Origin: Candidatus Nealsoniibacteriota bacterium
Lineage (GTDB): Bacteria > Patescibacteriota > Minisyncoccia > Minisyncoccales > PWPS01
Assembly: GCA_003560095.1 (NCBI GenBank)
Contig: PWJI01000043.1
Span: 1-44,466, forward strand
Direction: 5' to 3'
Length of the DNA: 44,466 nucleotides
Shown here: positions 1-44,466 of the stretch, piece by piece
How the letters are laid out: each line of letters starts with the position of its first letter
How positions within the stretch are numbered: the first letter of the stretch is position 1
Made by a program: the position numbers and the translations under genes
Notes under the pieces: generated by a model
What the model was told of the DNA's origin: nothing
Databases searched by the model: none
What the model saw: only the letters and a program-made list of their open reading frames with translations

Positions 1-1
1 A

Positions 2-31
2 AATAACCTAGAACAAGAAAGAGAGGAGTGA
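2..31 (+). CDS. 3' end of a CDS truncated by the window edge (reads ...NNLEQEREE*)
   Basis: Open frame from base 2 to TGA at 29-31, convergent with alr; only about 9 codons visible. Confidence 0.2.
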   Translation, partial: NNLEQEREE

Positions 32-50
32 AATTTAAAATTTTTATAAA

Positions 51-1169
51 TCAATGAAATATTCTTTTTATTTTTGGGTTTAACCGGGTAATTAATTCAT
101 AGGTAGTTGTATTTGAGGTGAGTGCTACTTTTTGAGCACTTACTGGCGAATCTTCTCTGTTTTCAATAATAATTACATCGTCTCCTCTTTTGACATTTTT
201 GATGTCGGTTATATCAACAACCAGCATATCCATGGAGACGATGCCGAGAACTTTTGCTTCTTTGTTTTTTATAAGCACTCTTCCCTTCAAGGAAAGTGAT
301 CGTGGAAATCCGTGCCAATAACCTATTGGCAATATGGCTATTTGTGTTTTGCGTGTTGTTTTTTCCAAAAGATTATAACCAATGCCTTTTCCTTTTGGGA
401 CATTTTTAATTTGGGCAACTATTGTCTTCCAAGAGAGAGCCGGTTTAATTTTAATTTTTGAAGAGAAAAGGTTTTTTATCTCCTCTGATGGCCATATTCC
501 GTATAAGCCAATTCCTATTCTGGTCATGTCAAAATGGTTTTTAGGAGAAATGATTGTTCCCGATGTCGCTGATGCGTGCTTTATTGTGTTATGAAAACCG
601 TTTTTTTCAAGAATCTGTATTGCTTTTTTAAATTTATTTGTTTGGCGTTTTGTTTCTTCTTGCATTTTTGGATTTTTTGCGCAAGAAAAATGAGTATAAA
701 CTCCTTCAAGAAAAATATTTTTGTCTTTTTTTATTATTTTTAAAACTTTCTCTATTTCATTTATAAAAATTCCTTGACGATGCATCCCTGTATCAACCTT
801 AAGGTGAACCTTTAAAGCAGGAGAAGACTTTTTTATTTTTTTAAGACAATTTAATTGATAAATATCAGAAATAGTAATTGAGATATTATTTTTTTTAGCA
901 AAATCTATTCCTTCTTCCAGCGAGTGTCCAAGAACTAAAATGGGTTTTTTTATTTTCTTTTTTCTTAGTGTTTCTGCCTCAACCAAAGAATCTACTCCCA
1001 AGAAATCAATCCCCAATTTTTCAAGTTCATAAGAAAAATCAATTAAATTATGACCATAGGCATTTGATTTTACTACTGCCATTAGTAAGCAATCAGGAGC
1101 AATTATTTTTCTAAATTCGTTGTAATTATTTTTTATATTTTTTTTACTAACTTGAATCCATGTGCGCAT
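51..1169 (-). CDS. alr: Alanine racemase
   Basis: 372 aa; PLP-lysine region 'LLMAVVKSNAYGHN', 'HLKVDTGMHRQGI', 'RIGIGLYGIWPS', 'SMDMLVVDIT' are typical Alr motifs. Confidence 0.95.
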   Translation of the reverse strand: MRTWIQVSKKNIKNNYNEFRKIIAPDCLLMAVVKSNAYGHNLIDFSYELEKLGIDFLGVDSLVEAETLRKKKIKKPILVLGHSLEEGIDFAKKNNISITISDIYQLNCLKKIKKSSPALKVHLKVDTGMHRQGIFINEIEKVLKIIKKDKNIFLEGVYTHFSCAKNPKMQEETKRQTNKFKKAIQILEKNGFHNTIKHASATSGTIISPKNHFDMTRIGIGLYGIWPSEEIKNLFSSKIKIKPALSWKTIVAQIKNVPKGKGIGYNLLEKTTRKTQIAILPIGYWHGFPRSLSLKGRVLIKNKEAKVLGIVSMDMLVVDITDIKNVKRGDDVIIIENREDSPVSAQKVALTSNTTTYELITRLNPKIKRIFH

Positions 1170-1215
1170 AAATTTGTAATTTATAGTAGGAGGATTATTT
1201 AAAATAACTTCTTTG

Positions 1216-1224
1216 TGCTATTAT
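1216..1224 (+). promoter_or_regulatory. Putative extended -10 box TGCTATTAT
   Basis: TGC + TATTAT located 33 nt upstream of the likely NUDIX start ATG at 1257; the motif recurs elsewhere in the window. Confidence 0.35.
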
Positions 1225-1256
1225 ATCAAAAAATTAAAACAGTTAGTTTATTAAAC

Positions 1257-1679
1257 ATGAATAATGCAAAAAAAGAAAGAGTTCGTGCTGTAATATTGAA
1301 AAATAAAGAAATTATTTTAATTAAGAGAGTGAAAAAAAATGATTTATATTGGGTTATTCCCGGAGGGGGAGTAGAGGAAGGAGAGACCAGAGAAGAAGCC
1401 GTTAAAAGGGAGTGCTTGGAGGAAGTTGGTGTTGAAGTAGAAATAGAGAAAAAAATTTTTGAAAAAATTTCCAAAAAACCGGCAACACAAGGACAAAAAG
1501 AAATTTTTTATTTGTGCATTGTTGTTGGCGGAGAGATAGGGACGGGAAAGGGCCCTGAGTTTCAAGAAAATAACGGTTATGATGGAGAGCATGTAGTAGA
1601 AACAATAGCGCTAAAAGATGCTATAAAGATAAATCTAAAACCGGAAGAAATTAAGGAAGTGATAAAAAATATATCTTAA
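1257..1679 (+). CDS. NUDIX hydrolase
   Basis: NUDIX box 'GGGVEEGETREEAVKRECLEEVGVEVE'; start revised from the GTG at 1215 to ATG 1257 because the longer start overlaps a -10-like box. Confidence 0.9.
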   Translation: MNNAKKERVRAVILKNKEIILIKRVKKNDLYWVIPGGGVEEGETREEAVKRECLEEVGVEVEIEKKIFEKISKKPATQGQKEIFYLCIVVGGEIGTGKGPEFQENNGYDGEHVVETIALKDAIKINLKPEEIKEVIKNIS

Positions 1680-1680
1680 G

Positions 1681-2580
1681 ATGGAGATTTTAGAAAACAT
1701 ATTTTCAATTTTTTTAGCTTTCTTTTTGGGGTATTTTCTTAAAGTTTTTGGTTTTTTAAAAAAAGAAAAGGCAGATATTTTTTTTAAACTTGTCTTTTCG
1801 TTTTTTCTACCCGTTTTAATTATTTTATCCGTAAGCCAGGCAAAAATTTCTTCGGAAATGATTATTTTGCCATTTATTCCTCTTGCAATATCTCTTTTAA
1901 TATTTTTTGTTTCTTTTTTATCGGGAAGAATAATGAGGATGGAAAATCAATACTTTGGTCCATTCCTTGTAGGTACAATTGCAATGAATATAGGATTTAC
2001 CTTACCCTTTATAATTAATTCTTATGGGAACGAGGGGCTTACGAGAATAATTATCTTTGATATAGGAAATGCTTTTATGGCCCTTACTTTGGCATATTAT
2101 TTGGCTTGCAAATATGGAGAAAATGGAAATAAAAAGATAAATATTTTTAGAAAATTTCTCTCTTCTCCTCCTCTTTTAGCACTTATGATTGGCCTTTTAA
2201 TTAATTTTTTAGAAATTGAGATGCAAAAGAATATGGTCATTGCCTTTGATGCCTTAAGTAGGTTTACTGTTCCTCTTATTTTGGTAGCCGTAGGAACATA
2301 TTTTACACCGAAAATAATAAAACCCTTTTATGTTGGATTGGCTGTTTTTTTGCGTATGTTTTTGGGTCTTTTGCTTGGCTTTATTGTTGTTTGGTTTTTA
2401 GGATTAGATGGAATTGACAAGTATATTGTTTTAATGGGCTCTTGTGCTCCTATAGGATTTTCTTCAATTATTTTCTCGTCACTCGAAAAAATGAATAAAG
2501 AATTTGCTGCCAGTATGGTTTCTATAGGAATGCTTGTTGGGATTTTTCTTTCTTCTTTCTTAACAATATTTTTAACGTAA
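1681..2580 (+). CDS. AEC (auxin efflux carrier) family transporter
   Basis: About 10 hydrophobic segments; 'SAPIGFSSIIFSS' and overall AEC-like layout. Confidence 0.75.
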   Translation: MEILENIFSIFLAFFLGYFLKVFGFLKKEKADIFFKLVFSFFLPVLIILSVSQAKISSEMIILPFIPLAISLLIFFVSFLSGRIMRMENQYFGPFLVGTIAMNIGFTLPFIINSYGNEGLTRIIIFDIGNAFMALTLAYYLACKYGENGNKKINIFRKFLSSPPLLALMIGLLINFLEIEMQKNMVIAFDALSRFTVPLILVAVGTYFTPKIIKPFYVGLAVFLRMFLGLLLGFIVVWFLGLDGIDKYIVLMGSCAPIGFSSIIFSSLEKMNKEFAASMVSIGMLVGIFLSSFLTIFLT

Positions 2581-2581
2581 A

Positions 2582-3784
2582 ATGAGTTTATTTCCTAAGA
2601 TTGAAAAAATAACAAAAGATGTTACGGTCATACATTTTCTTTTGATGTTCGGGTATAAGCTGTTTTCTTTGTATTTCCCCTTATTTTTAGTTGCAAACAA
2701 TCTTTCCTTTCATCAAATTGGATATACGTATCTTTTAATTTATTTATCAATTGCCATTTTTTCTCCCGTGGTTGGGTATTTGAGTCATAAAATAAATCCT
2801 GCAATACTGGCTTTTTTGGGTATTTTAGGTTATGGAGCTTACTCTCTTGGAATGATCTTGACTCCTCTTTATGAGCAAAATTATTTTTTTATATTATTTT
2901 ATTTGTGGCAATTTTTCTTAGGTTTTTCGGCAGCACTTTTCTCTACTTCTTTTCGAGGAATATTAATGGAGAGCTCGCTTAAGAAACCAAGTAGGGCTTT
3001 TGGATGGTTTTACTCTGCTCCGTTTTGCGCAGCATCATTAGCTCCGGTTTTTGGAGCTTTCTTTGTTTGGAAATTTGGTTTTGTCGGAGTTTTTATTTTT
3101 AGTCTAATAATTCATTTTTTTAATGCTCTTTATTGCATTTTTAAGCTTCGTTTTCCAAAAAAAGATTCATCAAGCAGTAGTCTTAATTTTTTTACAGCGA
3201 GAAAAAGCTATATTTCTTTATTTAAAAAAATCAAAGAGAAAGAAGTAATTTTTTTCTTCATTGTTTCTTTTGCGGTTTTATTTTTGGCTGGTATATACAA
3301 GGCTTTTTTTATTTTGTTTTTAAAGGACAGTATTGGCTGGGGACAAGATTTTATTCTTTTTTTTATAGCTCTTTTTTCTTTTCTTTTTATGCCAATTGCT
3401 TTTTGGACTATCAAGAAATTAGGAAAAAAGAATCTTTTTAAAAATGTTTTTCAGGGCGGGATTCTTACAGGATTATCAACTATGATTTTAGGAGTTGCCC
3501 CTTCTTTCTTAGGGTTTTTTTCCGTACTACTTATTAATTTTGGAAAATCTGCAGGAGAGCTTATAACCAGCTCTGCAAGAAGTGGATTAATTCATAGAAA
3601 ACTTAATTTTCATCCAAAAGAAGCAGGAGTAATCGATGCTATCTTTAGGCCCACCGGAATTGCAATCGGTTCCTTGATTGCAGGGATTTTCGTTTCTTAT
3701 TTAGGATATGAGCTGCTTTTTATTGTTTTTGGGGGAGGAGTTGTTTTTGTAACTCTTGTTGGCGGTTTTTTTATTTTTCGGTAG
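2582..3784 (+). CDS. MFS-family transporter
   Basis: 400 aa, about 12 hydrophobic helices, 'GYLSHKINPAILAFLGILGYGAYSLGM' MFS-like loop. Confidence 0.75.
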   Translation: MSLFPKIEKITKDVTVIHFLLMFGYKLFSLYFPLFLVANNLSFHQIGYTYLLIYLSIAIFSPVVGYLSHKINPAILAFLGILGYGAYSLGMILTPLYEQNYFFILFYLWQFFLGFSAALFSTSFRGILMESSLKKPSRAFGWFYSAPFCAASLAPVFGAFFVWKFGFVGVFIFSLIIHFFNALYCIFKLRFPKKDSSSSSLNFFTARKSYISLFKKIKEKEVIFFFIVSFAVLFLAGIYKAFFILFLKDSIGWGQDFILFFIALFSFLFMPIAFWTIKKLGKKNLFKNVFQGGILTGLSTMILGVAPSFLGFFSVLLINFGKSAGELITSSARSGLIHRKLNFHPKEAGVIDAIFRPTGIAIGSLIAGIFVSYLGYELLFIVFGGGVVFVTLVGGFFIFR

Positions 3785-5441
3785 ATTGCTTTTTAAGCTT
3801 AGAAAGCTCTTCTTCTATTAGCTCTTTTTCTATTTTTTTATAAATAGGTTTTGTCTTGCTTGGTTTTATTTTTTTATTCAAAGGATATTCCCATTTTATA
3901 TCAGAAAAATCTTCTCCCAATTGAATATGTATTTCTTCAGATGTGGTGGGTAAAAAAGGATTAATTAATATAGAAATGCATTTAACAATATGAGCTGCAA
4001 CCGCCAAGTCTTTTTCTGCTTTTTTAGGGTTTTCTTTTATAGTCGCCCAAGGCTTAGCATTATCGATAAAGCGATTTCCTTCTTCTGCCAACTTAAAAAT
4101 TTCTTGTAGTGCTTTTCTAAATTTACCTTCCTCAATAAGAATCGATGTTTTGGGAAAGGTTTTTTCTGCCAAAGCAAGAAATTTATGAGACTGAGGACTT
4201 ATATCATCAGAAAAACTAACGCCTTCTTTAAAGTTTTTTTCAATAAAAGAAAGAACCCTGTAAATATAATTACCAAAATTACCGATTAATTCGTTATTTG
4301 TTCTACTTGAAAATTCATTCCAGGAAAAATCTGAGTCTGACGTTTCTGATCCGTTTGCAATAAGATAATATCTAAGCGTATCACAATCAAAATTTTTCAA
4401 AAAATCAGGAATCCAGATTGCCCAATTTCTACTTTTTGATAGTTGTTTTTTCTCTAGGGTAAGATATTCAGAAGATATTATTCGATCGGGAAGGTGAAGG
4501 TTTTTATATCCCAAAAGGATTGATGGCCAAATAATTGAGTGAAAAGGAATGTTATCTTTTCCGTGAACGTAGTAATGTATTGCATTTTTGTTTTTCCAAT
4601 ATTTTTCCCATTCCTTGTCTTTTCCTATTTTTTTTGACCACTCTTTACTTGCACTTAAATACCCACAAACTGCTTCAAACCAAACATATATTTTTTTTCT
4701 TTCATATCCTTTTATAGGAACGGGAACTCCCCATAAGGTGTCTCGAGTTATGGAGCGATCGTGAAGGCCTTGCAAAAGTAATTGAAAAGTAAAGTTTTTT
4801 GCTCCAATGCGCCAACCCTTACTTTCTTTTACCCATTTTTTAAGATCTTTTTCAAGGGAAGTTAATTTAAGAAAAAAATGTTCCGAACTTTTCCACTTTG
4901 GAGTATTTTCACAAGTTTTACACTTTGGTTTTATGAGTTCTTTTGTGTTCATTAAATTTCCACAATTATCGCATTGATCTCCTCTTGCAGAATCAAATCC
5001 GCACAAGTAACATTTTCCTTCTATATATCTATCAGGAAGAAATTTTTCGCAAGACGGGCAGTAGGGTAAATTTTCTGTTTTTTTGTATATATATCCGTCA
5101 TTAAATAATTTTGTAAATATTTTTTGAACGGTTTTATGGTGCTCTTTGGATGTTGTTTTTGTGTAAAAATCATACGAAAAATTCATTCCATCAATAAGGG
5201 TTTCTTGAAATTCTTGGTGATACTTTTCGGCAATACTTGAAGGTGTTGAATTTTGTTTTTCTGCCTCAAATACAATTGGAGTGCCGTAGCAGTCGCTTCC
5301 TGAAACAAAAAGGACATCGTCTCCTTTAATTCGAAAATAACGAGCAAGAACGTCAGACCCTATAAGACCGGCAACATGACCCAAGTGAAGAGAACCGTTA
5401 GCATAAGGAAGTGCTGCTGCTATAAGTATCTTTTTTTTCAT
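3771..5441 (-). CDS. metG: Methionyl-tRNA synthetase
   Basis: HIGH-like 'ALPYANGSLHLGHVAG', CxxC zinc knuckles, KMSKS-like 'QLSKSRNWAI', C-terminal anticodon-binding region. Confidence 0.95.
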   Translation of the reverse strand: MKKKILIAAALPYANGSLHLGHVAGLIGSDVLARYFRIKGDDVLFVSGSDCYGTPIVFEAEKQNSTPSSIAEKYHQEFQETLIDGMNFSYDFYTKTTSKEHHKTVQKIFTKLFNDGYIYKKTENLPYCPSCEKFLPDRYIEGKCYLCGFDSARGDQCDNCGNLMNTKELIKPKCKTCENTPKWKSSEHFFLKLTSLEKDLKKWVKESKGWRIGAKNFTFQLLLQGLHDRSITRDTLWGVPVPIKGYERKKIYVWFEAVCGYLSASKEWSKKIGKDKEWEKYWKNKNAIHYYVHGKDNIPFHSIIWPSILLGYKNLHLPDRIISSEYLTLEKKQLSKSRNWAIWIPDFLKNFDCDTLRYYLIANGSETSDSDFSWNEFSSRTNNELIGNFGNYIYRVLSFIEKNFKEGVSFSDDISPQSHKFLALAEKTFPKTSILIEEGKFRKALQEIFKLAEEGNRFIDNAKPWATIKENPKKAEKDLAVAAHIVKCISILINPFLPTTSEEIHIQLGEDFSDIKWEYPLNKKIKPSKTKPIYKKIEKELIEEELSKLKKQSTEK

Positions 5442-5507
5442 ATTAATGTTTTAAAGTAGGGGATTATTTTGCTTGACCAAAAGCAAATTTTTAATTACGA
5501 TGTAGGA

Positions 5508-5723
5508 ATGAAAGATGTTTTAAAAATAAGAATATTTTTTTTGATTTTGATATTTTTGCCATTTTATGTTTTTTCTCAAGAGCTTGAGCCCATTATAACA
5601 GAACCTTCGCAAATTATACAATTTTTCAATAATATAATCGAATATGCGGCGATTTTACTGGATAGTATTTTTGCATTTATTTCTAACATCATCTCGTCAT
5701 TTTTTCAACATTTTATCTCTTAA
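5508..5723 (+). CDS. Small membrane/secreted hypothetical protein
   Basis: ORF 5469-5723; the internal ATG at 5508 gives 'MKDVLKIRIFFLILIFLPFYVFSQ' signal-peptide-like N-terminus and a second hydrophobic segment. Confidence 0.5.
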   Translation: MKDVLKIRIFFLILIFLPFYVFSQELEPIITEPSQIIQFFNNIIEYAAILLDSIFAFISNIISSFFQHFIS

Positions 5724-5817
5724 GAGTTTTATAAAATATAATATAAGGAGAATATAATAAGCAAAAAAATAAGATGAAAGGGATTATAAAAAAATATTTA
5801 TCTAAAAATAACTGATT

Positions 5818-6270
5818 ATGAGAAACGGTGCCATTGCTTTTTTGTTTTTAATTACCTTAGCACTTCTTTTTTATTATTATGATTCACCCGAAGAAGAAAG
5901 AGGAATAGAACAAGAAAGAGAAGAAAGTGTCATCACTGTTCAAGAATATGATTCACCTCAGCAAGAAAGAGAAGAAAGTGTTATCGAGGAAAGTTTTTTA
6001 AGCGAAGACAATGTGCAAGAAGGTCAAGAAATTACTATTACAGGTAATATTTTCTATGACGATTCTAAGAATAATGATTATTTTTGGTACTTAAGGGAAA
6101 AAGAAGAAGAGAAAGAATTAAAATTAATAATGGACGATGAAACCGATTGTCGTATTGAAGCTGATTGCTGTGAAAAATTACTTTCAAACAAAGAAAAGAT
6201 AATAGAAGAAATGGTAACCGTAAAAGGAGAAAAATACGAAAATAAATTAATTGTCAAAGAAATAAAATAA
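5818..6270 (+). CDS. Membrane-anchored hypothetical protein with possible OB-fold-like C-terminus
   Basis: N-terminal TM helix, acidic repeat linker, then 'GQEITITGNIFYDDSKNNDYFWYLRE...VTVKGEKYENKLIVKEI' beta-rich segment. Confidence 0.55.
   Translation: MRNGAIAFLFLITLALLFYYYDSPEEERGIEQEREESVITVQEYDSPQQEREESVIEESFLSEDNVQEGQEITITGNIFYDDSKNNDYFWYLREKEEEKELKLIMDDETDCRIEADCCEKLLSNKEKIIEEMVTVKGEKYENKLIVKEIK
5911..5981 (+). repeat. In-frame direct repeat of 20 bp (caagaaagagaagaaagtgt), period 51 bp
   Basis: Perfect copies at 5911-5930 and 5962-5981, encoding QEREESV twice. Confidence 0.85.
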
Positions 6271-6288
6271 AATATATCTTGTAACAAC

Positions 6289-6813
6289 ATGTCAAATAAG
6301 TTAATACCAAAATCAATTTTTTTTATTTTTCTTTTTGTTGCAGTGCTTGTTTTTCTTTTTATCTTTTTAGGTGAGAAAGATACCGGCAGTGACTTTTCTT
6401 TAATAAAAGAAAGTCATGTTTTTGAAAACCAAAAAGATGTAGTCAAGTACCTTGAGAAAGATGTGATAAATCCTTCAAGAGAAGACGGGGTTGTTTTTGC
6501 CAATTATTATGAGTTTGGCACAGAGAAAGAGAAAATTTTTTTGTGGGCTTATATTGTCGAGTATTATATGGAAAACGGAATAATAAAAGAGGGGGAGAGG
6601 GCTTCTTTGCCGATGACACTTTTTCTTTCAAAATCAAAAAAACCAATAGGGCATAATTATATACAAGAAGAGGGGGATGCTCATAAAATTTTTCCGGAAA
6701 AATACGAAAAAGAGTTAATTAATTTTCGAGAAGACAATAGAAATATAGTTTTAAAATTGGAAAAATCGATAACAGAAAAAGCAGAAAATTATTTTAACGA
6801 AAAACAATTTTAG
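6289..6813 (+). CDS. Membrane-anchored hypothetical protein
   Basis: Single N-terminal TM helix followed by a soluble domain; no family recognised. Confidence 0.6.
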   Translation: MSNKLIPKSIFFIFLFVAVLVFLFIFLGEKDTGSDFSLIKESHVFENQKDVVKYLEKDVINPSREDGVVFANYYEFGTEKEKIFLWAYIVEYYMENGIIKEGERASLPMTLFLSKSKKPIGHNYIQEEGDAHKIFPEKYEKELINFREDNRNIVLKLEKSITEKAENYFNEKQF

Positions 6814-6830
6814 CTTGGGGAAAATATAAT

Positions 6831-6858
6831 TTGTCTTAAATTTTTTTTACTATATAAT
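6831..6858 (+). promoter_or_regulatory. Putative promoter TTGTCT-N16-TATAAT upstream of HAD/glycogen cluster
   Basis: -10 TATAAT at 6853-6858 ends 6 nt before ATG 6865, compatible with a leaderless or very short-leader mRNA. Confidence 0.45.
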
Positions 6859-6864
6859 GATTAA

Positions 6865-7506
6865 ATGGAGGTAGAGAAAAAAGATAGTTTGAAAAGGAAA
6901 GAGGTAATATATTGTTTTGACTTTGATGGTACTATTGCAGACACTCTTCCTCTCATCATCAAAAAAGCGGATTTTGCTTTAAGAAAAAGCGGTATGAAGG
7001 AGATTGATGGTGATTTTTTGAGAAAAATAAGAAAAGAAGGTATTGAGGAAGTTTTTAAAGAAATGAATGTTCCATTATATAAGCTCTTTTTTTTATACAT
7101 AAAAATAAAAAGGGGAATGAATCAAGGCATTGGAGGTGTTGTGATGAAAGAAGAAATGAAAGAAGTTCTTCTTGAATTAAAAAGGAGAAATCATTCTCTT
7201 GGTGTATTAACATCAAATTCAAGAAAAAATGTAAATTATTTCTTGAGGGAAAATGGTGTTGATTTTTTTGACTTTGTAAATAGCTCGGGTATATTTAATA
7301 AGGCGAATAAAATAAAAAAATTAAAAAGAAAAGGAGGGATTTTTGTTTATATTGGTGATGAAATACGAGATATAGATGCGGGAAAAAAAGCAGGGGCCAA
7401 GACAGTTGCAGTCCCTTGGGGCCTTAGCTCAAAAAAAGCATTGCAGCTTGCATGTCCTGATTTTTTAATAGAGAATCCTCGAGATCTTTTAAGTCTTCCT
7501 TTTTGA
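6865..7506 (+). CDS. HAD-superfamily hydrolase (phosphoglycolate phosphatase-like)
   Basis: 'CFDFDGTIADTLP', 'LGVLTSNSRKNV', 'FVYIGDEIRDIDAGKKAGAKTVAVPWG' HAD motifs. Confidence 0.9.
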   Translation: MEVEKKDSLKRKEVIYCFDFDGTIADTLPLIIKKADFALRKSGMKEIDGDFLRKIRKEGIEEVFKEMNVPLYKLFFLYIKIKRGMNQGIGGVVMKEEMKEVLLELKRRNHSLGVLTSNSRKNVNYFLRENGVDFFDFVNSSGIFNKANKIKKLKRKGGIFVYIGDEIRDIDAGKKAGAKTVAVPWGLSSKKALQLACPDFLIENPRDLLSLPF

Positions 7507-7535
7507 AATTTATATAATCTATATTTTCGTTTTTC

Positions 7536-8735
7536 ATGCAAAAAAAAGTACTAATGTTTGGATGGGAATTTCCACCTCATAATAGCGGAGGTCTTGGTGT
7601 TGCTTGCTATGGACTTTCAAAAAATTTGGCAAAAAAGGGAGTGAGAATATCTTTTGTGTTGCCAAAAAAAATTAAAGGAATTGAGAGTGATTTTTTGAAA
7701 ATTATTGACCCTGAATTCGCTTATGAAAACTCTTATCAATTTAATTCTATCTTGCATCCTTATATTACCGAAAAAAAATATGATTCTATTTTCTTTAAAT
7801 CAAAGCCCGTTTACGGAAAAACTCTTTTTGAGGAAGTCTTAAGATATGCCGATTTTGCAGATATTGTTGCTCAAAAAGAAGATTTTGACATTATCCATGC
7901 ACATGACTGGCTTTCCTTTGGTGCCGGAATAAGGGCTAAAGAAAGATCAGGAAAACCCTTTATAGCTCATATTCATGCAACGGAGTTTGATAGAGGCGGT
8001 GGTGAAGGAGTAAATTCTCTTGTCTATAGTCTTGAAAAGGAGGGAATGGAAAAAGCCGATAAGGTAATTGCTGTTAGTTATTTTACAAAAGAAATAATTT
8101 TAAAACATTACGGAATTAATCCCCAAAAAGTGGAAGTAGTGCACAATGGAATTGATTTTTCCAAAGAGGAAGACGTTTCAAGAAATGTCCATCAAATAAA
8201 GAAAGCAGGTAAAAAAGTAGTTCTTTTTGTAGGAAGACTTACCCTCCAAAAGGGACCGGACTATTTTATTAAGGCGGCAAAAAGAGTTTGCGATTTTTCT
8301 AAAGATACTTATTTTATAATTTCAGGTTCTGGCGATATGGAAAATTATTTGATTGAAGAGGTTGCGCGAATGGGGATTTCCGACAAAGTTTTTTTTACCG
8401 GTTTTTTGAGAGGAGAAAAGTTAAAAGAAGTCTATCGTTTAGCTGATTTGTTTGTTATGCCCTCAGTTTCAGAGCCCTTTGGAATAACTCCGCTTGAATC
8501 TCTTATAAACGGTACACCGGTACTTATGTCAAGACAATCAGGTGTTTCAGAAGTTGTTTCGCATGCTCTTAAAGTTGATTTTTGGGATGTAGAAGGTATT
8601 TCTGATAAAATTTTAGCAGTATTAAATTATGATGCTCTTTCCTGTTGCCTTAAAGAGCACGGAAAAAAAGAAGTAAAAAAAATTAGCTGGGAAAGTGCTG
8701 CAGAGAAATGCATAAAGATATATAAATCAACTTGA
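7536..8735 (+). CDS. Glycosyltransferase family 4 (glycogen-synthase-like)
   Basis: 'FGWEFPPHNSGGLGVACYGLSKNL', 'LFVGRLTLQKGPDYFIKAA', 'VMPSVSEPFGITPLESLINGTPVLMS' GT-B motifs. Confidence 0.9.
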   Translation: MQKKVLMFGWEFPPHNSGGLGVACYGLSKNLAKKGVRISFVLPKKIKGIESDFLKIIDPEFAYENSYQFNSILHPYITEKKYDSIFFKSKPVYGKTLFEEVLRYADFADIVAQKEDFDIIHAHDWLSFGAGIRAKERSGKPFIAHIHATEFDRGGGEGVNSLVYSLEKEGMEKADKVIAVSYFTKEIILKHYGINPQKVEVVHNGIDFSKEEDVSRNVHQIKKAGKKVVLFVGRLTLQKGPDYFIKAAKRVCDFSKDTYFIISGSGDMENYLIEEVARMGISDKVFFTGFLRGEKLKEVYRLADLFVMPSVSEPFGITPLESLINGTPVLMSRQSGVSEVVSHALKVDFWDVEGISDKILAVLNYDALSCCLKEHGKKEVKKISWESAAEKCIKIYKST

Positions 8736-8766
8736 AAAAACAATATTTTATTATTTAAATTCTTCT

Positions 8767-9987
8767 ATGCCTTCTATTTGTTTTTATTTTCAGGTTCATC
8801 AGCCATATCGTATAAAAAATTATACCTTTTTTAATATTGGGAAAGATTCTTCTTATTTTGATGATTATAGCGAAAGTCATTTAAGTAATAGTGCAATAAT
8901 GAAAAAAGTTGCTCAAAAATGCTATATTCCAACAAATAGATTATTGCTTAAGCTTCTAAAAAAATATCCTGATTTTCGTTTTAGTTTTTCTTTTTCCGGC
9001 ATTGCCATAGAACAGATGGAGAAATTTGCCCCTGAGGCACTTAAATCTTTTCAGGATCTTATAGACACCAAAAGAGTGGAGGTTCTTGGAGAGACCTATT
9101 ATCACTCACTTGCTTTTTTATATTCAAAAGAAGAATTTTATAAGCAAGTTGAGATGAATAAAGAAAAAATAAAAGATGTTTTCGGTGTTAAGCCAAGAGT
9201 TTTTCGCTGCACCGAACTTGCATATAGCAATGAAATTGCCAAAGAGGCTGAAAAAATGGGATTTGAAGCGATCCTAGGAGAGGGAGTTGATCATGTTTTA
9301 GGATGGAAGAGCCCTAATTTTCTCTATCGAGCAAAAAATGCCAAGATAAAACTTTTTTTAAAAAATTATCGACTTTCTGATGATGTTGCTTTTCGTTTTT
9401 CTGAAAAGAGCTGGAAAGAGCATCCTCTAACTGCTGATAAATTTTCAAAATGGATTTCACAAATAAACGGAAATGGAGAAATAGTTAACCTTTTTATGGA
9501 TTACGAAACTTTTGGTGAGCATCAGTGGGAAGAAACGGGTATTTTTAATTTTTTGGAATCTTTTCCGGGAGAGGTATTAAAGCACAATGATAATAATTTT
9601 TTAACTCTTTCTGAAGCGACTTCTAGATATTGGCCAAAAGATGAAATAGATGTTCCATATATAACATCATGGGCTGATACCGAACGTGATCTCTCAGCAT
9701 GGCTTGGAAATCAAATGCAGCAAGATGCTCTAAAAAAACTATATGAGCTTGAAAAAGATGTTTTTGAAGTTGGGGATGAGGAAGTGATTGATTGTTGGAG
9801 AAAACTACAAACCTCCGATCAAGTTTATTATATGTGCACGAAGGGAATGGGGGATGGAACGGTTCATGACTATTTTAGTCCTTACGGATCTCCTTATGAT
9901 GCTTTTATATGTTTTATTAATGCACTTAGTGATTTTAAATTAAGAATAGAAGAAAAGAAAAAGAACAAAAAAATTGCTAATTTATAA
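8767..9987 (+). CDS. Glycoside hydrolase family 57 (alpha-amylase/4-alpha-glucanotransferase-like)
   Basis: N-terminal 'CFYFQVHQPYRIKNYTF', nucleophile region 'FRCTELAYSNE', acid region 'LFMDYETFGEHQ'. Confidence 0.9.
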   Translation: MPSICFYFQVHQPYRIKNYTFFNIGKDSSYFDDYSESHLSNSAIMKKVAQKCYIPTNRLLLKLLKKYPDFRFSFSFSGIAIEQMEKFAPEALKSFQDLIDTKRVEVLGETYYHSLAFLYSKEEFYKQVEMNKEKIKDVFGVKPRVFRCTELAYSNEIAKEAEKMGFEAILGEGVDHVLGWKSPNFLYRAKNAKIKLFLKNYRLSDDVAFRFSEKSWKEHPLTADKFSKWISQINGNGEIVNLFMDYETFGEHQWEETGIFNFLESFPGEVLKHNDNNFLTLSEATSRYWPKDEIDVPYITSWADTERDLSAWLGNQMQQDALKKLYELEKDVFEVGDEEVIDCWRKLQTSDQVYYMCTKGMGDGTVHDYFSPYGSPYDAFICFINALSDFKLRIEEKKKNKKIANL

Positions 9988-9999
9988 TATTTTATACGT

Positions 10000-11802
10000 A
10001 TGAAAAAAATCAAGACAACTAATCCAAAGTGCGAAAAATTATTTGAGGTTTCTTTTGAGGTTTGCAATAAAGTTGGAGGAATTTATAGAGTGATAGAGTC
10101 AAAAGCGAATAAAATGATACAACACTATGGCGAAAATTATTTTTTAATAGGACCTTATTATAGAGAAAAAGCAAGAGGGGAATTTAAAGAAGAAGCTCCT
10201 CCGATTGAGATGGGAGAGGTTTTTGAAAAATTACAAAAAGAGGGAATAAAATGTTACTACGGAAGATGGCTCATAAAAGGAAAGCCTCATACTATTCTTA
10301 TTGATTTTGGTGATATTTTTTACAAAATAGATGACATAAAAAGAGAGATGTGGGATTCCTTTAAGGTAGACTCTCTTCATGCAGGACACGACTTTAATGA
10401 GCCGGTTTGCTGGGCTTATGCAGTAGGAAGATTCATAAAAGAAATTTCAGAAAAACAAAATGACAAAAAGACGGTAGCTCACTTTCATGAATGGCTCTCC
10501 GGAGCGGGAATTTTATATTTAAAGAAAAACGCAGTTAATGTAAAGACAGTCTTTACGACTCACGCCACAAGCCTTGGAAGAGCACTTGCATTTCATAGTA
10601 TTAATTTTTATCAAAACTTGAAAGAACTCAATCCCGATGAGCAAGCAAAAAAATATGATGTTTTTCAAAAACACTCCATTGAGTGTGCTTCTGCAAGAGA
10701 GTGTAATGTGTTTACTACTGTTAGTGAAATTACCGGCGTTGAGGCAACTCATTTCCTTAAAAGAAAGCCGGATATTATTTTGCCCAACGGACTTGATATA
10801 GAGAAATATTTAAGCTTTGAAGACATTGTCGTAAAGCACAGATTGCAAAGAAAAAGACTCAGAGAGTTTGTTGCTTCTTATTTTTTTCCTTATTATAAAT
10901 TTGATTTAGAGGAGACACTTTTTTATTTTATTATTGGAAGAAATGAGCTAAGAGCCAAGGGTATTGATATTTTCATTGAGTCACTGGGAAAGCTAAATAA
11001 AAAAATGATAGAAGAGAAAAGTAAAAGAACAATTGTTGCTTTTCTTTTTATTCCTACAGAAACAAGAGGTGTTAATCCCTCTCTTCTTGAAAATTTAGAA
11101 TATTTCAGAGATCTTCAGGAGTCATTGGAAGGAGCTTTTCCGGATATTGAAGAGAGAGTTCTTTATAATGTATTAAGAGAAAAAGAGCTTAATAAAGAAA
11201 ATTTAATTGGCGAAGAATATTTATTTGATGTTGAAAAAAAATTACACAGAATGAAGCGAGATGAAGAGACTCCTTCCTTGTCCACACATCACCTAAACTC
11301 TCTTCATGACGAGATAATGAATGGCCTAAAGAGCAATGATTTATTAAATAGGGAAAATGATAGAGTTAAGGTGATATATTATCCTATTTATTTAACAGGG
11401 CACGATGGGCTTGCTAATCTAAACTATGAAGAAACTTTAGAGGCTTGTCACATGGGTGTTTTCCCAAGCTTCTATGAGCCTTGGGGGTACACTCCACTTG
11501 AGGCAGCGGCATTGGGCGTTTCTTCTGTTACAACTAATTTAGCGGGTTTTGGTAAATTTTGTGAAGGAATTAAAAGAAAAAAAGAGCGACCCGGAATTTA
11601 TGTGCTTAGGAGAGAAAAAAACAAAGACGATAGTGTGGTGAAAGATCTTTATCGTTTTCTTCACAAATTTACAAAAACATCAAGAAGAGAAAGGGTTGAA
11701 AACAAAATAGAAGCAAGAAAAATAGCATCTAAGGCTGACTGGAGTAATTTTGTTTTTAATTATATTGAGGCACACAATAAGGCAATAACAAAAAGACAAT
11801 GA
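10000..11802 (+). CDS. Glycogen synthase, GT3 (eukaryote-type) family
   Basis: 'LFEVSFEVCNKVGGIYRVIESKA', 'HFHEWLSGAGILYLKK', 'TTHATSLGRALA', 'FPSFYEPWGYTPLEAAALGVSSVTTNLAGFG' match the GT3 Gsy layout. Confidence 0.9.
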   Translation: MKKIKTTNPKCEKLFEVSFEVCNKVGGIYRVIESKANKMIQHYGENYFLIGPYYREKARGEFKEEAPPIEMGEVFEKLQKEGIKCYYGRWLIKGKPHTILIDFGDIFYKIDDIKREMWDSFKVDSLHAGHDFNEPVCWAYAVGRFIKEISEKQNDKKTVAHFHEWLSGAGILYLKKNAVNVKTVFTTHATSLGRALAFHSINFYQNLKELNPDEQAKKYDVFQKHSIECASARECNVFTTVSEITGVEATHFLKRKPDIILPNGLDIEKYLSFEDIVVKHRLQRKRLREFVASYFFPYYKFDLEETLFYFIIGRNELRAKGIDIFIESLGKLNKKMIEEKSKRTIVAFLFIPTETRGVNPSLLENLEYFRDLQESLEGAFPDIEERVLYNVLREKELNKENLIGEEYLFDVEKKLHRMKRDEETPSLSTHHLNSLHDEIMNGLKSNDLLNRENDRVKVIYYPIYLTGHDGLANLNYEETLEACHMGVFPSFYEPWGYTPLEAAALGVSSVTTNLAGFGKFCEGIKRKKERPGIYVLRREKNKDDSVVKDLYRFLHKFTKTSRRERVENKIEARKIASKADWSNFVFNYIEAHNKAITKRQ

Positions 11803-13529
11803 AGATCATACACTCACTGGGTCCCAAAAGCAAAGAGAGAAAAAATGTTAATAATGTTAGCTTTTCTTTGTCGAACAAAAAAGGTGACTATATTTGGATG
11901 AGTGAGATTTCCAAGAGTCGATACGAGGGTTGGTTTTGTAGGTTATCAAAAAAAATACACCTTGAAGGAAAGAGGTGCTTTGCTTCTTGTGGTGAATCTA
12001 ATCCTGTTTATAGGATTATAGAGTCAATAGAAGTTCAAGAAGGAGGAGAGGTTCTTGAGTTAGTTAATGGCTTTGATCATTTTGAAAGAAAAAGAGAAAA
12101 AGTGGAAGAACTTTTTTATCTTTCAGAATTATCACACGTTTTTGTTTACGAACTGAGCAAAAAAAAGAAAGTTGATGTTTATTTTGATGTTAGAAAGTCT
12201 TATTCTTCGGCTGAGACGAAAGATTACAAGTTAAAAAGGGAAGATGGATTTTTGGTTTTAGAGTTTGATAGTAAAATTTTTCTTGCCATTAAGTGTGAAA
12301 GAGGAGAAGATGTAAATGAAATTTTTCCGCGTTACTATGAATATGATGAAGGAAGAAACTCACCACCCTTTCACAGAAATGTAAGAAAAGGTGTTTGCTT
12401 AGAGGGTAAGAGGTTTGTTTTTGCGCTTGGTGAAAGCAAAAAAGAGGCCAAAAAAGAGGCAGGCAGGATATTTTCTCAAAACTTTTTAAAAGAAGAGGAG
12501 CTAGATACTCTTTGTGTTAAAAACTCTTTAGCAAATCTTTTGGTTCCTGACTATGTTGGTGCATATGCCGGAATTCCTTGGTTTTTTCACTTTTGGCCCA
12601 GAGATGAAGCAATTTCTCTAAAATCAATCATTTCTCTTAATCCTCAGGAGGGTAAAAAGATTTTTTTTAGACTTTTAAGAGATTGTCTTAAAGAGGGGCC
12701 CGGGGGAGCTATTAATATAGATGCTCCAGGATGGCTCTTTAAGAGAACCGCTGATGTTTTGCCGTTTTGCAGTGAGAGAGAAAAAGATATTATTAGAAGG
12801 GAATTAAAAGCAAAGATTGAAGAATTACTTTGGTCTTTTACAAGAAACGGATTTTTAGTAAACGGTCCTTATGAGACTTGGATGGATAGCCTTAAAAGAT
12901 CCGGTGCCAGAATTGAAATGCAAGCAATGAAGATGAATATGTACAAGACAGCTTCTTTTCTTTCAAGAAATAAAGGAGAAAAAATGTTCTATAAAAAGAT
13001 GGAGATGGAAATGAAAGAAAAAACTTATAGGACATTTTTTGATGGAAATAAATTGTATGATGGATATTTTCCGGAAACAAAAAGTCTTGATAAAACAACT
13101 CGTCCAAACTTATTTATTGCAGCCTATATTTATCCTGATCTTCTTTCAAAAAAAGAGTGGATAAATTGCTTCACTCATGCTCTCGATGATCTTTGGCTTT
13201 CTTGGGGAGGAGTTTCTACTATAGATGTCAAAAATAATGATTTTTGCGAAAATCATACAGGGGAGAGTGCTGAAAGTTATCACAAGGGAGATAGCTGGTT
13301 TTATTTAAACAATTTAATAGCCATTATTCTTTACAGGTTTGATAGAAAAAGATTTTCCACGTATATAAAAAAAATAATGAGTGCAAGCGAAGAAGAGATA
13401 ATGTGGAAGGGAGCAATAGGTTCTCATGGCGAGATAAGTTCAGCCACAAAATTAGAAAGTAGGGGTTGTATTAATCAAGCGTGGAGCAATGCAATGTACT
13501 TAGAGGCAAAAAAAGAAATAGAGAGCTAG
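11799..13529 (+). CDS. Glycogen debranching enzyme (amylo-alpha-1,6-glucosidase type, GH133-like)
   Basis: 'VPDYVGAYAGIPWFFHFWPRDEAISL', 'PYETWMDSLKRSGARIEMQAM', C-terminal (alpha/alpha)6-like region; overlaps the GT3 stop by 4 nt. Confidence 0.85.
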   Translation: MKIIHSLGPKSKERKNVNNVSFSLSNKKGDYIWMSEISKSRYEGWFCRLSKKIHLEGKRCFASCGESNPVYRIIESIEVQEGGEVLELVNGFDHFERKREKVEELFYLSELSHVFVYELSKKKKVDVYFDVRKSYSSAETKDYKLKREDGFLVLEFDSKIFLAIKCERGEDVNEIFPRYYEYDEGRNSPPFHRNVRKGVCLEGKRFVFALGESKKEAKKEAGRIFSQNFLKEEELDTLCVKNSLANLLVPDYVGAYAGIPWFFHFWPRDEAISLKSIISLNPQEGKKIFFRLLRDCLKEGPGGAINIDAPGWLFKRTADVLPFCSEREKDIIRRELKAKIEELLWSFTRNGFLVNGPYETWMDSLKRSGARIEMQAMKMNMYKTASFLSRNKGEKMFYKKMEMEMKEKTYRTFFDGNKLYDGYFPETKSLDKTTRPNLFIAAYIYPDLLSKKEWINCFTHALDDLWLSWGGVSTIDVKNNDFCENHTGESAESYHKGDSWFYLNNLIAIILYRFDRKRFSTYIKKIMSASEEEIMWKGAIGSHGEISSATKLESRGCINQAWSNAMYLEAKKEIES

Positions 13530-13533
13530 TTTT

Positions 13534-14787
13534 TTAAATTATTTCAAGAATTTCTTTTATTGTTTTCATTTTTTTGTCATTTAACATTTCTTTTTTTATC
13601 TTTCTGGAAACGGAAAGAGCTGTAAGGGGTTTGGTTTCTTTTACCTTAAACGAAGAAGGGTAGACTGCCTCAAGGTCTTTTTCAAGAATAAAAATCTCTT
13701 TTTCCTTTAAAAGATTTAATTTTTTTTCAAGAGATGTTTTTTTTCCCAATTTGGGAAATTTTTTTATTTTCATCAGAGATGAAGAGTTTAAGGCATCTCT
13801 GTCAAGCATAATTGCATAGGGAATGTTAAAAATATCACAAAGATTTGCATAAAGATCGACAGAGCCTTTGCCACTTGTATAAACAACCTTGATGTCTTTT
13901 TCTTTTTCATAAAAGCGATCAATCATTTCTCTCATAAATATAGAATCAGAAATTCCTTCCACCAAAAGAACTTTGTCTGAAAAAAGCATTCCTGAATTGT
14001 CGTCATTTATTTCTTGAACAAAACGGTCTAAGTCAACATTTTCTTTTTGAAGACCATAAAGGGCGGTACTTTGATTTTTATTGCGAGTAATTCTCCATAT
14101 ATGAGAAAGATACTTTGCTTGCACAAAAGATGGGTGATGTGTAGTGAAAAATATTTGATTTTTTAAATTTTCATCCTTGAGTAGTTGCAAAAACCTTCTA
14201 ATTATTGAAGGATGAAGATGTGTCTCGGGTTCATCGATGAGAATTATTTTGTATTCGGGGTGGAATATATAAAAAAGAATAACAAAAAGACGCTTGAATC
14301 CTTCGCCCATTCGTTTTACTGAACGTTTCTTTTTATCAGAGTATATATTACAAAGAAAAAGCTCTTCATTTATCTCAATTTCTTTAAAGTATTTTTCAAG
14401 AGAATGAGAGAAATTAGTATATTCTTGAGGGTGCTTTTTTTTAAATAACTGTAGATTCTTGGCAATCAAAGAGTAGTTAATTTTCTTATTGATACGAATA
14501 AAACTGTTTCTGAAGTGTATTTTGGGAACAGTTTCGATTTTTCCTTTTCTACAGGAGAGGAGATATTTTTTTCCTTTTTCTGATACAGTTATTGTGATAT
14601 CGGCATCGTTATCGGAAAACCTCTCCTTTTCTAATTTACTGTTAAAAAGAAAATCTATTGCATCTAGAATATTTGTTTTTCCGGCATTATTAGGACCCAC
14701 TAAAATATGAAAATTCAAAAAATCTCTTAAATGAATAGGGTCTTTAATGCTTTTATAATGATTGATTGCAATTTCTTGAATTTTCAT
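13534..14787 (-). CDS. OLD-family ATPase/nuclease with TOPRIM domain
   Basis: Walker A 'VGPNNAGKTNILDAIDFLF', 'IILIDEPETHLHPSIIRRFLQLL', 'FFTTHHPSFV'; TOPRIM 'VLLVEGISDSIFMREMI' and 'IMLDRDAL'. Confidence 0.88.
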   Translation of the reverse strand: MKIQEIAINHYKSIKDPIHLRDFLNFHILVGPNNAGKTNILDAIDFLFNSKLEKERFSDNDADITITVSEKGKKYLLSCRKGKIETVPKIHFRNSFIRINKKINYSLIAKNLQLFKKKHPQEYTNFSHSLEKYFKEIEINEELFLCNIYSDKKKRSVKRMGEGFKRLFVILFYIFHPEYKIILIDEPETHLHPSIIRRFLQLLKDENLKNQIFFTTHHPSFVQAKYLSHIWRITRNKNQSTALYGLQKENVDLDRFVQEINDDNSGMLFSDKVLLVEGISDSIFMREMIDRFYEKEKDIKVVYTSGKGSVDLYANLCDIFNIPYAIMLDRDALNSSSLMKIKKFPKLGKKTSLEKKLNLLKEKEIFILEKDLEAVYPSSFKVKETKPLTALSVSRKIKKEMLNDKKMKTIKEILEII

Positions 14788-14837
14788 ATAAAAATTATAA
14801 ATTATTTTTATTAAAAAGCAAAAACTCCTCTAAGCTC

Positions 14838-14865
14838 TTGCATAATTTTTATAATTACTTATAAT
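14838..14865 (+). promoter_or_regulatory. Putative promoter TTGCAT-N16-TATAAT
   Basis: -10 TATAAT at 14860-14865 in the divergent gap between the OLD gene and the acidic protein gene. Confidence 0.4.
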
Positions 14866-14910
14866 AATTAAAGGTTTTAAAGGTCGATTTAAACATTAAA
14901 TAAAACAGTT

Positions 14911-15234
14911 ATGGATACTAAAAAGATATTAATTATAATCGGTGTTGTTCTTGCTATTGTTGTTGTTGTTGCAGCTGTTTCCTTAATGGACACAGAGATG
15001 CCCGATTATGATGATGATCCTGTAGATGTACCTACTCCAGAGGATCCTACTGCTGATATAGAAACAGCGGAAGATTGTGAAGAAGAAGGATTTTACTGGT
15101 ATGATGACGCTTGTCACTTAGATCCGGAAGAAGATGAAGACGATGAAGATGATGAAGATGAGAATGATGAGGAAGACGAGGATGAAGAAGATGAAGAAGA
15201 TGAAGAAGAGGAAGAAGAGGAAGAAGAAGAATAA
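14911..15234 (+). CDS. Membrane-anchored protein with polyacidic (Asp/Glu) tail
   Basis: N-terminal TM helix, 'DCEEEGFYWYDDACH' Cys-pair motif, about 40-residue D/E tail. Confidence 0.75.
   Translation: MDTKKILIIIGVVLAIVVVVAAVSLMDTEMPDYDDDPVDVPTPEDPTADIETAEDCEEEGFYWYDDACHLDPEEDEDDEDDEDENDEEDEDEEDEEDEEEEEEEEEE
15130..15231 (+). repeat. Low-complexity GAAGAT/GAGGAA simple repeat encoding polyacidic tail
   Basis: Nearly uninterrupted GAN codons. Confidence 0.85.
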
Positions 15235-15259
15235 ACAATCTTTCTTCAAAGAAAATAAG

Positions 15260-15297
15260 AACCCTTTCGGCAAAATGCTTGAGAGGGTTTTTGTTTT
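15260..15297 (+). terminator. Rho-independent terminator
   Basis: aaccctttc (15260-15268) / gagagggtt (15281-15289) stem with one G-U, followed by TTTGTTTT; 25 nt after CDS stop. Confidence 0.75.
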
Positions 15298-15354
15298 GGT
15301 CTTGTTTGTTTGCCCTTAATATGATATTTTTAACTCAAAATAAACTTTAAAAAA

Positions 15355-16410
15355 ATGTCTGTAGTAAAAAAAACTTTAATTATCGGTGGTTTTGTTTTTT
15401 CAACAGCTTTATTTACTTTTCTTTTTATCGAAGCCGGTAATCGTTTTTTCCCAAGAGAGGATGTTCCAACACTGGATGAAGGAAGAATTATCGCAGAAAA
15501 CTGGATAAAGAACTACTCTTCTCTTTATCCTCTTTACGGAAGAGATATTAAACTTCTCAACCAAGAGGAGATTGGCAGGGGAGAGTATAGGTTTACTTTT
15601 TCGTTTAATACTGTAAGGCCGGAATATGGTACTCATAAAAACGAGATAATTGTTGAAACTAAACACACGGAAATAGTTTATGCGATCACAAACAATATCT
15701 ATGATGAAATAGCCGGGAAATACATTGAGGACGAAGAAACAATATATGTTTATTTTGTTGTTAAGGAAGAGAATGAGGAAGGTGATATAGAAAGAAAGAT
15801 TGATTCTATAGAAAGAGAAGTATCTTTGTCGGTTCTTGAAAACATAAAAGAAACTTCACTAAAAGAATTATTGAAGGGCCCAAGTGATCAAGAGAGGCAA
15901 GGGGGGTACTCTACTCATATTAGTGAAGGAACAGAACTCGTCTTACTTAGGACAGAGGGAGAGGTTGCTTATGTGGGTCTTACTATTGATTTTAACGACC
16001 AGTCGGATATTGCAAAGAAGCAAATTGAAAAAACTCTTTCTCAGTTTGAAGAGATAACTACAGCAAGATCAAGTCAAGAGGTTGTAAGAGTTGTTGTGAG
16101 AGTAGAAAATGTTCCTGATGATTTTTGGTTTGGAGAAATGCTTGAAGAAGGAGATGAAAGAATAGATGTTAAATATTTACAAAAAGTTCTTAACGCTGAT
16201 CCGGAAACAATGATTGTGGATGAGGGAGTTGGTTCTCCGGGAGAAGAAAGTAATCAATTCTGCAAAAAGACAAGAGATGCAGTTGCTTCTTTTCAAAGAA
16301 AGTATCGTAGCGAAGTACTTGCTCCTGTAGGATTGATTTTAAGTACCGGTATTGTAAATGAAAGTACAAGAGATAAGCTTAATGCCATACTTCAACAAAA
16401 TAGATTATAA
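15355..16410 (+). CDS. Membrane-anchored GerMN-like domain protein with C-terminal peptidoglycan-binding domain
   Basis: 'SLKELLKGPSDQERQGGYSTHISEGTELVLLRTEGEVAYVGLTIDFND' GerMN-like; 'VKYLQKVLNADPET...TRDAVASFQRKYRSEVLAPVGL' PG_binding_1-like. Confidence 0.8.
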   Translation: MSVVKKTLIIGGFVFSTALFTFLFIEAGNRFFPREDVPTLDEGRIIAENWIKNYSSLYPLYGRDIKLLNQEEIGRGEYRFTFSFNTVRPEYGTHKNEIIVETKHTEIVYAITNNIYDEIAGKYIEDEETIYVYFVVKEENEEGDIERKIDSIEREVSLSVLENIKETSLKELLKGPSDQERQGGYSTHISEGTELVLLRTEGEVAYVGLTIDFNDQSDIAKKQIEKTLSQFEEITTARSSQEVVRVVVRVENVPDDFWFGEMLEEGDERIDVKYLQKVLNADPETMIVDEGVGSPGEESNQFCKKTRDAVASFQRKYRSEVLAPVGLILSTGIVNESTRDKLNAILQQNRL

Positions 16411-16456
16411 GCAAAAAGGTCGAATTATTGTTTAGTAGTTAATATTAGTTTAAAAT

Positions 16457-17263
16457 ATGTTTAGTAAAATTTTAGCAGGTTTAATTGTTGTTTTTCTTAT
16501 AATTATGATAGGTTTTTTTATAAGTACCTTAGATGTTCCGGACATGCCTGAAAGAAAAGATAATCAATTAAGTCAGGAGGACGTTGAAATGGTTAAAGAA
16601 TGGATTAAAGAAAATGCAAGTACCTATACTCAAAGAGGGGGGTTTGATTTAGAGCACTTAAGAACAGTAATAGTTGAGGAAAATATCTTTGAATTGAGTT
16701 TTTCTTTTCAATCTAATTATGCAGGATACGGCCCTAAAAAGGATGACGAGGTTGCTGCACAAGTAATAACGGATCATACTATAGTTGTAATTCTAAAAGA
16801 AGGAGATGTTGTGAGTGCCATTACTGACGAAAAATATGATGAAATAAAGGAAGAATTAATTGAGATGGAGGAAACAAAAGAAGAGGAAGAAGAAACAATG
16901 AAAGTCCGTTTGTATTTTTATTCAATTAAAGAAGGCTTAGAGGAGATTTCTTTTGTAGAAAGAGAGTTTTTAATTCCTGAAGATGAGAAACTTTATACTC
17001 TAAGCAGGTTAATTGAAGGACCGACAAAAGAAGAGCAAGAAAAAGGATATCAAACTGCAATAGAAGAAGGAGTAAAAATTAATTCTCTATATATTGAAGA
17101 TTCTGTCGCGTATGCTGATTTTAGTTATAAGCTTGATGCTTCCGGCTCTGCAAGAGTAACAATGATTAGGGATCAAATTGAAAAAACATTACTTCAGTTT
17201 AATAATGTAAGCGAGGTCATTATTTCAATTGAAGGAGAAACGGAAGAAATTTTGCAACCTTAA
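16457..17263 (+). CDS. Membrane-anchored GerMN-like protein (paralog of the upstream gene, no PG-binding domain)
   Basis: Shared N-terminal domain ('WIKENASTYTQRGGFDL...FELSFSFQSNYAGYGPKKDDE...VVSAITDEKYDEI') and 'LIEGPTKEEQEKGYQTAIEEGVKINSLYIEDSVAYADFS'. Confidence 0.8.
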   Translation: MFSKILAGLIVVFLIIMIGFFISTLDVPDMPERKDNQLSQEDVEMVKEWIKENASTYTQRGGFDLEHLRTVIVEENIFELSFSFQSNYAGYGPKKDDEVAAQVITDHTIVVILKEGDVVSAITDEKYDEIKEELIEMEETKEEEEETMKVRLYFYSIKEGLEEISFVEREFLIPEDEKLYTLSRLIEGPTKEEQEKGYQTAIEEGVKINSLYIEDSVAYADFSYKLDASGSARVTMIRDQIEKTLLQFNNVSEVIISIEGETEEILQP

Positions 17264-17280
17264 TTTAATTAAGTTCATTA

Positions 17281-17320
17281 CAAAAAAGAAAACGGCAATA
17301 ACTTGCCGTTTTCTTTTTTG
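17281..17320 (+). terminator. Strong intrinsic terminator, perfect 18-bp stem, 4-nt loop
   Basis: caaaaaagaaaacggcaa / ttgccgttttcttttttg perfect inverted repeat with A-tract/T-tract arms; could act in both orientations. Confidence 0.9.
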
Positions 17321-17370
17321 TGGTAAGTGTTGTAGAATGATTTAATATTTAAAGTAGATTTATTGATATA

Positions 17371-18246
17371 ATGATAAAAAACAAGAAGCCTCTAATTGGA
17401 GCTCACATCTCTTCTTCCGGAGGAATTCTGAAAATTCCCAAGCGAGCAAAAGAAATTGGCGCTGAATGTATTCAAATTTTTGCAGGGAGCCCAAAAAGAT
17501 ACGATGTGAGGATTCCGGAAAAAGAAAGTATAGATAAATACAGAGAAGAGCTTGAAAAAAACGGAATAAGTTTAGTTTATATTCATGCAAGTTATCTGTT
17601 AAATCTTGCCTCTGAAAAAAGTGAGCTAAAAAGAAAATCAATAGAAAGCCTCAAAAATACTCTCTATTTTTCTTCTGCAATAGGAGCAAAGGGTGTTGTT
17701 TATCATCCCGGATCACCAAAAGGAAAAGATAAAGAAAAAGCCATTTTTAGGGAAATTAAGTCACTTGAGGAAGTTATTTTAGATACCCCTGAAAGTTCAA
17801 CTGTTTTTATTGAGAATACTGCCGGAAAAAAGAAAATTGGAACAACTCAGGAAGAGATTGGTTTTATTGTTCATAAAATAAATTCTCCAAGAGTTAAGGT
17901 TTGTATTGATACTGCACATTCTTTTGAGGCTGGACTAATCGAAGATTTTGAGAAAAATAATATTTTATTCTGGCTCAAGGAATGGAAAAAGAAAATAAAT
18001 TTACACGACATAGGTTTACTTCATATAAATGATTCTCTAACAAAATTCAATTCTCAACACGATCGTCATGCAAATATAGGCCTTGGAGAGATAGGACTAA
18101 AGGGATTTAAGAATTTAATGGAAGTAGATGAATTACTTAATATTCCTTGGATAATAGAAGTTCCCGGATTTGAAAATGAAGGTCCAGACAAGAAAAATGT
18201 TGATATTTTAAAAAAAATAAGAAAAGAAAAAAATAACTTTGTTTAA
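17371..18246 (+). CDS. nfo: Endonuclease IV (AP endonuclease)
   Basis: 'IGAHISSSGGI', 'VYHPGSPKGK', 'IENTAG', 'VCIDTAHSFEAG', 'HINDSLTKFNSQHDRHANIGLGEIG'. Confidence 0.95.
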   Translation: MIKNKKPLIGAHISSSGGILKIPKRAKEIGAECIQIFAGSPKRYDVRIPEKESIDKYREELEKNGISLVYIHASYLLNLASEKSELKRKSIESLKNTLYFSSAIGAKGVVYHPGSPKGKDKEKAIFREIKSLEEVILDTPESSTVFIENTAGKKKIGTTQEEIGFIVHKINSPRVKVCIDTAHSFEAGLIEDFEKNNILFWLKEWKKKINLHDIGLLHINDSLTKFNSQHDRHANIGLGEIGLKGFKNLMEVDELLNIPWIIEVPGFENEGPDKKNVDILKKIRKEKNNFV

Positions 18247-18270
18247 TTTTCTAAATTTTGCAATATAGTA

Positions 18271-18276
18271 TATAAT
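18271..18276 (+). promoter_or_regulatory. Putative -10 TATAAT upstream of WYL-like/HK genes
   Basis: 'gcaatatagtaTATAATcatgg' 20 nt before the start at 18297. Confidence 0.3.
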
Positions 18277-18296
18277 CATGGTTAAATTTATTTATA

Positions 18297-18575
18297 ATGA
18301 ATTTTCATATAATTGAAAAAAATATCATCAAAGCAATTTCCCAAAAAAAGGAACTAGAGATTTATTATCCTGAGACGGAGAATTCTCCGGCCGGATGGAG
18401 AAAAATAACTCCCCTTAGCGTTACAACCGATATTCCTCCCAGTGGAGAATTACTTGTTATTGATAAAGAGCCCTTAAGTCCGGGACATATTCTCAATGCC
18501 AAAGATAAAAAAAACAAGGAGGAGATAAAATCTTTTATCATTGGTAAAATTAAAAAGATAAAAGAAGTTAAATAA
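18297..18575 (+). CDS. Small WYL-domain-like protein
   Basis: 92 aa; 'IIKAISQKKELEIYYPETENSPAGWRKITPLSV...HILNAKDKKNKEEIKSFIIGKIKKIKEV' resembles the beta core of WYL domains. Confidence 0.45.
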   Translation: MNFHIIEKNIIKAISQKKELEIYYPETENSPAGWRKITPLSVTTDIPPSGELLVIDKEPLSPGHILNAKDKKNKEEIKSFIIGKIKKIKEVK

Positions 18576-20006
18576 ATGAATGAAATTTATCAAAAAATAA
18601 TAGAAAATGCCAAAGATGCAATAGTTATTATTTGTGATGATGTTGTTGAATATATTAACGAATATGGAGCAAAAAAACTGGGCTATAAAAAAGAAGAAAT
18701 TGTAGGCGCAAATTTCCTGAGCTTTGTGCCAGAAGAAGAAAGGGAAAATCTTGAAAAAGAATATAAGAGTACAATAAAGGGGGAAGAAAGTTTTTTATAC
18801 GAAACAAATTTTAGAACAAAAAATGGAAGAATTATTTTTTCTGAGATTCATGCTCAAAAAATAAATTACAAGGGGAAAATTGCAAGCCTTGCTTTTATAA
18901 GAGATATAACGGCAAGAAAAAAAACATCCGAAATTTTTCATCAACAAGAAGAAAGATTTGAGGCGGTTACCGAAAATACACCTGATATTATTGCGCGTTA
19001 TGACGAAGAAGGTCGCTATGTTTATATTAATGCAGCGGGAGAAAAAGAATTTAAAATAACAAAGAAAGAGGCTTTTTGGAGAACAGACGAAGACCTTGGT
19101 ATAAATAAAGAAAGAATCAAATCCCTCAAAGAGGCGATTGATTTGGTTTTTAAAAATAAAAAAAAGAAAACTTTTTATAGCGAGGGCAGTGCAGGTGATG
19201 CAAGAAAGTATTATTATACAATTCTTGTTCCGGAATTTTTTAAAGATGGGGACGTTAGCTCTGCGCTTAGTATTACAAGAGATATTACGGAGATAAGAGA
19301 AATTGATCAAGCAAAATCAGAGTTTATTGGTATTACATCACATCAGCTTCGATCTCCTCTTTCTGTTATTAACTGGTGCGCGCTTTCTCTTCTAAGAGGT
19401 GAAGAGGGAGAGCTTAATGAAGAAGAAAAAGATTATGTAAAAAGAATTTATGATTCTGTAAGAAAACTAATAAAAATAACAGATGTCTTTTTAAATACCA
19501 CAATGCTTGACTTAGAGATGTTTGTTTTTAACTTACAAACAACGGATGTAGTTGAGGAAGCAAAGAAAATAGCCAATGAGCTTACTCAAGCAGCTAAAGA
19601 AAAAGAAATAAAATTTCTTACTAAGTATGATAAAATTCCTCCTATAAAAATAGACAAAAGGGCATTGAAAATTATTTTAAGGGGTCTTCTTTCCAATGCA
19701 ATGGAGTATTCTTTCTCAAAAGGGAATGTTTTCTTTTCAATAAAGAGAACCTCTGAGGAAGAGTTGACCATTTTTGTAGGAGATGATGGTTGTGGAATAA
19801 ATAAAGAAGATCAAGAGAAAGTTTTTAGTAGATTTTATCGTGCAGAAAATGCAAGAAACATGAAGGCTTATGGAACAGGGCTTGATCTTTATTTAATAAA
19901 ATCCATTATTGAAAAAATAGAGGGAGATATTCGTGTTGAGTCTCCCAATCCTCATTTTAAAAAAGGAACTCTTTTTTCTGTTAAAATACCAATCTCTTTT
20001 AATTAG
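18576..20006 (+). CDS. Soluble PAS-PAS sensor histidine kinase
   Basis: Two PAS segments, H-box 'FIGITSHQLRSPLSVI', N-box 'ILRGLLSNAMEYS', G boxes 'VGDDGCGI' and 'GTGLDLYLIKSIIE'; no TM helices evident. Confidence 0.92.
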   Translation: MNEIYQKIIENAKDAIVIICDDVVEYINEYGAKKLGYKKEEIVGANFLSFVPEEERENLEKEYKSTIKGEESFLYETNFRTKNGRIIFSEIHAQKINYKGKIASLAFIRDITARKKTSEIFHQQEERFEAVTENTPDIIARYDEEGRYVYINAAGEKEFKITKKEAFWRTDEDLGINKERIKSLKEAIDLVFKNKKKKTFYSEGSAGDARKYYYTILVPEFFKDGDVSSALSITRDITEIREIDQAKSEFIGITSHQLRSPLSVINWCALSLLRGEEGELNEEEKDYVKRIYDSVRKLIKITDVFLNTTMLDLEMFVFNLQTTDVVEEAKKIANELTQAAKEKEIKFLTKYDKIPPIKIDKRALKIILRGLLSNAMEYSFSKGNVFFSIKRTSEEELTIFVGDDGCGINKEDQEKVFSRFYRAENARNMKAYGTGLDLYLIKSIIEKIEGDIRVESPNPHFKKGTLFSVKIPISFN

Positions 20007-20019
20007 ATAAATATTATTA

Positions 20020-23000
20020 ATGAGCTTTAAAGAAAGATATGCAAATCTTAATACAAGACAACGCTCAGCAGTTGATAGCACGGAGGGACCCTTGATGGTT
20101 ATTGCTGGACCGGGTTCCGGGAAAACAGAAGTTCTCGGTATGAGAATTGCCAATATTATAAAAAAAACAGACACTCCTCCCGGGAGTGTTTTATGTCTTA
20201 CGTATACCGATGCAGCTTCGGTTAATATGAGAGAAAGGCTTATTGATCTTATAGGAGAAGAAGCTTATCGAGTTTCCGTATACACATTTCATGCGTTTTG
20301 TAAAAAGATTATTGAAAATCACCCTGAGTATTTTTATAAGGGTGTCAGTTTTAATTTAGCGACAAGAGTAACTCAAACCGGAATAATTGAAAAAATATTA
20401 AACGAATTGGATTACAGTGATCCACTTTCCGGCTTTCATCCAAAGCTTGGCTTTGCTTATCTTAAAGACATAGAAAAAAGAATTTTTGAACTCAAAGAAG
20501 AGGGTATTTCTCCAAAAGATTTTCAAAAAATAATAGAAAAAAATGAAATATTTTTTAAAAAAATAGAGCCAAAAATTAATAATGTTTTTAAAGAGAGAGT
20601 TAGTAAAAAAACATTTTCAAAAATAGAGAGCTTTATTGATGATTTGGAAAAGATAAAAGAAGGGGAGTATCCATTTGGCATTACTTCAATAAATAAAGAA
20701 ATTGCTTTCTCTTTAAAAAAAATATTAAAAAAAGGAAGCACAAAAGAAATTTCAAAATGGAAATCCAAAAGAATTATTAAAAAAAATAAAAGATTTGTTT
20801 TGAAAGATGCTGAAAACACGGAAAAGATGAAAAGTTTTTCAAGGATTTATGAGAAATATCAAGAAGAAATGAGGAATGCGGGTTATTATGATTTTTCCGA
20901 TATGATTTTAGATGTTATAAAAGAAATGGAAAAAAATGAGGATCTTTGTAGTTTGATAAAAGAAAAATATCTCTATGTTCTTGTCGACGAATTTCAAGAC
21001 ACAAGCGGAGTACAAATGAGGTTCTTAAATTTACTTTTTAAAGACGATCAAGATAAAAATCCAAATATTTTTACGGTAGCCGATGACGATCAGGCTATTT
21101 ATAGATTCAGAGGTGCTGAGATTGCAAATATTTTAAGGTTTAAAGAAAGTTATCCTAAAACAAGAATTGTTGTCTTAAAAGAGAATTATCGTTCAGTAAA
21201 AGAAATATTGGATTTTTCATACAACACGATAAGAAAAGGAGAAGAGAGATTGGAAAATTACTTTCCTGAAATCAAAAAAAGACAAACAGCAAATAAAAAA
21301 AATAAAGGAAATATTTTTCATAAAGAGTTTAAGACAGAAGAAGAAGAATTTTCTTTTTTAGTAAAAGAAATTGAAAAAGAAATAAAAAAAACTTCTCCGG
21401 AAAAAATAGCTGTAATCGGAAGAACACACAATACCATCAAAAAGGCAATTTCATTTTTTTCCGGCAAAAAGATACCCGTGTATGCGGAAAGGAAGGAAAA
21501 TGTATTAGAAAAAAAACACATAAATGAAATTATAACGATTATAAGATTTGCAAAAACTTTACTTGATGGAAATAGTAGAGATGCTGATTCTTTTTTACCG
21601 GAAATACTGACTTATCCGTTTTGGGGAATAAAAAGAGAGGAAGTTTGGAAAATTTCCGTAATGTCTTATGAAAAAAACATTCCCTGGATAGAGTGTATGA
21701 AAAGAAGAAGAGAAACTTCTTGTATTGCGGATTTTTTATTAGACCTCTCCTTAAGGGTAAAAAATAGTTCGGCCGAAGAGTTGATTGATATTATAATTGG
21801 AAATAAGAAAGGAATTTTTTTAAGTTCTTTTAAGCAATATTATTTCTCAAGAAAAGAATTTAAAAATAATAAAGAAAATTACTTATCTCTTTTATCTTCA
21901 CTAAAATGCTTTATTAAGGCCACGCGTGAATATAAGATAGGTAGGCCCGTAATGGCAAAAGATCTGATTGAATTTGTTGATCTTTTAGAAAAAAACAATA
22001 TCCCTCTTTTAGATAAAAATCCTCTGATTTTAAACGATAATGCTGTTTCATTTATTACCGCACACAGCGCTAAAGGAAGAGAGTATGATTGTGTTTTTGT
22101 CTTAAATTGCAATCAGGGAGAATGGGCAAAGACAAGGAGTAGCAATAAAATATCCTTACCCCTTAATATGCCATTCGAGAAAGAGGCAAATAGCAGAGAT
22201 GATCATTTGAGGCTTTTTTATGTTACAATGACTCGGGCAAAAGAGAAAATTTATTTTATTTTACATAAAAAAGAAGAGAAAAGGGAAAATATACCTCTTG
22301 AATTTATCGAAGACTTGAAAAAAACAAAAGAAAAAATCTCTATTGAAAAAAACAAGCACTCCTTGTCACAAGAGGAAAATTTTTCTTTTTCCAGAAAAGA
22401 AAAGGATTATATTTTTCCTTTAGTAGAAAAATACAAGATAAGTGCAACGGGATTAACAAAATTTCTTAATGTTGAAGAAGGGGGCCCGACAGAATTTTTT
22501 GATAAAAATATATTAAGATTTCCCGAGAAAAAAAGCTTCTCTCTTTCTTATGGGACAGCAATTCATGAGGCTATTTCTTCCATCTATAATATTTTAAAAA
22601 AAGAGGGGAAAGTTATTTCAGAAAAGGAATTTATTTCTCTCTTCAAAAAAGCATTAATAAGAGAAAGGTTGCCGGAAAAAGATTTCAAGAAAGGCTATAA
22701 AAAAGGTAAAGAGGCTCTTTCGATTTTTTATAAAAAAAGAAAAAAAGATTTTATTTCAGAATACGAAATAGAGAAAAATTTTAAATACCAGAATTGTTTT
22801 GTAGGAGATATAGAAATTACCGGAAAAATAGACAAAATGATAAAGAAAGATAATGAAATAGAAGTAACAGATATTAAAACAGGAAAAAGTTTAAAAAACT
22901 TTAATGGGGTAGGGGACTATGAAAAAATAAAAGCATGGAAATACAGAAATCAACTAATTTTTTATAAAATATTAATAGAAAGCGCGCGAGATTATAAAGG

Positions 23001-23235
23001 AAAATATAATGTTAATCGAGGTATTTTAGAATTTGTAGAACCTAGTAACGAAAAAGAAATTGTTACTCTTCTACTTGAAATAGACAGCGAGGAAGCGAAA
23101 AGGCTAAGAAATTTAATTTTTATTATTGGAAAAAAAATAAAAAAATTAGACTTTCCTTCAACCAAAGAATATAAAGGAAAAGGAATTAGAGGAATTAGAG
23201 AGTTTGAAGAAGATATTATAAAAGGAAAAATATGA
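20020..23235 (+). CDS. UvrD/Rep-family helicase fused to PD-(D/E)XK nuclease (AddA/RecB-like)
   Basis: Walker A 'VIAGPGSGKTEVL', 'LVDEFQDTSG', 'DDDQAIYRFRGAE', 'ITAHSAKGREYDCVFV', 'LRLFYVTMTRAKEKIY'; C-terminus 'GTAIHEAISSIY...GKIDKM...EVTDIKTGKS...QLIFYKIL'. Confidence 0.9.
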   Translation: MSFKERYANLNTRQRSAVDSTEGPLMVIAGPGSGKTEVLGMRIANIIKKTDTPPGSVLCLTYTDAASVNMRERLIDLIGEEAYRVSVYTFHAFCKKIIENHPEYFYKGVSFNLATRVTQTGIIEKILNELDYSDPLSGFHPKLGFAYLKDIEKRIFELKEEGISPKDFQKIIEKNEIFFKKIEPKINNVFKERVSKKTFSKIESFIDDLEKIKEGEYPFGITSINKEIAFSLKKILKKGSTKEISKWKSKRIIKKNKRFVLKDAENTEKMKSFSRIYEKYQEEMRNAGYYDFSDMILDVIKEMEKNEDLCSLIKEKYLYVLVDEFQDTSGVQMRFLNLLFKDDQDKNPNIFTVADDDQAIYRFRGAEIANILRFKESYPKTRIVVLKENYRSVKEILDFSYNTIRKGEERLENYFPEIKKRQTANKKNKGNIFHKEFKTEEEEFSFLVKEIEKEIKKTSPEKIAVIGRTHNTIKKAISFFSGKKIPVYAERKENVLEKKHINEIITIIRFAKTLLDGNSRDADSFLPEILTYPFWGIKREEVWKISVMSYEKNIPWIECMKRRRETSCIADFLLDLSLRVKNSSAEELIDIIIGNKKGIFLSSFKQYYFSRKEFKNNKENYLSLLSSLKCFIKATREYKIGRPVMAKDLIEFVDLLEKNNIPLLDKNPLILNDNAVSFITAHSAKGREYDCVFVLNCNQGEWAKTRSSNKISLPLNMPFEKEANSRDDHLRLFYVTMTRAKEKIYFILHKKEEKRENIPLEFIEDLKKTKEKISIEKNKHSLSQEENFSFSRKEKDYIFPLVEKYKISATGLTKFLNVEEGGPTEFFDKNILRFPEKKSFSLSYGTAIHEAISSIYNILKKEGKVISEKEFISLFKKALIRERLPEKDFKKGYKKGKEALSIFYKKRKKDFISEYEIEKNFKYQNCFVGDIEITGKIDKMIKKDNEIEVTDIKTGKSLKNFNGVGDYEKIKAWKYRNQLIFYKILIESARDYKGKYNVNRGILEFVEPSNEKEIVTLLLEIDSEEAKRLRNLIFIIGKKIKKLDFPSTKEYKGKGIRGIREFEEDIIKGKI

Positions 23236-24284
23236 AAAATAAAAGAATAATACTTCATATTGATATGGATTATTTTTTTGCTCAAATAGAGGAAAGAGAG
23301 AACCCGCGCTTTAAGGGTAGACCGGTTGTAGTTGGGGCAAACCCTAAGAAGGGAAAGGGGAGAGGTGTTGTTTCAACCTGTAACTATCATGCAAGAAAAT
23401 ATAAAATAAAATCAGGTATGCCGATATCAAGAGCTTATAAGCTTTGTCCTAAAGCAGTTTTTTTGCCTGTTAATATGAGTTTTTACAAAAAGGTTTCGTC
23501 TTCTATTTTTAAAAATATAGAAAAAAAACACAAGAAAATAGAAAAAATTTCTTTAGATGAGGCTTATGTTGATCTTACAAGTAGCGTAAAAAGTTTTAAA
23601 AAAGCAGAAGAAATTGGAGAAAAAATAAAAACAGAAATATTTAAAAAAGAAAAGCTAACTTGTAGCGTAGGTATTGCGGAAAATAAGATGCTCGCAAAAA
23701 TTGCTTGTGAGTTAGTTAAGCCAAACGGAATAAAGGTTATTAGCCCAAGCTCTTCTATAAAAGTAATTTCTAAGCTTGATATTGATATTATACCGGGCAT
23801 AGGACCAAAAACAAAAAAGAAAATCGAAGAGTATCTTGAAAAAGAAAACCCAAAAGTTTCTGATTTGCGTAAAATAAGAAAAAAGAAATTAATTCATATG
23901 TTTGGAAAAAGAGGATCTGATTTTTATCACAGGGCAAGAGCTATTGATAATTCTCCCGTAAAAAAGAAAAAAACAAAATCCATAGGAAAAGAAATTACTT
24001 TCCAAAAAGACACAAGAGATCCGCAAAAGATAACAAGTTGTTTTAGGGCATTAGTTTTTTCAGTAGCAAAAACTTTAAAAGAAAAAAATATTCCTCAAAA
24101 AGGAATTGTTGTTGTTTGCCGTTTTGATGACTTTCAAACTTACACAAAACAAATCTCTTTTGAGAAAAATTATTATAGTAGAGATTTTTTGTACAAAAAA
24201 AGTATACCCCTTCTTTTGCATTTTTTAGTTAAAGGAGGCAAGAAAATAAGACTCATTGGCTTTCGTGTTATTGTTTCCGATTAG
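23232..24284 (+). CDS. dinB: DNA polymerase IV (Y-family)
   Basis: 'LHIDMDYFFAQIEERENPRFKGRPVVVG', 'STCNYHARKYKIKSGMP', 'KISLDEAYVDLT', 'IPGIGPKTKKKIEEYL'; ATGA overlap with the upstream helicase. Confidence 0.95.
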   Translation: MKNKRIILHIDMDYFFAQIEERENPRFKGRPVVVGANPKKGKGRGVVSTCNYHARKYKIKSGMPISRAYKLCPKAVFLPVNMSFYKKVSSSIFKNIEKKHKKIEKISLDEAYVDLTSSVKSFKKAEEIGEKIKTEIFKKEKLTCSVGIAENKMLAKIACELVKPNGIKVISPSSSIKVISKLDIDIIPGIGPKTKKKIEEYLEKENPKVSDLRKIRKKKLIHMFGKRGSDFYHRARAIDNSPVKKKKTKSIGKEITFQKDTRDPQKITSCFRALVFSVAKTLKEKNIPQKGIVVVCRFDDFQTYTKQISFEKNYYSRDFLYKKSIPLLLHFLVKGGKKIRLIGFRVIVSD

Positions 24285-24337
24285 TAGTTTGATTTTTATA
24301 AATTTTTCTATATACTTCTCGAAAAAGAAAAAATAAA

Positions 24338-25540
24338 ATGGAAAATTTCTTAAGAGACACAAAAAGAAAAATTAAAAAAGAGGCTCAAAGAAGCAAAATA
24401 AATCAAGAGCTTCTTGAAAAAATTCTTTTGCCTGAAAGGATATTAGAATTTTCAATAAACTTAAAGGATAAGTATTTTCGCGCTTATAGATTTCAACATA
24501 GCAGTATTCTTGGTCCATACAAGGGCGGTATTAGATTTAGTGAAAGTGTTAAAAGAGATGAAGTAGAAGCACTTTCGATTTTGATGACAATTAAGTGTGC
24601 TCTTATTGATATTCCCTTTGGAGGAGGTAAGGGTGGTGGAGTTATTGATTTTCAGAAATTGGGGGAAAGAGAAAAAGAGGAATTTGCAAGAAAATACGTG
24701 AGAGGAATTTTTCCTATTATTGGATTTAATATCGATATACCTGCTCCGGATATAAATACAGATGAAAAAATTATCTCTACAATGAATAATGAATATTTAA
24801 AAATTAATAAAAAAAATAAATTAAGTTCTTTTACCGGTAAAAGAATTAAAGATGGGGGTGTTAGTGGGAGGGTTGAGGCTACCGGTTATGGAGGTTTTGC
24901 TGTTTTTGAAAAATTATGCGAAGAGATGAGAATAAAAAATCCCACAATCGGGATTCAAGGATTTGGAAATGTTGGGAAGAATTTTGCAAAATTCGCTTAT
25001 CAAAAAAAGCATAAAATTACTGCAATTACAAGCTCTGCAGGGGGAGTTGAGAAGAATAGCGGATTAGACATTGATTTGGCTTTAAAGAAAAATAAAATTG
25101 ATGCTGCTGGGGGCTTAAAAATAAGCAACGAAGAACTTTTAAAAAAACCCCTTGACGTTCTTGTTTTAGCTGCAGTAGATGGTGTTATAAATAAAAAAAA
25201 TGTTCATACGGTAAAAGCTAAATATATTATTGAACTTGCCAACGGTCCAATAACAGAAAGTGCGGAGAAAATATTGAACAGAAAAGGTGTATTGATTGTT
25301 CCCGACATTTTAGCTAACTCGGGAGGGGTTGCAGCGTCTTATTGTGAGTGGATACAAGAGAAAAGAAAAAAGCCATATAAAAAAGATGAGGTTTTTTCTT
25401 TTATTGAAAAAACCCTTAAGAGATCTTTTCTTGAGCTAATTAAGATGAGAAAAAAAAGTACAAAAGATATAACACTAAGAAGTGCAGGCTTCTCTCTAGC
25501 TCTATTTAGATTACAAAAAAAATTTCTAAAAGATAAATGA
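24338..25540 (+). CDS. Glu/Leu/Phe/Val dehydrogenase (glutamate dehydrogenase)
   Basis: 'GPYKGGIRFSESVKRDEVEALSILMTIKCALIDIPFGGGKGG', 'DIPAPDINTD', 'GIQGFGNVGKNFAKF'. Confidence 0.93.
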   Translation: MENFLRDTKRKIKKEAQRSKINQELLEKILLPERILEFSINLKDKYFRAYRFQHSSILGPYKGGIRFSESVKRDEVEALSILMTIKCALIDIPFGGGKGGGVIDFQKLGEREKEEFARKYVRGIFPIIGFNIDIPAPDINTDEKIISTMNNEYLKINKKNKLSSFTGKRIKDGGVSGRVEATGYGGFAVFEKLCEEMRIKNPTIGIQGFGNVGKNFAKFAYQKKHKITAITSSAGGVEKNSGLDIDLALKKNKIDAAGGLKISNEELLKKPLDVLVLAAVDGVINKKNVHTVKAKYIIELANGPITESAEKILNRKGVLIVPDILANSGGVAASYCEWIQEKRKKPYKKDEVFSFIEKTLKRSFLELIKMRKKSTKDITLRSAGFSLALFRLQKKFLKDK

Positions 25541-26841
25541 TGGCATACGAAAGAGCAAAACAAAGTCAAATTTTTTCGAGTAAACCTGTTTCGGTTTCGG
25601 ACTATATTTCAATACTAAATCAGCTTATCTCACGAGTTAATTTAAAAGTTATTGGCGAAGTTAGCGGAGTAAAGGTGGCGAGCAGTGGCCATGTTTATTT
25701 TTCTTTAAAAGATTCAAAAACCGGAGATATAATAAATTGCGCCATATGGAGGTCAATATACAACATGTGTGGAATTAAGATAGAAGAGGGTATGGAAGTT
25801 GTTTTGTCGGGATCTGCTGACATATATAAACCACGAGGAACGTTGACTTTTAAAGTAAAAACAATAGAGCTTGTAGGTGAAGGAGCTTTAAGAAAAGCTT
25901 ATGAAGAACTTAAAAAGAAGCTGGAAAAAAAAGGTCTCTTTGATGAGCAAAGAAAGCGCAAAATACCTTATTATCCTCATAGAATAGGTGTAATAACCTC
26001 AAAAAAAGGAGCTGCAATTCATGATTTTATTAATAATTTAGGTAAATTCGGCTTTAAGGTTCTTGTTTGTGATTCCAGGGTAGAAGGTCAAGAAGCGGTA
26101 GAAGACCTTATAAAATCTATCAAAATAATGAAAAAAAAGAGCTTGGATGTTTTGGTGATTGTTCGAGGAGGAGGATCATTGCAATCCCTTATGGCATTTG
26201 ATAACGAAATGCTCGTTACAGAAATTGCAAAATTTCCCGTGCCGGTAATTACAGGAATTGGTCATCACGAAGATATACCTTTAGCTTCTTTAGCTTCTGA
26301 TGCTTTCGAATCTACTCCAACAGCTGCAGCTCATCGTCTTTCGTGTGGATTTCAAGAAGCAAAAGAAAAAAATAGAAAATACGAAAAAATTATTTTTGAA
26401 AACTATCGAGATATTTTTCGTGAAAAAATAGAAAAATTTACTTTAAAAGAAGAAATAATTAAAAATTTCTTTAAAAATATTTTTGAAGAATACAGAAGGA
26501 GCGAAGAAAAAATCAAGAAAAGCATTAATTTGGCAACTTATTTCGTGAAAGAAGGAGAGAAAAGAATAAATAGAGACGCTAAGAACATATTTTCTTTCTT
26601 TTCCAGGGGAGTCAGGGAAAATGAAAATAAAATAAAAAGAGTTAGCAATATTATTTACTTAAATAATCCTCAAAAGCAATTACGTCTTGGTTATGCTATA
26701 ATAAAAAAAGATAAAAAAATCGTAAAAAGCATTGAGGAAATAAAAGAGGGAGACATAATTAGAGCAACATTATTTGATGGAGAGGTGGATTCCCAAATTA
26801 AAAATATTAAAGAAAAAAAACATGACAAAAGAAAACAATAA
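25537..26841 (+). CDS. xseA: Exodeoxyribonuclease VII large subunit
   Basis: OB domain 'VIGEVSGVKVASSGHVYFSLKDSKTGDIINCAIWR', 'IGVITSKKGAAIHDFINNL', 'VIVRGGGSLQSLMAFDNE', 'VITGIGHHEDIPLASLASDAFESTPTAAA'. Confidence 0.95.
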   Translation: MMAYERAKQSQIFSSKPVSVSDYISILNQLISRVNLKVIGEVSGVKVASSGHVYFSLKDSKTGDIINCAIWRSIYNMCGIKIEEGMEVVLSGSADIYKPRGTLTFKVKTIELVGEGALRKAYEELKKKLEKKGLFDEQRKRKIPYYPHRIGVITSKKGAAIHDFINNLGKFGFKVLVCDSRVEGQEAVEDLIKSIKIMKKKSLDVLVIVRGGGSLQSLMAFDNEMLVTEIAKFPVPVITGIGHHEDIPLASLASDAFESTPTAAAHRLSCGFQEAKEKNRKYEKIIFENYRDIFREKIEKFTLKEEIIKNFFKNIFEEYRRSEEKIKKSINLATYFVKEGEKRINRDAKNIFSFFSRGVRENENKIKRVSNIIYLNNPQKQLRLGYAIIKKDKKIVKSIEEIKEGDIIRATLFDGEVDSQIKNIKEKKHDKRKQ

Positions 26842-27028
26842 TTTAACCAATAACTTAAAAAAGCTTTCTGAGATTGCGCAATGGTTTGAGGAATGTGAAG
26901 AAATTGACCTTGAGGAGGGACTTAAAAAAGTAAAAAACGCTACCAAGCTTATTAAAGAAAGTAAGGAAAGACTAAAGGAGATAGAGAACGAATTTGAAGA
27001 AGTAAAAAAAGAGCTTGACGAAGAATAA
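26822..27028 (+). CDS. xseB: Exodeoxyribonuclease VII small subunit
   Basis: 'MTKENNNLTNNLKKLSEIAQWFEECEEIDLEEGLKKVKNATKLIKESKERLKEIENEFEEV'; overlaps the xseA 3' end. Confidence 0.85.
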   Translation: MTKENNNLTNNLKKLSEIAQWFEECEEIDLEEGLKKVKNATKLIKESKERLKEIENEFEEVKKELDEE

Positions 27029-27042
27029 AAGACTTTTTGAAA

Positions 27043-28959
27043 ATGATTGAATTTGAAGAAAAGCTCAATAAAGAGCAATTAAAAGTGGTTTACGAGGGCG
27101 ACGGCCCTTGTCTTGTTTTGAGTGGCCCGGGAAGTGGCAAAACAAGAACTTTGGTTTATAGAGTTGCTTATCTTCTTGGAAAAAATGTTCCTCCCAATAG
27201 AATTTTACTGCTTACTTTTACCAAGAGAGCTGCAAACGAAATGATTTCAAGAATTAATAGCCTAACTATGAAAAAAGAAGGGGAAGTTCTTGGAGGAACA
27301 TTTCATCATGCTGCAAATTTCTTTTTAAAAAAATATTTTAAAAAAATAGACTATTTATCGAATTTTATTATTCTTGACGAAGAAGATTCTCGCTCGCTCA
27401 TATCATCAATAATTAAAGAAAAAGGAAAGAAAGATTCTTTAAAAGCTCCGGTTGCTCAAAGAATATTTTCTTTGTCAATTAATTCACTTAAGGAAATTGA
27501 TGAAATTATTGAAGATTATTTTGAATATCTTGATACAAACGCAAAAGAGTGTGCTTTGGGTATTTATAAAGAGTATTGTAAGAGAAAAAAAGAGAACAAT
27601 TTAATGGATTATGATGATCTTTTATTAAATTGGAATAATTTGCTTTTAATACCGGAAATCAGGGAGGAAATATCAAAACAATTTGAATATATTTTAATTG
27701 ACGAATATCAAGATACTAACACTCTTCAAAACGAAATTGTAAAGAAGATAAGTCAGGCTCATGGTAATATCTTAGTTGTTGGAGATGATTCTCAAAGTAT
27801 TTATTCTTTTAGAGCAGCTAATATTGGAAATATATTAAATTTTCCAAAAACATTTAAAAATAGTAAGTTATTTAAGCTTGAATTAAATTACAGAAGCACG
27901 CCTGAAATTCTCGAGGTTGCCAATAGAGTAATAAGAAGTAATACTCAAAAACTTGAAAAAAACTTAAAAAGTACAATTAAGTCAGGCTTTCCTCCTGCTA
28001 TTGTTTCATTTCCCAATTCATCAATGGAGGCAAGATTTGTGTATGAAAAAATAAAAGAAAAAGACTTATCAAAAACAGCGGTGTTGTTTCGTGCCCACTA
28101 TCATGCGGTTGAACTTGAAATGGAGCTTTTGAAACGAAATATACCTTATAACTTAAGAGGAGGAGTGCGTTTTTTTGAACAATTTCATGTTAAAGATATA
28201 ATTGCTTTTTTAAAAATATTTTTAAATTTTTATGATGAAATGTCGTGGCAAAGGCTACTTTTAAGACAAGAAAAAATAGGGGAGGCTGGGGCTAAAAAAA
28301 TAGTTAAAGAAATTTTTAAAAGAAAAAGCATGAAAGAATTTTTAAAAGAAAAAGAGGAAATTGTTTCCTTAATAAGAACTTCTACTGCAAAAGAAAAAGC
28401 AAAGAATTTTTTCTTGATTATTGAAGAAGCACAAGAAAAAGATACAGACAAAAAAATAAATCTTTTTTTGAGCAAATTCTACAACCATTTTTTGGATATT
28501 TCTTTTGAAAATTCTCTTGAAAGAAAAAAAGATATAAAGAAACTCATAGAAGTTTCTGAAAAATATGAAAGTGATGAAAAAATGATTTCTGATTTTTCCT
28601 TGAGTGAAGATTATCAAAAAGAAAGCCCTAAAGGGGGTGCTGTTACATTAAGCACAATTCATCAAGCAAAGGGACTTGAGTGGGAAAATGTTTTTATAAT
28701 ATCATTAAGAGAAGGAGATTTTCCTCATCTTAAATCTTTAGACGAAAATTTACTCGAAGAGGAAAGAAGGCTTTTTTATGTTGCAGTTACAAGATGTAAG
28801 CAAAATCTTTTCCTAACTTACTCAACATACAATTTTAAAAGTAAAAAAGTCTCTACACCGTCCAGATTTATAAAGGAAACAAGTCTTTTAAAAGAGGAAA
28901 GTTATCCCATAAATGACGAAGAAGTGGTTGAGGATAGTGACGAATGGGAGTTTTTTTAA
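27043..28959 (+). CDS. UvrD/PcrA-type ATP-dependent DNA helicase
   Basis: 'CLVLSGPGSGKTRTLVYRVAYLL', 'LIDEYQDTNTLQ', 'VGDDSQSIYSFRAANI', 'TIHQAKGLEWENVFII', 'RRLFYVAVTRCKQNL'; ORF TTG start at 27037, ATG at 27043 preferred. Confidence 0.93.
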   Translation: MIEFEEKLNKEQLKVVYEGDGPCLVLSGPGSGKTRTLVYRVAYLLGKNVPPNRILLLTFTKRAANEMISRINSLTMKKEGEVLGGTFHHAANFFLKKYFKKIDYLSNFIILDEEDSRSLISSIIKEKGKKDSLKAPVAQRIFSLSINSLKEIDEIIEDYFEYLDTNAKECALGIYKEYCKRKKENNLMDYDDLLLNWNNLLLIPEIREEISKQFEYILIDEYQDTNTLQNEIVKKISQAHGNILVVGDDSQSIYSFRAANIGNILNFPKTFKNSKLFKLELNYRSTPEILEVANRVIRSNTQKLEKNLKSTIKSGFPPAIVSFPNSSMEARFVYEKIKEKDLSKTAVLFRAHYHAVELEMELLKRNIPYNLRGGVRFFEQFHVKDIIAFLKIFLNFYDEMSWQRLLLRQEKIGEAGAKKIVKEIFKRKSMKEFLKEKEEIVSLIRTSTAKEKAKNFFLIIEEAQEKDTDKKINLFLSKFYNHFLDISFENSLERKKDIKKLIEVSEKYESDEKMISDFSLSEDYQKESPKGGAVTLSTIHQAKGLEWENVFIISLREGDFPHLKSLDENLLEEERRLFYVAVTRCKQNLFLTYSTYNFKSKKVSTPSRFIKETSLLKEESYPINDEEVVEDSDEWEFF

Positions 28960-28983
28960 TGCCTTTTCTTTTTAATTTCTTTT

Positions 28984-28992
28984 TGCTAAAAT
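28984..28992 (+). promoter_or_regulatory. Putative extended -10 TGCTAAAAT
   Basis: Intergenic, 46 nt before the start at 29039; identical 9-mer also upstream of tig. Confidence 0.4.
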
Positions 28993-29038
28993 AAATCTGT
29001 ATAGTTATTTGTTGTCTTCTTTTTAATCTATAAAAAAT

Positions 29039-29290
29039 ATGAAAAGTGAAAAAATTTTATTTATTATAATCGGAATCTATTTTTTATTAAGTGGACTTTT
29101 TCATTTTGCTCGCTTGGCACTTGGTCTTGATATTATTGTTGGAGATAATTATATAGATACCATGGTAAGTGCCATATGTGTTTTATTTTCGGTTTTTATT
29201 ATTTATTCCATAGTAAAAATACAAAAAAACACTAAAGAGAAATTAAATAAAGGAAATGTTATAAAACAGGAAAAAGAAGATACTGAATAA
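29039..29290 (+). CDS. Small two-TM membrane protein
   Basis: Two hydrophobic helices and a charged C-terminal tail. Confidence 0.55.
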   Translation: MKSEKILFIIIGIYFLLSGLFHFARLALGLDIIVGDNYIDTMVSAICVLFSVFIIYSIVKIQKNTKEKLNKGNVIKQEKEDTE

Positions 29291-29321
29291 TGCTTTAAGT
29301 CAAAATAATAATTTAAAAAAT

Positions 29322-30023
29322 ATGAAATTATACAAACAACCATGGATATGGATTCTTGTCTTTTCTGTTGCAATCTCAGGATCAATACTTTATTTCAAAG
29401 AAGAGATAAGTAATTTAATGACAGGCAGTGATGCCGTTATTAGAGTTAATAACAAAGCAGTAAACGAAAGAGAGTTTAATGCAATATTTAAGCAAGTTGA
29501 GCAAAGTCAAGCAGAAACAGTTAGGGCAGGAGGAGAAGAGTTGTCAGAAGAAAAGCTCAGGGAAGTTGCTGTTGAAACTGCCGTTGACCAACTTTTACTA
29601 ATGAGTTTTGCAGAAAAAAAAGGAGTTAAAGTAACAGAGGAAGATTTGGAAAAATTCTATAACGAGATAATTTCAATTGATTCGGAAATTGAAACAAAGG
29701 CACAACTTTTCGATATTTGGGAAAAAGAAGGGTTTGGGAAGGAAGAGATGATAATGCAAATTGAAGTTTATCTTATGTATGACAAAGTTTATAACAAATA
29801 CTCCAATGAAGTAAAAATAACTGAAGATGATATAAAGGAAGCTTATGAAGAATATTTTTCGTGGGCAATGGAAACTGATTTTTCAGAAAATGAAGAAGTG
29901 GAAAGCTATGAAGAGATAAGAGAAGATCTTGAAGTTCTTGTTCATCAAGAAAAAGTATTTAAAAAGATGGAAGAAGATTTGGATAATTTTCGAAAAGAAA
30001 GCAATATTGAAATATTGATTTAA
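29322..30023 (+). CDS. Membrane-anchored SurA_N-like chaperone/foldase-type protein (no rotamase domain)
   Basis: TM helix then 'VIRVNNKAVNEREFNAIFKQVEQ...AVETAVDQLLLMSFAEKKGVKVTEEDLEKFYNEI'. Confidence 0.75.
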   Translation: MKLYKQPWIWILVFSVAISGSILYFKEEISNLMTGSDAVIRVNNKAVNEREFNAIFKQVEQSQAETVRAGGEELSEEKLREVAVETAVDQLLLMSFAEKKGVKVTEEDLEKFYNEIISIDSEIETKAQLFDIWEKEGFGKEEMIMQIEVYLMYDKVYNKYSNEVKITEDDIKEAYEEYFSWAMETDFSENEEVESYEEIREDLEVLVHQEKVFKKMEEDLDNFRKESNIEILI

Positions 30024-30028
30024 AAGGC

Positions 30029-30700
30029 ATGGAGAAAAAAAACTCCAATAATTATTTTATATTTTTTTATGTTTTCTTCATATCTCTGTTTGTTGGGATT
30101 TTTTTTCTTTTTAGTGGAATAAGAGATGAAAATATTGATTTTTTACTAAGTGTTAATGGTGAAAAAATAGAAAAAAATAAATTTATTACTCACCTCAATC
30201 AAGTAAAAAGAGATTTTTCAGAAGAAAATTTGTCTAGTAAAGATTTAAAAAAGAAAGCGATAGAAAAAACTATAAGAAGAACACTGCTTGGTCAATATTT
30301 CAAAGAAGAGGGAATAAGGCTTTCTCTAGAAGATATTGAAAGGATGTTTTCAAGTTTTGTCTTAAAAGAAAAAAGAGCTGAAACAAAAGAAGATTTTTTT
30401 GAAATTATGGAAATTAAGGGATTTTCAAGAGGTGAGGTTGAGACAGAGGTTTTATTTCGGGCAAAAGAAGAAAAATTAATAGGTCACCTTATGAGAAATA
30501 TTGAAGTTGAAAAGAGTGAAATTGAAAAAAGATATAATAAATTAAAAAAAGAAGCTGACAATGAAGAGAATATTGACATTCTTCCTCTTTACGAAATAGA
30601 AGAAAAACTAAAAAAGAAAATAAGAAGAGAAAAAGCAAAAGATAAAATAATTAAAGATCTTGATAAAAAAAGAGAGGAAGCGGAAATTATTTTTTTATAG
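30029..30700 (+). CDS. Membrane-anchored SurA_N-like protein (tandem paralog)
   Basis: TM helix then 'LLSVNGEKIEKNKFITHLNQVKRDF...KAIEKTIRRTLLGQYFKEEGIRLSLEDIERMFSS'. Confidence 0.7.
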   Translation: MEKKNSNNYFIFFYVFFISLFVGIFFLFSGIRDENIDFLLSVNGEKIEKNKFITHLNQVKRDFSEENLSSKDLKKKAIEKTIRRTLLGQYFKEEGIRLSLEDIERMFSSFVLKEKRAETKEDFFEIMEIKGFSRGEVETEVLFRAKEEKLIGHLMRNIEVEKSEIEKRYNKLKKEADNEENIDILPLYEIEEKLKKKIRREKAKDKIIKDLDKKREEAEIIFL

Positions 30701-30717
30701 CAAATTAATTAATTTAT

Positions 30718-31782
30718 ATGTTTCAGAAAAAAACACTCTGGATTTCACACTCCGCAATATCCTCATATTCAAAATGCCCTCATCTTTATTATTTGGAGTA
30801 TGAATACCGTAATCCAAGAACAGGAAACAGAATACAAATAACCAACCCTTATCTGGCACTTGGCTTATCGGTTCACGAAACAATTGAGGGCCTTTTGGAT
30901 GTTTCTTTAAAAGAGAGGACGAAGGTGTCGCTAAAGGAGAGGTTTGACAAAATATTTAACGAGTACAGGGGTCTTAAAGGAGGGTTTCTTTGTGATAAAA
31001 AAGAAAACAGTTTTTATAAAAGAGGGGTTATGATGATAGAGAGAGTCGAAAAATCTTCTTTTCTCTTGAAACCTTCAAAATCACTTGAAAATAGTTTTCC
31101 TACTGTTAATCTTCTTGAAAATGACAAAGATTCTCAAATAGAGGCAAAGCTTGTAGGAAGTGTGGATTGGATTGAAATTTTACCAAACAAAAAAGCACAT
31201 ATCATTGATTTTAAGACCGGAAACAGCAGAGAAAGCAATGGTTCGCTTCAGCTTCCTATTTATACTATTTTGGCAGAAAATAACTTAAAGGAGGAGGTAG
31301 AAAAAACAAGCTATTGGTATTTAGAGCATGACAGTGCGCCTGCCGAACACAAGGTTGGAGATATAAATTACTGGAAAAATATAATTGAAGAAAAAGCTGC
31401 AATTATAAAAAGTGCCGTAAAAAGAAAAGAGTTTTATTGTAATTATCCCGGAAGGTGTTTTTCTTGCGGTGATTATGAAAAAATATTCAAAGGAGAAGCG
31501 GAGAAAGTTGACTTGAAAAACACTAAAAATAAAGATGTTTTTTGTATTTTTAAAGAAAAAGATGTTATTGATAAGGTCATGGCAGGCGATTTTCTTGACG
31601 AAAGAGAAAAGAAAATATTTGAACTTCGAATGAAGAAAGAAATGAAAGAGATAAATAAAGAATTAAGACTTTCCGATAAAAAAAGTGAAGAAATTGTGCA
31701 TGAAATAAAAAGAAAATTAAAAAAAGGACTTAGAAAAAAAGAACTAAATGTTATTATAAGGCTTTTAGGAAAAAAATATTAA
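30718..31782 (+). CDS. RecB/Cas4-type PD-(D/E)XK nuclease with Fe-S-like cysteines and possible C-terminal HTH
   Basis: 'ISSYSKCPHLYYLEY', 'GLSVHETIEGLL', 'GSVDWIEILPNKKAHIIDFKTGNS', 'QLPIYTIL', 'CNYPGRCFSCGDY'; tail 'FLDEREKKIFELRMKKEMKEINKELRLSDKKSEEIVHEIKRKLKKGL'. Confidence 0.85.
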   Translation: MFQKKTLWISHSAISSYSKCPHLYYLEYEYRNPRTGNRIQITNPYLALGLSVHETIEGLLDVSLKERTKVSLKERFDKIFNEYRGLKGGFLCDKKENSFYKRGVMMIERVEKSSFLLKPSKSLENSFPTVNLLENDKDSQIEAKLVGSVDWIEILPNKKAHIIDFKTGNSRESNGSLQLPIYTILAENNLKEEVEKTSYWYLEHDSAPAEHKVGDINYWKNIIEEKAAIIKSAVKRKEFYCNYPGRCFSCGDYEKIFKGEAEKVDLKNTKNKDVFCIFKEKDVIDKVMAGDFLDEREKKIFELRMKKEMKEINKELRLSDKKSEEIVHEIKRKLKKGLRKKELNVIIRLLGKKY

Positions 31783-31783
31783 A

Positions 31784-32377
31784 ATGTCAAAAACCAATCT
31801 CTTAAAGAAAATAAAAGAAGAGATTATTACTTTAAAAGAATCACCGCTTTATAAACTAAGGATTGAAAATAGTTATTTTCCGGTTATTGGGGAGGGTAAT
31901 CATGATGCTAAGTTAGTTTTTGTTGGAGAAGCTCCTGGAGGACGTGAGGCAGCAACAGGAAGACCTTTTTGTGGAAGTGCGGGGAAAATACTCACTGAAT
32001 GTCTTAAAGAAATAGGAATAGAGAGAAAAGATGTTTATATTACAAATATATTAAAAGATAGACCACCAAAAAACAGAGATCCGCTACCAAATGAAATTGA
32101 ACTTTATGCTTCTTTCTTAGATCGTCAAATAGAAATAATAAAACCTTCTCTTATCGCTCCTTTGGGTAGGTTTTCCGGAGAATATATAATGAGACGATAC
32201 GGGCTAGAAAATAAAATAAAACCGATAACAAAAATGCACGGTAATCTTTTTAGAGCTCAAGTATTATATGGAGAATTAAAGATAATTCCTCTTTTGCATC
32301 CTGCAGTTGCAATATATAATCGAAGCAAGAGAGATATTTTAATGAAAGGCTTTTATGAATTGAAAAATAATATTTAA
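31784..32377 (+). CDS. Uracil-DNA glycosylase, family-4-like, lacking Fe-S cysteines
   Basis: 'LVFVGEAPGGREAATGRPFCGSAGKIL', 'YITNILKDRPPKNRDPLPNEIELYASFLDRQIEIIKP', 'LLHPAVAIYN'. Confidence 0.88.
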   Translation: MSKTNLLKKIKEEIITLKESPLYKLRIENSYFPVIGEGNHDAKLVFVGEAPGGREAATGRPFCGSAGKILTECLKEIGIERKDVYITNILKDRPPKNRDPLPNEIELYASFLDRQIEIIKPSLIAPLGRFSGEYIMRRYGLENKIKPITKMHGNLFRAQVLYGELKIIPLLHPAVAIYNRSKRDILMKGFYELKNNI

Positions 32378-32381
32378 GAAG

Positions 32382-33026
32382 ATGATAATTCCCATATACA
32401 AAGAAAAGGGACCAACCTCAAGGCAAATATTAAACAAAATACAAAAAAAATATAATTTGAAAAAAGTCGGTCACGCGGGAACTCTTGACCCTTTAGCAGA
32501 AGGAGTTTTGGTAGTTGGTATTGGTAGAGAAAGCACTAAAAAATTACACACAAAAGACCTGGATGAGAAAGAATATTTAGCGGAAATTTTTTTAGGTGAG
32601 AAAAGTTTAACAGATGATAGTGAGGGTAATAAAGAAAAAGTTTCGGTGGCGAAAATACCTACAAAAAAAGAAATAGAGGATGCTCTTTTTAGTTTCCAAG
32701 GGTTTTTTATGCAAAAACCACCTATTTTTTCCGCAGTAAAGGTGAAAGGAAAGGAGGCCTATAAGATCGCAAGAAAAGGTGGGCTTGTAAAGTTAAATTA
32801 TAAAAAAGTGCAGGTAAAAAGTATTTTTTTAATGGATTACAAATATCCTTTTCTTAAGGTAAAAATTATTACCGGAGGGGGTTTTTATGTTCGTTCACTT
32901 GCCAGAGACCTGGGAAACTATCTTAAAACAGGAGCATATCTTTATTCTTTGAAGCGAACCAGAGTAGGTGATTTCCAAATCAAAGATTGCGTTAAGATTG
33001 AAAATATTTATAATGAAATAAGTTAA
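32382..33026 (+). CDS. truB: tRNA pseudouridine(55) synthase
   Basis: 'YKEKGPTSRQILN', 'KKVGHAGTLDPLAEGVLVVGIGR', 'PPIFSAVKVKGKEAYK', 'TGGGFYVRSLARDLG'. Confidence 0.95.
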   Translation: MIIPIYKEKGPTSRQILNKIQKKYNLKKVGHAGTLDPLAEGVLVVGIGRESTKKLHTKDLDEKEYLAEIFLGEKSLTDDSEGNKEKVSVAKIPTKKEIEDALFSFQGFFMQKPPIFSAVKVKGKEAYKIARKGGLVKLNYKKVQVKSIFLMDYKYPFLKVKIITGGGFYVRSLARDLGNYLKTGAYLYSLKRTRVGDFQIKDCVKIENIYNEIS

Positions 33027-33045
33027 AAATTTTATTTAAAAAAAT

Positions 33046-34113
33046 ATGGATATTATTTTCTCCGAATCATTCTGGAAAATAGAATACTTTAATAATGCTC
33101 TTTGGGAGTATCTTGTTTTTTTGCTTATATTCTTGGGGCTCTCCTTCGGTTTTTTTCTTTTTAAATATATATTTTATCGAAAAATATCCGCCATTATTAA
33201 AGAAAAGAAAGTATTCTCTCTTCTTTTAAGTATCTTAGATAAAATTCGATCTCCTTTTTATATTTTTGTCTCTTTTTATATTGCTCTTTCAAGTATTGTT
33301 GTTCCGGACATTCTCTATAGGTTATTTTTTTTAATTTTTCTTTTTTGGACTACTTACCGTGCTGTTATTGTTGGATATCAATTTATTGATTTTCTTTTAG
33401 AAGAATATATAAAGAAAAATGTTGAAAAGGGGAGTAAGGCAATGGTAAGGGCTCTTGGAAATATTGCAAAAGGAATTTTGTGGGCTTTTGCCTTTCTTGT
33501 TGTTTTATCTATTTTGGGAGTTAATGTTACCGGTCTTGTTGCAGGAATGGGTATAGGGGGAGCTGCTATAGCTTTTGCTCTTCAAGGAATTCTTGCCGAT
33601 CTTTTTAGTTCTTTTTCCATTTATTTTGATAAGCCCTTTATAGAGGGAGATTTGATTGTTGTTGGAGGGAAGTGGGGGACTGTAGAAAAAATCGGAATTA
33701 AAAGTACTCGTATCAGGTCTCTTCAAGGAGAAGAAATTGTATTTTCCAATAAAGAACTAACAGCTGCTCAAGTACACAACTATAGAAAAATGACTCAAAG
33801 GAGATCTGAGTTTAAGCTTGGAATTACCTACGAAACCCCTACTCAAAAAATGGAAAAGATACCAAAAATGGTCAAAAGCATTGTTGATAAGGAAGACTTA
33901 GCGGAGTTTGGAAGAATTCATTTCTATAATTTTGGTGATTTTTCTTTAGATTATCTGCTTGTTTATGATATAAAATCAGCAGATTATATGACTTATATGG
34001 ATATAAACCAAAAAATACTGCTTAATATAAAAAAGGCTTTTGAGAAAGAAGAAATAGAGTTTGCTTATCCAACAAAAACAATACATCTTTCAGGAAAAGA
34101 AGAAAACTCATAA
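33046..34113 (+). CDS. MscS-family mechanosensitive ion channel
   Basis: 'LGVNVTGLVAGMGIGGAAIAFALQGILADLFSSFSIYFDKPFIEGDLIVVGGKWGTVEKIGIKSTRIRSLQGEEIVFSNKEL'. Confidence 0.93.
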   Translation: MDIIFSESFWKIEYFNNALWEYLVFLLIFLGLSFGFFLFKYIFYRKISAIIKEKKVFSLLLSILDKIRSPFYIFVSFYIALSSIVVPDILYRLFFLIFLFWTTYRAVIVGYQFIDFLLEEYIKKNVEKGSKAMVRALGNIAKGILWAFAFLVVLSILGVNVTGLVAGMGIGGAAIAFALQGILADLFSSFSIYFDKPFIEGDLIVVGGKWGTVEKIGIKSTRIRSLQGEEIVFSNKELTAAQVHNYRKMTQRRSEFKLGITYETPTQKMEKIPKMVKSIVDKEDLAEFGRIHFYNFGDFSLDYLLVYDIKSADYMTYMDINQKILLNIKKAFEKEEIEFAYPTKTIHLSGKEENS

Positions 34114-34158
34114 TTTTTTATAAATTTTTCGGTAAATTGATGATTTTATTTACAAGAA

Positions 34159-35862
34159 ATGCTTGAATTTTTTGAGCAACTTATTGAAAATACAGGAAAC
34201 GTGGCCCTAGTTGAGCTTGCGCTTATTTTAATTTTTGCCTCGTTTTTGGGAATTATTTTTAAAATGCTCAAACAGCCTCTTGTTTTAGCATATTTAGCTA
34301 CAGGTATTTTTATTGGTATTTTCGGTTTTTTAAAATTAGAAAGCGGGGATGTAATTGAAGTTTTTTCCACTCTGGGAATAATGTTCTTGCTCTTTTTGGT
34401 AGGAATGGAGATGGACTACACCTCCATTAAAAAAACAGGAAAAGTTTCTTTAGCGATAGGTCTTGGGCAAGTTTTATTTACAGCTATGGGAGGATTTTTA
34501 ATATCTTATTTTCTTTTTGGTTTTGACATACTACCTGCAATTTATATTGCTGTTGCCCTTACCTTTTCAAGCACCGTAATAATTGTAAAACTTCTCTCGG
34601 ATAAAGGGAATTTAACGAGCTTACACGGAAGAGCTTCTATTGGTCTTTTGCTTGTTCAAGACTTGGTTTTAATTATTATTTTAATTGTCCTAAATGCTAT
34701 TGATACGGGAGAGAGTGTTAGTATTTTTGCTGTTTTGCAAACTGTTTTTATTGGAGTCTTACTTTTTGCTTTGATGCTTTTTTTAGGAATAAAAATCTTT
34801 CCCTACATTTTTCGCAAGATAGCGAACTCTCAAGAGCTTTTATTTTTAGTTAGTTTAACCTGGCTCTTGGCGTTTGCGGTAATAGTAAAACAGCTTGATT
34901 TTTCAATTGAAATTGCGGGTTTTTTGGCAGGGGTAGCTCTAGCAAATTCCGCTGAAAAATATCACATTGCAAACAAAATAAAACCACTCAGAGACTTTTT
35001 TATTTTGGTATTTTTTGTTTATTTAGGGTCCTTGATGATTGTTTCTGATTTTCAAGAAATGATTTTTCCGGTTATTGCTTTTTCACTTTTTGTATTAATC
35101 GGAAACCCTTTGATTGTAATGTTTATTATGGGCCTTATGAGATATAAAAAACGAACAGGTTTTTTGACAGGCCTGACTGTTGCTCAAATTTCCGAGTTTA
35201 GTTTAATATTTGCAACTCTTGGTCTTGCTCTCGGACATATCACGGATCAAATTTTTGCAATTATCGTTGCTGTGGGTGTCGTTACCATAACTCTTTCTAC
35301 ATATCTTATTCTTTATGCAGAAAATATTTTTCCTTTCATCTCTAAAGCATTATCAATTTTTGAGAGAAAAAATACAAAAGAAGAGGAAGGGGACTTTGGA
35401 GTATCGAAAAAAATTATCTTAATTGGTGCCAATCGAATTGGTCAAGGAATTATGAATTACATTAACACAAAAGAGGTTCTAGCAATAGACTTTGATCCGG
35501 TAGTTAATGATTCACTGAAAAAAAACGGAACAGAGCGTATTTTTGCAGATATAAAAGATCCTTATCTTTTTGAGGAACTTAATTTGGAAAAGACAAAAAT
35601 AGTTATCTCAACAAGCCCTCATCTGGATGATAATTTAAGTATAACTGAAAGGATAAAAAAAATAGATGAAGATATAAAAGTCGTTGTGAGAGCTGAAAGT
35701 AATCAAGAGGCCAAAGAGCTTTACGAAAAAAGAGCTGACTATGTTCTTTTACCACACCTTCTGTCGGGAAAATATTTGGGTAAATTAATTACTTCCGACT
35801 TGGAGCTTAACAACTTGGAAGAGTTACGTAAAAAAGAGATAAAATTTTTGAAAAATCAATGA
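34159..35862 (+). CDS. Kef-type cation:proton antiporter with C-terminal TrkA_N (RCK) domain
   Basis: CPA2 membrane domain 'ALTFSSTVIIVKLLSDKGNLTSLHGRASIGLLLVQDL'; 'KIILIGANRIGQGIMNYI...LAIDFDP' Rossmann domain. Confidence 0.9.
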   Translation: MLEFFEQLIENTGNVALVELALILIFASFLGIIFKMLKQPLVLAYLATGIFIGIFGFLKLESGDVIEVFSTLGIMFLLFLVGMEMDYTSIKKTGKVSLAIGLGQVLFTAMGGFLISYFLFGFDILPAIYIAVALTFSSTVIIVKLLSDKGNLTSLHGRASIGLLLVQDLVLIIILIVLNAIDTGESVSIFAVLQTVFIGVLLFALMLFLGIKIFPYIFRKIANSQELLFLVSLTWLLAFAVIVKQLDFSIEIAGFLAGVALANSAEKYHIANKIKPLRDFFILVFFVYLGSLMIVSDFQEMIFPVIAFSLFVLIGNPLIVMFIMGLMRYKKRTGFLTGLTVAQISEFSLIFATLGLALGHITDQIFAIIVAVGVVTITLSTYLILYAENIFPFISKALSIFERKNTKEEEGDFGVSKKIILIGANRIGQGIMNYINTKEVLAIDFDPVVNDSLKKNGTERIFADIKDPYLFEELNLEKTKIVISTSPHLDDNLSITERIKKIDEDIKVVVRAESNQEAKELYEKRADYVLLPHLLSGKYLGKLITSDLELNNLEELRKKEIKFLKNQ

Positions 35863-36461
35863 AAAAAATAAAAGAAAAATTTGGTAGTGAAGTTATTGGT
35901 GCCGTAAAGTTTTACTCTCCTATTGCATTTATAATTTTTTATTTTTCTTTTTTGGTGGGGATTATATTTGTCGCCCTTAATCCAGAAGCTTCTACTAATT
36001 ATCTTACAAGAGTAGTCGAAGAGCTTTCTTTTCTTACCAGTCTCAATACTTTACAGCTTGGAGTTTTTATTTTTTTAAACAATTTAGTAAAAACTTTTCT
36101 TTTTATGATTATGGGTGTTTTGTTTGTTGTTCCGACAGTTTTATTTTTAGTGATAAACGGATTGGTTCTTGGCATTGTTGTTGCAATAAGCTACCCTCAA
36201 CTAGGAGTAGGGGGGCTTTTTCATTCTTTGTTTTTTCATGGTATATTTGAGTTGACAGCTGTTTTTATGGGATCCGGCTTGGGTCTTTGGCTTGGCATAT
36301 CTTCCTTTGATATTTTGAAAAAAAAGAAAAAGTCACTTCAAAATATTTTTTCCGTGATGGAGATTCAAATAAAAAAATCTTGTTATTTTTTTATTTATCT
36401 TATTCTTCCTTTAATTCTTGTTGCAGCGATAATAGAGACGGCAATGATTTTCTTTTTATGA
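35859..36461 (+). CDS. SpoIIM (stage II sporulation protein M)-family membrane protein
   Basis: 'FLNNLVKTFLFMIMGVLFVVPTVLFLVINGLVLGIVV', 'FFHGIFELTAVFMGSGLGLWLG'; ATGA overlap with the antiporter. Confidence 0.75.
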   Translation: MKKIKEKFGSEVIGAVKFYSPIAFIIFYFSFLVGIIFVALNPEASTNYLTRVVEELSFLTSLNTLQLGVFIFLNNLVKTFLFMIMGVLFVVPTVLFLVINGLVLGIVVAISYPQLGVGGLFHSLFFHGIFELTAVFMGSGLGLWLGISSFDILKKKKKSLQNIFSVMEIQIKKSCYFFIYLILPLILVAAIIETAMIFFL

Positions 36462-36487
36462 TTATTTCAAGGAAAAAAGATGGAGAC

Positions 36488-37096
36488 ATGAAGCTTAAAA
36501 AAAATATTGATTTTTTTTTAAAAAAACAAAACCTTGATCATTTTACTTTAATAAGAGGAGGGCAATCTCACGGAAATAATTTAGAAATAATAAGAAAAGA
36601 TAGATATAAAAAATTTTTCAAAAATACAGACGCTCTCATAACTGACAATAGAAATGTATTGCTTTGTGTTCTTGTTGCAGATTGCCTTCCTATTTCTTTT
36701 AAGTCAAAAAATGTGTGCGGAATTATTCATGCAGGATGGCGAGGGATTGCTTCGGGAATTATTGAAAAAACAATCACTCGAGCAAAAAAGTTTGAAAAAA
36801 TAACCGAATTAGAGTTTACAATTGGTCCTGGTATAAGTGTTTGTCATTTCCAAATAAAAGAAGATCTGATTGAAAAGTTTTCTGATCTTCGAGGAATAAA
36901 AAAAATAAATAATTATGTTGAAAAAAAAGAGAAAGAAGTTTACTTAGACATTAAAAAAATTGCAAAAGATCAAATAACCTATTACGGAGGGAAAAAAATA
37001 AATATTTCATCAATTTGTACATTTTGCAGTAGTGATTATTTTTCTTTTAGAGAGAACGAAACCTCAAGGAGGATGATCGCTTTAATTAAATTATAA
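36488..37096 (+). CDS. Laccase-domain / purine nucleoside phosphorylase-type protein (YfiH/PgeF family), short N-terminus
   Basis: 'QSHGNNLEII', 'CVLVADCLPISF', 'CGIIHAGWRGIASGIIEKTI', 'IGPGISVCHFQI', 'CTFCSSDYFSFRE'; start 36488 has GGAG upstream (36458 also possible). Confidence 0.88.
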   Translation: MKLKKNIDFFLKKQNLDHFTLIRGGQSHGNNLEIIRKDRYKKFFKNTDALITDNRNVLLCVLVADCLPISFKSKNVCGIIHAGWRGIASGIIEKTITRAKKFEKITELEFTIGPGISVCHFQIKEDLIEKFSDLRGIKKINNYVEKKEKEVYLDIKKIAKDQITYYGGKKINISSICTFCSSDYFSFRENETSRRMIALIKL

Positions 37097-37114
37097 ATCT
37101 TATAAGAAAATAAT

Positions 37115-38002
37115 ATGCAAGAAAAAAAAATAAAAAAAGCAATTATTGCCGCTGCCGGTTATGGTACAAGATTTTTACCAGCGACAAAAAATCAACCCAA
37201 AGAAATGCTTCCCATCATCGATAAGCCAATAATTCATTATTTAGTAGAAGAAGCTGTGCAGTCAGGAATCGAAGAAATTATTTTAGTGACAAGATCGGGA
37301 CAAAATACACTGGAAGATTATTTTGACTCTCACAGAGAACTGGAAAACGAACTTAAAAAAAGTGGTAAAGAAGAGAGACTTAAAGAGATAAAAAAAATAC
37401 CCAAAATGGCTAATTTTATTTATATGAGACAAAAAAGCGATCTTCCTTATGGAAATGCCACTCCCTTGCTTTCTGCCTCTTCAATAATTGATCCTCAAGA
37501 GTCTTTTGTTTATATGTTTGGAGATGATCTTACTGTTTCCCAAAAACCGGTCACAAAACAACTTATTGAGGTTTATAAGAAACAAAAGGCAAAAGCAATT
37601 TTGGGTGTGCAAGAAGTTTCAAAAGAAGATGTTCACAAATATGGAACTGTGCGATACAAGAAAGACGGAGAGTATGAATATGAGATAGAGGAAGCATGCG
37701 AAAAGTTTCCGGCAGAAAAGGCTCCCTCAAGAATGGCAGCTTTTGGTAGATTTGTTTTTTCTTATGATGTGATTGAGAAAGCTCTTCAGACGCCACTTGG
37801 CAAAGATAATGAGTTGTGGGTTATGGATATATTAAATTCTATCGCTAAAGAAGGTAAAAAAGTAATTGCTCAACCAATAGAGGGGGAGTGGTGCACTACC
37901 GGAGACCCTCTTAACTATCTTAAAACATCATTTAATTTTGCAATGAAAAGAAGTGATATTAAAGAAGAACTAATAAATTATTTAAAGAAAAATATAGATT
38001 AA
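37115..38002 (+). CDS. galU: UTP--glucose-1-phosphate uridylyltransferase
   Basis: 'KKAIIAAAGYGTRFLPATKNQPKEMLPIIDKPIIHYLVEEAVQSGIEEIILVT', 'EGEWCTTGDPLNYLKTSFNFAM'. Confidence 0.96.
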   Translation: MQEKKIKKAIIAAAGYGTRFLPATKNQPKEMLPIIDKPIIHYLVEEAVQSGIEEIILVTRSGQNTLEDYFDSHRELENELKKSGKEERLKEIKKIPKMANFIYMRQKSDLPYGNATPLLSASSIIDPQESFVYMFGDDLTVSQKPVTKQLIEVYKKQKAKAILGVQEVSKEDVHKYGTVRYKKDGEYEYEIEEACEKFPAEKAPSRMAAFGRFVFSYDVIEKALQTPLGKDNELWVMDILNSIAKEGKKVIAQPIEGEWCTTGDPLNYLKTSFNFAMKRSDIKEELINYLKKNID

Positions 38003-38003
38003 G

Positions 38004-38930
38004 TTAAGAGAGTATCACGCCGATAGAGTGCATATTTCCTTGAAGAAAATCTTTTGAGTTTGTTGAGTTTTTGCCCTCAATTTGAAGTTTTTTTACGAGA
38101 AGAAAATCTTTACCTGTTTGTATCGCAATAGTATGATTTGTCCCAAGATACATCTTACCCGGTTCTCCAAAGGGACCGTTTGCAGTTTGTTCTTGAACTG
38201 TCGCTTCAATTATTTTAAATATCTTGCTTCCCATTTTAGAATAAGTTCCCGGCCAAGGATTGAGAGCTCTTATTTTTCTTTCAATTACTTGTGCAGATTC
38301 TTCCCAATTTATTCTTCCGTCTTCTTTTTTGAATTTTTTGCTATAAGTTGCATCACTTTCATTTTGCTCTATTTTTCTAATTTTTTCCTCTATTATGGAA
38401 TTTATGTTTTTTACAATCATCTCTGCTCCGTTTTTGGCAAAAATTTCTTCGGCCTCTAGATAATTAACATTAGAGGGAAGCTCTGTCTCTGCTTGTAACA
38501 AGATAGGTCCCGCATCAATTCTTTCCTCCATTTCTATTACAGTTACACCGTTTTTTTTCTCCCCGCTAAGTATTGCTGACTGAATTGGGCTTGGTCCTCT
38601 GTATTTGGGCAAAAGAGATGGGTGTATATTTATAAATTTAGATAAAGCAAGAGTTTCTTTCGGAATGATGATGCTCATGCCAGCTACAATAACGAGATAG
38701 GGCTGATTTTTTTTAATAATTTCGTGAAAATCGTTTTTATCTTCTACTTTTTTCGTTTCGATTTTTTGCTTTTGAGCAAAATCTTCAATAAAAAGTTTCT
38801 CAAACTTAAGACCCCTTCCTCTTTTTTTATCGGGAGAAGTTAAAAGTAAGGAAGGCTTTGCTCCTAAATTTATCATTTTTTCTAACGCTATTTTCCCAAA
38901 TAATGAATTGCTGGCAAAAATTATTTTCAT
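38004..38930 (-). CDS. fmt: Methionyl-tRNA formyltransferase
   Basis: 'MKIIFASNSLFGKIALEKM', 'INIHPSLLPKYRGPSPIQSAILSGEKKNGVTVIEMEERIDAGPIL', 'ALNPWPGTY'; start moved from 38999 to ATG 38930. Confidence 0.94.
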   Translation of the reverse strand: MKIIFASNSLFGKIALEKMINLGAKPSLLLTSPDKKRGRGLKFEKLFIEDFAQKQKIETKKVEDKNDFHEIIKKNQPYLVIVAGMSIIIPKETLALSKFINIHPSLLPKYRGPSPIQSAILSGEKKNGVTVIEMEERIDAGPILLQAETELPSNVNYLEAEEIFAKNGAEMIVKNINSIIEEKIRKIEQNESDATYSKKFKKEDGRINWEESAQVIERKIRALNPWPGTYSKMGSKIFKIIEATVQEQTANGPFGEPGKMYLGTNHTIAIQTGKDFLLVKKLQIEGKNSTNSKDFLQGNMHSIGVILS

Positions 38931-38944
38931 ATTTTTTATATTTA

Positions 38945-39670
38945 TTAGTCTTCTTCTTTCCACTGTATTTGATCTTCTTCTCCCGCAAATTCTAGCCAAT
39001 CACCGTTTTTATCTATTACATACCATTTGTGTTTATTTTTCGACCAAATCATCGGATCACCCCTAAAATAAGGTATTTTCTTCTTTTCTTTTGGTTTTAA
39101 TTTATCAATTTCCGGCCATTTTTTAAAGACTGTTTCAATAGCATAATCAAGATTTCTTGAGGTTGCCCATTGCGCTACTTTATCAATGGCATTATTTGCT
39201 TTTTTTACAGAGCCGGCAAGCTCAAGCAAGTCTTTTGCGGGCCTTGTATATCTTGAATAAATTATTTTTCTTTTTTTGGCGTTTTTCTTGATCTCCTCAA
39301 CGCAATAACCCTTGGTCTGAAAATAATGATTTACAATTTGCTGAACATCACTTTCTTTCTCTTGAAAGCTCACTGTTATTATGTCTTTTTCTGCTAAGTA
39401 TTCTATCAAATCACGGATTGTTTTCAAGTATTTTTTAGCAGTCTTCTCACTTATGTTATTTTTTAGAATACTTTTTTTGAAATTATAAATTTGTTTTTCA
39501 CTTAATTTGGAGGGAGTTATTTGAGAGAGATCCTTCTTTTCAAGCCAAGCATTAAAGCATCTAATGTGTTTTTCTTTTTCTTTTACTGTTGAGGAGGCAA
39601 ATTTTTCCTCTAGCATGCTTATAAAAGGTGGAAAATAACTTTTAAGGTGTTTTTCTTTTTTTGATTTCAT
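38945..39670 (-). CDS. Hypothetical protein with tyrosine-recombinase-like SAM/core-binding N-terminal domain, no catalytic domain
   Basis: 'FISMLEEKFASSTVKEKEKHIRCFNAWLEKKDLSQITPSKLSEKQIYNFKKSILKNNISEKTAKKYLKTIRDLIEYLAEKDII'; no R...HxxR...Y catalytic set visible. Confidence 0.6.
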   Translation of the reverse strand: MKSKKEKHLKSYFPPFISMLEEKFASSTVKEKEKHIRCFNAWLEKKDLSQITPSKLSEKQIYNFKKSILKNNISEKTAKKYLKTIRDLIEYLAEKDIITVSFQEKESDVQQIVNHYFQTKGYCVEEIKKNAKKRKIIYSRYTRPAKDLLELAGSVKKANNAIDKVAQWATSRNLDYAIETVFKKWPEIDKLKPKEKKKIPYFRGDPMIWSKNKHKWYVIDKNGDWLEFAGEEDQIQWKEED

Positions 39671-39978
39671 TGTTTTCGGGTAAAAAATTTTTCTATTCTT
39701 TGTACTTCTTCTTCTATTTTTTTTCCTTCATATTCAGCTCCATGATCATGTGCATTTTTGTAACGAGGAGCTTTATGGTCTAGGTGAAGATTTATTTCCT
39801 TTTTTTCTTCATTGTAGTATATATGAAAACGAGGATATTTATCCCCAAGAAGTGGTCTACAAAATGAAAATTCTTTTTTTGTATTTTTTTTAAAATCAGG
39901 AGTGTACCCCAAAGACCTCATTTCTCTTAAGATATTTCCTTTAAAGTTTTTGATTCTTATTTTCATCTTGTTTTTCAA
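39667..39978 (-). CDS. Small His-rich conserved-looking hypothetical protein
   Basis: 103 aa, ATGA overlap with the downstream gene, 'YPRFHIYYNEEKKEINLHLDHKAPRYKNAHDHGAEYEGKKIEEEVQRI'. Confidence 0.6.
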   Translation of the reverse strand: MKNKMKIRIKNFKGNILREMRSLGYTPDFKKNTKKEFSFCRPLLGDKYPRFHIYYNEEKKEINLHLDHKAPRYKNAHDHGAEYEGKKIEEEVQRIEKFFTRKQ

Positions 39979-40027
39979 TTTTGAATTTTACCACAAATTT
40001 TAGAAATTAAAAATATATTTTTTACTT

Positions 40028-40055
40028 GAAGATAATTATAATTCTGTAATAATGG
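40028..40055 (+). promoter_or_regulatory. Putative promoter TTGAAG-N16-AATAAT upstream of murC
   Basis: Located in the divergent gap, 26 nt before murC ATG. Confidence 0.3.
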
Positions 40056-40081
40056 AATTAAGATAAAAATAAATAGAAAAT

Positions 40082-41392
40082 ATGGTAAAGAAAAGAAAAA
40101 AAATTCATTTTATTGGAATAGGAGGAATAGGGGTTTCTTCGTTGGCTCGTTATTTTCTAAGCAAAGGATGTATTGTTTCAGGATCAGATTCCTTACCTCA
40201 AAATGACATGCAATCTTTAGGTGTAAATGTTTTTCAGGGTCATTTTAAAGAAAATATATCAAAAGACATCGATTTATTGATTTTTAGTAATGCAATTCTT
40301 CCCGACAATCCGGAAATTTTAGAAGCTAAAAGAATGAAAATAGAAGTAAAGAGCTACCCTCAGGCGCTCGGGGAGATTACAAAAAAATATAACACAATCG
40401 CTGTTTCCGGAACTCATGGAAAAGGAACCACAACAGCGATACTTTCTATTATAATGATTGACGCTGGACTTGATCCAACAGTTATTATAGGAACAAAATT
40501 GAAAGAATTTAACGAAACGAATTTCAGAAAAGGAAATTCGAAATATCTCTTAATTGAGGCAGATGAATTTAAGGCTGCTTTCTTAAATTATAATGTTAAT
40601 CTATCCGTAATAACCAATATTGAAGAAGATCATCTTGATTTTTATAAAGATATAAACGATATCAATCTTACCTTTCAAAAGTATGTAAACGAAAACCTAA
40701 AGAAAAACGGAGCAGTTATACTAAACGGTGACGACAAGAATTGTCTCCTTTTAAGAAAAGAGACGAAAAAAGAAGTTATAGAATACTCTCTGTCAAAGCA
40801 AGAAAAGAATAAAATAAAGCTCTCCATTCCTGGAAAACACAATCTTTACAATGCTCTTGCAGCCTTTTTTGCCGCAAAAAAATTAGGAATAAAAGAAGAG
40901 ATAATATTAAAAAGTATTTTAAAATTCAAAGGTACTTGGCGCCGCTTTGAGGAAAAAAATATTATCTTAAAGAATGGAAGATCTATTAATTTAATAAATG
41001 ATTATGCTCATCACCCAACAGAAGTAAGAGCTACCCTGCAGGCAACAAAGGAAAAATACCCTCAAAAAGATGTTGTTGTTGTGTTTCAACCTCATCAATA
41101 TGAAAGAACTTACCGATTTTTCAATGATTTTAAAAAAGTTCTTTTGGAATTTGAAATAAAAAAAATTGTAATTCCCGATATATATACGGTCGAGGGACGA
41201 GAGTCAGAGGAAATTATTAAAAAAGTTAGTGCAAGAAAATTATCAAAAAAAGTTAAAAACTCTACTTATACCGAAAATATTAAAAAAACGAGTGAATATT
41301 TACTTGATTATTTGCAAGGTGATGAAATTCTGGTTATAATGGGTGCAGGAGATATATATAAGCTTGAAAATTATATTAAAAAAGAAATTTAA
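40082..41392 (+). CDS. murC: UDP-N-acetylmuramate--L-alanine ligase
   Basis: 'IHFIGIGGIGVSSLARYFLSKG', 'VSGTHGKGTTTAILSIIM', 'NDYAHHPTEVRATLQATKEKYPQKDVVVVFQPHQYERT'. Confidence 0.95.
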   Translation: MVKKRKKIHFIGIGGIGVSSLARYFLSKGCIVSGSDSLPQNDMQSLGVNVFQGHFKENISKDIDLLIFSNAILPDNPEILEAKRMKIEVKSYPQALGEITKKYNTIAVSGTHGKGTTTAILSIIMIDAGLDPTVIIGTKLKEFNETNFRKGNSKYLLIEADEFKAAFLNYNVNLSVITNIEEDHLDFYKDINDINLTFQKYVNENLKKNGAVILNGDDKNCLLLRKETKKEVIEYSLSKQEKNKIKLSIPGKHNLYNALAAFFAAKKLGIKEEIILKSILKFKGTWRRFEEKNIILKNGRSINLINDYAHHPTEVRATLQATKEKYPQKDVVVVFQPHQYERTYRFFNDFKKVLLEFEIKKIVIPDIYTVEGRESEEIIKKVSARKLSKKVKNSTYTENIKKTSEYLLDYLQGDEILVIMGAGDIYKLENYIKKEI

Positions 41393-41424
41393 AGCTTTAA
41401 ATTACAAATAACTAATATTTTTAA

Positions 41425-41880
41425 ATGCCTGATAATTTTTTCTTTTTCTTGTTTATTTTATTTTTTGCCATTGCAATGTGGTATTTTGTCGAATGGCAAA
41501 TTAAAAGACAAGAAGAGCAAGATAAGAACATTGATAAAAACAAAGAAGATGAAGATAATCTTTCTGATTTTTCCACAAAAGAGCAGCCGGGAGAAAAGAA
41601 GGAAGAAGAAAATGATATGCAAGAAGAAAAACCAAAAAAAGAAGACAAAGAAGGTAATTTAAGTGAAGGAGTTAAAGAGAATGAAGAAATAGAGAAAGAA
41701 GAGTTTGAAAAAGGTAATGATCAAAACGAAGAAAATTCTTTAGACGATGATGAGCTTTTTAAAGAGGAGGTAGAAGTTGAGACAATAAAAGAAAAAATAA
41801 CAATTAAAGCAAAAGAGAATGAAGAAATAGAGAAAGAAGAAGAAGAGGAGAGGGAGGAAGAAGAAACAAATGAAGATTGA
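41425..41880 (+). CDS. Membrane-anchored, highly charged (Glu/Lys-rich) low-complexity protein
   Basis: N-terminal TM helix followed by about 125 residues of E/K/D/N-rich sequence. Confidence 0.65.
   Translation: MPDNFFFFLFILFFAIAMWYFVEWQIKRQEEQDKNIDKNKEDEDNLSDFSTKEQPGEKKEEENDMQEEKPKKEDKEGNLSEGVKENEEIEKEEFEKGNDQNEENSLDDDELFKEEVEVETIKEKITIKAKENEEIEKEEEEEREEEETNED
41674..41840 (+). repeat. Perfect 29-bp in-frame direct repeat, copies at 41674-41702 and 41812-41840
   Basis: aaagagaatgaagaaatagagaaagaaga present twice, offset 138 bp (46 codons), encoding KENEEIEKEE. Confidence 0.9.
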
Positions 41881-41916
41881 TTATAAATAATCATTTAATC
41901 AACAAACAAAAATTTA

Positions 41917-41969
41917 TTAGCATAAAATATGTAATTTTTATTCATGGAAATTATTTTTTTTTATGCTAA
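41917..41969. promoter_or_regulatory. 11-bp inverted repeat (ttagcataaaa...ttttatgctaa) upstream of tig, overlapping an extended -10 TGCTAAAAT (41964-41972)
   Basis: Perfect arms 41917-41927 and 41959-41969, 31-nt spacer, in a 131-nt intergenic region. Confidence 0.45.
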
Positions 41970-42011
41970 AATTGGTAATCACTTAATTTAAAATATAATA
42001 ATATTATCTTT

Positions 42012-43313
42012 ATGGATGTTAAAATTGATAAAAAATCAGACACAAAGAGGGAAATAGAAGTTACCATTTCTGTAGAGGAGATGGAGGATTATATGGAAAA
42101 AGCTGCTCAGAAAGCAGTAAGTGAAATGAATATCAAAGGTTTTAGGCCCGGAAAAGCTCCTCGCAGTGTTGTAGAAAATACCATTGGAAAAGAAAAACTT
42201 TTTGAGAACGCTGCAAGAGAGGCGGTACAAGAAACTTATCCTAAAATTATAGAAGAAAACAAACTATTTGCCCTTTCTAGCCCACAGGTTAATTTAATAA
42301 AATGTGCTCCGGGAAATGATGTTGTTTATAGGGCTTTTGTTTATGTTATGCCCGAAATAAATCTTCCGGATTATAGAAAAATATCAAAGGATGTTGCTGC
42401 AAAAAGTGAAAAGGCAGATGTTAGTAATGAAGAAATTGATCAAGCTATATCAAGAATAAGAGAGACAAAAGCAAGAACAGAAAAGGTTGATAGAGAGGCA
42501 AAAAAAGGGGATGCGGTAATTATAAATTTTAAAGGAGTTTTTCTTGGCCAAGGTAATACAAAAGAAGATGGTAAAAAAGTTGAAGAAGAAAACTTTCAAG
42601 TTGTGCTTGGAAAGGGTGATCTTGATGACTTAAAGGGTTTTGAAGATAATATTTTAGGAATGAAAGCTGGTGAAAACAAAGATTTTTCAATTAATGCATC
42701 TACGAGTAAAACCGAAGGAAAGGAAGAAAAAATTGATTTTAATGTTGAGATGATCAGTGTGATGAATCGCGAACTCCCGGATATTGATGATGAGTTTGCA
42801 AAATCTTTTCCCAATATAGAAAATATAAATCAATTAAGAGAAAAGGTGAAAGAAGGTGTGCTTGCTGAAAAAAGAAAAAAAGAAAAAGAAAAAATAAAAC
42901 TTGATGTTTTGCAAGCTATTAAAAATGAAACAAGTTTTGAGGTTCCCGATATTCTTGTCGAAAAAGAACTGGACAACATGATTAAAACAATTGAAAATCA
43001 GTTAATGCAAAGCGGTTCTTCTCTTGATAATTACCTAAAAGAAATAAATAAAACACAAGATGATTTGAGAAAAGACTGGCAAAAAAGAGCTCAAGAGAAT
43101 GTTTCTTTTGCTCTTATTTTACATAAAATAAGTAAAGACGAAAAAATAGAAGTATCAGAGGAAGAGATAGATCAGGAAGTAGATCATCACTTTAAAGCAA
43201 TGGGGAAAAATAAAGAAGATGAGACAAAAGAAAATATGGATAGAATGAAAGCTTATATACACGACACTCTTAAAAACCAAAAAGTCTTTAGAATTCTCTC
43301 TATAGAAGAATAA
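42012..43313 (+). CDS. tig: Trigger factor
   Basis: 'NIKGFRPGKAPRSVVENTIGKEKLFENAAREAVQETYPKII', FKBP-like middle domain, C-terminal helical domain with 'FEVPDILVEKELDNMI'. Confidence 0.93.
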   Translation: MDVKIDKKSDTKREIEVTISVEEMEDYMEKAAQKAVSEMNIKGFRPGKAPRSVVENTIGKEKLFENAAREAVQETYPKIIEENKLFALSSPQVNLIKCAPGNDVVYRAFVYVMPEINLPDYRKISKDVAAKSEKADVSNEEIDQAISRIRETKARTEKVDREAKKGDAVIINFKGVFLGQGNTKEDGKKVEEENFQVVLGKGDLDDLKGFEDNILGMKAGENKDFSINASTSKTEGKEEKIDFNVEMISVMNRELPDIDDEFAKSFPNIENINQLREKVKEGVLAEKRKKEKEKIKLDVLQAIKNETSFEVPDILVEKELDNMIKTIENQLMQSGSSLDNYLKEINKTQDDLRKDWQKRAQENVSFALILHKISKDEKIEVSEEEIDQEVDHHFKAMGKNKEDETKENMDRMKAYIHDTLKNQKVFRILSIEE

Positions 43314-43333
43314 ATTTAATTTTCATAAATAAT

Positions 43334-43723
43334 ATGGAAGAAAATATTAAAAAAGAAAAAAACAAAATTCTCATTATCGAGGACGAGAAAATGCTTGCTG
43401 AAATGTATCGTGACAGACTTATCTATGAGGGCTTTGATGTTTTTTCAGCTTTTGATGCGGAGGAGGGAATGGAAATGGCTGAAAAAATAAAGCCCGATCT
43501 TATTCTTCTTGATATTCTCCTTCCCAGAGATAACGGAACCGACTTTATAGAAAAATTACGCAACAAAGAAGGAGAGATCTCGGGTGTAACGGTAGTTGCT
43601 TATTCAAATTACGATGACAAAGAGTCACGTGAAAAGGCGATGAAATATGGAGCAAAAGAGTATTTGATTAAAACCAATTATACTCCCAAAGAAGTAATTG
43701 AAATAATTCGAAAATATATTTAG
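43334..43723 (+). CDS. Single-domain response regulator (receiver)
   Basis: 'KILIIEDEKMLAEMYRDRL', 'PDLILLDILLPRDNGTDFIEKLR', 'VVAYSN', 'GAKEYLIKTNYTPKEV'; no output domain. Confidence 0.93.
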   Translation: MEENIKKEKNKILIIEDEKMLAEMYRDRLIYEGFDVFSAFDAEEGMEMAEKIKPDLILLDILLPRDNGTDFIEKLRNKEGEISGVTVVAYSNYDDKESREKAMKYGAKEYLIKTNYTPKEVIEIIRKYI

Positions 43724-43766
43724 TTTTAATTATTTTTGATTTTTTCATATTGTTATTAGAGTAACA

Positions 43767-44466
43767 ATGAAAGGTTATTTGGAAACAATATTAAAAGCAA
43801 TAAACACAAAAAGAGGTAAGGTTTTTTTACTCCTTTTTTTTGTGTTGTTTTTTATCGGTATCTTTTTTTTGTTTTTTAGAACGCAAGGAAAGCAAGAAAC
43901 TGAAAGACAAGAAATAACCCTTAAAAAAGAAATTACATATCCTCAAAAACTGGAATTAAGTGAAAACTTGGAAAAGCCAATATCTTCAGCTTCTCTTTCC
44001 ATTTATCACAAAGAAAACGGGGAAAAAGTACTTTTTGAAGAAAACTCCAATGAAGTTTTTTCGATAGCCAGCATTAGTAAACTTATGACAGCAATGGTGG
44101 TTTTTGAAAACTATAAGCTGGAAGAAGCAACTAAAATAACAGAGGAAGAAATAATTTCAAGAACAGAATTTCGTGATTTTAGAGCATGGGAGGGGACAAA
44201 GATAGAGGAAATGGTTTACCCTTTGTTAATTGAATCCAATAATAGTGCAGCTTTTGCGCTTGCACTTATAAGCGATCGTTTCCTGGAAACGAAAGAAGAG
44301 CCGGTTATTGGATTTGTAAATAAAATGAATGAAAAAGCAAAAGAAATAGGAATGCAAGACACTCAATTTATAAATCCCAGTGGACTGGATAGTAAAAATA
44401 AATATAACTCATCTACGGCAAAGGATATTGCAAGGCTACTGCAATACATTATAAAAAACAATGAAA
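43767..44466 (+). CDS. D-alanyl-D-alanine carboxypeptidase (peptidase S11/PBP5-like), truncated at window end
   Basis: My translation from ATG 43767: N-terminal TM helix, 'FEENSNEVFSIASISKLMTAMVVFE' (SxxK), 'LLIESNNSAAFALA' (SxN). Confidence 0.88.
   Translation, partial: MKGYLETILKAINTKRGKVFLLLFFVLFFIGIFFLFFRTQGKQETERQEITLKKEITYPQKLELSENLEKPISSASLSIYHKENGEKVLFEENSNEVFSIASISKLMTAMVVFENYKLEEATKITEEEIISRTEFRDFRAWEGTKIEEMVYPLLIESNNSAAFALALISDRFLETKEEPVIGFVNKMNEKAKEIGMQDTQFINPSGLDSKNKYNSSTAKDIARLLQYIIKNNE

What the first reader, a model, noticed from the sequence alone, without database searches (positions are those of the whole stretch)
6865..13529. Compact glycogen cluster built on a eukaryote-type GT3 synthase
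HAD phosphatase, GT4, GH57, GT3 glycogen synthase and debranching enzyme are consecutive with short gaps. Classical bacterial GlgC/GlgA/GlgB/GlgP are absent from the window. GT3 enzymes characteristically use UDP-glucose, and galU is present at 37115-38002. The GT4 could prime or extend and the GH57 could branch or disproportionate. A storage polysaccharide route is notable in a putative reduced-genome episymbiont.
Basis: partly seen in the sequence, partly recalled or inferred. Interest (0 to 1): 0.6.

Follow-up and report, generated by a model that had tools for sequence, protein, structure and literature searches.

The report
Archaeal-type glycogen locus in ultrasmall bacterium
A Nealsonbacteria-like bacterium with a very small genome carries a compact set of genes for making and using a glycogen-like sugar store; the same set occurs in ultrasmall archaea, has no recognised enzyme for adding branches, and makes it possible to test which enzyme does that job.

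Summary
The five genes are real, at the stated coordinates, and tightly packed (gaps of 29, 31 and 12 bp, then a 4-bp overlap). Four of them, GT4-GH57-GT3-GDE, form a conserved core. That core keeps its order in 13 related genomes, recurs in other Patescibacteria families, and occurs in part or whole in DPANN archaea. The HAD gene is only loosely attached. The bin lacks GlgC, GT5 GlgA, GH13 GlgB, a GH57 branching enzyme, GH77 and glycogenin. It does encode a GT35 phosphorylase on another contig, so 'GlgP absent' holds for the window only.

'Eukaryote-type' misleads: the GT3 belongs to a CPR+DPANN clade far from human, Bacteroidota and Planctomycetota enzymes. CPR lineages interleave with Woesearchaeota (DPANN monophyly rejected, AU p=0.0013), which suggests exchange between domains. 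The GH57 has both catalytic residues and the alpha-amylase fingerprint, not the branching-enzyme one, yet it is the only recognisable candidate brancher. In Sulfolobus, deleting the GH57 gene next to the glycogen synthase abolished glycogen (PMC8158581).

Best reading: intracellular storage glucan made from NDP-glucose, probably UDP-glucose, by GT3; GH57 builds or trims branches; GDE (with GT35 where present) breaks it down. No biochemistry was found for this clade. It is a new member of a known archaeal kind.

The parts
7536..8735 (+). GT4 glycosyltransferase, 399 aa, core gene. Nearest described relatives are GlgM/GlgA-type alpha-glucan synthases; both Glu of the EX7E motif (E313, E321) and R234/K239 are invariant. 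Candidate primer-maker or second synthase
   Evidence: Pfam Glycos_transf_1 3.4e-34; best NCBIfam glgA_Coryne 144.9 bits, below its cut-off; best PDB match alpha-maltose-1-P synthase 6tvp; alignment A4; adjacent to GH57 in CPR and DPANN loci
8767..9987 (+). GH57 enzyme, 406 aa, core gene, no signal peptide seen. Nucleophile E150 and acid/base D245 present; alpha-amylase-group fingerprint; the only GH57 in the bin and the only recognisable candidate for alpha-1,6 branching
   Evidence: Pfam 5.1e-79; only GH57 in the bin; fingerprint and 34/34 conservation of E150 and D245 (against PMC6037648); model pLDDT 88.9, best PDB matches GH57 4-alpha-glucanotransferase and amylopullulanase
10000..11802 (+). 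GT3 glycogen synthase, 600 aa, core gene. Catalytic R314, K320, E493, E501; lacks the N- and C-terminal regulatory tails of human GYS1; arginine cluster only partly kept
   Evidence: Pfam Glycogen_syn 2.9e-162; phmmer 5.7e-128 to human GYS1 8cvx over residues 28-615; residue mapping; trees
11799..13529 (+). GDE: GH133-like amylo-alpha-1,6-glucosidase, 576 aa, core gene, overlaps GT3 by 4 bp
   Evidence: Pfam GDE_C 1.5e-21; model pLDDT 93; best fold match 7vma, amylo-alpha-1,6-glucosidase of Thermococcus gammatolerans, E 2.6e-17
6865..7506 (+). HAD-superfamily phosphatase, 213 aa; upstream neighbour in three genera of the family, not part of the conserved core
   Evidence: HAD_2 6.2e-28; homologue found only in L068, L069, L071, L072, L074, L075
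37115..38002 (+). GalU-like UTP-glucose-1-phosphate uridylyltransferase, unlinked (about 23.6 kb away), likely source of UDP-glucose
   Evidence: TIGR01099 260.7 bits, cut-off 326.8; best PDB relatives are UDP-glucose pyrophosphorylases

Best explanation
This is an intracellular storage-glucan (glycogen-like) locus of the DPANN/CPR type. GT3 extends alpha-1,4-glucan chains from an NDP-glucose, most likely UDP-glucose made by the GalU-like enzyme from glucose-1-phosphate (family assignment shown, donor inferred). The GT4, always paired with the GH57, probably makes or extends the primer, since no glycogenin is present (inferred). The GH57, an alpha-amylase-group retaining glucosidase/transglycosidase, acts on the growing polymer to create and/or trim branches, because no GH13 or GH57-type branching enzyme is found (inferred). 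GDE removes alpha-1,6 stubs during breakdown (fold shown, activity inferred). GT35 phosphorylase releases glucose-1-P in genomes that have it; elsewhere breakdown must rely on the GH57 and GDE. The locus has moved between Woesearchaeota-like archaea and CPR bacteria (tree-based inference).
For: Family and fold assignments. Catalytic residues kept in GT3, GH57 and GT4. Operon-like packing and conserved order across 13 related genomes, six GT3+ Patescibacteria from three other families and DPANN. Co-occurrence of this GH57 with GT3, 16/18 against 0/82. Context genes of glucose-1-P and nucleotide-sugar metabolism beside GT3 in relatives: GalT-like, phosphohexomutase, GT35, GH15. Phosphohexomutase and GT35 in the bin. 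No GH13, GlgC, true GT5, GH77 or GT8. Precedent: Sulfolobus acidocaldarius amyA-glgA operon, where the amyA null accumulates no glycogen (PMC8158581; that this amyA is GH57 is stated in PMC11046441). Expressed glycogen genes in a nanohaloarchaeon (PMC10266531).
Against: The GH57 lacks the branching-enzyme fingerprint (T248 where branching enzymes have Leu; Tyr-Tyr 354-355 where they have Phe plus a non-aromatic residue), so it may only hydrolyse and the product could be a linear glucan. GT35 is missing from other near-complete genomes of the genus. Donor nucleotide, primer role of GT4 and polymer structure are untested; no GT3 of this clade was found to be characterised.
Confidence: 0.75

Rival explanations
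1. Purely degradative GH57: the GH57 is an intracellular alpha-amylase that with GDE mobilises the glucan, and the polymer is linear or branched by an unrecognised enzyme.
For: Alpha-amylase fingerprint and intact catalytic pair; GT35 absent from most of the genus, so a hydrolase is needed for breakdown; extract assays in Sulfolobus showed AmyA hydrolyses long chains.
Against: A GDE specific for alpha-1,6 bonds makes little sense for a linear glucan; GH57 co-occurs with the synthase much more strictly (16/18) than the phosphorylase does (5/18); the Sulfolobus amyA null loses glycogen instead of over-accumulating it.
Confidence: 0.35
2. GH57 is a 4-alpha-glucanotransferase (disproportionating enzyme) and branching is absent or done elsewhere.
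For: Closest solved structure by sequence and by fold is the Thermococcus litoralis 4-alpha-glucanotransferase; no GH77 amylomaltase in the bin.
Against: Position 23 is Thr, not the Lys of 4-alpha-glucanotransferases, and position 12 is Arg, not Trp (PMC6037648); only about 16% identity.
Confidence: 0.15
3. The locus uses imported or host-derived maltodextrin: GT3/GT4 store incoming oligosaccharides and no de novo synthesis takes place.
For: Small genome and probable host dependence; no GlgC.
Against: No sugar-import genes in the core cluster; GalU-like enzyme and phosphohexomutase present; relatives carry GalT-like and mutase genes in the cluster.
Confidence: 0.1

Closest known systems
DPANN archaeal GT3 glycogen genes (Woesearchaeota, Nanohaloarchaeota; reviewed in PMC11046441, expressed in PMC10266531)
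   Same: GT3, GT4, GH57 alpha-amylase and GH133-like GDE, often adjacent; GT3 in one clade
   Different: Here the host is a CPR bacterium, all four genes lie in one strand and order, and GT3 is typically followed directly by GDE. Many Woesearchaeota split the set into two divergent pairs
Eukaryotic GT3 glycogen synthase (GYS1, Gsy2)
   Same: Whole GT3 core, R331/K337/E510/E518 equivalents
   Different: No N- or C-terminal phosphorylation tails, no glycogenin, arginine cluster partly lost, separated by a long branch
Sulfolobus glg locus (amyA-glgA; PMC8158581)
   Same: GH57 amylase next to the synthase, no GlgB, GlgP unlinked
   Different: GT5 synthase with glgC, GlgX debranching enzyme and GH15 glucoamylase; no GT3
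Classical bacterial GlgCABXP
   Same: Presumed end product; a GT35 phosphorylase is present in the bin
   Different: No GlgC, GT5 GlgA, GlgB or GlgX (GH13)
GH57 alpha-amylase group (Methanocaldococcus jannaschii type)
   Same: All diagnostic fingerprint positions
   Different: Found in CPR and always paired with GT4; activity unknown

Membership tests
GT3 glycogen synthase | Full-length Glycogen_syn domain with catalytic R, K, E...E | tested here: met
GT3 glycogen synthase | UDP-glucose donor, primer-dependent alpha-1,4 chain extension | not testable with these tools
   Needs enzyme assay; the review reports archaeal GT3 as uncharacterised
Eukaryotic-type GT3 | Groups with eukaryotic enzymes; regulatory tails; glycogenin partner | tested here: not met
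   CPR+DPANN clade on a fully supported long branch; tails absent; no GT8 in the bin
Glc6P-activated GT3 | Glc6P site (human K301, R579, R582, R586; H291, Q294) | tested here: inconclusive
   Phosphate-side residues kept as R284, R562, R565, K569, but Q294 is replaced by V277
GH57 alpha-amylase group | Glu/Asp catalytic pair; Q/E at 1, R at 12, T at 23, YY at 35-36 | tested here: met
GH57 branching enzyme | Leu at position 23, Trp/aromatic at 12, Phe + non-aromatic at 35-36 | tested here: not met
GH57 branching enzyme | Branching activity | not testable with these tools
   Works-like claim remains open
GH133 amylo-alpha-1,6-glucosidase | GDE_C domain and fold of archaeal/yeast GDE | tested here: met
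GH133 amylo-alpha-1,6-glucosidase | Amylo-1,6-glucosidase activity | not testable with these tools
   Needs assay
GlgM (GT4, maltose-1-P synthase) | Above curated cut-off; partner GlgE (GH13) | tested here: not met
   144.9 of 302.4 bits; no GH13 in the bin
Classical GlgCAB pathway | GlgC, GT5 GlgA and GH13 GlgB present | tested here: not met
   about 13 kb of masked contigs could not be searched

The most novel reading that the evidence does not exclude
A four-gene glycogen cassette has been exchanged between ultrasmall bacteria (CPR) and ultrasmall archaea (DPANN); in it an 'alpha-amylase-group' GH57 is a previously unrecognised class of branching enzyme and the paired GT4 replaces glycogenin as primer-maker.
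Probability: 0.3. Interest if true: 0.65.

Novelty: new member of a known kind. Interest (0 to 1): 0.42.

Why it matters
A 2024 review asks whether the GH57 'amylase' kept by archaea that lack branching enzymes is the missing brancher, and says that glycogen in DPANN is unproven (PMC11046441). This locus isolates the question in four adjacent genes whose GH57 is strictly tied to the synthase and which occur in bacteria as well as archaea. It also shows that minimal, probably host-dependent cells keep an energy store, and it adds a multi-gene metabolic trait to the list of things shared between CPR and DPANN.

Tried and rejected
Eukaryotic origin of GT3: rejected by tree. Classical pathway elsewhere in the genome: searched, not found apart from GT35. 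GT35 contig as a contaminant: suspected because pyrH is duplicated (C17 and C51, 82% identical). C51 is a 4-kb, 36% GC contig and carries another cross-contig duplicate, whereas C17 (28 kb, 31-33% GC) resembles the window contig and few other duplicates exist, so C51 is the likelier contaminant (contigs over 20 kb were only partly read). GlgM-GlgE route: rejected, no GH13. Trehalose synthesis by a TreT-like GT4: TreT not among the best 60 PDB matches. Upstream genes 5818-6813 as part of the locus: no clear homologues beside relatives' clusters. HAD as core: rejected. Promoter and terminator scan: counts at chance level, though a 10/12 site sits at 6831-6858. Literature searches for CPR GT3 glycogen loci found only general mentions.
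Full report
OBSERVATION. The window is contig 47 of a 768-kb, 55-contig bin (99.66% complete, 4.5% contaminated). The five ORFs are intact and on one strand, spaced 29, 31 and 12 bp with a final 4-bp overlap. Pfam identifies HAD_2, a GT4, GH57, Glycogen_syn (GT3) and GDE_C.

WHAT IS CONSERVED. In the related genomes whose contigs are long enough, GT4-GH57-GT3-GDE keep order and strand: L067-L076 and L078-L080, 13 loci covering four genera of the family and two further families. The HAD gene is seen only in three genera of the family. In the phylum-wide sample, GT3 above cut-off is rare (9 of 380). The six GT3+ genomes from three other families that were read all have GDE beside GT3, and five of the six show the GT4-GH57 pair as well; the sixth locus ends at its contig's edge. 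Two add a GalT-like gene between GT3 and GDE, and three have GT35 near the cluster. In a scan of genome contigs, GT3 loci of CPR and DPANN often carry GH57, GT4 and GDE, whereas none of the Planctomycetota, Bacteroidota and other bacterial loci do within 10 kb. Within the order the amylase-type GH57 occurs in 16 of 18 GT3+ genomes and in 0 of 82 others. Relatedness inflates the significance of that figure. The two exceptions are a contig that ends beside GT3 (G005) and a differently arranged locus (G025).

GENOME-WIDE COMPLEMENT. The bin has no GH13, no bona fide GT5, no GlgC above cut-off (best match is the galU-like gene), a single GH57, no GH77 and no GT8. It does have a phosphohexomutase and a GT35 alpha-glucan phosphorylase (TIGR02094, 548 bits against a 191.7 cut-off). 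GT35 is otherwise seen in the sister genus g2 but not in other near-complete members of the genus. A duplicated pyrH shows some foreign DNA in the bin; contig size, GC and further duplicates point to 4-kb contig C51, not to the GT35 contig. Five contigs (about 13 kb) are masked and could not be searched.

ENZYMES. GT3 aligns over its whole length to the human GYS1 core and keeps R331, K337, E510 and E518 (as R314, K320, E493, E501), but it lacks the regulatory tails. Of the Glc6P site (PMC9287172) the phosphate-side basic residues remain, while Q294 is replaced, so allosteric control is uncertain. GH57 keeps nucleophile E150 and acid/base D245 in 34 of 34 homologues and shows the alpha-amylase fingerprint of PMC6037648 (Q at 1, R at 12, T at 23, Tyr-Tyr at 35-36), not the branching-enzyme one. 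Its model (pLDDT 88.9) matches GH57 catalytic domains at about 16% identity, glucanotransferase and amylopullulanase before branching enzymes. GDE gives a confident model (pLDDT 93) whose best match is Thermococcus amylo-alpha-1,6-glucosidase 7vma. GT4 is nearest to GlgM/GlgA-type synthases but below every curated cut-off. No signal peptide was evident by eye, so an intracellular glucan is most likely.

ORIGIN. In the GT3 trees (quick method, SH-aLRT only) CPR and DPANN form one clade on a long, fully supported branch, apart from human, Bacteroidota and Planctomycetota sequences. CPR rows fall in several places among Woesearchaeota, and holding DPANN together is rejected (AU p 0.0013). The GH57 and GDE trees are compatible with shared history but are weakly resolved. 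This fits repeated exchange between domains. Direction is not proven, and mis-binned contigs are possible for single cases such as G095 (9.4-kb contig).

MECHANISM. Shown: gene order, family, fold and catalytic residues. Inferred: glucose-1-P to UDP-glucose by the GalU-like enzyme; priming or extension by GT4; chain growth by GT3; branch formation or trimming by GH57; debranching by GDE; phosphorolysis by GT35 where present. The branching step is the weak link and the interesting one. In Sulfolobus acidocaldarius, which lacks a known GlgB, deleting the amylase gene co-transcribed with glgA abolished glycogen accumulation (PMC8158581), and a 2024 review poses the same question for archaea in general (PMC11046441).

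COMPARISON AND VERDICT. Glycogen genes are already reported in DPANN, and expressed in one nanohaloarchaeon (PMC10266531), and in general terms in CPR (PMC5220378). The locus is therefore a new member of a known archaeal kind in a bacterial host. What raises interest is the CPR/DPANN sharing and a compact system for testing the missing branching enzyme.

Noticed in passing
13534-14787 (-): OLD-like ATPase/TOPRIM nuclease related to retron and defence effectors (retron Eco8-type 67.8 bits, below cut-off), conserved directly downstream of the glycogen locus in most of the family.
   Followed up: partly
14911-15234 (+): 107-aa protein with a membrane segment and a long Asp/Glu-only tail.
   Followed up: no
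18576-20006 (+): PAS-domain sensor histidine kinase conserved near the locus in the family.
   Followed up: no
20020-23235 and 27037-28959 (+): Two UvrD-type helicases close together, the first fused to a PD-(D/E)XK nuclease.
   Followed up: no
L069:10194-11411: In relative G001 the GT4 is split into two ORFs, so it may be broken or mis-assembled there.
   Followed up: no
G000:C17:27319-28044 and G000:C51:1349-2068: Two pyrH copies 82% identical: the bin holds some DNA of a close relative, probably contig C51.
   Followed up: partly
L097:5317-6261, L185:8242-9168, L186:5919-6845: A GalT-like uridylyltransferase gene sits between GT3 and GDE in other CPR genomes (11 loci carry the family), a hint to UDP-glucose supply; an ADP-glucose phosphorylase role is not excluded.
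   Followed up: partly
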